Notes under the pieces: model-generated
What the model saw: the letters and a program-made list of their open reading frames with translations, nothing else
Databases searched by the model: none
Told to the model about the DNA's origin: nothing
Part shown: in pieces, positions 1 through 42,157 of the stretch
How positions within the stretch are numbered: position 1 is the first letter of the stretch
Layout: every line of letters starts with the position of its first letter
Translations under genes and position numbers: made by a program
NCBI GenBank assembly: GCA_003139775.1
Contig: PLGI01000104.1
Location: 4,697-46,853 of the forward strand
Length of the DNA stretch: 42,157 bases
Reading direction: 5' to 3'
DNA from: Syntrophaceae bacterium
GTDB lineage: Bacteria > Desulfobacterota > Syntrophia > Syntrophales > Smithellaceae

Positions 1-82
1 CAGCAAGCTGCGGGGTATCTCATGGTTGGTAGCTACTCTCCAAGCGAAGCAAGCTTCGGGGAATATTACCCGGAGAGATTTA
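1..82 (+). repeat. 96-bp mobile repeat (family R1), copy 1, cut by window edge
   Basis: Nearly identical to the sequences at 2247-2342 and 37014-37109. The window starts inside it, so about 14 bases of its left end are missing. It contains two short inverted repeats, one around GCAGCAAGCTGC and one around CGAAGCAAGCTTCG, and a CTCTCC...GGAGAG pair that encloses the second. The copy at 37014 interrupts a coding sequence, which shows that the family moves. Confidence 0.85.
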
Positions 83-194
83 ATTGACGAAGATTGTGTT
101 AATGGCATAACATCCTCCAGTTAACATTAAATTTTTTTGGTGATGCGTGATACGTGATGCGACTAAAATGTCTCAGTGAACTTCGCTCTTGAGG

Positions 195-296
195 TGTGTC
201 ATTACCCTTTGCTTAATGATAGGATAATTCGATTTGCAAGGTTCACCGCGCTGCGCCTCTGAAACTCGGGTTTCATTAACAACTTCTTGAAAACAT
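195..296. repeat. Composite intergenic repeat (family E), copy a
   Basis: Carries the family E landmarks: GATAATTCGA, then a spacer with short inverted arms, then TCTGAAACTCGGGTTTCATT. The same order is seen at 20738-20905 and, diverged, at 9715-9838 and 13161-13236. It is non-coding and lies between the R1 copy and the promoter of the first acyl-CoA ligase gene. The rest of 86-460 is AT-rich and holds a G-family palindrome at 400-424 but no gene I can support. Confidence 0.6.
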
Positions 297-399
297 TGCA
301 AGAAAAAATAATCAGTTACCGGTTAAAAAAAATGTTACTTCGGTCATTGCAATGACAATGACAGGGAAATATTTTTCTTTGGATTTACCCTAGAGGGCA

Positions 400-424
400 C
401 TTCGCCCGCCTTCGCGGGAATGAC
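400..424. repeat. CCCGCCTTCGCGGG palindrome (family G), copy 1
   Basis: One of four copies of a short palindrome built on CCCGCCTTCGCGGGAATGAC or its reverse complement. The others are at 2217-2238, 2350-2374 and 18708-18732. This copy has a degenerate left arm. It could form a stable hairpin in DNA or RNA and lies just upstream of the promoter at 461-489. Confidence 0.65.
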
Positions 425-460
425 AAATGTTTTGTAATTTTTTTCTTCCAGAAAAACATC

Positions 461-489
461 TTGACAGAAGCATTTTTCGGCTATATATG
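461..489 (+). promoter_or_regulatory. Predicted sigma-70 promoter of the first acyl-CoA ligase gene
   Basis: A perfect -35 box TTGACA (461-466), a 17-base spacer and a -10 box TATATG (484-489) lie 35 bases upstream of the ATG at 525. Prediction from sequence only. Confidence 0.55.
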
Positions 490-524
490 CCAGTTAACGT
501 AAGGTGGGTTTAGGGGGTATAAAA

Positions 525-2165
525 ATGTCAGATTTTGTCAATAAAACGATCGGCCAGTTAGTCAAGGATACGGCCACGCGCTATCCGGAAAATACCGCTT
601 TGGTTTCTCTGGAGTTTGGCATCCGGCAGACTTATCGCGAATTTTACAAAACATGCAGAGATGTAGCTAAAGGTCTCATGGCGATGGGCATTAAGCGGGG
701 AGATCATGTCGCCGTCTGGACGACGAATATTCCCGAATGGGTTTATTTGCAGTCTGCTCTGGGAATGACGGGCGGCGTCCTCGTTACAATAAACACAAAT
801 TATCAGACGCATGAACTGGAATACATCCTGAAGCAATCCGATTCCACGAGTTTGTTTCTTATTGATTCCTACCGGGACACCAGCTTCTACGATACTGTCC
901 GTCAGGTCACTCCCGAGTTGGATTCCTGTACTACGGGATCTCTGGTTTCGGAAAAACTGCCGCTTTTAAAAAACGTAATCTATATCGGCAAAAAAGAAAA
1001 CACGCCCGGCATGTTCAAATTTTCCGATCTGATCAAAATGGGAGAGAAAATAACCGAGCAGGAACTGGATGAACGGATGAATTCTCTTTCCGATGGTGAC
1101 GTGATCAATATGCAATACACTTCGGGCACCACAGGTTTTCCGAAAGGCGTCATGCTGACTCACCACAACATTGTCAACAACGCCCGGATGGTCGGAGATG
1201 TCATGGGCATGACGGAAAAAGACAGCCTGCTGATTCAGGTGCCGATGTTTCACTGCTTCGGCTGTGTGATGAGCACTCTTAATTCTATTTACCACGGTTC
1301 AACAATGGTCATTCTGGAATCTTTTGATGCACTTAAAGCGCTTCAGTTTATAGCCGCGGAGCGATGCACCGCCGTCAACGGCGTCCCGACGATGTTTGTA
1401 ACGATGTTGAATCATCCCGATTTTGACAAATACGACATGAGTTCTCTGCGTACCGGCATTATGGCCGGAGCTCTTTGCCCGGAAGAGGCAATGAATCAGG
1501 TACGCACGAAAATGCACTGTCCCGAAATTGTAATTGCCTTCGGTCAGACGGAATCCTCTCCCGTAATGACGATGACGCGGCGTGATGATCCGGTAAAGCT
1601 TCGCGTGGCAAGTGTCGGCAGACTTCTACCCGACATTGAAGGCAAGATCATTGATCCGGAAACGGGCCATGACGCACCCGTAAATGTGCAGGGTGAAATA
1701 GTTACAAGGAGCGCCTGCATAATGCAGGGATATTATAAAATGCCGGAGGCAACGGCAGAGGCTATCGACAAGGAAGGCTGGCTCCATACGGGAGATTTGG
1801 GCGAGATTGATGAAAACGGTTATTTCAAGGTTACCGGACGGATTAAAGATATGATTATCCGCGGCGGTGAAAATATCTATCCCCGCGAGTTGGAGGAATT
1901 TCTCTATAAAAACCCCAAAGTGATGAATGTTCAGGTTGTCGGCATTCCCGATAAAAAATATGGCGAGCAGGTTCTGGCGGCAATCCAGCTCAAGGCGAAT
2001 CAAACGGCTTCGGCTGAAGAGTTTGTCGAGTTTTGCAAGGGCAAAATCGCGCGGCACAAGATTCCGAAGTATTGGGAATTTGTGGACAGCTATCCGATGA
2101 CGGCCAGCGGCAAGATTCAGAAATTTAAAATGAAGGAAATATTTGAAAAGAAATATCCGGTTTAA
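525..2165 (+). CDS. AMP-forming acyl-CoA synthetase (FadD/ACSF2-like)
   Basis: A 546-residue member of the ANL superfamily, expected to activate a fatty or related carboxylic acid to its acyl-CoA with ATP, releasing AMP and PPi. The AMP-binding P-loop is YTSGTTGFPKG at residues 198-208. GQTESSP follows, then the TGD motif at about 422-424. The hinge and C-terminal motif is GRIKDMIIRGGENIYP, and the catalytic lysine is K530 in TASGKIQKF. Length and motifs fit medium- or long-chain acyl-CoA ligases; the substrate cannot be read from sequence. I chose the ATG at 525, which has GGGGG at 513-517 upstream, over an in-frame GTG at 504 with no ribosome binding site. A second ligase gene follows, separated by about 285 bases of repeats, so the two may not share a transcript. 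Confidence 0.93.
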   Translation: MSDFVNKTIGQLVKDTATRYPENTALVSLEFGIRQTYREFYKTCRDVAKGLMAMGIKRGDHVAVWTTNIPEWVYLQSALGMTGGVLVTINTNYQTHELEYILKQSDSTSLFLIDSYRDTSFYDTVRQVTPELDSCTTGSLVSEKLPLLKNVIYIGKKENTPGMFKFSDLIKMGEKITEQELDERMNSLSDGDVINMQYTSGTTGFPKGVMLTHHNIVNNARMVGDVMGMTEKDSLLIQVPMFHCFGCVMSTLNSIYHGSTMVILESFDALKALQFIAAERCTAVNGVPTMFVTMLNHPDFDKYDMSSLRTGIMAGALCPEEAMNQVRTKMHCPEIVIAFGQTESSPVMTMTRRDDPVKLRVASVGRLLPDIEGKIIDPETGHDAPVNVQGEIVTRSACIMQGYYKMPEATAEAIDKEGWLHTGDLGEIDENGYFKVTGRIKDMIIRGGENIYPRELEEFLYKNPKVMNVQVVGIPDKKYGEQVLAAIQLKANQTASAEEFVEFCKGKIARHKIPKYWEFVDSYPMTASGKIQKFKMKEIFEKKYPV

Positions 2166-2216
2166 TGGGGAAATGTACCTAAGCTGTCATACCGGCCATT
2201 GATGACCGCAAACTGT

Positions 2217-2238
2217 CATTCCCGCGAAGGCGGGAATG
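2217..2238. repeat. G-family palindrome, copy 2
   Basis: CATTCCCGCG and CGGGAATG arms flank GAAGG. It is inverted relative to the copies at 2350 and 18708. It lies 52 bases after the first ligase gene and could act as a 3' stabilising hairpin, although no T-tract follows. Confidence 0.65.
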
Positions 2239-2246
2239 CATAACAT

Positions 2247-2342
2247 AATGAACCTCCCCGCAGCAAGCTGCGGGGTATCTCATGGTTGGTAGCTACTCTC
2301 CAAGCGAAGCAAGCTTCGGGGAATATTACCCGGAGAGATTTA
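2247..2342 (+). repeat. 96-bp mobile repeat (family R1), copy 2
   Basis: A full-length copy running from AATGAACCTCCCCGCAG to GGAGAGATTTA, identical by eye to the copy at 37014-37109. It fills the gap between the two acyl-CoA ligase genes, with G-family palindromes on both sides. It has no ORF of its own, so any movement would need a transposase supplied from elsewhere. Its flanks do not show a clear target-site duplication. Confidence 0.88.
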
Positions 2343-2349
2343 AATCACT

Positions 2350-2374
2350 GGATTCCCGCCTTCGCGGGAATGAC
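2350..2374. repeat. G-family palindrome, copy 3
   Basis: GGATTCCCGCCTTCGCGGGA followed by ATGACA, the same as at 18708-18732. It lies eight bases after the R1 copy. Confidence 0.65.
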
Positions 2375-2450
2375 AAAAAAAGGAAAAAGTCCAAATTTGA
2401 CTTTTTTACTAGACCATTCTTAATGACTATTAAATGAAAGGTTTTAAAAT

Positions 2451-4001
2451 ATGAGCAACATAATCGATCGCGATACCATCGGCGATATGGCCCGCAGAGC
2501 GGCAACGAAATATGGCGATAAAACCGCCATTATTTTCCGCGACACAAAGATTTCATTCTATGATCTCGAACGGGAAGCAAGGCGTTTTGCCAACCTGATG
2601 ACAAGCTACGGAATTAAAAAAGGCGACAGGGTGGCGGTATACGCTTACAACTCTCCCTATTATCCGATAAGCTTGATGGGCCTGGCCAAAATCGGCGCCG
2701 TCCAGGTTCCCATCAACTACATGCTCAACACCGAAGAAATAGCCTACATCATCAATCATTCGGGCTCGCGGATATTTATCGTGGAAGATACACTGTATCC
2801 TGTTATCGCCCAAAACCGGGATAAATTTTCCGCCGTGGAAAAGTGGGGATTCATACCCCTGGAAAATACTGCCATTCCCGACGGCTGCTTCAACCTGATT
2901 GCGGAAATGGCGGCCATGCCCTACGATGAACCGCAAGTGGAAGTCGACGCGGAAGATATCGTACAAATTCCCTACACCAGCGGAACAGAGTCCAAGCCCA
3001 AGGGTGCCATGCTCTCGCACCGGGCGCTCATGTCGCAGTATCACAGCTGTATTTTCGACGGCCAGTACGAGACCGACGACGTCAGCCTCCATGCCCTGCC
3101 CCTGTTCCATTGCGCCCAGCTCCACTGTTTCCTCATGCCTTATCTGTACATCGGCGCCACCAATGTGATCATGCACAAGGCGGACCCCCTGGAAATGATC
3201 AGGCTCATTGAAAAGTACCAGATCACGCATATGTTCGCCCCACCCACTGTCTGGATCGGAATTCTGAATCATCCGGAATTCAAAAACTACAGCCATGCCA
3301 GCCTGAAGAAGGCTGCCTATGGCGCCAGCATCATGCCGGTGGAAATTATCAAGCAGCTATCCGTCACCTTCCACGGCCTGAAGCTTTGGAATTATTATGG
3401 TCAGACAGAAATGGGGCCGGCGGCCACCTTCTTGAAGCCGGAAGATCAATTATTGAAGCCGGGATCGGCAGGCAAACCGGTACTTAATGTTGAGACCAGG
3501 CTCATGGACGATGACGGAAATTTTGTACCCCTGGGAGAGGTTGGAGAAATTGTCCACCGGTCCGGCCATGTTATGACTGGTTATCTCAATGATCCGGAAA
3601 AAACCGCCGAGGCCTTTCAATTTGGCTGGTTTCACAGCGGCGATTTGGGCCGGTTCGACAATGACGGGTATCTTTTCGTAGTTGACCGCAAGAAAGACAT
3701 GATCAAGACCGGCGGCGAGAATGTGGCATCCCGCGAGGTTGAGGAAGTTCTTTATCAGCATCCGGATATTGAAGAAGTGGCGGTGATCGGTCTGCCCGAT
3801 CCCAAGTGGATAGAGATTGTAGCGGTTGTGGCCGTGCCAAAGAAAGGCGCATCAATAAACGCAAAACAAATTATCGCCTATTGCAAGGAACATCTGGCAG
3901 GGTTTAAGTGCCCCAAGAAAGTTTTCATCGCCGCCAAGCTTCCCAAAAATCCATCGGGAAAAATTTTAAAGCGGGAGCTGAAAGAACAATATAAAGTATA
4001 A
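2451..4001 (+). CDS. AMP-forming acyl-CoA synthetase with TSGTES P-loop
   Basis: A 516-residue ANL-superfamily ligase expected to make an acyl-CoA from a carboxylate, ATP and CoA. The P-loop reads YTSGTESKPKGAML starting at Y175. It has Glu-Ser where the neighbouring ligase has Thr-Gly, a variant I associate with one group of FadD-like ligases. NYYGQTEMGP, SGDLGRFDNDG and DRKKDMIKTGGENV follow in the normal order, and the catalytic lysine is K504 in NPSGKILKR. The protein therefore looks complete and active. The start ATG has GAAAGG nine bases upstream. The substrate is unknown. The two ligases differ throughout, so they are not a recent duplication. Confidence 0.92.
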   Translation: MSNIIDRDTIGDMARRAATKYGDKTAIIFRDTKISFYDLEREARRFANLMTSYGIKKGDRVAVYAYNSPYYPISLMGLAKIGAVQVPINYMLNTEEIAYIINHSGSRIFIVEDTLYPVIAQNRDKFSAVEKWGFIPLENTAIPDGCFNLIAEMAAMPYDEPQVEVDAEDIVQIPYTSGTESKPKGAMLSHRALMSQYHSCIFDGQYETDDVSLHALPLFHCAQLHCFLMPYLYIGATNVIMHKADPLEMIRLIEKYQITHMFAPPTVWIGILNHPEFKNYSHASLKKAAYGASIMPVEIIKQLSVTFHGLKLWNYYGQTEMGPAATFLKPEDQLLKPGSAGKPVLNVETRLMDDDGNFVPLGEVGEIVHRSGHVMTGYLNDPEKTAEAFQFGWFHSGDLGRFDNDGYLFVVDRKKDMIKTGGENVASREVEEVLYQHPDIEEVAVIGLPDPKWIEIVAVVAVPKKGASINAKQIIAYCKEHLAGFKCPKKVFIAAKLPKNPSGKILKRELKEQYKV

Positions 4002-4050
4002 GCTTTGTGAAACTAATATTTTCGTCATTGCAACCGCAGAGACCTCATTT

Positions 4051-4153
4051 GTCATTGCGAGTTCAGTGGCAATCTCTTATTTTATCGACGTCATAGAGAT
4101 TGCCACAGCGTAACCTAAAGGTCATCATGACCTGAGAGGCGCTTCGCAATGAC
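4051..4153. repeat. Nested palindromic repeat with GTCATTGCGA ends
   Basis: The outer arms are GTCATTGCGA (4051-4060) and TCGCAATGAC (4144-4153). The inner arms are GTGGCAATCTCT (4066-4077) and AGAGATTGCCAC (4095-4106), both perfect. Elements with these arms are common in many bacterial genomes, by recall. It is non-coding and lies between the second ligase and the merR gene, where it could terminate or insulate transcription. A solo CGTCATTGCAA at 4023-4033 may be a remnant of another copy. Confidence 0.8.
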
Positions 4154-4252
4154 AACTGAGGATTGTGACACAATCTCTACGACCGGTATGACATAATTGC
4201 TGGTTTACTCAGTTTTACAGAGGTATTATAACACAAAGAGGAACCATACATC

Positions 4253-4642
4253 ATGAAAGAAACAAAAGAGCAATTAACCTCCATTGGTGAAATAGCGAAA
4301 AAACTGGATATGAGCCAGCGCACCATCCGCTATTACGAGGAGATTGGTCTGCTTAATTCCATCAAACGCGTTGAAGCCGGCCGTAGAGTCTATACAGACA
4401 TGGATCTCAGGCGTCTGAAATTAATCAAGCGTCTGAAAATTATGGGAATGACCTTGTCGGAAATGCAGGAACTGGAAGCAATGTGGACGATTGAAAAGTC
4501 CACCGACAAAGTTCTCGGGCGTCTTCTCGAATTAATGAGCAATCAATTGCGCAGACTTGACGACCGCATCGCCGATCTTAATATTTTGAGAAATGAAATC
4601 GTGGAATTTCAGAAACGGATTAAATCTAAAATCGGCAAATGA
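4253..4642 (+). CDS. MerR-family transcriptional regulator
   Basis: 129 residues. The N-terminal winged-helix domain of the MerR family runs over about residues 9-75, with the typical TIGEIAKKLDMSQRTIRYYEE-like start (here SIGEIAKKLDMSQ, then TIRYYEEIGLL). A C-terminal dimerisation helix at about 80-125 follows. There is no cysteine, so it is not a thiol or metal sensor of the classical type and no effector can be assigned. AAGAGGA stands 10 bases before the ATG. It is followed 117 bases later by the ADP-forming acyl-CoA synthetase gene on the same strand. By position it may control that gene or the whole carboxylate-activation cluster; this is inference. Confidence 0.88.
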   Translation: MKETKEQLTSIGEIAKKLDMSQRTIRYYEEIGLLNSIKRVEAGRRVYTDMDLRRLKLIKRLKIMGMTLSEMQELEAMWTIEKSTDKVLGRLLELMSNQLRRLDDRIADLNILRNEIVEFQKRIKSKIGK

Positions 4643-4759
4643 TCCTACGCCAATGTTGAACGGAGAACATGAACATCTTTGTTAATATGAGAACGATACA
4701 GTTTTCACTACACTGCGTTTGTGAAATTTGAGTCTCTTTAAAAGGAGTAATGTAGCAAA

Positions 4760-6847
4760 ATGGAAAAATTTTTCTATCCCCGCAGCATAGTAGTCATCGG
4801 CGCATCAGTTACGAAAATGAATTTGGGACATATTATCGTGCTGAACAACCGGGAAAACGGATACGAGGGAAACATCTACGGCGTCGGCCGGGAAGAGGGA
4901 GATATTGCCGGCGCTCATGTTTATGACAGCGTTGATAAAATTCCGGAGGTGCCTGATGTCGCCATTATCATTTCCCCGGCGCAGACTGTTGCGGATTTTA
5001 TGGAAGCCTGCGGGAAAAAAGGCATTAAACGGATTGTTATCGAATCCGGCGGCTTCAGCGAATACTCGGAAGGACAAAATATTTTAGAGAAGAAGATACT
5101 GGAAATTGCCGACCATTACAATATTCGTTTCATCGGTCCCAACTGTATCGGCACGGTTAATTTTGATATTAAAATGATGATGCCCTTCGGCTTCTTCCCG
5201 GAAACACCTTCCGGTGGGCGCGTGGCCATGATTGTCCAGAGCGGCGGTATCGGTAGCGCTTATCTTAAAGAATTCGGCGACAATGCCATTATTCCCGGAA
5301 AATTCGCCGCCATCGGCAATAAATTGCAGATAGACGAGGTGGATGTTCTCGACTACCTGATCAAAGATGAAAAGACGGATGTTATTACGATGTATATGGA
5401 AGGCTTCAAGCGTGGAAGAGCCTTCTTCAATCTGGCGCTGAGGTCGGATAAACCGATTATCGTCCAAAAATCCAACCGCAGCAACCTCACCGCCAAAATC
5501 GCTCAGTCCCATACAACCGCTCTTTCCGCCGACGACACTGTTGTCGACGGCTGTTTTCGCCAGGCGGCGGTCATTCGTGCGGAGGACAATATCGACTTTC
5601 TTAACGCGGTGAAAATTATCCGGCTTCCTCTCATGAAAAGCAGACGCGTCGCCGTGCTCTCCCGCTCCGGCGGGCATGCTGTCCTGACCGCTGATGCCTG
5701 CGCCAAATTCGGCTTCTCGCTGGTTGATTTTCCCCCGGCTTTTATTGAAACGGTAAAAACCATCTACCACACGCGGGTCATTGCCCATCAGAATCCCCTC
5801 GATCTCGGAGAAATTTTCGATTACACCATCTTTACCAAAATTCTGGAGGAAGCTCTGAAACTCCCGGATGTCGACGGTGTTCTGTTTAATCATCTCTATG
5901 TAGCCACTTACGAAGCCGAAATGTCGCGTGATTTCTTAAGCAATGTCGGCAGACTGGTGAAACAATATCAAAAACCAGTCGCCGTAACCGTGAATACCGA
6001 CGCCCCTGAATTGCTGAATATCTCGAAGAACCAGGGATACCCCATCTTCACTTCGCCCCTGATTGCGGCCAAAGCCCTCGACGTATCGGCCACCTATTAC
6101 GAAGAAAAAACGGCGCGTGATGCGAGGGGAAAAAATGTTCCCTCTTCTATCAACATGGCTGCAATCGAAAAAATCAGAGAACACTGCGGGGCGGAAAAGC
6201 GGATTCCCCTGACAGATGAAGCGCTGCAAATTACCGGGGACGCAGGCATTGGATGCGTTGCCGGTGTCACCGTCAAATCAGCGAAGGAGGCAAGTAAATG
6301 CAAACTTAACTTCCCCGTTGCCGTGAAGCTTCTTTCCCGCGATGCGTCCCATAAATCCGACGTGGGCGGTGTGCGGCTGAAAATTCAAAATCATAAGAAA
6401 CTTGTGGAAGCAATTTCTGATATGAAAAAGGTTTTTAAAAAAATTAAGCCGCAGCCAACCATTGACGGTTTCCTGATTCAGGAAATGGCGGCAGATGGTG
6501 TGGAATGTTTCGTCGGCGGTCGCCAGGACCCGGTTTTCGGACCAATTGTCATTGCGGGTCTGGGCGGCATTTTTCTCGAAATTTTCAAGGACACGTCCAT
6601 CCGCCTCGCTCCGGTGACGAAAAACGAAGCCATGGACATGCTCAAACAACTCCAGGCCTATCCGGTCCTGCAAGGGGCAAGAGGAAAGATGAAAGCGGAT
6701 ATCGACGCTTTTTCCGACGTAATCTGCCGCGTATCACAGCTCCTGACAAGGGCGCAGGATATAGCCGAAATCGATCTGAATCCCGTTATTGTCCACGAAA
6801 AGGGAAAGGGTGTTTCCATCGTCGACAGCCGGGTGTTCTTTAAATAA
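4760..6847 (+). CDS. ADP-forming acyl-CoA synthetase, fused alpha and beta domains
   Basis: 695 residues, the usual length for a single-chain acetate--CoA ligase (ADP-forming)/Pat-like protein. The CoA-binding Rossmann domain starts at residue 1 (PRSIVVIGAS), the ligase-CoA domain contains GPNCIGT (about 126-132) and VQSGGIG (about 159-165), and the C-terminal third is an ATP-grasp domain with DASHKSDVGGV. The phosphate-carrying histidine of the family corresponds to H251 in AQSHTTALSADD. The usual sequence is SHTGALAG, so the residues after His are diverged. It would interconvert acyl-CoA plus ADP plus Pi with acid plus ATP, a substrate-level phosphorylation step in anaerobes. No acetyltransferase domain is attached. 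GGAG at 4744-4747 is 12 bases from the ATG, rather far. The hydrocarbon or acid substrate is not known. Confidence 0.9.
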   Translation: MEKFFYPRSIVVIGASVTKMNLGHIIVLNNRENGYEGNIYGVGREEGDIAGAHVYDSVDKIPEVPDVAIIISPAQTVADFMEACGKKGIKRIVIESGGFSEYSEGQNILEKKILEIADHYNIRFIGPNCIGTVNFDIKMMMPFGFFPETPSGGRVAMIVQSGGIGSAYLKEFGDNAIIPGKFAAIGNKLQIDEVDVLDYLIKDEKTDVITMYMEGFKRGRAFFNLALRSDKPIIVQKSNRSNLTAKIAQSHTTALSADDTVVDGCFRQAAVIRAEDNIDFLNAVKIIRLPLMKSRRVAVLSRSGGHAVLTADACAKFGFSLVDFPPAFIETVKTIYHTRVIAHQNPLDLGEIFDYTIFTKILEEALKLPDVDGVLFNHLYVATYEAEMSRDFLSNVGRLVKQYQKPVAVTVNTDAPELLNISKNQGYPIFTSPLIAAKALDVSATYYEEKTARDARGKNVPSSINMAAIEKIREHCGAEKRIPLTDEALQITGDAGIGCVAGVTVKSAKEASKCKLNFPVAVKLLSRDASHKSDVGGVRLKIQNHKKLVEAISDMKKVFKKIKPQPTIDGFLIQEMAADGVECFVGGRQDPVFGPIVIAGLGGIFLEIFKDTSIRLAPVTKNEAMDMLKQLQAYPVLQGARGKMKADIDAFSDVICRVSQLLTRAQDIAEIDLNPVIVHEKGKGVSIVDSRVFFK

Positions 6848-6870
6848 CAAGACTGTGTCGCGACTTTAAA

Positions 6871-6918
6871 AAATGCCGCCGGGTCAGACCGTATGCCCTT
6901 CAGCAGGGTAGACCCGGC
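6871..6918 (-). terminator. Hairpin terminator between convergent genes
   Basis: GCCGGGTC (6878-6885) pairs with GACCCGGC (6911-6918), and CCCT pairs with AGGG inside the loop. Read on the minus strand, the hairpin is followed by GGCATTTTTT, so it best serves the MFS gene. It could also stop plus-strand transcription from the ADP-forming synthetase. Confidence 0.55.
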
Positions 6919-6970
6919 CTACATTATATTCCATCCATTAGGCATTACGACTCAATCTCAAAAGCCGGAA

Positions 6971-8218
6971 TCAAGTAACGGAATATTGCTTTCCTTTTTT
7001 CAAGGTCAAAATGGCAACGGCGATGCAGCTCAATACAAAAATATTTATCAACCACAGATACCGGTATGATCCAAAATGATCGTAAATAAAACCACCCAAA
7101 ACCGGACCGATGGCGCCGCCGATGCCGATAAAAAAAGTTAAAAGACCATAGATTGATCCCACAACATGCCTGCCGAAACGATTGGCAACAAGAAGCGGCA
7201 GAATTGGCGCAAGCGAACCGTATCCAAATCCGTATATGAGAGCGGCAATATAAAGTTGGAAGATGCTATGCACATTAAGCAACAATATAGTCCCGGCGAG
7301 CATAAACAATATTCCGATGAAAGAACCATATTTAGGATCTTTTATTCTATCGGTTATCCAGCCGAATAAGAACTGCCCCATAAAGCCGGTCATACTGATA
7401 GCGGCGAGAGATGCGGCGGCGGCCATCTTGTCAATGCCATTGTCTGTCGCATATGCAACCTGGTGCACAAAAACGGACATGCTGATCATAACAGCCAGAC
7501 CCTGGCAGATGGCCAGTGTCCAAAAACGGGAATCTTTAAAAATGGTCAGAGTGGAAACTTTATGAACCGCCTGTGCCGTTGATGATTGATGGATTATCGT
7601 TATTTTATCTCCATCCGGCAAGAGGCCGTATGCTTCCGGATTTGTTTTCCTCATCAGCGTTTGGGAAACAAGAATTCCGATCATCAATGTAATAACGCCT
7701 AAAGCCATAAGCCCGACCCGCCAGCTAAATACTCCAACAATATATCCGGACAGCGGCGTCAAGGTAACTGTTCCCAGACTTATTCCCATGGAAGCAAATC
7801 CAATAGCCAGCCCCCTCTTGTTGATAAACCATTTACTGACGGAAGAACTACAGGCGACAACACCCATTCCTGCCGCTCCCGCCCCGACCATCAAACCATA
7901 GCTGATATACAAACCAAGAGGTGTGCTTACAAAACCAGTCAGGATATAACCGCAGGCGGCAATAATAGCTCCCGCCGTTGTTATCCAGCGCGGCGCAATG
8001 CGATCCAGCATGCGGCCGACAAAGATTGAGCCGAGGGAATAAACGAGCATATTGATTGCAGCAGCCAGCGATATTACCGAACGCGACAAGGCGAATTCCG
8101 CCGCCATCGGTTTGAGAAAAACGCCGAAACAGTAACGGGCTCCGTAATTTATTCCCATTACCAGAAAAGCGCCGCTTACAATGTACCAGCCCCAGAAGAT
8201 TTTTCGATTATTTTCCAT
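6971..8218 (-). CDS. MFS transporter, oxalate/formate-antiporter or monocarboxylate type
   Basis: 415 residues with about 12 hydrophobic segments and the two-bundle MFS layout. It opens with FWGWYIVSGAF and then NYGARYCFGVFLKPM, typical of the OFA/MCT-like branch that moves small carboxylates. The loop between helices 2 and 3 has GRMLDRIAPRW, the MFS A-motif region. A central cytoplasmic loop lies at about residues 195-220. It is convergent with the ADP-forming synthetase gene, so it probably has its own promoter in the repeat-rich gap downstream of 8218. There is only a weak GAG ribosome binding site before the ATG. By context it may import or export an organic acid used by the neighbouring ligases; the substrate is not proven. 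Confidence 0.88.
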   Translation of the reverse strand: MENNRKIFWGWYIVSGAFLVMGINYGARYCFGVFLKPMAAEFALSRSVISLAAAINMLVYSLGSIFVGRMLDRIAPRWITTAGAIIAACGYILTGFVSTPLGLYISYGLMVGAGAAGMGVVACSSSVSKWFINKRGLAIGFASMGISLGTVTLTPLSGYIVGVFSWRVGLMALGVITLMIGILVSQTLMRKTNPEAYGLLPDGDKITIIHQSSTAQAVHKVSTLTIFKDSRFWTLAICQGLAVMISMSVFVHQVAYATDNGIDKMAAAASLAAISMTGFMGQFLFGWITDRIKDPKYGSFIGILFMLAGTILLLNVHSIFQLYIAALIYGFGYGSLAPILPLLVANRFGRHVVGSIYGLLTFFIGIGGAIGPVLGGFIYDHFGSYRYLWLINIFVLSCIAVAILTLKKGKQYSVT

Positions 8219-8412
8219 TAATACATTCTCATTTTAACAGAGCATAAATTTCCGCCGTTTCCTTTACCATTAAATCACTTTATGATAAACATAAGAAACA
8301 AATAGCTCAATCTGAATAGAACGGATAATCAAAGGTCAAAGGCAGATTTGAAATTGCAGTTCGACTATGACATTTAAATTGACATCCGATTTTTAACATC
8401 TTCTATAAAATT
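8219..8412. other. AT-rich upstream region of the MFS transporter, no gene seen
   Basis: The gap between the transporter and the MaoC-like gene is 560 bases. This part is AT-rich and should contain the transporter promoter on the minus strand, but I could not pick one convincing -35/-10 pair. The rest of the gap is repeat DNA (8413-8660) and a short AT-rich leader for the MaoC gene (8661-8778). Confidence 0.5.
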
Positions 8413-8660
8413 TATTGTGAAACTCCAATTTTCATAACGAAGTGTATGGAAATTGGCAAGTTGTAATGAGACCCAAGCTTTAATGAAACTCAGATATTAC
8501 AAGCGCAGCACAGTAATATCTGCAAGTTGTAATGAGACTCGCTGAAAACGAGCGAAGCGAAGTTAGAAGCGGTAGTCGAATTATCCCACGTGCGAAGCTA
8601 AGTGGGACTAAATGAACCTCAAATATTACCAATGCAGTTTATCCCGCATAGCGGAGGATA
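8413..8660. repeat. Composite intergenic repeat (family E), copy b
   Basis: Begins with TTATTGTGAAACTCCAATTT, the reverse complement of the motif that ends copy c at about 9820-9837. It then has AAGTTGTAATGAGAC twice, an AGATATTAC...GTAATATCT hairpin, and ATTATCCCACGTGCGAAGC with its GTGGGA partner. The segment 8457-8525 is about 90% the same as 15072-15142. The 27 bases at 8524-8550 are repeated exactly at 42131-42157. It has no coding potential. The array looks built from separate hairpin modules joined in different orders. Confidence 0.75.
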
Positions 8661-8778
8661 GCATACCCGTGATTGTAAAATATTTCTCTTGCCGGAAAAA
8701 ATTAGAATTTTGTAATTAAATCGTTCCATTCTGATATAAATGTGATATAAATTAAGCCTATTTTTATCGGAGGCTATT

Positions 8779-9243
8779 ATGGCGGATAAGTCAAAGTTGG
8801 GCATGGAATTTCCAACCTACACTTTTGTAGTAGAAAAAGAGAAAATTGCTGAGTTTGCTGTTGCCGTTTCTCAAAAAGACAACAGAGAACAAATCAATCC
8901 CATTTACTATGATGAGGAAGCCGCAACAAAAGCAGGCTATCAAGGGATACCGGTTCCTCCGACCTTTCTTACCAGTTCCTTTTTCTGGACAGGCGGTGGC
9001 CTGATAGGCACAGCTAATATTTTAGGAATTGATTTAAGCAGGCTTCTGCACAGAGAAGAAGAATATGAATATTTTGGCAACATCTATGCTAATGATGTTA
9101 TTACCCGCAAAATGAAAGTTGTCGATATGTTAAAAAAGGGGAATGGAAAAAAGAGTGTGGAAGTTACTGTTCTGGAAGCGGAACTGATAAATCAACGAGG
9201 CGAACTGGTACTCAAATCCCGCTCAAGATTGATAGAAAAATAG
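8779..9243 (+). CDS. FAS1-like/MaoC N-terminal-type hot-dog hydratase subunit
   Basis: 154 residues with a single hot-dog fold of the MaoC_dehydrat_N (FAS1-like dehydratase) type: PIYYDEEAATKAGYQGIPVPPTF near residues 42-63 and LHREEEYEYFGNIYANDVI near 96-114. That subunit normally has no complete catalytic Asp/His pair and works with a second MaoC subunit, which here follows only a few bases downstream. The pair probably makes an (R)-specific enoyl-CoA hydratase or 3-hydroxyacyl-thioester dehydratase. CGGAGG at 8768-8773 is ideally placed five bases before the ATG. Acyl chain and direction of the reaction are unknown. Confidence 0.85.
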   Translation: MADKSKLGMEFPTYTFVVEKEKIAEFAVAVSQKDNREQINPIYYDEEAATKAGYQGIPVPPTFLTSSFFWTGGGLIGTANILGIDLSRLLHREEEYEYFGNIYANDVITRKMKVVDMLKKGNGKKSVEVTVLEAELINQRGELVLKSRSRLIEK

Positions 9244-9253
9244 GAAGATGAAT

Positions 9254-9703
9254 ATGGACGTAAATTATGATGATATTGAAGTTGGGAACAAAATGCCCGC
9301 TTATACTTCCGCGCCCATTACCAGAACACATTTAGTCCGTTATGCCGGAGCTTCGGGTGATTTTAATCCGCTTCATTATGATCAAACTTTCGTAAAAGTG
9401 ATCGGCATGAATAATGTTATTGCCCATGGCATGTTGATTATGGGTATTGCAGGCGAAGCCATTACTTCCTGGATCGAAAATAAATATTTAAGAAAATTCA
9501 ACGTCCGTTTCTTAAGTATGACAGAACCGGTCGATTGGGATGATACAGAAAACACAAAAGATAGAGCAACAATTATAGTTAGCGGCGAAATAGTCAAAAA
9601 GTTTGAAGAAAACGGTGAAAAAAGAATTCAGTGCGACATCATTGCTCAAGATGCTTTAGGCAGCAAAAAGCTCTCAGGATTTTTTATTGCAGCCCTGCCT
9701 TAA
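9254..9703 (+). CDS. MaoC-like (R)-enoyl-CoA hydratase, catalytic subunit
   Basis: 149 residues with a MaoC/hydratase-2 domain. The signature GDFNPLHYD includes the predicted catalytic residues D36 and H41, preceded by RYAGAS and followed by the IAHGMLIMGIAGE helix. It should hydrate trans-2-enoyl-CoA to the (R)-3-hydroxyacyl-CoA or run the reverse, as a heterodimer with the upstream hot-dog protein. I prefer the ATG at 9254, because AGGAAG (9242-9247) is then six bases upstream; an ATG at 9248 directly abuts the Shine-Dalgarno sequence. The two genes are almost contiguous and must be cotranscribed. A family E repeat follows the stop codon. Confidence 0.87.
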   Translation: MDVNYDDIEVGNKMPAYTSAPITRTHLVRYAGASGDFNPLHYDQTFVKVIGMNNVIAHGMLIMGIAGEAITSWIENKYLRKFNVRFLSMTEPVDWDDTENTKDRATIIVSGEIVKKFEENGEKRIQCDIIAQDALGSKKLSGFFIAALP

Positions 9704-9714
9704 TCACGGGTATG

Positions 9715-9838
9715 AACCCCAAAGCAAGCTGCGGGGTAAGTCCCACGTCGCTTTGCTCCTGGGATAGTTCGTCCAGCAAATTTCAGCGCGCTAAGCTTCT
9801 GAAACTTGGGACTCACTAAATTGGAGTTTCACAATAAT
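9715..9838. repeat. Composite intergenic repeat (family E), copy c
   Basis: Contains GCAAGCTGCGGGGTA, similar to part of R1. It then has a module of about 77 bases at 9738-9816 that recurs with few changes at 13161-13236 (TCCCACGTCGCTT, CTGGGAT, TTTCAG...CTGAAAC, TTGGGACTCAC). It ends with ATTGGAGTTTCACAATAA, the mirror of the start of copy b. It lies between the MaoC pair and the sigma-54 regulator. Confidence 0.75.
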
Positions 9839-9887
9839 CTTCATCTTATATAATTGTTCTTTTTATCTATAAAACATAGGTAATTTT

Positions 9888-11231
9888 ATGAAAGCCCACA
9901 TTTTAATAATTGATGACGACGCGGTCGCCTGCGAGTTTTTGCAGGAAGCTCTTTCGCTTGAGGGCTATGAAGTAAAAGCCTATACATCAGCCAAGGAAGC
10001 TTTGGAACAAGACCTTTCCCGATATGATCTGCTTATGTCCGATATTCGCATGCCTGAAATGGATGGTTTGCAGTTCCTGGATCAAGTGCACAAAAAATGG
10101 CCGAATTTGCCGGTGATTCTTATGACTGCTTATGGTTCTCTGGAAACAACAATGGAGGCAATAAGTCTGGGCGCCTGGGATTATATCAGCAAACCTTTTT
10201 CACCGGAAGATTGCCGGGCTATTGTAAAAAAAGTGTTGGAAGTTCGGGAACTGCGTGAACGGCGCATGAAATTGCAACCGGAAACAACCGAAGATCCGAA
10301 ATTGATTGGTTCGTCAGCGATGATGGTTGAATTCTACAAACAAATTGCCCGTATTGCCGATGCGTCGGCCAGTGTCTTAATAGAAGGTGAAAGCGGAACA
10401 GGAAAAGAATTGACTGCCCATTCTTTACACAATATGTCTTCACGCAGTGACAAACCTTTTGTTATAGTTCATTGTGGAGCTATTCCCGATAATTTATTGG
10501 AGTCTGAATTATTTGGTTATGAAAAAGGCTCCTTTACCGGAGCTGATCATCAGCATGCCGGATTGTTGGAATCAGCAGAAGGCGGAACTGTTTTTCTCGA
10601 CGAAATCACGGAAATGTCGACGTCTCTGCAAGGAAAGTTTTTGCGGTTTATGCAAAATGGCGAAGTAAGAAGAATTGGCAGCCATGATGTTCGCAATGTA
10701 ACTGTAAGGGTCGTGGCGGCGGCCAATAAAAACATTGACGAAGAGGTAAGTCTCGGCCGCTTTCGTCTGGATTTGTTATACAGATTTATTGTGCGTTTGC
10801 GTGTCCCGCCATTGAGAGAGCATAAAGACGATATTCCATTGCTCATTGAATCATTACTGAAAAAGTTTGGTTATCCAAATGTGCGCATTTCGTTAGAAGC
10901 GATGGAATTACTTATAGCGTATAACTGGCCGGGTAACGTGCGGGAAATGGAAAATGTTCTGCAACAAACCTTGTTGCTTTCACCTTTCGCGGTTGTCCTC
11001 CCGGAAAATTTGCCGGAACATTTTCAACAACAAAAAGAAAATAAGGAAGACGTTGCCTTGTCCAATATATCTCCGTTAGAGGCAGCGGAAAGAGATAAGA
11101 TATTACAAACGCTGAAGGAGACTTCCTGGAATCAAACTAAAACCGCACAGCTTTTGGATATTGACCGGAAAACATTGCGCCTGAAGATTCGCCGTTATGG
11201 CTTATTGGACGAAAAACTTTCCGCGGATTAA
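9888..11231 (+). CDS. Sigma-54-dependent response regulator (NtrC/AtoC type)
   Basis: 447 residues in three domains. The receiver domain (1-120) has the acidic pocket D9-D11, phospho-acceptor D52 (SDIRMPEMDG), T80 and K102. The AAA+ domain has Walker A GESGTGKE (167-174) and FLDEITEMS as Walker B. The sigma-54 contact loop reads GSFTGA (214-219) instead of the usual GAFTGA, and RFRLDLLYRF is the arginine-finger region. The C-terminal Fis-type helix-turn-helix lies at about 399-440 (NQTKTAQLLDIDRKTLRLKI). It activates sigma-54 promoters after phosphorylation. The convergent histidine kinase on the opposite strand is the obvious partner. AGG lies seven bases before the ATG. No clear -24/-12 target was found in the window. 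Confidence 0.93.
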   Translation: MKAHILIIDDDAVACEFLQEALSLEGYEVKAYTSAKEALEQDLSRYDLLMSDIRMPEMDGLQFLDQVHKKWPNLPVILMTAYGSLETTMEAISLGAWDYISKPFSPEDCRAIVKKVLEVRELRERRMKLQPETTEDPKLIGSSAMMVEFYKQIARIADASASVLIEGESGTGKELTAHSLHNMSSRSDKPFVIVHCGAIPDNLLESELFGYEKGSFTGADHQHAGLLESAEGGTVFLDEITEMSTSLQGKFLRFMQNGEVRRIGSHDVRNVTVRVVAAANKNIDEEVSLGRFRLDLLYRFIVRLRVPPLREHKDDIPLLIESLLKKFGYPNVRISLEAMELLIAYNWPGNVREMENVLQQTLLLSPFAVVLPENLPEHFQQQKENKEDVALSNISPLEAAERDKILQTLKETSWNQTKTAQLLDIDRKTLRLKIRRYGLLDEKLSAD

Positions 11232-11252
11232 AAATCATCATCTGATTTTTTT
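11230..11252 (+). terminator. Weak intrinsic terminator after the response regulator
   Basis: AAAAATCA (11230-11237) and TGATTTTT form an AT-rich stem with a five-base loop, running into a T-tract to 11252. It starts inside the TAA stop codon. Element A begins at its last base. Confidence 0.4.
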
Positions 11253-11373
11253 ACCATTTCTAAATCAAAGATGATATTGAGGCGGCTAGGCGGAGGCGAC
11301 AGGCGTATTATTAATACGTTGAGGAAGCCGACAACGACGCCAACAAAGATAGCGCTTTGATTTAGAATTGGTA
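11252..11373. repeat. Core-plus-inverted-ends element (family A/B/C), element A
   Basis: 122 bases. The ends TACCATTTCTAAATCAAAG (11252-11270) and 11355-11373 pair at 18 of 19 positions. The centre holds the short palindrome CGTATTATTAATACG. Between the ends and the centre lies a conserved core that begins GGCGGCTAGGCGGAGGCGAC and closes with GACGCCAACAAAG; the elements at 16921 and 18747 share this core. It exactly fills the space between the response-regulator terminator and the stop codon of the convergent kinase, so it may act as a two-way terminator. Confidence 0.85.
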
Positions 11374-12912
11374 TTAATTATCTTTGAATATCGGCAGGTA
11401 AAGAATAATAGAAGTTCCTTGACCCAGCGAGCTTTTTATCTCCATTTTACCACCGTGAGTTTTAACTATGTCGCGGACAATAGCCAGACCCAGTCCACGC
11501 AAGCCCTCATTTTGTCTTGTGCTAAAGAATGGTTCGCATGCTTTTTCGATCATATCGGGCGGCATTCCCGTGCCTGTATCATTGATAGTAACTGCTACCA
11601 AACCATTTGGGGAAATAGTTTGAGCTGATATAGTTATTTTTCCTCCTTGCGGCATTGCTTCCAGAGCGTTTTGAATTATATTCATCAGGGCGGTCTGAAT
11701 GCGATAACGATCGACGTATAAAGGTTTGATCACGTCGTCAATATTCACTTTCATTTCTACTCTATTTTTTTGCATGAAGGATTCGACAAGCGGCAGTGTC
11801 TCACTTAAAATTTCCTGGATAGTGAACACTTCAAAATGAGGCTCCGGAAGGCGTGTGGCCTTGCGCACATTTTGAATGACGTTATCCAGCCGCTGGGTTT
11901 GTTGGACAATCAATTTTAATTTATGGGCTACATCCGGCGGCCAGCCTTCTTTCTCCAAAAGAAGGTTAGCCAGACCTCCAATGGAATGGAGCGGCGTACC
12001 CAGATCATGGGCGATATTAGCCGTTAAATGCCCTAAAGCAGTCAATTGTTTCAGATCGGCAACTTGTTTTTGCAGTTGAACAACCTTGAGCGTTTCTTCG
12101 CGGACGCGATCTTCCAAATGCCTGTTTAAATCAAGGTTTCTAGTAATTACATCCTGAATTTCATCAGCCATCATGTTAAAGTGTTTAGATATCTGTCCCC
12201 ATTCATCCGGGTGAACTATGGGAATTCTGTTTACATATTGTCCTTTTTGAAATTCATCAATTGTCTGAATGATCATCTTTAGCGGTCTGCCGATTATCCA
12301 GCCATAACTTAATCCTAATATAAAAAGAATGAATAGTAATAATCCTATACTGCTGAAAATCAGCAATTGTTGGGCGCTATTCATAATTTCGGCATTCGCG
12401 CGCGAAAAACCAATAATACCCACGACGACGTGCGAGCCTTTTATATCTACTGAAGCAGGATAAAGCAAACCCAGCGCTGGACCGCTTTCCGTTTCTATTT
12501 TAACATAACGTACCTTGTTTTTTGCGCTGGCGGCAAAGACAATATTATCAGGCCATTCATATTGGACCCGGCTGGCACCGGTAACGTAATCAACGTTGCC
12601 ATGACTGATGTCAAAAATATCAATTCTTGCCAGACGCACATCGGTTTGAATGAAGTCTTTAAGAGCCGAATCAAGGGCATGAAGCCCCCGTTTTGTCGGG
12701 AAAAATTGATAAAAGGTGCTGATTGTATCGGCCACACCTTCAAGCCTTTTTGCCTGTTGATCGACCAATATTCTATCCAGAGCGTTAAGCTGAACAAAGC
12801 CCCAAATGGCCATAGTTAAAGCAAGACCAACAACCGTTAGAGTAATCAGTCTTACACGCACAGTCAAATTATCATTGTAGGTGATGATCTTGTAGAATAT
12901 TTTTTTAAACAT
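11374..12912 (-). CDS. Membrane sensor histidine kinase
   Basis: 512 residues. Transmembrane helices lie at about 21-43 and 183-207, with an extracytoplasmic sensor domain of about 140 residues between them. A HAMP segment follows (about 208-265, RPLKMIIQTIDEF), then a coiled coil, a HisKA domain with the H-box TANIAHDLGTPLHSIGG (phospho-His H302) and a HATPase_c domain with NIIQNALEAM, DTGTGMPP and GLRGLGLAIV. The H-box reads HDLGTPL rather than HEIRNPL. It is convergent with the sigma-54 regulator and is very probably its kinase. No Shine-Dalgarno sequence precedes the ATG, and a perfect TATAAT lies only five bases upstream, so the mRNA may be leaderless. The ligand is unknown. Confidence 0.92.
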   Translation of the reverse strand: MFKKIFYKIITYNDNLTVRVRLITLTVVGLALTMAIWGFVQLNALDRILVDQQAKRLEGVADTISTFYQFFPTKRGLHALDSALKDFIQTDVRLARIDIFDISHGNVDYVTGASRVQYEWPDNIVFAASAKNKVRYVKIETESGPALGLLYPASVDIKGSHVVVGIIGFSRANAEIMNSAQQLLIFSSIGLLLFILFILGLSYGWIIGRPLKMIIQTIDEFQKGQYVNRIPIVHPDEWGQISKHFNMMADEIQDVITRNLDLNRHLEDRVREETLKVVQLQKQVADLKQLTALGHLTANIAHDLGTPLHSIGGLANLLLEKEGWPPDVAHKLKLIVQQTQRLDNVIQNVRKATRLPEPHFEVFTIQEILSETLPLVESFMQKNRVEMKVNIDDVIKPLYVDRYRIQTALMNIIQNALEAMPQGGKITISAQTISPNGLVAVTINDTGTGMPPDMIEKACEPFFSTRQNEGLRGLGLAIVRDIVKTHGGKMEIKSSLGQGTSIILYLPIFKDN

Positions 12913-12917
12913 ATGCT

Positions 12918-12923
12918 ATTATA
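12918..12923 (-). promoter_or_regulatory. TATAAT box immediately upstream of the histidine kinase
   Basis: On the minus strand, a perfect TATAAT is followed by AGCAT-type sequence and the start codon at 12912. The expected transcription start would fall at or next to the ATG. The -35 region is poor (GTTAAT at 17 bases). Confidence 0.35.
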
Positions 12924-12956
12924 TATCAAAAATAAGAATAATTAACTAGCAGTAAA

Positions 12957-13236
12957 CCACGGTATTCAAGCCTCCGCCTTTGGCGGAATAATTTCCAATA
13001 GCCTTTGGCTATTGGATAGTTCGACTTGCTATTTAAACTTCGCTATGCTCGTTTTCAGAGAGTCTCACTACTACTAACGCTTCAAACCTATAGTGACCTT
13101 TAGGCCATTCACTGCGTTCGTTTTCAGCTTGTCTCATTACCCTCCACCTTTGCGCGATAATCCCACGTCGCTTCGCTCCTGGGATTGTTCGTCCAGCAAA
13201 TTTCAGTACGCTACGCTTCTGAAACTTGGGACTCAC
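12957..13236. repeat. Composite intergenic repeat (family E), copy d
   Basis: A run of hairpin modules: GCCTCCGCCTTTGGCGGA, CCAATAGCCTTTGGCTATTGG (a near-perfect palindrome), GTGACCTTTAGGCCATTCAC, and the 77-base module at 13161-13236 also present at 9738-9816. It contains GTTTTCAGAGAGTCTCACTA and GTTTTCAGCTTGTCTCATTA, the reverse-strand versions of the GAGACTCGCTGAAAAC motif in copy b. It fills the gap between the kinase gene and the small-protein cluster and joins directly onto the terminator at 13241. Confidence 0.7.
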
Positions 13237-13240
13237 AAAA

Positions 13241-13273
13241 AAAGAAGGGACAGGTAAAACCTGTCCCTTCTTT
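13241..13273 (-). terminator. Rho-independent terminator of the first Ala/Lys-rich gene
   Basis: AAAGAAGGGACAGG and CCTGTCCCTTCTTT form a perfect 14-bp stem with a five-base loop. Read on the minus strand it ends in a run of seven T. The same hairpin follows the next paralogue at 13629 and, decayed, the third at 14004. Confidence 0.85.
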
Positions 13274-13298
13274 AGAAACACATAAAGTTTTTACAAAC

Positions 13299-13574
13299 TT
13301 ATTTTGCCGGAGCTTCTTCGGCTGCTTTGGCGGCTTCATCAGCCTTCTTATCGGCAGCTTTCTTTTCGGCTTTCTTTACTTTCTTTTTGGCTTTCTTAGC
13401 GGCTTTGGCTTTCTTCGCATCAGCCTTTATTTTCGCCTCATCCTTTACAACATCAGCCTTTTCGACTGCTACAGCCTCTTCCTTTGTCGGAGCGACAGCG
13501 GCTTTATCGACCGCCATTACGGTGGTGCAAAATGCGAAAACCAATGCAACAACAAACAATCCTAAACGCTTCAT
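13299..13574 (-). CDS. Exported Ala/Lys-rich low-complexity protein, paralogue 1
   Basis: 91 residues. The N-terminus MKRLGLFVVALVF... is a clear Sec signal peptide with predicted cleavage after VMA (about residue 21). The mature part starts with a short Ala/Glu/Asp segment and becomes a Lys/Ala repeat (KKAKAAKKAKKKVKKAEKK) before an acidic Ala-rich tail. Composition resembles histone H1-like tails, but the signal peptide points to the periplasm or outside. There are no recognisable domains; the function is not known. GGAGGAT lies eight bases before the ATG. It is the last of three tandem paralogues (87-100 residues) with nearly the same signal peptide, leader and terminator. A single long transcript or separate units are both possible. 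Confidence 0.8.
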   Translation of the reverse strand: MKRLGLFVVALVFAFCTTVMAVDKAAVAPTKEEAVAVEKADVVKDEAKIKADAKKAKAAKKAKKKVKKAEKKAADKKADEAAKAAEEAPAK

Positions 13575-13628
13575 CTTAAAATCCTCCTTCTTAAATTTTG
13601 TTTTATTTTAATACTAACTTTTTAATTT

Positions 13629-13661
13629 AAAGAAGGGACAGGTAAAACCTGTCCCTTCTTT
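13629..13661 (-). terminator. Duplicate terminator hairpin after Ala/Lys-rich paralogue 2
   Basis: Same 14-bp stem and loop as at 13241-13273, but on the minus strand it is followed by AAATTAAAAAG instead of a long T-run, so termination should be weaker. Some transcripts probably read into paralogue 1. Confidence 0.7.
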
Positions 13662-13686
13662 AAAACCACATAAAGTTTTTACAAAC

Positions 13687-13950
13687 TTATTTTGCCGGAG
13701 CTGCTTCAGCGGCTTCATCAGCCTTCTTCTCAGCAGCTTTCTTTGCGGCTTTCTTTACTTTCTTTTTGGCTTTGACTTTGGCTTTGGCTTTCTTCGCATC
13801 AGCCTTTACTTTCGCCTCATCCTTTACAACAGTAGCCTTTTCGGCGGCTACAGCCTGTTCCTGTGTCGGAGCTGCCATGGGCTCAGCTGCCATAACGGTG
13901 GTGCAAAATGCGAAAACCAATGCAACAACAAACAATACTAAACGCTTCAT
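13687..13950 (-). CDS. Exported Ala/Lys-rich low-complexity protein, paralogue 2
   Basis: 87 residues, the shortest of the trio. The signal peptide is the same as paralogue 1 except for one residue (MKRLVLFVVALVF), with cleavage after VMA. The mature protein has PMAAPTQEQAVAAEKATVVK, then KADAKKAKAKVKAKKKVKKA and an Ala/Glu-rich end. The mature chain has no Cys, Trp or Tyr. The upstream leader with GGAGGATTTTAAG before the ATG matches paralogue 1 almost base for base, so the duplicated unit of about 380 bases includes leader, gene and terminator. Function unknown. Confidence 0.8.
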   Translation of the reverse strand: MKRLVLFVVALVFAFCTTVMAAEPMAAPTQEQAVAAEKATVVKDEAKVKADAKKAKAKVKAKKKVKKAAKKAAEKKADEAAEAAPAK

Positions 13951-14003
13951 CTTAAAATCCTCCTTCTAAATTTTGTTTTATTTCAATACTAACTTTTTAA
14001 TTT

Positions 14004-14036
14004 AAAGAAGGGACAGGCTTTACCTACCGCTTCTTT
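14004..14036 (-). terminator. Decayed terminator hairpin after Ala/Lys-rich paralogue 3
   Basis: AAAGAAGGGACAGG now faces CCTACCGCTTCTTT, with three mismatches in the 14-bp stem that is perfect in the other two copies. It probably no longer terminates well. Confidence 0.5.
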
Positions 14037-14061
14037 AGAACCGCATAAAGTTTTTACAAAC

Positions 14062-14364
14062 TTATTTCGTGTCTGCCGGAGCTGCTTCTTCAGCCTTCTT
14101 TTCGGCGGCTGCTTTCTTAGCGGCGGCTTTCTTTTCGGCGGCTGCTTTTTTAGCGGCGGCTTTCTTAGCGGCGGCTTTCTTAGCGGCTTTGGCTTTCTTA
14201 GCATCAGCCTTTACTTGCGCCTCATCCTTTACAACAGTAGCCTTTTCGGCAGCTACAGACTTGTCTGTGGGAGCTGCTGCGGGAGCTGCTATGGGCTCAG
14301 CCGCCATTACGGTGGTGCAAAATACGAAAACCAATGCAACAACAAACAATCCTAAACGCTTCAT
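14062..14364 (-). CDS. Exported Ala/Lys-rich low-complexity protein, paralogue 3
   Basis: 100 residues, the longest of the trio and the first transcribed. The signal peptide is as in paralogue 1. The mature part has PAAAPTDKSVAAEKATVVKD and then an expanded repeat made of KKAAA and EKKAAA units (about 60-90), ending EEAAPADTK. The repeat differs from the KKVKKA type of the other two, which suggests slippage or repeat expansion after duplication. It should form a long charged helix outside the cytoplasm. Function unknown; possible roles are binding anionic envelope polymers or DNA. GGAGGAT precedes the ATG. Confidence 0.8.
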   Translation of the reverse strand: MKRLGLFVVALVFVFCTTVMAAEPIAAPAAAPTDKSVAAEKATVVKDEAQVKADAKKAKAAKKAAAKKAAAKKAAAEKKAAAKKAAAEKKAEEAAPADTK

Positions 14365-14432
14365 CTTAAAATCCTCCTTCTAAATTTTGTTATATTTAAT
14401 ACTACCCTTTAAAATTAAGGGAACCTAACTAA

Positions 14433-14813
14433 TTATTTTTTACCTGAAGCAGACTTTGCCTCAGCCGGATTAATGTCTTTTTTCTTGAAAATAACTTTGG
14501 CCACTCTCGATGCTATTAATTTTCCGTCATTTTCAGTGTATGCTATTTTTACAGAATCATTTACAATGATATTTTTTACAGGTTTTTCTAAAGCAAACTC
14601 CATTGTTTCTACATCACCTTTTACGGTACGTTCAATCTTCACTGATTCATCGGAAATCTCGATAACTTTTCCTGTAGCATGCATTTTGGCGGCTTTGACC
14701 ATATTTGTTTTAACCGGATCGGCCTTAACAGGGGAAGCGGCCATATCAGCGGCAAAAGCTAACGTTGACAAAAGAAAAACCGCGCCAACTATATACCATA
14801 AAGCTTTTTTCAT
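14433..14813 (-). CDS. Small exported protein with DUF5666-like beta domain
   Basis: 126 residues from the ATG at 14813, where GGAGGTGG is correctly placed; the frame is open further upstream but has no start with a binding site. MKKALWYIVGAVFLLSTLAFA is a signal peptide with cleavage near residue 21. The mature part has a Val/Lys linker, then a compact beta-rich domain from ATGKVIEISDESVKIER to KIAYTENDGKLIASRVAKV. It resembles the small OB-like DUF5666 family, a resemblance judged by eye only. It is the first gene of the minus-strand group and is followed 68 bases later by the Ala/Lys-rich trio. Confidence 0.75.
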   Translation of the reverse strand: MKKALWYIVGAVFLLSTLAFAADMAASPVKADPVKTNMVKAAKMHATGKVIEISDESVKIERTVKGDVETMEFALEKPVKNIIVNDSVKIAYTENDGKLIASRVAKVIFKKKDINPAEAKSASGKK

Positions 14814-14886
14814 GATGAACCACCTCCATAACATTTCGAAAGTACGTAAAAGCAACTTACATGCCAACAAAGAAATATAAATATAC

Positions 14887-14915
14887 AATCTATATGTTAT
14901 TAAAATAATTGACAA
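14887..14915 (-). promoter_or_regulatory. Predicted promoter of the small exported protein cluster
   Basis: On the minus strand TTGTCA (14910-14915) and TAGATT (14887-14892) are separated by 17 bases and lie about 75 bases before the ATG at 14813, in a very AT-rich stretch. Confidence 0.4.
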
Positions 14916-15017
14916 ATAAATTTTACTGGAAATGCTTGCTACTTTTTTAAGACGATAAGTGGGGAATAACTCCCCCTGCAATGGGGAATAATTAATCAGA
15001 CACATCTCTTTTGCATG

Positions 15018-15052
15018 AGTGGAACCCCCTCCGTCAGGAGCTGTGGGATTCC
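15018..15052 (-). repeat. 35-bp GC-rich palindrome (family F), copy 1
   Basis: On the minus strand it reads GGAATCCCACAGCTCCTGAC then GGAGGGGGTTCCACT. The relatives at 20912-20945 and 41647-41681 share CTCCTG, GGAGG and the closing TCCACT/TTCACT. Changes in the stem make this copy a weaker hairpin. Confidence 0.65.
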
Positions 15053-15067
15053 TAATAACGCAACCTC

Positions 15068-15250
15068 CCGCAAGTTAATGAGATCCAAGCTTTAATGAAA
15101 CCAGATATTACAAGCGAAGCACAGTAATATCTGTAAGTTGAATTATCCCACGTGCGAAGCTAAGTGGGACAATATGAATGAAACTCAAATATTACAAACG
15201 CAGTGCCGTAATATCTGAGTTTCATTAGAATTGGAGTTTAACAACAATTT
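15068..15250. repeat. Composite intergenic repeat (family E), copy e
   Basis: Shares 15072-15142 with 8457-8525 at about 90% and ATTATCCCACGTGCGAAGC with 8583-8601. Two AGATATTAC/GTAATATCT-type hairpins are present. It ends with ATTAGAATTGGAGTTTAACA, the family's recurring terminal motif. Non-coding, upstream of the flavoprotein gene. Confidence 0.75.
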
Positions 15251-15312
15251 GCGGGATTGACCGGTTATGTCTTTTCATGTTACGCCCGTTGAACAGGTGG
15301 AGATGCAAACCG

Positions 15313-16665
15313 ATGCATACAGAAGAAAAAATAGATACCGATATTATTGTTGTTGGCGGCGGAGCTGCAGGCCTTATGGCCGCAGGCAGAGCGGCCCAAC
15401 TTGGCACCAGAGTTTTACTTTTGGAGAAAACTGAAAGTTGCGGCAAAAAAATTCTGGTCAGCGGCAAGACGCGTTGCAATTTAACCAATTCAGCGGAATT
15501 GAAGGATTTTATTTCCATGTATGGAGATAACGGCCGTTTTCTTTTTAGCGCGTTCCATAATTTTTTTCGTCCGGAGTTACTTGATTTTTTGAAAAACTAC
15601 GGCGTGGCCACCAAGGTAGAACGCGGCGGCAGAATCTTTCCCGTTTCTGATGATGCTCATGATGTTGTTCGCGTTTTTAAAAAATATCTTGCCGCAAATA
15701 AAGTGCAAATCAAATTAAATGCTAAAGTAACCGGAATCACCATACAAGATAATGCCGTTTGCGGCGTCAAAACACTAAACGGAAACTATCGATCTACCGC
15801 GGTGATTCTGGCGACAGGCGGCGCCACCTGGCCTGCTACCGGTTCTGCCGGCGATGGCTACAAAATCAGCGAGGGCTTGGGACACAATATAGTGAAACTT
15901 AAACCGGCATTAGTACCATTGATAGTTCACGAACAGAAACTGGCTCAATCAATGCAGGGAGTGAGCCTGCGCAATGTCCGCGCCACGGCGTTTCGGGGCA
16001 AGGCGGTCACAATTGATTCCGCGCTTACGCCTGATTGCAGCTATGGCCGTGGAGAAAAAAAATCGCCACGGCCGCCGGTAATTGAAAGCCGCTTCGGGGA
16101 AATGATCTTCACTCATTTCGGATTAGGCGGCCCGATTATTTTGTTGATGAGCCTGTCTGTCGTTGAAGCTTTGGAAAAAGGACCTGTGTCCATATTGATT
16201 GATTTAAAGCCGGCCTTAACCAGAGAACAATTGCATAAGCGCCTGCAATGGGATCTGGATAATTCCAGCAAAAAAAAGATCAGCGGCATCATGAAAGAAT
16301 ATCTGCCCGCAAAGATGATCGATCCTTTCGTTGTTTTATCCGGTATTAATCCTGAAAAGCTGGCTCATCAGATCACTGCCCCGGAAAGAGAAATAATTAT
16401 TGAACTCCTCAAAGCCCTGCGCTTTAATATAAAATCACCTTTAGCGCTGGAAAAAGCGATCGTGACGGCAGGCGGTGTTTCGCTTACGGAAATAGATCCG
16501 CGCACGATGGCTTCCAAGTTAATTACCGGGCTGTACTTTTGCGGCGAGGTCATGGATATTGATGCTGATACCGGCGGTTATAATTTACAAGCCGCGTTTT
16601 CGACCGGATATGTAGCCGGTGAAAAAGCCGCTGAGTATGTAACAACATCTTTAAACCAAAGATAA
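15313..16665 (+). CDS. BaiN/HI0933-family FAD-dependent oxidoreductase
   Basis: 450 residues. The N-terminal FAD-binding Rossmann fold has IIVVGGGAAGLMAAG and LEKTESCGKKILVSGKTRCN, both diagnostic of the HI0933/BaiN (YhiN) flavoproteins. TGGATWPATGSAGDGY and the C-terminal FCGEVMDIDADTGGYNLQ also match. The family is slightly shorter on average; the extra length is a loop at about 235-260 (TPDCSYGRGEKKSPRPP). Members are poorly characterised flavoproteins that reduce unsaturated or other substrates; BaiN acts in bile-acid dehydroxylation. I chose ATG 15313 over 15277 because GGTGGAGA lies just upstream and the flavin motif then starts at the usual distance. No operon partner is adjacent. Confidence 0.88.
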   Translation: MHTEEKIDTDIIVVGGGAAGLMAAGRAAQLGTRVLLLEKTESCGKKILVSGKTRCNLTNSAELKDFISMYGDNGRFLFSAFHNFFRPELLDFLKNYGVATKVERGGRIFPVSDDAHDVVRVFKKYLAANKVQIKLNAKVTGITIQDNAVCGVKTLNGNYRSTAVILATGGATWPATGSAGDGYKISEGLGHNIVKLKPALVPLIVHEQKLAQSMQGVSLRNVRATAFRGKAVTIDSALTPDCSYGRGEKKSPRPPVIESRFGEMIFTHFGLGGPIILLMSLSVVEALEKGPVSILIDLKPALTREQLHKRLQWDLDNSSKKKISGIMKEYLPAKMIDPFVVLSGINPEKLAHQITAPEREIIIELLKALRFNIKSPLALEKAIVTAGGVSLTEIDPRTMASKLITGLYFCGEVMDIDADTGGYNLQAAFSTGYVAGEKAAEYVTTSLNQR

Positions 16666-16749
16666 TATTGAGACAGTAAATTAGAATCAATTCGTTTGCA
16701 ATTCAAAAATACTATCTTCGCCGGCTGGGACAGCCGCACCTTTGCCTGA

Positions 16750-16851
16750 TTACTCATAATAAGTCCACATGAGGATAACTTTCACTGTTTTGATGTCATC
16801 CAATATTTGGTAAACCAGGCGATACTGAATATTAATTCGCCGCGCATGATT
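16750..16851 (-). pseudogene. 3' remnant of a YoeB/Txe-type mRNA interferase toxin
   Basis: On the minus strand a frame of about 34 codons reads HARRINIQYRLVYQ, then ILDDIKTVKVILMWTYYE and a stop. This is the C-terminal pattern of YoeB/Txe toxins, including the catalytic-end Tyr-Tyr/His-Tyr-Glu region. Upstream the frame loses similarity and meets a stop after about five more codons, so the N-terminal half is gone. No antitoxin gene is visible beside it. Recognition is from memory of the family, not from a search. Confidence 0.6.
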
Positions 16852-16920
16852 AAAACAAAAGCACAATTGTTTTCCCTATTGCAAAAATAAATCCCCTAAG
16901 GTAGAAAAACACAAGAACCA

Positions 16921-17040
16921 TACCATTTCGCTTTCAAAGGATAACGCGGCGGCAAGGAGAAGGTGACGAGACGTATTATAAATACGTTGAGGAAACCGAC
17001 GACGATGCCAACAAAGTTACCCGAAGCAAGCGAATTGGTA
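16921..17040. repeat. Core-plus-inverted-ends element (family A/B/C), element B
   Basis: 120 bases. The ends at 16921-16945 (TACCATTTCGCTT...) and 17016-17040 pair at 19 of 25 positions. The core GGCGGCAAGGAGAAGGTGAC, the central CGTATTATAAATACG and the closing GATGCCAACAAAG match elements A and C. The last base is three bases before the AGGAG ribosome binding site of glmM, so the element must be part of the glmM leader if transcription starts further upstream. Confidence 0.82.
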
Positions 17041-17053
17041 TCAGGAGAAAATT

Positions 17054-18403
17054 ATGAATAAATTATTCGGCACCGACGGCATCCGTGGTATTGCCAATGA
17101 ACACCCCATGACGACAGAGATTGCTTTAAATGTCGGCCGTGCTATAGCCTATCTTTCCAAAAGAGAGGGACATACCCCTCGAATAATTATCGGCAAGGAC
17201 ACAAGACTCTCCGGCGATATGTTTGAGGGCGCGATCATCTCCGGCATTTGTTCCATGGGCGTCAATGCCATTTCCGTGGGTGTAATGCCCACACCGAGCA
17301 TCGCCTTTTTAACTCATGATATGCGTGCTGACGCGGGCATTGTTATCTCCGCCTCTCACAATCCTTCGCAGGATAACGGCATAAAAATTTTCAACAGTGA
17401 CGGCTTTAAACTTTCCGATGAAAAGGAAAATCAAATCGAAGAACTTATCTTTGCCAACAATATGGAAAAGCTCCATCCCGTTCCCAAGGAGATGGGCAAA
17501 TTATCCCGGCTGGATGACGCCGCCGGACGTTACGTTGATTTTCTGAAATCTACCTTTCCACAGGAGATCAATCCGGAAGGAATGAAAGTCGTCCTGGATT
17601 GCGGCAATGGCGCAACTTATCGCGTGGCCCCCGAAGTTTTTGCGGAACTAGGAGTTGAGGTTACAACGCTCTTCAATCAGCCCGACGGCAAGAACATCAA
17701 CCTCAATTGCGGTTCACAGCATACCGAGGCTCTGACTGCCGAAGTACTGCGTCAGAAGGCAGATGTCGGCTTTGCCTTCGATGGCGACGGCGACCGGGTG
17801 ATTGCCGTGGATGAAAAAGGAAATGTTCTTACCGGCGACCGGATGCTGGCCATCTGTTCAGTCATTTTGAAAAATGAAGGCGAGCTAAAAAATAATCTTG
17901 TTGTCCGCACTGTCATGAGCAATCTCGGCTTGACAGTTGCTTTTCAAAAACTGGGCATCGATTCCGTATTTGCCCAAGTGGGTGATCGCTTCGTTCTGGA
18001 AGAAATGCTTGCACGAGGCGCCATCATCGGCGGCGAAGATTCCGGCCATTTGATTTTTTTACAACACCATACCACCGGCGATGGTTTGATTACGGCACTG
18101 CAAGTGCTGGCCGCCATGAAAAAAGAAGGCAAACAGCTATCGGAGCTGGCCAGCATCATGACGGTGTTTCCGCAAATGCTCATCAATATTGACGTTAACA
18201 GAAAACCGGCAATAGAAACCGTGCCGGAAATAATGGCCGCTATCAAGAAAGCGGAAGAAGCGCTCGGCGATAAAGGACGGGTGCTCGTGCGCTACTCCGG
18301 CACTCAGAACATGTGCCGCGTTATGGTCGAAGGCCCCACCAAGAAAGAAACCGAAACCCATTGCCGTCAGATCGCGGAAGTGGTAAAAAAAATGCTGACA
18401 TAA
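17054..18403 (+). CDS. glmM: Phosphoglucosamine mutase
   Basis: 449 residues, full length for GlmM. It converts glucosamine-6-phosphate to glucosamine-1-phosphate for UDP-GlcNAc, peptidoglycan and lipopolysaccharide synthesis. It begins KLFGTDGIRGIANEHPMT, the GlmM signature. The active serine is S101 in ISASHNPSQDNG, the magnesium loop is DGDGDR (D243, D245, D247) and the phosphate-binding loop is RYSGT (413-417). AGGAGA lies about six bases before the ATG. Element B ends just upstream of that site. It is not next to the usual folP or ftsH partner. The ORF is intact and no regulatory ribozyme (glmS type) is seen. Confidence 0.96.
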   Translation: MNKLFGTDGIRGIANEHPMTTEIALNVGRAIAYLSKREGHTPRIIIGKDTRLSGDMFEGAIISGICSMGVNAISVGVMPTPSIAFLTHDMRADAGIVISASHNPSQDNGIKIFNSDGFKLSDEKENQIEELIFANNMEKLHPVPKEMGKLSRLDDAAGRYVDFLKSTFPQEINPEGMKVVLDCGNGATYRVAPEVFAELGVEVTTLFNQPDGKNINLNCGSQHTEALTAEVLRQKADVGFAFDGDGDRVIAVDEKGNVLTGDRMLAICSVILKNEGELKNNLVVRTVMSNLGLTVAFQKLGIDSVFAQVGDRFVLEEMLARGAIIGGEDSGHLIFLQHHTTGDGLITALQVLAAMKKEGKQLSELASIMTVFPQMLINIDVNRKPAIETVPEIMAAIKKAEEALGDKGRVLVRYSGTQNMCRVMVEGPTKKETETHCRQIAEVVKKMLT

Positions 18404-18443
18404 ATTGGAACTATAGACGGTAAAATCATTATTAGGAAAAAAG

Positions 18444-18653
18444 ATGAAACAATCAAAAAAAACCATGAATAGAGACCGAGATATCTTGAATTTATGGCAC
18501 GAACGCCCGTTGGATCAATAAAGAGAAATGGATGTTATGTCCCTGTACTCTTACATCCAGAAGAACCAACCGTAGTTATTTCATGGCATTGGCGGAGATC
18601 CTTATCAGTACCTGATGGGGCTGCTTCGATCCCACTTCCGCAACAAGTCATGA
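18444..18653 (+). pseudogene. Stop-interrupted small conserved-looking ORF
   Basis: One frame runs for 69 codons from ATG 18444 to TGA 18651 with two in-frame stops, TAA at 18519 and TAG at 18573. The parts read MNRDRDILNLWHERPLDQ, REMDVMSLYSYIQKNQP and LFHGIGGDPYQYLMGLLRSH. That protein-like pattern resembles a small hypothetical family (DILxLW...DPYQ-L-LR-H) I recall from proteobacterial genomes. A different frame (18494-18694) stays open but looks like a shadow. Most likely a decayed gene; function unknown. Confidence 0.45.
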
Positions 18654-18707
18654 CCAATCGATTTCCCTTTACGTTAATTCTAAATCCGGTTTAGTTAAAT
18701 ATCTTCT

Positions 18708-18732
18708 GGATTCCCGCCTTCGCGGGAATGAC
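18708..18732. repeat. G-family palindrome, copy 4
   Basis: GGATTCCCGCCTTCGCGGGA then ATGACA, the same sequence as at 2350-2374. It sits between the interrupted small ORF and element C. Confidence 0.65.
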
Positions 18733-18746
18733 ACCGTTTATTATTT

Positions 18747-18866
18747 AAAAAGTTGGATTCATCAGGATACCGAGGCGGCAAGGAGGAGGCGACGAGGCGT
18801 ATTATACATACGTTGAGGAAACCGACGACGCAGCCAACAAAGGTAGCCGTATGAAGCCGACTTTTT
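18747..18866. repeat. Core-plus-inverted-ends element (family A/B/C), element C
   Basis: 120 bases. The ends at 18747-18771 (AAAAAGTTGGATTCATC...) and 18842-18866 pair at 20 of 25 positions but have a different sequence from the ends of A and B. The core GGCGGCAAGGAGGAGGCGAC, central CGTATTATACATACG and closing GCAGCCAACAAAG are shared. Its last base overlaps the stop codon of the thiolase gene, which is read from the other strand. Confidence 0.82.
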
Positions 18867-20224
18867 TAGTCAACGCGAATCAGCATTGCGTCCCCCTGGG
18901 CGTGCCCCGAGCAAATGCCGCAGACGCCCCAACCGCCGCCGCGCCGCTGCAGCTCATAACCCAATGTCATGGCGATTCTGGCTCCGGTCGCTCCAATGGG
19001 ATGACCATAAGCAACCGCTCCGCCGTTGACATTCACCTTTTTAAACATCTCTTCTTTAGTCATGCCCAAAATCGAGCGGCAGCTAACCAGCGCCACAGCC
19101 GCAAAGGCTTCGTTGATTTCAATCACATCCATCTGGTCGAGCGTCATATCATTTTGTTCCAGAATTTTCTTAATGGCTAAACCCGGCACGGTCGCGATGT
19201 CTTTAGTCGGCTGCGAAACTTCAGCATAATCAACAATGGTAAAAATAGGTTTGAGCCCCAGTTCGTCTGCTTTTTCTCTGCTCATCAAAAGGCAAACGTC
19301 GCCGCCGTCATTGACGCCGGGCGAGTTTCCGGCGGTGACGCTTCCCGGCTGGCCGGTCACGGTGCTTAGATGGCCAAATACCGGCGGAAGTTTTGCCAGA
19401 CCTTCGAGTGTAGTTTCCGGCCTTGGCCCTTCGTCTTTATCAAAAACGATCACTTTTTTACCCTGTTTAACCTCCACAGGGAATATTTCATTATCAAGTT
19501 TCCCTTCATTCATCGCGCGGACAGCGTTCATCTGGGAATTGAGCGCCCACTCATCTTGTTCCTGCCGGGAAAAGCCGAACTCATCGGCCACTTCCGAACC
19601 ATGAATGGCCATATGCCTGTTGTAGAAGGCATCCCACAAGCCATCATAAACCATCGAATCAATGACGCGGCCGTTGGGTAAGGCCATCCTCGCTCCCCAG
19701 CGCATATCCGGCAGGACAAAGGGACAATTGCTCATACTTTCCTGACCGCCGGCAATACAAATATCGGCGCGTCCCAGAAGAATCATTTGAAAAGCCAGAT
19801 CAATCGTCTTGATGCCGGAAGAGCAAACTTTATTGACGGTAATGGAAGGCACTGATTCCGGCACTCCCGCCAGAATGGTCGCCTGACGCCCGGGAATCTG
19901 ACCGCAGCCGGCGGGAACAACCTGCCCCATAAAGATATAGTCCACATCCGCAGGCTTTACCTTGCCTTCGGTGCGGCGCAGGACTTCTTTTATCGCCAGA
20001 GCGCCCAACTCCATTGCTGAAAAATCTTTGAGCGCACCGCCTGCCCGACCATACGGTGTCCGGCATGCTTCCACACAAACGACCTCCCGAAACTTTTTAT
20101 GAGGATTTTTTATTTTTCGCCCCATTGTGCTGAAATCAGGCTTTCTTTCACCAAACTTGGCAATGGGCGCGTTCTTGTAAATCTCTGCCCTTGTTTTTTC
20201 CAACTTCTGCGGCACTTTAGCCAT
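18866..20224 (-). CDS. Acetyl-CoA acetyltransferase (thiolase)
   Basis: 452 residues against about 390 in most bacterial thiolases. A basic extension of about 48 residues (KNPHKKFREVV follows its end) precedes the normal start VCVEACRTPYGRAGGAL. Catalytic residues are C134 (NKVCSSGIK), H408 (GHPIGATGAR) and C438 in CSGHAQGDA. In most family members that last motif reads CxGGGxGxA, so the GG pair is replaced by HA here. It could condense two acetyl-CoA or cleave 3-ketoacyl-CoA. The start at 20224 has AAAGGGAG upstream, so the extension is probably real; an internal ATG (residue 34) is the alternative. It stands alone with its own promoter. The 3' end overlaps element C by one base. Confidence 0.9.
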   Translation of the reverse strand: MAKVPQKLEKTRAEIYKNAPIAKFGERKPDFSTMGRKIKNPHKKFREVVCVEACRTPYGRAGGALKDFSAMELGALAIKEVLRRTEGKVKPADVDYIFMGQVVPAGCGQIPGRQATILAGVPESVPSITVNKVCSSGIKTIDLAFQMILLGRADICIAGGQESMSNCPFVLPDMRWGARMALPNGRVIDSMVYDGLWDAFYNRHMAIHGSEVADEFGFSRQEQDEWALNSQMNAVRAMNEGKLDNEIFPVEVKQGKKVIVFDKDEGPRPETTLEGLAKLPPVFGHLSTVTGQPGSVTAGNSPGVNDGGDVCLLMSREKADELGLKPIFTIVDYAEVSQPTKDIATVPGLAIKKILEQNDMTLDQMDVIEINEAFAAVALVSCRSILGMTKEEMFKKVNVNGGAVAYGHPIGATGARIAMTLGYELQRRGGGWGVCGICSGHAQGDAMLIRVD

Positions 20225-20305
20225 ACAAATTCCATCTCCCTTTTACTTTTCTTGTGATAATAATTTAGTGGTAAAATTAAACGACTGAAAAAATTCCCGT
20301 TTGTT

Positions 20306-20333
20306 TTTTTACATAGAGTATTTTTAAAGTCAA
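20306..20333 (-). promoter_or_regulatory. Predicted promoter of the thiolase gene
   Basis: On the minus strand TTGACT (20328-20333), a 16-base spacer and TAAAAA (20306-20311) lie about 80 bases upstream of the ATG at 20224. The remaining bases to 20521 are AT-rich leader sequence for the divergent tatA gene. Confidence 0.45.
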
Positions 20334-20521
20334 CTGTTTTGATTGAGGAAATTTACAATAAAACCTCCAAAGTCTAATGATAGCTATAGAAAACAATAAG
20401 GTTGACGAAGGTAAAATTATATTATACGATTTACAATCAGCTCCAAACTGAGAGTTTTCGTCATTGTGACGATAACTATCAAAAGGTTTGGTATCAGTTA
20501 AAATTAAGGGGAGGCAACACC

Positions 20522-20719
20522 ATGTTTGAAGGACTTTTGCAACCTATGCACCTCATATTGATTCTGATTATAGTTTTGATTATCTTTGGTCCGGGGAAAC
20601 TGCCGGAGTTGGGAAGCTCAATAGGTAAAGCCATCAGAGGTTTTAAGAAGGCAATGAATGAACCGGAGAAAAAATCTGAAGAGGAAACAAAAAAAATAGA
20701 AAATAAAGATAAAGAATAG
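20522..20719 (+). CDS. tatA: Sec-independent translocase subunit TatA
   Basis: 65 residues with the standard TatA/TatB plan: one N-terminal transmembrane helix (LILILIIVLIIF), the hinge FGPGKLPELG, an amphipathic helix GSSIGKAIRGFKKAM and a charged tail rich in Glu and Lys. It forms the protein-conducting part of the Tat pathway, which moves folded, often cofactor-bearing proteins across the inner membrane. The short tail fits TatA rather than TatB. AAGGGGAGG (20506-20514) is seven bases before the ATG; the frame is open upstream but has no other start with a binding site. tatC is not adjacent, so it must lie elsewhere. Confidence 0.92.
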   Translation: MFEGLLQPMHLILILIIVLIIFGPGKLPELGSSIGKAIRGFKKAMNEPEKKSEEETKKIENKDKE

Positions 20720-20735
20720 GATCAACCAGATTCTT

Positions 20736-20910
20736 CAATCCCGCGGCTTCAGCAAGGGAAGGAATGCGGTATAACCCGCGGGAGGTCGCGTTATCCTCTG
20801 CTTCGCGGGATAATTCGACCATCAAGTTTCAGTCGCAGATGACCCCACGGTGACCTTTAGGTTATTCAGGTTATGCACTTTATTTCTGAAACTTGGGTCT
20901 CATTATTGTA
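20736..20910. repeat. Composite intergenic repeat (family E), copy f
   Basis: Starts with TCCCGCGG (20739-20746), which pairs with CCGCGGGA (20776-20783). Then come GCGGGATAATTCGACC, a GTGACCTTTAGGTTATTCAG segment and TTTCTGAAACTTGGGTCTCA. It is followed without a gap by the F palindrome at 20912-20945. Confidence 0.7.
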
Positions 20911-20911
20911 A

Positions 20912-20945
20912 GGAGCCTCCGGCTCCTGCCGGAGGGGGCTTCACT
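20912..20945 (+). repeat. 35-bp GC-rich palindrome (family F), copy 2
   Basis: GGAGCCTCCGGCTCCTGCCGGAGG with stem CTCCGGC/GCCGGAG around TCCT. The stretch GGAGGGGG (20931-20938) serves as the only strong ribosome binding site for the downstream membrane protein gene, and its last bases overlap the likely CTG start codon. Confidence 0.75.
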
Positions 20946-21612
20946 GAATAAACGTTTAACCTTCAGGATTCTCTTCTTACTCCTGTTAATAATCTTATCA
21001 GTTTATATCTTCATTCACTTTGATCTGTATCTGTTTTTCAAAGACAGATACAAATTACTGAATTTTATTAAGTCATACCATCCATACGATGAACTCATCT
21101 TTATTTTACTCCAGATTGTACAGGTTGTTGCGGCTCCGATTCCGGGAGAACTGACAGGCCTTATCGGCGGTTATCTTTACGGACCTTTTTGGGGAACTGT
21201 TTATTCGACAATCGGACTTACGCTCGGTTCCTGGATAGCTTTCATGCTGGCGCGCTTTTTCGGCGAGCCGCTTCTGGAAAAAGTGGTCAAGAAAGAAGTC
21301 TTTGAAAAATTTGATCACTTTATGGAACATCAGGGCATTGGAGTATCGTTAATTCTGTTTCTGGTTCCGGGATTCCCCAAGGATTATTTATGTTACATCA
21401 TGGGTGTCAGTCTCATCCCCACATGGACATTCATCATAGTTTCCACGACCGGGCGTTTGCTCGGTACCATAATGCTTTCTTTTACCGGATACTATGCCGG
21501 CAATGGACAATATCTTTTTTTAACCTGCCTTACAGGAGCAGGTATAATCATTTTTATCGTCGTCTATTACTATCACGATAAAATACTTCATCTTTTAAAA
21601 AAGAAGAGGTGA
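20944..21612 (+). CDS. VTT-domain (DedA/TVP38/TMEM64-like) inner-membrane protein
   Basis: About 222 residues. A hydrophobic N-terminal helix (LTFRILFLLLLIILSVYIF) is followed by the VTT domain with the family's re-entrant loop AAPIPGELTGLIGGYLYG and GTVYSTIGLTLGSWIAFMLARFFG. Then come VPGFPKDYLCYIMGV and two more helices, with a basic tail LLKKKR. Members are membrane proteins linked to lipid flipping and membrane homeostasis. No ATG or GTG precedes the first helix. The CTG at 20944 has GGAGGGGG five bases upstream, while an in-frame TTG at 20893 has no binding site. The start is therefore uncertain and is made of repeat DNA. The gene is convergent with bioA, 25 bases away. Confidence 0.8.
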   Translation: MNKRLTFRILFLLLLIILSVYIFIHFDLYLFFKDRYKLLNFIKSYHPYDELIFILLQIVQVVAAPIPGELTGLIGGYLYGPFWGTVYSTIGLTLGSWIAFMLARFFGEPLLEKVVKKEVFEKFDHFMEHQGIGVSLILFLVPGFPKDYLCYIMGVSLIPTWTFIIVSTTGRLLGTIMLSFTGYYAGNGQYLFLTCLTGAGIIIFIVVYYYHDKILHLLKKKR

Positions 21613-21637
21613 GAATAAAGGATCAAACCATTTCTGT

Positions 21638-22984
21638 TCATATTCCGAAATATTCATTTATCGATTCAAACGCAACCCGGACCATTAAGTCGATATCCTC
21701 CTCTTCCACAATATACGGCGGCATAAAATAAATAACATTGCCCAAAGGCCGCAGAAGAACTCCTTTTTTGAGCGCGAGCCGATAGATTCCGTAACCAATT
21801 CTCTTTTGCCAATCAAAAGCCTTTTTAGAAATTTTATCCTCCACCAATTCCAGAGCGCCGATCATCCCCATCTGACGATATTCACCAATGTACGAATGAC
21901 CTTGCGCCAGCGCGTTTACCTTATCGGCAATAATTTTTGCTCTCCTTTCATTTTGGACCAGAACATTGTCTTCGGCAAAGATACTCAACGATTCTCGGGC
22001 AACAGCACAGGCCAAAGCGTTACCCGCATAACTGTGGGAGTGCATAAAGGCCTTAAGTTCTGTATAGTCGGCATAAAAAGCCGAATAGATATCATTCGTC
22101 GTAACCACCAGGGAAAAAGGCATATAGCCTGCCGTAATCCCCTTGGATAAGCACATTATATCCGGACTAATTCCGGCATGAACGCATGCAAACATTTTGC
22201 CGGTACGGCCAAAACCTACCGCAATTTCATCGGCAATAAAGTGAATATTATATTTTGTGCAAAGCGCCCGGAGCTTTTTCAGATAAACCGGAGGATAGAT
22301 TTTCATGCCGGCCGCGCACTGCACAAGAGGTTCAATAATGACCCCACAGATTTCTTCGGAATGCTCTTCGATAATTCGTCCCAGTGACTCAAAGCATTCG
22401 GCATCGCAGTTTTCGCGGTTTTTGCCGAAAGGGCAGCGGTAACAATCCGGTCCTGTAGCTTTAAAAATATTGAGCAGCAATGGTTTGTAGATTTTACTGT
22501 ACAGGTCAAGATCACCTACGGAAAGCGCGCCCAGGGTTTCACCATGATAGGCATCGGTAATCGCGACGAAGCGAGTTTTACGTGGATGGCCGGTCTGCTG
22601 GTGATAATGAAAACTCATTTTCAGGGCGGCTTCCACCGCCGAAGAACCGTTGTCGGCAAAAAAAACTTTCTCGAGGCCTGCCGGTGTGATGCGCACAATA
22701 TCCTCTGCCAGTTCAATGGCAGGCGGATGAGAAAAATTAGCAAAAATGACGTGCTCGAGTTTTTCCAGTTGCTGACGAATCGCGGCGTTGATTCTGTCAT
22801 TGCTGTGCCCGAAGAGGTTCACCCACCAAGAGGAAACAGCATCGAGATAAGACTTTCCGTCTGTGTCATACAGGTAAGCGCCCTTGCCGCGCTCGATAAC
22901 TATCGGCGGAAAATCTTCATAGTCCTTCATTTGCGAACAGGGATGCCAGATATAACGCAAATCTCTCTTCTGCCATTCATTCAT
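21638..22984 (-). CDS. bioA: Adenosylmethionine--8-amino-7-oxononanoate aminotransferase
   Basis: 448 residues of a class III PLP aminotransferase. BioA transfers an amino group (usually from S-adenosylmethionine) to KAPA, giving DAPA in biotin synthesis. It has IWHPCSQMKDYE and SSWWVNLFGHS, typical of BioA, then VFFADNGSSAVEAALKM, the PLP-aspartate region DEIAVGFGRTG and the Schiff-base lysine K281 in CLSKGITAGYMP. A Cys-rich stretch DCYRCPFGKNRENCDAEC, near residues 180-197, is found in many anaerobe BioA proteins. It is the last gene of the bioD-bioF-bioA group, 36 bases after bioF. The protein is complete. Confidence 0.95.
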   Translation of the reverse strand: MNEWQKRDLRYIWHPCSQMKDYEDFPPIVIERGKGAYLYDTDGKSYLDAVSSWWVNLFGHSNDRINAAIRQQLEKLEHVIFANFSHPPAIELAEDIVRITPAGLEKVFFADNGSSAVEAALKMSFHYHQQTGHPRKTRFVAITDAYHGETLGALSVGDLDLYSKIYKPLLLNIFKATGPDCYRCPFGKNRENCDAECFESLGRIIEEHSEEICGVIIEPLVQCAAGMKIYPPVYLKKLRALCTKYNIHFIADEIAVGFGRTGKMFACVHAGISPDIMCLSKGITAGYMPFSLVVTTNDIYSAFYADYTELKAFMHSHSYAGNALACAVARESLSIFAEDNVLVQNERRAKIIADKVNALAQGHSYIGEYRQMGMIGALELVEDKISKKAFDWQKRIGYGIYRLALKKGVLLRPLGNVIYFMPPYIVEEEDIDLMVRVAFESINEYFGI

Positions 22985-23020
22985 TCTTCGTCACCATTAC
23001 TGTTCACGGTTTGCCTATAA

Positions 23021-24193
23021 TTAATTTCGTGTGTCATTCAGAATTCCCAGTTCCTTACCGATGGCCGCCATAGAATCGATGGCCGGCGCCAAATCATCTA
23101 CCGTGTGGGTAGCCATCAAATTAATTCGCAGGCGACTGGTGCCTTGCGGCACTGTCGGCGGACGAATGGCCGAAACAAAAATATTTTTCCCCATCAACCT
23201 GTTGCTGAAATTTACCGTCAATTCGGGCTGACCAAGAACAACGGAAATAATCGGGGTGGGGAAATCCATAATCTCAAAACCGATCTCTCTGAGTTTTTCC
23301 CTAAACCATGCGGAATTGGCTATAAGGGACTGCCGTAGCCGTGGTTCAGCTTGAACAATTTCCAGAGCCCTCAGCGACACGGCAACTGTTGCCGGGGCTA
23401 AAGCCGTGGAAAAAATAAAACTGCGCGCCTTATTGGCAAGATAATCGATCAGGCCGCGATTCCCGGCAATAAAACCGCCTTCGCTGGCTAACGCTTTACT
23501 AAAAGTTCCCATCTGAATATCAATTTCATTTTGCAAACCAAAATAATCCGCCGTCCCCCCACCGTTTTTTCCTAAAACTCCCGTCGCGTGGGCATCGTCT
23601 ACCATCAACAGCATATTATACTTTTTCGCTACCTGGATAATCTCCGGCAATGGCGCAATATCTCCATCCACACTAAATAGCCCGTCGGTGACAACCAAAG
23701 CCCGCCTGCCGCGATGGCTATGCGCTTTGGTTTCCAGATCAGAGGCATCGCAATGTTTATAGATAATGATTTCGGCGCCGCTTAGCCGACAACCATCGAT
23801 GATACTGGCATGATTGAAACGATCGGAAAAAATCACCCAGTCCTTACCCGCAATGCTGGAGATGGCACCGATATTCGCCATATAACCGGTATTGAAAAGT
23901 AGCGCAGCTTCTGCTCCTTTAAACGCGGCAATTTCATCTTCAAGCTTTTTATGCACCTCATAACTTCCGGTTGTCAGCCTCGATCCGCCGGAGCCGACAC
24001 CATATTTTTCCATAGTATCCATTGCCGCCTGCTTTAGACGCTGGTCGTTGCAAAGACCGAGATAGCTATTGGACGAAAGCATCAGATAACTTTTGCCTGC
24101 TATTTTTACATAAGGCTGTTGAGGCGATTGCAGATACTTCATCTGCCGGTAAAGACCGCTTTCGTTAATCCATTTGAGTTCATCAAGAAACAT
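23021..24193 (-). CDS. bioF: 8-amino-7-oxononanoate synthase
   Basis: 390 residues of an alpha-oxoamine synthase. It condenses pimeloyl-thioester with alanine to KAPA. Motifs are NSYLGL (42-47), GSGGSRLTTGSYEVHKKLE, DDAHATGVLG (199-208) and the PLP lysine K233 in GTFSKALASEGG. Its neighbours in the biotin group favour BioF over 2-amino-3-ketobutyrate CoA ligase. The start at 24193 is 17 bases after the bioD stop, so the genes are surely cotranscribed. Sequence and length are normal for the family. Confidence 0.95.
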   Translation of the reverse strand: MFLDELKWINESGLYRQMKYLQSPQQPYVKIAGKSYLMLSSNSYLGLCNDQRLKQAAMDTMEKYGVGSGGSRLTTGSYEVHKKLEDEIAAFKGAEAALLFNTGYMANIGAISSIAGKDWVIFSDRFNHASIIDGCRLSGAEIIIYKHCDASDLETKAHSHRGRRALVVTDGLFSVDGDIAPLPEIIQVAKKYNMLLMVDDAHATGVLGKNGGGTADYFGLQNEIDIQMGTFSKALASEGGFIAGNRGLIDYLANKARSFIFSTALAPATVAVSLRALEIVQAEPRLRQSLIANSAWFREKLREIGFEIMDFPTPIISVVLGQPELTVNFSNRLMGKNIFVSAIRPPTVPQGTSRLRINLMATHTVDDLAPAIDSMAAIGKELGILNDTRN

Positions 24194-24210
24194 TTTACTC
24201 GATATCCTCT

Positions 24211-24933
24211 CTATATCGTGTCCATCATGGCCATAATTTCATCAATGACAATTGATTTTTTAAACACTTCTTTAAGATTGCCTATTTGACCTTTTTCTGT
24301 ATCAACACCGGTAAGCGCGGGCAGGGTTATAATCGCGGAAACACTGGCAAGCTTGGCAATGGTTTCCACGTTGTCTCTTTCCAATTGACTTTGGGTGCTG
24401 CTGTTTATAATAATACCTTTTATTTTCAGGCCTGCACTGCGGGCAAAATTTATCGTCAAAAGGGTGTGATTGATTGTTCCCAAACCCGCACGCGCGACCA
24501 ACAAACAAGAAAAACCAAGCTCCCGGATGAGATCATACTGCATATAACCTTCATCATTCAAAGGCACTGCTAAACCACCGGCCCCTTCGGCGATGATCCA
24601 TTCATAACATCCTTTCAAATATTGGAGACGGTCTTTGATGAGACCAACATCAATGGGCATTTGTTCCAGACGCGAGGCCAGATGCGGCGCCATCTCATTT
24701 TTAAAAACAAATGGCGTTATATTTTTCCCCTCCTCGATAAATCCTGAAGCCGTTCTAACAAACACTGCATCGATTGCTTCGGTAACGCCGTTTATAACAA
24801 CCGCGCCACTAGCGACCGGCTTAAAATAAGCGCTCGGATGTTTCTCGGCAAGCAGCAAATGCATGAGCCCGGCAGATACCATAGTTTTGCCGACCTCCGT
24901 ATCAGTACCGATGATGTATATTCCTTTAGACAT
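24211..24933 (-). CDS. bioD: Dethiobiotin synthetase
   Basis: 240 residues from the ATG at 24933 (AGGG upstream); the open frame reaching 25041 has no better start and its extra residues do not resemble BioD. It carboxylates DAPA to dethiobiotin with ATP. Seen are Walker A GTDTEVGKT (9-17), FKPVASGA and AEGAGGLAVPL, all diagnostic. It is the first gene of the minus-strand group bioD-bioF-bioA. A possible biotin-repressor site lies 24-57 bases before the start. No bioC, bioH, bioW or bioI is in the group, so pimeloyl supply is encoded elsewhere. Confidence 0.94.
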   Translation of the reverse strand: MSKGIYIIGTDTEVGKTMVSAGLMHLLLAEKHPSAYFKPVASGAVVINGVTEAIDAVFVRTASGFIEEGKNITPFVFKNEMAPHLASRLEQMPIDVGLIKDRLQYLKGCYEWIIAEGAGGLAVPLNDEGYMQYDLIRELGFSCLLVARAGLGTINHTLLTINFARSAGLKIKGIIINSSTQSQLERDNVETIAKLASVSAIITLPALTGVDTEKGQIGNLKEVFKKSIVIDEIMAMMDTI

Positions 24934-24956
24934 TGAATATAACCCTAAATTACAGT

Positions 24957-24990
24957 TTGTTAAAGATGGCCTTATACTAAAGGTTGAACA
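24957..24990. promoter_or_regulatory. Candidate BirA-type biotin operator upstream of bioD
   Basis: TTGTTAAAG (24957-24965), a 16-base spacer and GGTTGAACA (24982-24990) resemble the two half-sites of bacterial BirA operators (TTGTaAACC, 16 bases, GGTTtACAA). About six of nine bases fit in each half. It overlaps a weak TATAAG promoter-like box on the minus strand. Prediction only. Confidence 0.3.
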
Positions 24991-25104
24991 TAACTTCCAT
25001 AGCAAAGAATAGACGTTTAAAAGCAGCAATATTCGCTTCACAAATTCCCGGCGACTTTATTGCAGGTTTGTCTGAATAATCTATCCGGTACCATTTCTTT
25101 TGGA

Positions 25105-25133
25105 TTGACATTTAAACTCATTTTTTCTAATAA
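25105..25133 (+). promoter_or_regulatory. Predicted sigma-70 promoter of bioB
   Basis: TTGACA (25105-25110), a 17-base spacer and TAATAA (25128-25133) place the transcript start near 25140, about 20 bases before the bioB ATG. No operator-like palindrome overlaps it. Confidence 0.6.
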
Positions 25134-25160
25134 TCGCCCCAAAAGATATTGCAGGTACAT

Positions 25161-26207
25161 ATGAATTTAATAGATAAGATGAAAAATAAAATTATCAAAC
25201 AGATGGCGGCTGTCAGCTCTGCTGAAGCCCTGGAGCTTTTTATCGAAGCATCAAATCACCCATGGATGATCATGGCCACCGCTTCCGAAATTCGGGAACA
25301 CTTCAAAGGCAAAGAAATCATCCTCTGCGGCATTACCAATGCCAAATCAGGCAGGTGCTCTGAGGACTGCCAGTTCTGCGCGCAATCGTCACATTATCAG
25401 ACGGCTGCGCCCTCTTATCCTCTGAAAACGGTGAAGCAAATCATTACCGAAGCCGGAGAGGCGGCAAAAGACGGATCTGAATTTTTCGGCATCGTTACCA
25501 GCGGCAAGCGCTTGAACGCGAAAAAAGAATGGGCAGAAATCTTTAAAGCAATTAAAGGAGTGCGTGAAATCGGCCTCTCTCCTTGCGCCTCTTTAGGCAT
25601 TATCGATATTGAAAAAGCGAGGGAGCTAAAATCCGCGGGGTTGTTTCGTTACCATCATAATCTGGAAACAGCTCGTAGTTTTTTTAAAAATATCTGCACC
25701 ACGCACGACTATGAAGAAGATGTCGAGACAATTCGCACTGCCAAGGCGGCGGGGCTATCCGTTTGCGCGGGCGCTCTGATCGGCATGGGTGAAAGCATTT
25801 CTCATCGCATCGAGCTTGCCGAAACTTTGAGGAAATTGAATGTCGATTCCGTTCCTCTGAACATTCTCAGTCCTATTAAGGGTACTCCCCTGAGCCGCAT
25901 GGCGGCGTTGCCGCCTATGGAAATCCTTATGACCATAGCCATCTTCCGTTTTATGCTCCCGGATAAAGACATCAAGCTTTGCGGCGGCAAGGAAAAAAAT
26001 ATGCGGCAATTGCTTCCTTTGGGTATTTTATCCGGCGCAAATTCTCTCATGACCGGGAATTATTTAACAACAACAGGGCGGAATAGCTCTCTGGACCACG
26101 AAATGATTTTAGATCTGGGACTTACTCCAACGCGGCAGGCCCAAACGACATGTAAATGCGATGCCAAGAAAAGGAAGTCTTGCTTACCGGAAACCATCTT
26201 AAAGTAA
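25161..26207 (+). CDS. bioB: Biotin synthase
   Basis: 348 residues of a radical SAM enzyme that inserts sulfur into dethiobiotin. The [4Fe-4S] cysteines are C66, C70 and C73 in GRCSEDCQFCAQS. Ligands of the second cluster are seen in SPCASLG, NICTTHDYEED and LSVCAGALIGMGES, and the C-terminal part has KLCGGKEKNMRQLLP and TGNYLTTTGR. The start is the ATG at 25161, where AGG lies five bases upstream; a TTG at 25149 is not supported. Divergent from bioDFA, with its own promoter. The 3' end is convergent with the phenylacetate-CoA-ligase-like gene, only 26 bases apart. Confidence 0.95.
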   Translation: MNLIDKMKNKIIKQMAAVSSAEALELFIEASNHPWMIMATASEIREHFKGKEIILCGITNAKSGRCSEDCQFCAQSSHYQTAAPSYPLKTVKQIITEAGEAAKDGSEFFGIVTSGKRLNAKKEWAEIFKAIKGVREIGLSPCASLGIIDIEKARELKSAGLFRYHHNLETARSFFKNICTTHDYEEDVETIRTAKAAGLSVCAGALIGMGESISHRIELAETLRKLNVDSVPLNILSPIKGTPLSRMAALPPMEILMTIAIFRFMLPDKDIKLCGGKEKNMRQLLPLGILSGANSLMTGNYLTTTGRNSSLDHEMILDLGLTPTRQAQTTCKCDAKKRKSCLPETILK

Positions 26208-26233
26208 AAAAACGGGGAATGGTTTCATCACCG

Positions 26234-27535
26234 TTATATTTGTCTTTTGTCCACCACCCGCGTAATTTTCCCTTTCTGCCGCAAAATACTTTTGGACTCG
26301 ACCAATGTAACATCAACATTAATGCCGGTTACCGATCCGATGCGTTTTTTAATCATTTCTAAAAAAGATCTCTGCTTTTGCAGCTCCAGAGAAAAGATTT
26401 TATCCGTAACTTCAATAATCACCTCCAGGCTGTCCATTGCTCCTTTTCTTTCCACGACAAGTTGATAAGGTGTTTCACCCTGCGCGACACTGAAAAGCGC
26501 ATCTTCGATTTGAGAAGGAAAAACATTTACACCTCTGATAATGAGCATATCGTCGGAACGCCGCATTATTTTTTTCATGCGCACTAAAGTTCTGCCGCAT
26601 TCACATTGAGCATAGTCGAGGCTGGTAATATCTCCGGTCCGGTAGCGAATCATGGGAACGGCTTCTTTGGTAAGCGTGGTAAGCACCAGTTCACCCGCGC
26701 TGCCGGATGGCAATACCGCGCCTGTTTCGGGATCAATAATCTCCGGGATGAACGCGTCTTCATAAATATGCAAACCTTTTTTACACGAACATTCACCGGC
26801 AACGCCGGGGCCAATTACCTCGGAAAGACCGTAATTGTCAGTCGCGCTCAACAACAGCCTGCTTTCAATTTCTTCGCGCATTTTCTCCGACCATGGCTCT
26901 CCGCCAAAAAGCCCAAATTTCAACGAAAGCGATTTAGGGTCCACGCCAAGCTGTTCTATGCGATCAGCCAAAGCGATCGCATAGCTGGGTGTGCTGACCA
27001 ATACCGTCGTTTTATAATCCTGCATAATCATAATTTGCTTTTCCGTATTTCCGGTACCCATCGGAATAACCGACGCGCCAATTGTTTCCGCGCCATAATG
27101 CACACCGAAAGCTCCTGTGAAAAGACCGTAACGGAAAGCTATTTGCACCACATCGTCACGAGTTACTCCGGCGGCAGTCATAAAACGTGCCACCAGATTA
27201 GACCAGATTTTTATATCATTTTTCGTATAACCCATTACTATCGGCTTGCTGGTGGTCCCGGATGACGAATGAATGCGGACTACTTCCCGCAGAGGCACGG
27301 CAAACATACCATAGGGATAGTTGAGATTTAAGTCATCTTTGGTAGTAAGCGGAAGTTTTGTCAAATCCGACAAAGAACAAATATCTTCCGGGATAATACC
27401 CATTTCATTAAATTTTTTCCGGTAATGGGTCACATTTTTGTGAACTCTATTGATTATGGCCTGAAGTCTTTCCAGTTGCATTTGTTCGAGCTCATCCCGT
27501 AACATACACTCATGAGTTGCATCCCAGATATTCAT
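26234..27535 (-). CDS. Phenylacetate-CoA ligase-like AMP-forming enzyme
   Basis: 433 residues, the usual PaaK length. Motifs are SSSGTTSKPIVMGYT (about 90-104), DNYGLSEVIGPGVAGEC, RYRTGDIT and the catalytic lysine K423 in RQKGKITRVV. Enzymes of this shape activate phenylacetate and related aryl acids; many anaerobes carry several with indolepyruvate-type or unknown acids as substrate. The ATG at 27535 has GGGAGG at the right distance, so I reject the TTG-type start at 27607. It follows livF by 19 bases on the same strand and is the last gene of the Liv operon, which suggests that the ABC system imports the acid it activates. The exact substrate is not known. Confidence 0.9.
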   Translation of the reverse strand: MNIWDATHECMLRDELEQMQLERLQAIINRVHKNVTHYRKKFNEMGIIPEDICSLSDLTKLPLTTKDDLNLNYPYGMFAVPLREVVRIHSSSGTTSKPIVMGYTKNDIKIWSNLVARFMTAAGVTRDDVVQIAFRYGLFTGAFGVHYGAETIGASVIPMGTGNTEKQIMIMQDYKTTVLVSTPSYAIALADRIEQLGVDPKSLSLKFGLFGGEPWSEKMREEIESRLLLSATDNYGLSEVIGPGVAGECSCKKGLHIYEDAFIPEIIDPETGAVLPSGSAGELVLTTLTKEAVPMIRYRTGDITSLDYAQCECGRTLVRMKKIMRRSDDMLIIRGVNVFPSQIEDALFSVAQGETPYQLVVERKGAMDSLEVIIEVTDKIFSLELQKQRSFLEMIKKRIGSVTGINVDVTLVESKSILRQKGKITRVVDKRQI

Positions 27536-27554
27536 AAAAAACCTCCCTGCAAAA

Positions 27555-28301
27555 TTATCTCTCCCATATCTCTTTTTTATCTTTACCGAGATATGCCCGT
27601 TGAACATCTTTATTTTCTAATAAGTCGGCGGCTGTACCTTCTAAAATCAACCGGCCGTTTTCCAGCACATAGCCGCGATTAGCCATCTTCAGGGCCGCCC
27701 GCGCATTTTGTTCAACCAGAAGAATTGTAGTTTTCTTCTCCCGTGATAAATTTTCAATAACCCGAAAAATTTCCTGAGCCACCATGGGCGCAAGCCCCAT
27801 GGAAGGCTCGTCGAGAAGTATCAATTTTGGTCTGGCCATGAACGCCCGGCCTATAGCAAGCATTTGCTGTTCACCGCCCGATAATGTTCCGGCAAGTTGC
27901 TTTCGCCGCTCTCTTAGAATCGGAAACAAGGCATAAACCATCTCGCTGGTTTTTTTCACTTCAGCTTTGCCGCCGCCCAGTATCTTGTAGTGCAAATAGG
28001 CGCCTAATTCCAGATTATCCTCCACGGAAAGGGGTTTAAAAACCTGTCTTCCCTCAGGAACCTGGGAAATACCCATTTGAACAATTCGATGCGCGGCAAG
28101 ATTATTTATGGGAACATTATTAAAAATAATCTGACCGCTGCGAGGAGGCACCATTCCGGACAAAGAATTAAGAAGAGTTGTCTTTCCGGCGCCATTAGCG
28201 CCGATAAGAGTTACTATCTCTCCTTCGGCCAGATGAAGAGAAACGTTTTTCAACGCCTGCGCCTGACCATAATAGGTATTGATATTTTTTATCTTCAGCA
28301 T
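27555..28301 (-). CDS. livF: Branched-chain amino acid-type ABC transporter ATPase
   Basis: 248 residues. Walker A is GANGAGKTTLLNSLSG, the signature LSGGEQQMLAIGRA, Walker B LILLDEPSMGLAP and the switch region ILLVEQNA, the LivF pattern. It couples ATP hydrolysis to transport through LivH and LivM in the inner membrane. The gene follows livG by 24 bases. In Liv operons of this type the substrate may be a branched-chain amino acid, an aromatic acid or a small amide; the PaaK-like gene next to it favours an aryl acid. Confidence 0.93.
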   Translation of the reverse strand: MLKIKNINTYYGQAQALKNVSLHLAEGEIVTLIGANGAGKTTLLNSLSGMVPPRSGQIIFNNVPINNLAAHRIVQMGISQVPEGRQVFKPLSVEDNLELGAYLHYKILGGGKAEVKKTSEMVYALFPILRERRKQLAGTLSGGEQQMLAIGRAFMARPKLILLDEPSMGLAPMVAQEIFRVIENLSREKKTTILLVEQNARAALKMANRGYVLENGRLILEGTAADLLENKDVQRAYLGKDKKEIWER

Positions 28302-28325
28302 AATTATTTGTTTATCTGAACGGTA

Positions 28326-29078
28326 TTATCCCTCACCTAAATAAGCAGAAATCACCGCAGGATTCTCCTGAATCTCCCGCGGCGTTCCCTCCGCCAGTTT
28401 TTTCCCCAGATTCAAAACAATTATGGAATCACAAATATCCATAACCAGTTCCATATCATGTTCCACAAGTATTACCGTTATTCCTGATTCCCTGATCCTG
28501 CGAATAAGCAGGGCAAGTTCGGCTGTTTCCCTGCTATTTAACCCCGCCGCAGGCTCGTCCATCAAAATAGCTCTTGGTTCTACTGCCAGCGCCCGGGAAA
28601 TTTCCAACAGCCTTCCCTTGCCAAAAGGTAAATTACCGGCCTGGATATCCGCCAAATCCGTCAGGCCGGTAAATTCCAGCCACTGCAAACTCTTTTCCTT
28701 AATATACTTTTCTTCTTTAATTTGGCCGGGCAATTTGAACGCGCTGGAAAAAATACCGCTCTTACTCCTGGTGTGAAGCCCGACCATAACATTTTCCAGA
28801 ACTGTCATTTGCCCGAACAGTTCCACATTTTGGAATGTGCGCACCAAACCAAGTCCGGCCAGCGCCTCCGGCGGAAAAAGCGAAATATTCTTTTCACCAA
28901 GATAAACTTCTCCCGCTGTCTGGGCATAAAGGCCTGTTATAATATTAAACAACGTGGTCTTTCCCGCGCCGTTAGGACCGATAACACCGGTTATTGAACC
29001 ATCGGCCACGGAGAAGGAAACATCTTCCAGCGCGGTCAACCCGCCAAATATCTTGGTTATGCCGTTAAGTTTGAGCAT
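28326..29078 (-). CDS. livG: Branched-chain amino acid-type ABC transporter ATPase
   Basis: 250 residues. Walker A GPNGAGKTTLFNIITG, Walker B ILMDEPAAGLN and H-loop VEHDM are normal. The ABC signature is LPFGKGRLLEISRAL, where LSYGQQRRLEIARAL is usual; the Ser of the LSGGQ-like motif is replaced by Pro-Phe-Gly. Related LivG proteins vary at this place, so activity is still likely, with LivF supplying the canonical signature. It overlaps the end of livM by 14 bases, which points to translational coupling. Confidence 0.93.
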   Translation of the reverse strand: MLKLNGITKIFGGLTALEDVSFSVADGSITGVIGPNGAGKTTLFNIITGLYAQTAGEVYLGEKNISLFPPEALAGLGLVRTFQNVELFGQMTVLENVMVGLHTRSKSGIFSSAFKLPGQIKEEKYIKEKSLQWLEFTGLTDLADIQAGNLPFGKGRLLEISRALAVEPRAILMDEPAAGLNSRETAELALLIRRIRESGITVILVEHDMELVMDICDSIIVLNLGKKLAEGTPREIQENPAVISAYLGEG

Positions 29079-30045
29079 TGTTGCTGGTCATTCCTTTTAT
29101 CTTGGCGGCGGTAAATTCCGCAATTTTTTGAATACCGCTGATCAAACCGCCGGGCATGAACATCGTCATTAAGATCAGCATTAATCCATAGATAATAATA
29201 TCAAAATCCTGAAAAACACGCAGAAATTCCGGCAGCATTGTTAAAATTGCCGCGCCAAGAAATGAGCCGTAAATGCTGCCGAGACCGCCGATAACCACCA
29301 TGGTAAGCAACTCTATAGAAAAATTGAACCCGAAAGATGCCGGAGAAATAAAAGTCATGATATGGGCGTAGAGGCTTCCGGCAATAGCGGAAATAACGGC
29401 GGAAACTGTAAAAATCTGCACTTTTAGAATTCGGGCATTAACACCCATGACACGGGCAGCCATCTCCGAATCATTAATGGCTCTGAGCGCCCGGCCGATT
29501 CTTGATTGGGATAAATTGATTGATAACAACATCACGACTAAAGTGAACAGCCAGACCAAATAATAATTATTCAGATCATTATCAAAAATCAATGAGCCGA
29601 TATGAAGATTAGGTATTCCGGATAACCCTGATGGACCTCCGGTTAAGCCGACAGTTTCGTTAAAAATAATATACATGATAATACCGAAACCGAGTGTAGC
29701 CATCGCCAGATAATGTCCCTTGAGTTTTAAAATAGGAAAACCGATAACAAAAGCCAGCGCTCCGGCACAAACAGCAGCCAGAACAATCACCAGCCAGGGA
29801 TCGAGAGGGAATCTTGTAGTGATTATACCGGAAATATATGCGCCCAAGCCGAAGAAGGCGGCATGGCCGAGTGAAATCTGCCCAGCATATCCCAGCAGGA
29901 GATTCAGTCCTATGGCCAGAATGGTGTTGATGCCGACGAAAACAAATACATTTAAAAGATAATTGCCTTTAAAAAAAAGTGGCACCAATAGCACGGCTGC
30001 CGCAAAAAATAAAAAAATCAGTATTTGGCGTTTTTTCCCCGTCAT
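29065..30045 (-). CDS. livM: Branched-chain amino acid-type ABC transporter permease LivM
   Basis: 326 residues with about nine to ten transmembrane helices. The family's conserved GLNLLLGYAGQISLGHAAFF is present, as is SRIGRALRAINDSEMAARVMGVN, the cytoplasmic coupling loop that docks on the ATPases. I prefer the ATG at 30045; the longer frame to 30060 starts with TTG. It forms the membrane channel with LivH. The stop codon lies inside livG. Confidence 0.93.
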   Translation of the reverse strand: MTGKKRQILIFLFFAAAVLLVPLFFKGNYLLNVFVFVGINTILAIGLNLLLGYAGQISLGHAAFFGLGAYISGIITTRFPLDPWLVIVLAAVCAGALAFVIGFPILKLKGHYLAMATLGFGIIMYIIFNETVGLTGGPSGLSGIPNLHIGSLIFDNDLNNYYLVWLFTLVVMLLSINLSQSRIGRALRAINDSEMAARVMGVNARILKVQIFTVSAVISAIAGSLYAHIMTFISPASFGFNFSIELLTMVVIGGLGSIYGSFLGAAILTMLPEFLRVFQDFDIIIYGLMLILMTMFMPGGLISGIQKIAEFTAAKIKGMTSNNAQT

Positions 30046-30109
30046 GATATTTAATCTCAATTTTCAGACCAGAACCATTTTCTAATGAAAAATATCAGGG
30101 CTTCTGGGA

Positions 30110-30994
30110 TTAAAATCTTTCCGACTCCTTTTTCCCGAACAATCCTTCCGGCCGGACAAAGAGGATCAACAACAAAATGATAAAGGCGATGGCATCTTTA
30201 TAACTGGCAGAGATAAAACCGGCGCCTAAAGATTCCAGTAAGCCCAACAAAAGTCCTCCCAGCACAGTTCCCAAACCGCTGCTCATTCCGCCGATAATCA
30301 CCGCGCAAAAGCCTTTCAGGCCAAGCATGATACCCACATCATAGGAAGTCATGGTAAGCGGAGCAATGATTATTCCGGCCATGGAGCCTATGGCCGAACT
30401 GATAGCAAAAGAAAGCAGAACCATGTTTTTTACGTTAATACCGACCAGACTTGCCGCCTGAGAATTATAAGAGCAGGCGCGCATGGCTTTGCCGATAATG
30501 CTGTAATTAAAAAAAATCCTGCTGGCAATAATGATTAAAATAGTTACGGCAAAAATCCAGAGATGCTGGGGAAGGATAGTTGCACCGGCGAGATAAAGAG
30601 GATCGTTACCCGAAAAAGCGGGCATGGCATGAGTATCTTTTCCCCAGATAAGCATAGCCGCGCCGCGGATAAAAATGCTGGCTCCTATAGTAATAATAAT
30701 CAGGCTAAGCGGCTTCGCATTCTTGAGCGGTCTGATGGCGAGACGTTCAAAAGAGATACCGACAATTGTCGAAATAAGAATGGCCAGAACTATTGCCGGT
30801 ATGAGCGGCAGGTGTAAAACGGTAAGAAAAAAAACTGTTAACATTCCACCGAGCATCACAAATTCACCCTGAGCAAAGTTGATTATGCCGGTGGAATTAT
30901 AAATAATGGCAAAGCCAAAACCAATCAGGGCGTAGATAGCGCCGTTAGAAAGGCCGGATAAGATATATTGAAATAATTGCCGGGAGCTGTCCAT
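30110..30994 (-). CDS. livH: Branched-chain amino acid-type ABC transporter permease LivH
   Basis: 294 residues. It starts LFQYILSGLSNGAIYALIG and has YNSTGIINFAQGEFVMLGG, both characteristic of LivH, then about eight helices and the coupling loop SIIGKAMRACSYNSQAASLVG. It pairs with LivM in the inner membrane. The gene lies 64 bases before livM and 100 bases after livK; the gap to livK holds a GC-rich hairpin. Start context is weak (no strong Shine-Dalgarno). Confidence 0.93.
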   Translation of the reverse strand: MDSSRQLFQYILSGLSNGAIYALIGFGFAIIYNSTGIINFAQGEFVMLGGMLTVFFLTVLHLPLIPAIVLAILISTIVGISFERLAIRPLKNAKPLSLIIITIGASIFIRGAAMLIWGKDTHAMPAFSGNDPLYLAGATILPQHLWIFAVTILIIIASRIFFNYSIIGKAMRACSYNSQAASLVGINVKNMVLLSFAISSAIGSMAGIIIAPLTMTSYDVGIMLGLKGFCAVIIGGMSSGLGTVLGGLLLGLLESLGAGFISASYKDAIAFIILLLILFVRPEGLFGKKESERF

Positions 30995-31032
30995 TTATAA
31001 GTTGAAGTTGCGATTCTTCAATAAACATTAAT

Positions 31033-31060
31033 GCGGCGCAGGCATCATCGCCCGCGCCGC
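31033..31060 (-). promoter_or_regulatory. Intercistronic hairpin between livK and livH
   Basis: GCGGCGC (31033-31039) pairs with GCGCCGC (31054-31060), with GGC/GCC pairing inside after one A/C mismatch. No T-run follows on the minus strand, so it is more likely an mRNA stability element or partial attenuator that keeps livK above the downstream genes than a full terminator. Confidence 0.5.
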
Positions 31061-31094
31061 TTATACAGTTTGACTAATTTATGTCAAGAGATTA

Positions 31095-32237
31095 CTATTT
31101 AATCAATTTCCAGTCACCTTGCTTAACCTGTACCAGAACAAAAGCTTCACTCGTCAAACCGGCATGATCCTGCGGAGAATAAGAGAAGGTTCCTCCGATA
31201 CCGGCAAATTTTTTCGTTTTCTCAAGCTGATCACGAATCGCCGCGGGAGTAAAGGCTCCTTGTTCGATAGCTCTCTTTAACAGCATAACCGCATCCCCGG
31301 CATGGCCGCCAAAATGATCGCCTTCCACCTTATAGTTTTCCTTGTATTTATTTACATAGTTCATCAGCGCTTTCTTCTGCGGATCGGACTTAGGCAACTG
31401 ATCGGCAACTATGACACGTCCTGAAGGAAGTATAATTCCTTCTGCTCCCTCACCGGCAAGTTCAATAAATTTTTTAGAGGAAACACCGTGACTCATAAAC
31501 AAAGGCAGTTTGATTCCCAGTTGTTTGACGTTTCTAGCGACTTTGGCTGGGCCGGGATTGGTTCCCCAGCAGATAATCGCTTGAGCTTGGCTATCGCGTA
31601 TTTTTGTTAACTGAACCGTCATATCGTCATCTTTCGGACCATAAGTTTCATCTGAAGTTATCTGCATGCCGAATTCTTTAGACTGTAATTTAAGTTGTTC
31701 TCTTCCTGAAGAACCGAAGCCATCCGAAACAGTAAGTATTGCTACTTTAGCAATTTTTTGTTTCTGCAAATACTTATAAAGTTTCATTACGGCCAGAGCG
31801 TCATTTTGCGCTGTTTTAAATACCCATTTCTTTACCGGATCGGTTATTTTAATTCCCGCCGCACAGGAAATCATCGGTATTTCAGCTTTTTCGACTACGG
31901 GAATAACCGCCATGCTGTCACCTGTAGTACTGGGGCCGATGATAGCGACAACTTTATCATCTTTAATCAGTTTGTTAACAGCCTGCACAGCCTTGGTGGC
32001 ATCGCCCTGAGTATCATAGACGATAAGTTCCAGTTTACGCCCTTTTATTCCACCGGCTTTGTTTATATCCGCTACCATCATTTCCGCCGTATTGCGTTCC
32101 GGCTCACCGAGAAATGAAGCGGGCCCGGATACAGAAAATAACGCTCCAATCTTTAGGGGAGGAGCGGCAAAGACTACTCCGGCCATTAAAACACTAAAAA
32201 ATAAAACAAAAATTATTTTGAAAATATTTCTTAACAT
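31095..32237 (-). CDS. livK: Periplasmic substrate-binding protein of the Liv-type ABC transporter
   Basis: 380 residues with a Sec signal peptide (FKIIFVLFFSVLMAGVVFA, cleavage near residue 24) and no lipobox. The mature part has LKIGALFSVSGPASFLGEPE and DTQGDATKAVQAVNKLI, typical of type-1 periplasmic binding proteins of the LivJ/LivK group. The ligand cannot be told from sequence. The ATG at 32237 is used, because the ATG at 32249 overlaps the GGAGGTG that serves as its ribosome binding site. First gene of the operon livK-H-M-G-F plus the PaaK-like gene. A TTGACA on the minus strand near 32414-32419 may belong to the promoter, but its -10 box is poor. Confidence 0.93.
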   Translation of the reverse strand: MLRNIFKIIFVLFFSVLMAGVVFAAPPLKIGALFSVSGPASFLGEPERNTAEMMVADINKAGGIKGRKLELIVYDTQGDATKAVQAVNKLIKDDKVVAIIGPSTTGDSMAVIPVVEKAEIPMISCAAGIKITDPVKKWVFKTAQNDALAVMKLYKYLQKQKIAKVAILTVSDGFGSSGREQLKLQSKEFGMQITSDETYGPKDDDMTVQLTKIRDSQAQAIICWGTNPGPAKVARNVKQLGIKLPLFMSHGVSSKKFIELAGEGAEGIILPSGRVIVADQLPKSDPQKKALMNYVNKYKENYKVEGDHFGGHAGDAVMLLKRAIEQGAFTPAAIRDQLEKTKKFAGIGGTFSYSPQDHAGLTSEAFVLVQVKQGDWKLIK

Positions 32238-32448
32238 ACACACCTCCATTTAAGAAAAGTTTATTAACTTGTAAATACAACAAATTTTTTTAAATTTTAT
32301 TTCCGCAATATCTAGTGTTCAATGCACCGTTTACTTTTTGGATAATTATGCTAACCAATTGCCGCAAACTTCTTAATATTTATGCTGATTTGTAAATCAT
32401 AGATAAAACTTCATGTCAAACAAAAAATGAAAGGATTGGGAAACGATA

Positions 32449-33120
32449 TCATGATCGCTTTCTATATGGCCATATCCATATGACACGAGCCGCATAAATG
32501 CTGTAAGCCGCAAAAACCCTGCTGAGTTTAGCCTCCTCCCATCTCGCACGAAGCAACTGAATAATGACAAATAATGTAAAAATTACTATATTGAGAACGG
32601 AAAACCGCCAGATAGTAACAGCGAGAGCAGTAAGAATTTCTCCCAAATATACAGGATGCCTGATCCAGCGATAGGGACCGTTAGTTATTAAGGTACGCGC
32701 CTCAACGGTAATACTAAAAGAATAACGTAAGGTCCACAAGCCCCATATTGTAAGCGCCACGGCAGCAGTCATCCAGTAAAAAATGATATAGATAATCAAC
32801 CAATTATTGTACATTAAAGGGTTGGGCGGCGATGAAAGCAGAAAAAAAGGTAGAACACCTCCGATCAACGGAATGATAATTTCTTTTAATCCTCGTGATC
32901 TCTCGATAGGATCAATCCGAATAGCATAGCTGACGAGAAAAACTACGTAGATAAGTGTTTCTGTCACCCACAAAGGCTTTACAAGATAATATCTGTATAA
33001 GCTAATTCGATGAACCAGAAAAATAATGAGAATAACAATAATGCCGATCCGGATTATCCTGTGCAAAAAATGTGCGGGAAAAAAATTTTCCAACCAACCG
33101 AAGGGATCAAATTCTTTCAT
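32449..33120 (-). CDS. ICMT/PEMT-like membrane methyltransferase
   Basis: 223 residues with about six hydrophobic helices. The C-terminal third has GPYRWIRHPVYLGEI, the SAM-binding signature of isoprenylcysteine carboxyl methyltransferase and phospholipid methyltransferase-like proteins, followed by the usual RARWEEAKLSRVF. The N-terminal half is unique to this type. The substrate in bacteria is generally unknown. The only Shine-Dalgarno-like sequence is GGAG 12 bases upstream of the ATG, and it belongs to the end of a family E repeat (TTGGAGTTTTAACAAT). The gene is followed by the AT-rich region upstream of livK, on the same strand but over 200 bases away. Confidence 0.82.
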   Translation of the reverse strand: MKEFDPFGWLENFFPAHFLHRIIRIGIIVILIIFLVHRISLYRYYLVKPLWVTETLIYVVFLVSYAIRIDPIERSRGLKEIIIPLIGGVLPFFLLSSPPNPLMYNNWLIIYIIFYWMTAAVALTIWGLWTLRYSFSITVEARTLITNGPYRWIRHPVYLGEILTALAVTIWRFSVLNIVIFTLFVIIQLLRARWEEAKLSRVFAAYSIYAARVIWIWPYRKRS

Positions 33121-33121
33121 T

Positions 33122-33215
33122 TATTGTTAAAACTCCAATTCTAATGAAACCAAGATATTACAAGCGTAGTGGAGAGCTTAATACTAAGCTACGGGGAATG
33201 TGCTAGCTATCGAAT
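33122..33215. repeat. Composite intergenic repeat (family E), copy g
   Basis: Begins TATTGTTAAAACTCCAATTC, the family's terminal motif, then TAATGAAACCAAGATATTAC as in copies b and e. The rest (33160-33215) has lost clear similarity. It lies between the methyltransferase start and the end of rmuC. Confidence 0.6.
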
Positions 33216-33236
33216 TCAAACATAATAAGTATCCGG

Positions 33237-34571
33237 CTAAGGTTCTTCCAACTCGGCAGGCGTTTTATCCTCGAGCAGAACTTCGGTAGAGGTGCCCGGC
33301 AATTCCTGAACGTTGCGCAACTTTCTCTGAATCGCACGCGATCTTTTCCGCACATCATCCATAGAGTCTGTTGCATTTACCAGTTTTTTATGGACAGCAT
33401 CCAATAGATCGCCAAATTTACCAAATTCTGTTTTGACCTCGCCCAGCACTTTCCAGACTTCACTGGAGCGTTTCTGAATCGCCAGAGAGCGGAAGCCCAT
33501 TTGCAGGCTGTTTAAGATAGCGGCAAAAGTGGTAGGTCCCGTAACAACAATATGATATTCACGCTGCAACAACTGGACTAAAGCTGTTCGGCGAATGACC
33601 TCGGCATAAAGGCCTTCGGACGGTAAAAACATAATGCCGAAATCCGTGGTTTTGGGCGGAGCCAGATACTTTTGAGATATATCTCTGGCCGCCTTTTTAA
33701 TACTTGTTTCCAGTTGTTTTACAGCATCATCAGCGGTAGTTGCGTCCGCCCGCTCCTGCGCGTCTAAAAGTCTTTGATAATCTTCCACCGGAAATTTTGC
33801 GTCAACCGGAATCCATAGCGGATCGGCATTGGCGTCTCCCTGCCCGGGAAGCTTGATGGCAAATTCGACAAAATCATTGCTGTGCTCGTTGATTTTCACG
33901 TTCTTTGCGTATTGTTCCGGCGACAGAATTTCTTCCAAAAGCGCGCCCAATTGCACCTCTCCCCAGGTGCCGCGCGATTTAACATTGGTCAGGACCTTCT
34001 TCAAATCGCCGACTCCCGCCGCCAGGTTGCGCATGTCGCCCAAGCCCTGATGCACCTGTTCGAGCCGCTCGGAGACCTGCTTAAAAGATTCACCCAACCT
34101 CTTCTCCAGCGTACTCTGCAATTTTTCATCAACTGTTTCCCGCATCCGGTCAAGCTGGCGTGTATTGTCTTCCTGAATTTGTTTGAGCCTGGCATCCACC
34201 ACCTGCCGCACCGCTTCCAATTTTTGCTCGTTAGTTGTGGTGAGTAAAGACAACCGGGCGGCAAAGCCTTCCAATTGATTACGCTGCAGGTCGGCAATTT
34301 CAGCCATGTGCGCTTGCACGGAATCTCCGAAAGACTTGAGCGAACCGGCTAATTCCGTTCTTTCCTGCTGTGCTTGCGTCTGCGTTTCGGCGCGAAACTT
34401 GGCAATCTCATCCCGCACCGAGCGATCGATTCTTTCCTGAAAATTTTGTAACATATCCAATTTGTTGATAAGCGGCGTAAGATCAACAGAATCTCTCCCC
34501 GCCCGCAGATACAGCAGAACAAAACCGATGGGCAGCAGGATTAGAATTATTATAATCAGAATTAATTCCAT
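33237..34571 (-). CDS. rmuC: DNA recombination protein RmuC
   Basis: 444 residues. An N-terminal transmembrane anchor (ILIIIILILLPIGFVLLYL), a long coiled coil (about 35-190) and a RmuC domain from RGTWGEVQLGALLEEIL are present. That domain includes PVDAKFPVEDYQRL and FLPSEGLYAEVIRRT, which form the PD-(D/E)XK-type nuclease core. RmuC limits inversions between short inverted repeats, an interesting neighbour in a genome this rich in inverted repeats, although the link is only an observation. GGAG lies about five bases before the ATG. Divergent from the sigma-factor gene. Confidence 0.92.
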   Translation of the reverse strand: MELILIIIILILLPIGFVLLYLRAGRDSVDLTPLINKLDMLQNFQERIDRSVRDEIAKFRAETQTQAQQERTELAGSLKSFGDSVQAHMAEIADLQRNQLEGFAARLSLLTTTNEQKLEAVRQVVDARLKQIQEDNTRQLDRMRETVDEKLQSTLEKRLGESFKQVSERLEQVHQGLGDMRNLAAGVGDLKKVLTNVKSRGTWGEVQLGALLEEILSPEQYAKNVKINEHSNDFVEFAIKLPGQGDANADPLWIPVDAKFPVEDYQRLLDAQERADATTADDAVKQLETSIKKAARDISQKYLAPPKTTDFGIMFLPSEGLYAEVIRRTALVQLLQREYHIVVTGPTTFAAILNSLQMGFRSLAIQKRSSEVWKVLGEVKTEFGKFGDLLDAVHKKLVNATDSMDDVRKRSRAIQRKLRNVQELPGTSTEVLLEDKTPAELEEP

Positions 34572-34855
34572 TTTTTCTCCGCAATCAGTTGGATGAAATT
34601 TATCACGCCTTGCCGATACCCTGAAAATGACGGCTGAATATATCGGTTAAAAGATGGAAGTGTCAAGTAAAATGAAGGTAAACTAAAAACAGGCATAACC
34701 GGCAAATCAAAGTATAATGCTTTGTAATTTAAGGAAAATGTCTTGAAACGATGATTTAGAATTGGAATAATTAGAAAATGTCTGTCACACTTTTGGGGGA
34801 AAATTGTATAAGCTATATGAGAAGAAAAATAACTTTTGAAGACAGTTATTAAGGC

Positions 34856-35743
34856 ATGCATAATCCGTTTCAGGAAAAGATCGAAGAGCACGAAAGCGAT
34901 GTGAATTATATAAAACTGGCGCTGGAAGGTGATGCAGTGGCACTGGAGGCGCTTATCCTGCGGCACCAATCCTGGATTTTTAATATCGCTCTTAACATGA
35001 CCGGAGACATCCACAGGGCTGAAGATGTAACGCAGGAGATATTGATTAAAACCATTGCCAAGCTCTCTACATACGATGAGCAAAAGGCTGCGTTTCGGAC
35101 GTGGTTATACCGGATTGTTGCCAATCATGTTATCAACATGAAGGAAAGCAAAAAAGAGCAGTTCTTTGCCGCGCACGCGGAAAGCCTTGATTTCGGCACG
35201 TACGCCCTCAATCTGCCCGATACAAAAAAGCATGCTCCAATGAATGATAGGGAAATCATCGATGAAACCAAAAACTATTGCACATTGTGCATATTGCTGT
35301 GTCTGACCAGAATGGAGCGGATGGTGCTGATTCTGGGAGCCATCTTTGATGTCACTGATCGTATCGGGGCGGAAATTTGCGATATCTCGCGGGTGAACTT
35401 CCGTAAAATCTTATCGCGCTCGCGCAAAAAAGTTGCCGATTATTTTCAAAGCAATTGCAGCCTTTTTGATGAACGCAATCCCTGCAAATGCGGCGAGCAG
35501 GTGAGTTACCTGATTAATTTAGGCATGATAAAGCCTGGTGACATGAACATCAAACATAGCTCAATGGGGACAATCCGAACTGTTCTGGGAAAGACCATCA
35601 CCGATATAGAAAATTCATATTCAGAGTTTCTGACACTTTATCAGGAACAGCCGTTTTTTAAGGGGCCGGATATGGTTAACTGGCTGAAAGATTTATTACA
35701 AAGAAATAATATAAATGATTTTTTTCAAGGTGAGGAGGGATAA
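34856..35743 (+). CDS. ECF-like sigma-70 family factor with Cys-containing C-terminal extension
   Basis: 295 residues. Sigma region 2 covers about 22-100 (WIFNIALNMTGDIHRAEDVTQE, then FRTWLYRIVANHVINM). Region 4 covers about 145-195 (MERMVLILGAIFDVTDRIGAEI, VNFRKILSRSRKKV). A tail of 100 residues begins with CSLFDERNPCKCGEQV; that NPCxCG pattern is found after region 4 in one group of ECF-like factors. The start ATG has only AAGG one base away, so the true start is not certain. No convincing promoter was found in the 284-base gap to rmuC. It directly precedes a DUF3795 gene and is probably coupled to it. The regulon is unknown. Confidence 0.82.
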   Translation: MHNPFQEKIEEHESDVNYIKLALEGDAVALEALILRHQSWIFNIALNMTGDIHRAEDVTQEILIKTIAKLSTYDEQKAAFRTWLYRIVANHVINMKESKKEQFFAAHAESLDFGTYALNLPDTKKHAPMNDREIIDETKNYCTLCILLCLTRMERMVLILGAIFDVTDRIGAEICDISRVNFRKILSRSRKKVADYFQSNCSLFDERNPCKCGEQVSYLINLGMIKPGDMNIKHSSMGTIRTVLGKTITDIENSYSEFLTLYQEQPFFKGPDMVNWLKDLLQRNNINDFFQGEEG

Positions 35744-36184
35744 ATGGTTAATCAGGAATTAGTTGCTCCATGCGGTCTTTATTGCGGTGTCTGCGGCATC
35801 TATTGCGCAACAGCAAGCGGCGATCAGCCGCTAAAAGAAAAACTGGCCAAAGCCTATGGCGATACTCCCGACAAAATTAATTGCCGGGGATGCCTCTCCG
35901 ATTCGGTTTACTGGTATTGTAAAGTTTGCCCAGTTAAAAGTTGTACCCGGGAAAAGAGATATACCGGCTGCCATCAATGCGCTGATTTCCCTTGTGACAA
36001 GATAGAAAATTTCCCTGTGCCTGAGGGAAAGAAAAATATTCTGCGTGCCATTCCGCTCTGGAGAGAGTTGGGTACTGAGGCGTTTATTAAAGGAGAAGAA
36101 AAACTTTTTGCCTGCAATAATTGCGGCACCAAACTTTTCCGCGGAGCCAGAAAATGCCGCCAGTGCGGCACAATAAAAGGATAA
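35744..36184 (+). CDS. DUF3795 Cys-rich protein with C-terminal zinc ribbon
   Basis: 146 residues. DUF3795 occupies 1-90: APCGLYCGVCGIYC, then INCRGCLSDSVYWYCKVCPV and CHQCADFPCDKI, more than a dozen cysteines in all, suggesting a bound metal or iron-sulfur cluster. A CxxC...CxxC zinc ribbon (ACNNCGTKLFRGARKCRQCG) ends the protein. The ATG follows the sigma-factor stop codon with no gap, and GGTGAGGAGG inside the upstream gene is its ribosome binding site. Function of DUF3795 is not known; the pairing suggests a role with the sigma factor, perhaps as a metal or redox sensor. Confidence 0.85.
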   Translation: MVNQELVAPCGLYCGVCGIYCATASGDQPLKEKLAKAYGDTPDKINCRGCLSDSVYWYCKVCPVKSCTREKRYTGCHQCADFPCDKIENFPVPEGKKNILRAIPLWRELGTEAFIKGEEKLFACNNCGTKLFRGARKCRQCGTIKG

Positions 36185-36202
36185 GAAATATTTGAGTAAA
36201 GC

Positions 36203-36253
36203 CTTTACGGAGTGTTGCTCAAACTGATATTTTTGGGGCGGCACTCCGTAAAG
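36203..36253 (+). terminator. Long hairpin after the sigma-factor/DUF3795 pair
   Basis: CTTTACGGAGTG (36203-36214) and CACTCCGTAAAG (36242-36253) pair perfectly, and with G-U pairs the stem grows to about 18 base pairs with a 15-base loop. No T-run follows, so it is either a weak terminator or a protective 3' end. Confidence 0.5.
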
Positions 36254-36377
36254 TTTGATAGATGTTCAACGAAAAGATCACCAGCCCGCGGAACGCGTGT
36301 CTGCGTGTATCGACAGGTTATATTTTATCATCTAATGCTCAAATTAAAGACACACTAGTGAAATTTTTTAAAAATAT

Positions 36378-37307
36378 TTAATTATTTGCTCCAAATTCTC
36401 GTCGAAGTGTCGCGAGAATATCTCCATATGTCTCACGTATATTATCTTTAGAATATCTGATTTGGTGTATACCTTGCAAATTGGAAAAATCCTCTGTGCC
36501 GTCTTCTAATAGTACAGCGACTCTAGCAAAACCGAGGACTCCTTGAAATAATCCAGTTTCATGAATTACATTAGGTCTTGCTTGATATTTTCCGTCAGCC
36601 ATCTTGTCTTCTGCAGTTAATACAAGAATAGCAAAAGAACTTGTGTGAAGCATATGTTCGAGTATATCGCGAATAGTATGACCAGACCTAGCTCCAGTTT
36701 CATATGCTTGAACTTGATAATTATGAAGATCTTGTAAGTGCTGTTTTAAATCTTTCCATTGTGGACTTTGTCCGTGACCTATGAATATCATTGGTCCCTT
36801 TGAAACGCGGGTAGGATTGCGTTGAATTTCCATGTCATCGTCTGAAAGTTGTGATAATGGAACTTCCCCTTCAAATAATTGAAACAAAATTTGGATTAAT
36901 TCTCTATTTTTAGCGGATATACCTATTTCAGTATACGCTGTTGTTCCGCATTTGACACCGTAGCATTCAAGATCAAATTTCGTATCTTGGTAATTAGCAG
37001 AAAGCCGTGCATAAATGAACCTCCCCGCAGCAAGCTGCGGGGTATCTCATGGTTGGTAGCTACTCTCCAAGCGAAGCAAGCTTCGGGGAATATTACCCGG
37101 AGAGATTTAATATTCAAAAGGTTTACGATAGTCGTCATAAAATTCACTTATGTTGTCATAATCCCATTTTTCTTCTCCTAGATTTATGTGGATGCAAGAT
37201 ACTTTGGCAACTTGAGAAGACTCATTTTGAACAACCAATGCAGTAAGAGCTTTTTGTATTATCTCAGGACTAAAAATGCATCTACTATAAGTTTTTCTTT
37301 TTACCAT
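36378..37307 (-). pseudogene. TIR-like nucleotide-binding-domain gene broken by an R1 repeat
   Basis: On the minus strand the gene begins at ATG 37307 (AGAGG upstream) with MVKRKTYSRCIFSPE... and reads 66 codons to DDYRKPFEY. There it meets TAA at 37109, supplied by the R1 repeat. The same frame resumes after the repeat with YARLSANYQDTKFDLE and continues to the TAA at 36378, giving about 276 residues if the repeat is removed. The C-terminal part has GPMIFIGHGQSPQWKDLKQHL, ETGARSGHTIRDILEHML, FAILVLTAED and NVIHETGLFQGVLGF. These match the predicted nucleotide-binding TIR-like family (PF10137 type) that includes phage-defence effectors. The gene is probably inactive; a shorter product from a TTG at 36887 would lack the N-terminal domain. 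Confidence 0.8.
37014..37109 (+). mobile_element. 96-bp mobile repeat (family R1), copy 3, inserted in the TIR-like gene
   Basis: Same sequence as 2247-2342. The flanks read CATA before and ATATTC after, consistent with a 3-bp duplication (ATA; TAA is also possible, with a 93-bp element). Removing element plus duplication restores one open frame across the junction. The insertion adds a number of bases divisible by three but brings two stop codons on the minus strand, TAA at 37107-37109 and TGA at 37047-37049. It encodes no protein, so it behaves like a MITE or REP-type element. Confidence 0.85.
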
Positions 37308-37676
37308 AACAATAACCTCTTAATACAGATAAGCATGTGATTTATTAATTTCACTAACTACGAATAATAATTATAAATAAATTTCTCTCAACGTAACATA
37401 ACAATTAATATACGTGACCCTTTATATACCGGTTTGAATAAAAATCTGTTCTTTGAATTATGTATTTTCTACACAAATATTTATTTAAAATCAATTAATT
37501 ATTATTAAAGTCTTGCGTAAAAAGTGTTTATTATTAAGAAAAATGTAATACGTATCCAGCACATATTTGTAAGTTGCTTTATTGCGCTCTTTTGGGTATA
37601 AACGCAACGTCTGCTTTATCAGACAGAATTTAATACAGATGAACTCGTAAAAATGTCTAAAAGCAATGCGCTTTGG
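37308..37676. other. Very AT-rich gap upstream of purL, no gene seen
   Basis: Bases 37310-37560 have few G or C and no supported ORF; the open frame at 37491-37781 runs into the repeat and looks random. The gap should hold the promoter of the TIR-like gene on the minus strand (37364-37391) and a purL promoter that I could not locate with confidence. A partial match ACTCGTAAAAATGTC at 37642-37656 resembles the end of the following element. Confidence 0.5.
37364..37391 (-). promoter_or_regulatory. Predicted promoter of the TIR-like gene
   Basis: On the minus strand TTGAGA (37386-37391), a 16-base spacer and TATTAT (37364-37369) lie about 57 bases upstream of ATG 37307. Confidence 0.4.
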
Positions 37677-37803
37677 AGCGGCTTCGTAAAAAGATCCAGA
37701 GGCAAGGCGCGCAAATCCTGAGGAATGAGACGTACTTTCTGCGTACGTTGCAATGACGAAGGATGCAGCGCAACGCAGCATATGGACTTTTTACGAAGCC
37801 GCT
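37677..37803. repeat. 127-bp element with perfect 17-bp inverted ends (element D)
   Basis: The ends AGCGGCTTCGTAAAAAG (37677-37693) and CTTTTTACGAAGCCGCT (37787-37803) are perfect inverted repeats. Inside, ACGTAC and GTACGT flank TTTCTGC. The layout GGCAAGG, GACGTA, TACGTTG, GACGA, GATGC in that order recalls elements A to C, with different sequence in between. It ends two bases before the AAGG binding site of purL and lies in the purL leader. Confidence 0.85.
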
Positions 37804-37815
37804 ATAAGGTAAATC

Positions 37816-40797
37816 ATGGCCTATAGAATTGAAGTTGCTTTCAAAGAAGGTATTCGCGACGCGCTGGGTGAAAAGACCAAAAAGCGCATTATCGATAATC
37901 TGGCGCTGGCAGTCGCAAAAGTTGCCACCATTGAAGTATATACAATCGCCGGGGAGCTCAGCGCCGCCGAATTAGAACAGGCTGCCGCGGGGCCGCTCTC
38001 CGATCCGGTCATTCAGAATTTTTCCATTAATCAGCCGCTCGCGAAAAATTTTGATTGGCTCATTGAAGTGGGCTTTCGGCCGGGTGTGACTGATAACGTC
38101 GGCAAAACCGCCCGTGAGGCCATTACGCTTTTGCTTGGCGAAAATATCGGTACTCGCAAAATCAGTGTTTATACATCCCGTCAGTATTTAATCAGCGGCA
38201 AAATTTCTCAGGCCGATGCGGAAAAAATCGCCTCCGGTTTGCTGGCAAACGATCTAATCGAACGCCATCAGGTTGTCGGATCAAATAATTTTGATTTCAA
38301 TGCCGGTATGCCTGCCTATGTTCCGCAGGTTATGGGCAAAGACGAGCCGCAGGTGGAGCAAATCAATCTGGCGAAAGTTGACGCGCAGGGGCTTTTAAAA
38401 ATCAGTCAGGAAAAACTTCTGGCCCTGAATCTGGAAGAGATGCAGAAGATTAAGGCTTATTATCAAAATCCGGCCGTGCTCAAAGCCCGTAAGAAATTCG
38501 GCCTTGATGAAAATACAACCGATGTGGAATTGGAATGCCTGGCGCAGACTTGGTCGGAGCATTGCAAACACAAAATTTTCAACAGTCGGATCGATTACAC
38601 CGACGGCCGCAACAAATTAAAAATTGATTCGCTTTTTAAAAAATATATCAAAGGATCGACGGCCAAAATACGCAAGGCCAAAGGCAAGAAGGATTTCTGT
38701 CTCTCTGTGTTTGTGGATAACGCCGGTGTTATTAAATTCAACAATGATTCCAATCTGGTTTTCAAGGTGGAGACGCACAATTCGCCTTCCGCTCTTGATC
38801 CTTACGGAGGAGCGCTGACCGGCATTGTCGGCGTCAACCGTGATCCATTCGGAACGGGCATCGGCGCAAAACTCATTTTCAATACCGATGTGTTTTGTTT
38901 TGCCTCGCCCTTTTATAAAAAGAAACTGCCGCCTCGCATTCTTCATCCGCGCCGGATTTACGAAGGCGTGCGCGAAGGAGTGGAACACGGCGGCAATAAA
39001 AGCGGCATTCCCACAGTCAACGGCAGTATTGTTTTCGATGAACGGTTCCTTGGCAAACCACTTGTCTACTGCGGCACCGCCGGCATCATGCCCGCGAGAC
39101 TCAATGGCAAGCCGACCCATGGCAAGGAAATCAAACCCGGCGATGTCATCATCATGACCGGCGGCCGGATCGGCAAAGACGGCATTCACGGCGCGACTTT
39201 TTCATCCGAAGAACTCCACGAAGGCTCGCCAGTCACCGCCGTGCAAATCGGCGACCCGATCACGCAAAAGAAAATGACGGACTTTCTACTTGTCGCCAGA
39301 AACTGCGGCTTGTATCGCGCGCTCACGGATAACGGCGCGGGCGGCCTTTCTTCATCGGTCGGTGAAATGGCGACATATTCCGGCGGCTGCGAAATTGATT
39401 TATCTTTAGCACCCCTGAAATACGCCGGTCTTCAGCCTTGGGAAATTCTAGTCTCTGAGGCGCAGGAGCGCATGTCACTCGCGGTCGATCCGAAAAAAGT
39501 CGATAAGTTTATGGAGCTGGCCAGCAAAATGGGCGTGGAAGCCACGGCAATGGGCAAGTTTACCAAGTCGGGCAAATTCCATGTTCGCTACGGCGAAAAG
39601 ACCGTGGCTTATCTGGATATGGATTTTCTGCACGATGGCGTTCCGCAGATGAAACTGGTTGCCAAATGGAGTGCGCCGAAAAATGCGGAGCCGACCTTTA
39701 CCGAGCCCGCCAACTTAGGAAATGCCTTTGCCCAGATGCTTTCGCGATTGAATATCTGCTCCAAGGAAGCGGTTGTACGCCAGTACGATCATGAAGTTCA
39801 GGGCGGCTCCGTTATCAAACCCATGGTGGGCGTACAAAATGACGGCCCGTCGGACGCGGGCATTGTGCGGCCGATTCTTACTTCCATGGAAGGCGTGGTG
39901 GTGGCGCATGGCATCTGCCCGCGTTACAGTGATATCGACACCTACCACATGACCGCTTGCGCCATTGACGAAGCAGTCCGCAATGCCGTGGCGGTAGGCG
40001 CTGATTTGGATCATCTGGCGGGGCTGGATAATTTCTGCTGGTGCGATCCGGTTAAGTCCGCAAAAACGCCCGACGGCGAATACAAACTGGCGCAACTCGT
40101 TCGCTCGAATATGGCGATTTACGATTATACCACCGCCTTTGGCGTGCCCTGCATCTCCGGCAAAGACAGCATGAAAAATGATTATTCCATCGGCAAAACA
40201 AAAATCTCCGTGCCGCCGACGCTGCTTTATTCGGTCATCGGCAAAATTAAGGATGTGCGCAAAGCAGTGACGATGGATGCCAAACGCCCGCAGGATCGGG
40301 TTTACGTTATCGGTGAAACTCTTGATGAACTGGGCGGCTCCGAATGGTTCGCTGAACACAGAGCTATTGGCAATAAAGTGCCGCAGGTGGATGTGAAAAA
40401 AGCCATCAAAAAATACCGTGCGCTGCACAAGGCGATTCAGGCAGGCCTTGTCGCCTCCTGTCATGATTGTTCAGATGGCGGTTTGGGTGTGGCGCTGATC
40501 GAAACAGCGTTTGCCGGGGACTTAGGTATGAATATCGATTTGAAGGATGTTCCTTACTACGGCAAGAAAAGAAACGATTATATCTTGTTTTCGGAGACGG
40601 CCAGCCGCTTTGTGGTGACCATCCATCCTAAAGATCAAAGCAAGTTTGAAAAGATCATGGCCGGAAACGTTGTACGCGAAATCGGTTTTGTCGCAAGCGA
40701 TGGACTCTTCCAGATAACGGGGCTTTCCGGCAAACTGATTATCAAAGAAAAAATCAGCAAACTCAAAGATGCGTGGCAAAAGCCGCTTAATTTTTAG
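37816..40797 (+). CDS. purL: Phosphoribosylformylglycinamidine synthase, PurL with tandem PurS-like N-terminus
   Basis: 993 residues. It catalyses the ATP- and glutamine-dependent conversion of FGAR to FGAM in purine synthesis. Two PurS-like domains of about 80 residues open the protein (YRIEVAFKEGIRDALGEKTK and then LIEVGFRPGVTDNVGKTARE). The synthetase part follows, with LAQTWSEHCKHKIF, VETHNSPSALDPYGGA (318-333) and DNGAGGLSSSVGEMATYSGG. The tail lacks a glutaminase domain, which the next gene (purQ) supplies. In many PurL the substrate motif reads THNHPS; here it is THNSPS. AAGG lies six bases before the ATG, just after element D. Length is between the small PurL (about 740) and the large fused type (about 1300). 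Confidence 0.94.
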   Translation: MAYRIEVAFKEGIRDALGEKTKKRIIDNLALAVAKVATIEVYTIAGELSAAELEQAAAGPLSDPVIQNFSINQPLAKNFDWLIEVGFRPGVTDNVGKTAREAITLLLGENIGTRKISVYTSRQYLISGKISQADAEKIASGLLANDLIERHQVVGSNNFDFNAGMPAYVPQVMGKDEPQVEQINLAKVDAQGLLKISQEKLLALNLEEMQKIKAYYQNPAVLKARKKFGLDENTTDVELECLAQTWSEHCKHKIFNSRIDYTDGRNKLKIDSLFKKYIKGSTAKIRKAKGKKDFCLSVFVDNAGVIKFNNDSNLVFKVETHNSPSALDPYGGALTGIVGVNRDPFGTGIGAKLIFNTDVFCFASPFYKKKLPPRILHPRRIYEGVREGVEHGGNKSGIPTVNGSIVFDERFLGKPLVYCGTAGIMPARLNGKPTHGKEIKPGDVIIMTGGRIGKDGIHGATFSSEELHEGSPVTAVQIGDPITQKKMTDFLLVARNCGLYRALTDNGAGGLSSSVGEMATYSGGCEIDLSLAPLKYAGLQPWEILVSEAQERMSLAVDPKKVDKFMELASKMGVEATAMGKFTKSGKFHVRYGEKTVAYLDMDFLHDGVPQMKLVAKWSAPKNAEPTFTEPANLGNAFAQMLSRLNICSKEAVVRQYDHEVQGGSVIKPMVGVQNDGPSDAGIVRPILTSMEGVVVAHGICPRYSDIDTYHMTACAIDEAVRNAVAVGADLDHLAGLDNFCWCDPVKSAKTPDGEYKLAQLVRSNMAIYDYTTAFGVPCISGKDSMKNDYSIGKTKISVPPTLLYSVIGKIKDVRKAVTMDAKRPQDRVYVIGETLDELGGSEWFAEHRAIGNKVPQVDVKKAIKKYRALHKAIQAGLVASCHDCSDGGLGVALIETAFAGDLGMNIDLKDVPYYGKKRNDYILFSETASRFVVTIHPKDQSKFEKIMAGNVVREIGFVASDGLFQITGLSGKLIIKEKISKLKDAWQKPLNF

Positions 40798-40810
40798 GTA
40801 GGGTGAATGT

Positions 40811-41635
40811 ATGACCCGTAAAGTGAAAGCACTAGTATTGACCGGCAACGGCGTCAATGCTGAAATGGAAATGGCGCACGCCTGCCGGCTTGCCGGGGCC
40901 GATATGGTCGATATCGTCCATATCAGTGAATTGCTTTTCGGGGAGCGGCGCCTGTCTGACTATACTTTTTTGAATTTGCCGGGCGGTTTCTTAGACGGCG
41001 ATGATCTGGGTTCGGCCAAAGCCGGGGCCAACCGATTTTTACACGCACGGATTGCCGGTTCAAATGAGATGCTCATCGAAGAGTTACTACAATTTATTGC
41101 CGCAGGGAAATTGATTCTGGGTATTTGCAACGGCTTCCAGCTTATGATAAAATTGGGTTTGTTGCCCGCGCTCGATGGCAACTTCACCAGGCAAAGTGCG
41201 ACACTGACGTTTAATGATTCAGGGCGTTTTGGAGACCGCTGGGTGTATGTCAAAGCCAACGCGCAAAGCCCCTGTGTTTTTACTAAAGGCATCGATGTTG
41301 TCTATTATCCCGTGCGCCACGGCGAAGGTAAATTTGTTCCTTTGAACGATTCCGTGCTCGATCAAATCGAAAAGAAAAATTTGTACGCGTTTCAATACAG
41401 TACAGCTGAAGGCATGCCGACAATGGACTATCCGGCCAATCCCAATGGCTCAATTCATGCTATTGCCGGTCTGTGCAATGAAACAGGGAGGCTTTTCGGC
41501 CTGATGCCTCATCCCGAAGCGTTTCTGCACCGCACCAACCATCCCCGCTGGACACGAGAAAACCTGCCGGAAGAAGGGCAAGGTCTGGCAATTTTCCGCA
41601 ACGCAGTAAATTTCATCCGCAGCAAAGAGTTTTAA
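40811..41635 (+). CDS. purQ: Phosphoribosylformylglycinamidine synthase, glutaminase subunit PurQ
   Basis: 274 residues of a class I glutamine amidotransferase that hands ammonia to PurL. The nucleophile is C106 in GICNGFQLM, and the His-Glu pair is H234 and E236 in MPHPEAF. NLPGGFLDGDDLGSAKAGA and FPVRHGEGKF-like YPVRHGEGKFV are typical. It is longer than the small PurQ of Bacillus (about 227) and resembles the amidotransferase end of large PurL. The gene begins 13 bases after purL and has AGGGTGA as its ribosome binding site, so the two form one operon. Confidence 0.94.
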   Translation: MTRKVKALVLTGNGVNAEMEMAHACRLAGADMVDIVHISELLFGERRLSDYTFLNLPGGFLDGDDLGSAKAGANRFLHARIAGSNEMLIEELLQFIAAGKLILGICNGFQLMIKLGLLPALDGNFTRQSATLTFNDSGRFGDRWVYVKANAQSPCVFTKGIDVVYYPVRHGEGKFVPLNDSVLDQIEKKNLYAFQYSTAEGMPTMDYPANPNGSIHAIAGLCNETGRLFGLMPHPEAFLHRTNHPRWTRENLPEEGQGLAIFRNAVNFIRSKEF

Positions 41636-41646
41636 TCCCGCTACTT

Positions 41647-41681
41647 GGAATCCCCCGGCTCCTGCCGGAGGAGGCTCCACT
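41647..41681 (+). repeat. 35-bp GC-rich palindrome (family F), copy 3
   Basis: GGAATCCCCCGGCTCCTGCC then GGAGGAGGCTCCACT, followed by AATTTT. It starts 11 bases after the purQ stop codon. The strong stem CCGGC/GCCGG and the short T-run could give it a terminator role for purLQ. Confidence 0.65.
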
Positions 41682-41777
41682 AATTTTGAGATGGCGATAT
41701 GGTTTTCATAGCTTTACGAAGGAAACAGAATATATTTTTGATTATTGCTTAAATGTCAGGAAAGCGTTATATTAAGT

Positions 41778-41806
41778 TTGTCCAAAATCATTGGAAAGCG
41801 TAAAAT
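41778..41806 (+). promoter_or_regulatory. Predicted promoter of the six-cysteine protein gene
   Basis: TTGTCC (41778-41783), a 17-base spacer and TAAAAT (41801-41806), about 45 bases before the ATG at 41852. Confidence 0.4.
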
Positions 41807-41851
41807 TTTATTATTTGAGAAACGTACCTGTAAATTAAAGGAGGTGGCATT

Positions 41852-42115
41852 ATGAAACGGTTGAGAATATTTTCCCTTATTTCGTGTTTTGTCATGGTCT
41901 TGTATTTTTTAATCTTCTCTTTTTCTAAAATCTCTATCGCGGAGCAAACCAGTGTACAAAAATGCATTAGTAGCTGCGCTAAAAAAGAGCAAGCCTGTTT
42001 TAATATAAACGCGGATAAAAGACAGTGTGAAGTAAAATTTCAAAACTGCGCTGCCGCTTGCAAGTCAGAAGAATCACCGCAGAAAGGGTCGAATAGATCC
42101 TTGAAACCAATGTAA
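41852..42115 (+). CDS. Small secreted protein with symmetrical six-cysteine motif
   Basis: 87 residues. A signal peptide (basic start MKRLRIF, then a hydrophobic stretch to about residue 29, ending SIA) precedes a mature part of about 55 residues. Six cysteines are spaced C-x3-C-x6-C-x9-C-x6-C-x3-C, a mirror-image pattern. In a helical hairpin, C1-C6, C2-C5 and C3-C4 would face each other. The tail is short and basic. AAAGGAGGTGG is well placed before the ATG, and a promoter-like pair lies upstream. I do not recognise the family; the pattern resembles CX3C helical hairpins. Function unknown. Confidence 0.78.
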   Translation: MKRLRIFSLISCFVMVLYFLIFSFSKISIAEQTSVQKCISSCAKKEQACFNINADKRQCEVKFQNCAAACKSEESPQKGSNRSLKPM

Positions 42116-42130
42116 TTAAGCAGAATTGAT

Positions 42131-42157
42131 AAGTTGTAATGAGACTCGCTGAAAACG
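42131..42157. repeat. Composite intergenic repeat (family E), copy h, cut by window edge
   Basis: AAGTTGTAATGAGACTCGCT and seven more bases are identical to 8524-8550. The element continues past the end of the window. Confidence 0.8.

Follow-up and report, generated by a model that had tools for sequence, protein, structure and literature searches.

The closest working parallel to the locus described here is ZraPSR of E. coli, a zinc and envelope stress system, and for its repeated Lys/Ala-rich proteins (KA) the closest counterpart is Asr, the acid-shock protein of enterobacteria. Proteins of the ZraP kind (ZraP/Spy-CpxP) belong to the Metal_resist or LTXXQ families. In excerpts of the papers concerned, ZraR is described as a sigma-54-dependent activator of zraP with a role in envelope stress (PMC7657598), zinc-bound ZraP as a repressor of its operon (PMC10848872) and Asr as an intrinsically disordered periplasmic chaperone that supports outer-membrane integrity (PMC10746267). 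Excerpts of a further paper give Desulfovibrio vulgaris DVU1419 and DVU3381, from the same broad bacterial group as the organism studied here, as sigma-54 response regulators with small regulons annotated 'envelope stress response' (PMC4641369). These excerpts differ from the present case in mentioning neither a KA-like protein nor the upstream element discussed below, and lysine-rich, GGGGA and TTCCCC have 0 occurrences in the text of that paper. In the literature searched, which did not cover preprints, we found no description of a system that couples an OB-fold protein, KA and a kinase. We are moderately confident that KA is the periplasmic output of a ZraPSR-like sigma-54 two-component envelope-response system, and that tandem duplication raises its dosage.

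The window, the whole 42,157-nucleotide stretch of Syntrophaceae DNA that was analysed, carries three tandem minus-strand genes in the region 13241-14364, taken from the list of open reading frames. They encode the exported Lys/Ala-rich proteins KA1 (13299..13574, 91 amino acids), KA2 (13687..13950, 87 amino acids) and KA3 (14062..14364, 100 amino acids, KKAAA-type), the latter two also supported by the family alignment. Direct-repeat families with spacings of 375-414 bp span all three open reading frames, which confirms the tandem triplication proposed by an earlier, sequence-only reading of this DNA. The shared leader and signal peptide and the diverged Lys/Ala mature part that it described are likewise evident, with DNA identities among KA1-KA3 of 94-98% in the signal peptide and 74-87% in the mature part. 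Taking a signal peptide of 21 residues, assigned by eye, the mature chains of KA1, KA2 and KA3 have 70, 66 and 79 residues, in agreement with the 66-79 residues it gave. Its view that the proteins carry no known domain also holds, since no Pfam or NCBIfam profile matches KA1, KA2 or KA3 above cut-off. In the mature part dN is below dS in 7/7 pairs compared, marginally so for KA1-KA2 (0.15 vs 0.18). Given this and the relatives in other genomes, KA1-KA3 look like real genes, and purifying selection on the KA protein frame is evident from these comparisons. Open reading frames antisense to KA (for example 13185-13565, plus strand) are of the kind that Ala/Lys codons commonly produce on the opposite strand. 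Separately, two copies of a dispersed repeat, TTCGTTTTCAGNNNGTCTCA, flank the array downstream (13048-13067 and 13117-13136); another lies at 8533-8552, and the genome holds 70 such places with at most one mismatch, as against 0 for the reversed control.

The further members that the same reading proposed to look for exist. The genome has seven KA copies, the three of the array and one each on contigs C115, C116, C119 and C149, as against a single KA gene at the locus in most relatives. A KA match occurs in 35/60 related genomes searched, this one included, and a scan of named genomes returned 13 KA loci under the titles Syntrophaceae, Smithella or delta-proteobacterial MAGs. Because three tandem KA genes, with two more elsewhere, are found in the sister genome G014 as well, the triplication is older than the split between the two genomes. 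The C119 copy (L004) has a broken, stop-bearing 3' remnant of the OB-fold gene upstream and so derives from the window locus as a segmental duplicate. Beside the C115 copy (L005, 1021-1779) lies a CsbD stress gene; a sigma-54-like site is found upstream, together with a different dyad, CCTCAATATGCTGAGG, a variant form of which also occurs in L039. In a phylum-wide search the KA profile matched 21/297 genomes at E <=1e-5, of which 12 lie outside the order. Most of the 16 loci inspected, some within the order, look like chance low-complexity matches. At one locus from this search, L095, genes resembling KA and OB were recognised by eye together with a sigma-54 site and an adjacent sigma-54 activator, and a clear upstream element was not found by the same means. 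No KA relatives were found in plasmids or viral contigs; a phage origin was set aside, with one weak PHROG match, of unknown function, for KA3.

The sequence-only reading treated the three KA units as free-standing, and in this respect it has to be revised: they lie inside a sigma-54-driven operon, downstream of the OB-fold gene. It also overlooked the promoter, the element further upstream, the kinase and regulator pair and the fact that relatives have the gene in single copy. The -24/-12 promoter, TGGCATGTAAGTTGCT, is located at 14851..14866 on the minus strand. Sites matching TGGCAY-N5-TTGCT or a close variant occur 32-41 bp 5' of the OB gene at 27/27 loci where OB and KA occur together (a set that includes L041, a duplicate of L024), with 0.08 expected from shuffles, and a sigma-54 site was also found at 16/18 OB loci without adjacent KA. 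The whole genome contains 20 strict sigma-54 sites compared with 4 for the reversed pattern. Upstream of the promoter, at 14961..14997 on the minus strand, is a two-part element, GATTAATTATTCCCCA-N5-GGGGGAGTTATTCCCC, identified by conservation and by a matrix as a probable response-regulator site. Its consensus, GATGAATAATTCCCCA-N4/5-TGGGGAATTATTCCCC, recurs at every OB-KA locus inspected, some 130 bp 5' of the promoter (110-145 bp in held-out loci). The matrix, built from 23 training loci of one family, found the element at 26/27 held-out loci and in 0/100 shuffles of each; 22/27 came from ten families other than the one used for training. This test covered neither L127 nor those dispersed copies at which no sigma-54 site had been found, and for L128 the promoter was assumed to lie 50 bp before the start. 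The sole miss was the C115 copy. At six other sigma-54 promoters of the same genome the matrix found the element in 0/6, with 9 to 72 of 100 shuffles reaching the score. The matrix superseded a strict CCCC-N-GGGG pattern, which had placed the element in position at 18/27 loci (0.74 expected; a further match, that of L008, is off position) and at 5/18 OB loci without adjacent KA. The exact palindrome GGGGAATWATTCCCC proved a poor detector alone, with 15 places at up to two mismatches compared with 5 for the reversed control.

Promoter and element also occur together 5' of KA genes remote from a kinase, namely the C149 copy (L007), L031 and L138 of the sister genome, and in L031 and L138 the KA gene is away from an OB gene. 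Among the four dispersed copies of the window's own genome the pair is present at C149 only; the C115 copy has its sigma-54-like site but lacks the element, and no sigma-54 site was found at the C116 and C119 copies. A further gene, on contig C178 (L132 of G000, 1587-1946, minus strand), encodes a small exported charged protein, unrelated to KA, and has both a sigma-54 site and the element. This protein has no Pfam family, and pattern search found no sigma-54 site at its 85% identical relative in G014. Since element and promoter occur together at the window, C149 and C178, the regulon would comprise at least three transcription units in this genome, all encoding small exported proteins. The neighbouring regulator, being the sigma-54 activator conserved at this locus, is the natural binder of the element, and we infer that it binds there. 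Regulation of KA by the sigma-54 system is well supported at the level of sequence.

Every KA unit is followed by a hairpin, AAAGAAGGGACAGG-loop-CCTGTCCCTTCTTT or a variant thereof. On the minus strand these are a perfect intrinsic terminator with a T7 run after KA1 (13241..13273; -25.4 kcal/mol, z -5.3), a perfect hairpin without a T-run after KA2 (13628..13662; -28.8 kcal/mol, z -6.6) and an imperfect one, also without a T-run and with three substitutions relative to the perfect stem, after KA3 (14003..14037; -16.7 kcal/mol, z -2.9). These details match the sequence-only reading, with a T-run in the last unit only, none in the second and three substitutions in the third. Its claim that each unit has its own terminator stands as far as the hairpins go and fails for the two inner ones, which lack a T-run. 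Only the hairpin of KA1, the last unit, is a convincing stand-alone terminator, and it was the sole 15-pair terminator found in the terminator scan; the inner hairpins may act as leaky terminators or stabilise the message. A terminator-like hairpin lies 3' of 33/40 KA genes, where 4.85 would be expected. Of the 13 named loci, nine (L037, L038, L040, L042, L043, L045, L046, L048 and L049) were skipped in the terminator, promoter and composition counts, their KA proteins being identical to loci already counted. Given how often such a hairpin follows KA, the sigma-54 transcript would mostly stop upstream of the kinase gene, and would be expected to deliver much KA and little kinase message. A mobile-element reading of the hairpin was rejected: GGGACAGGT-ACCTGTCCC occurs just 8 times genome-wide when three mismatches are allowed, 5/8 of these beside KA, so the hairpin travels with the KA gene and is no common dispersed repeat.

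The hairpin and the near-identical 5' coding region could together be taken as a regulatory RNA or a device of translation control, with the protein secondary. Across the seven copies, DNA identity is 84-98% in the signal peptide against 48-87% in the mature part, and codon identity at conserved signal-peptide positions is 0.76 compared with 0.56 for the kinase genes of those genomes, a comparison that used the best of three reference copies and so favours the signal peptide. While this conservation leaves room for a role at the RNA level, high expression would yield the same codon bias and the protein frame is maintained, with dN below dS, and we regard a primarily RNA-level constraint as very improbable.

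The usual Syntrophales locus comprises the sigma-54 promoter, the exported OB-fold gene, KA, the terminator, a histidine kinase and a convergent NtrC-type regulator. In the window the sensor kinase (11374..12912, minus strand, 512 amino acids; HAMP, HisKA and HATPase_c by Pfam) lies 386 bp past KA1, and the regulator (9888..11231, plus strand), convergent with it, has receiver (Response_reg), Sigma54_activat and Fis-type HTH (HTH_8) domains by Pfam. The motif by which such activators contact sigma-54, usually GAFTGA, reads GSFTGA in the window regulator. Among relative loci L008-L036 the kinase lies beside KA in 27/29 and the OB gene in 26/29; L018 and L031 have neither within the stretch covered, and L022 has no OB match. 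Named loci have the kinase in 10/13, with the convergent regulator in 9 of those 10. Gene order is OB, KA, kinase, except in L032 (KA, OB, kinase). Across 149 Syntrophales genomes, OB occurs in 94, separate KA in 81 and both in 74 (Fisher p ~1e-15, genomes being counted without kinship correction), and in 56 OB and KA are adjacent on one strand. These counts exclude rows in which the KA profile fell on an OB signal peptide or the OB profile on a KA signal peptide, and another 12 overlapping rows were removed. Seven KA genomes have no OB match, and a separate KA match is lacking in 20/94 of the genomes with OB, which indicates that KA is dispensable for the core system. One of the genomes without separate KA, G105, has two OB genes in tandem (L127, contig C92). 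At the 18 OB loci without adjacent KA, a kinase is adjacent in 14, a regulator alone in 2 and neither in 2. The element is present at L120 and L121, where the sequence covered contains neither a kinase nor a regulator gene, a point against the favoured explanation.

As in ZraPSR, then, an NtrC-type regulator and a sensor kinase share one locus (Pfam), where they would control an adjacent gene for a small exported protein, which has a sigma-54 promoter (27/27) and lies beside the kinase (27/29). The core fold of the window kinase is closest to ZraS, tied with DivL, in a comparison of the catalytic core only; its sensor domain was poorly modelled (mean pLDDT 57.8). The window locus differs from ZraPSR in gene order, in scores far below the family cut-offs (kinase 150.5 against 479 bits for ZraS, regulator 358.4 against 760 bits for ZraR) and in its exported proteins, KA1-3 and the OB protein having no Metal_resist or LTXXQ match up to E 1.

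The first gene of the operon (14433..14813, minus strand) encodes an exported 126-amino-acid protein with a Lys-rich tail, characterised by alignment and AlphaFold2. The model is a five-strand barrel with an OB region at residues about 44-106 (pLDDT about 83-93). Its fold matches include CusF (Z 9.8, rmsd 2.6 over 67 residues, 18% identity), a silver chaperone (Z 9.7) and single-strand-binding proteins (Z 9.7, tied with CusF). A metal-response switch, in which the OB protein would carry metal in the periplasm or partner the sensor in the manner of CusF/SilF, with KA an accessory, would fit the two chaperones among the top matches, the shared size, export and fold, and the ZraS-like kinase core. 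A relative, L028, has a weak CusF_Ec match (15.0 vs a cut-off of 27 bits), and contig C10 of this genome holds a separate ZraP-like (Metal_resist) gene (L050/L133) with a strict sigma-54 site, albeit without the element. However, unrelated OB folds score equally, identity to CusF is low, Pfam CusF_Ec does not match the window protein, and the mature KA proteins, with no Cys in 39/40, do not have a metal-binding composition. A search of solved-structure sequences with the OB profile returned a single match, at a meaningless E of 0.87. The window protein is predicted with assurance to have an OB fold; metal carriage is not implied by tied matches, and the metal switch seems to us a doubtful reading.

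The OB protein may bear on the origin of KA. OB proteins at the 18 loci without adjacent KA begin with a signal peptide resembling that of KA and carry a basic tail, those of L120 and L121 being the most KA-like, and in some relatives a KA-type signal peptide, an OB domain and a Lys/Ala tail are found in a single protein. The KA profile also matches OB proteins at the signal peptide. We propose that KA is a duplicate of the OB gene that has lost the OB domain, bearing in mind that signal peptides are short and biased. A more specific and tentative possibility is a split exported pair under the kinase and regulator, a previously undescribed envelope-response module in which the OB-fold protein would be the receptor and KA a polycationic chain derived from it by loss of the OB domain. 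KA would then serve as a counter-ion or disordered chaperone of adjustable dose, both shielding the envelope and damping the kinase, and tandem as well as dispersed duplication under one regulator site would set that dose.

The KA alignment gives the consensus MKRLVLFVVALVFAFxTTVMAADKAAAPA...KKAKKAKKAKKA...EEKKAExxAAPAAK. Over 40 KA proteins the mature part is ~30% Lys and ~35% Ala, has a median net charge of +8 (range 0 to +14) and, in 39/40, no aromatic residue or Cys. This composition resembles histone H1 tails, and KA3 has weak HC2/H1-like matches, which together with the charge would suit secreted binders of nucleic acids or polymers, the idea put forward by the sequence-only reading. They might, for example, be matrix proteins of syntrophic aggregates that bind lipopolysaccharide or extracellular DNA, with the two-component system only setting their timing. 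However, these matches are far under cut-off (15.0 vs 40 for PF07382; 18.4 vs 80), the C116 copy has a net charge of 0, and the signal peptide, which sets KA apart from Hc1/Hc2, directs it to the periplasm by default; secreted binding is in our estimation unlikely. Like Asr, KA is a small exported, basic, Lys/Ala-rich and repetitive protein, but its regulation and neighbours are unlike those of Asr, and NF033636 scores KA3 at 20.9 and KA2 at 16.4 against a cut-off of 50 bits, KA1 not being among the matches listed.

In the ZraPSR-like system that we favour, the membrane histidine kinase would sense an envelope signal and phosphorylate the neighbouring NtrC-type regulator. On the two-part element, the regulator would activate sigma-54 polymerase at the -24/-12 promoter, a step with strong sequence evidence, and the resulting OB-KA transcript would mostly be halted by the terminator that precedes the kinase gene. 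Both products are predicted, from sequence only, to be exported through their signal peptides. What KA does biochemically we infer from its make-up: chains of ~55-80 residues with a net charge of ~+8 and no aromatics would form abundant polycationic, disordered or helical periplasmic chains, which would coat anionic envelope polymers or bind unfolded proteins and might also act back on the kinase. In this lineage, triplication and dispersal would then give a higher KA dosage.

The KA repeat is real, and its regulation is more interesting than the repeat itself. A strange low-complexity exported family gains a concrete regulator, promoter and candidate binding site, which makes its induction and role directly testable. 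The array would present a case of dosage evolving through tandem duplication while the regulatory switch stays fixed. If the proposed reading is true, poorly cultured syntrophs would possess an order-wide sigma-54 envelope-response system based on a disordered cationic protein rather than a folded ZraP-type chaperone.
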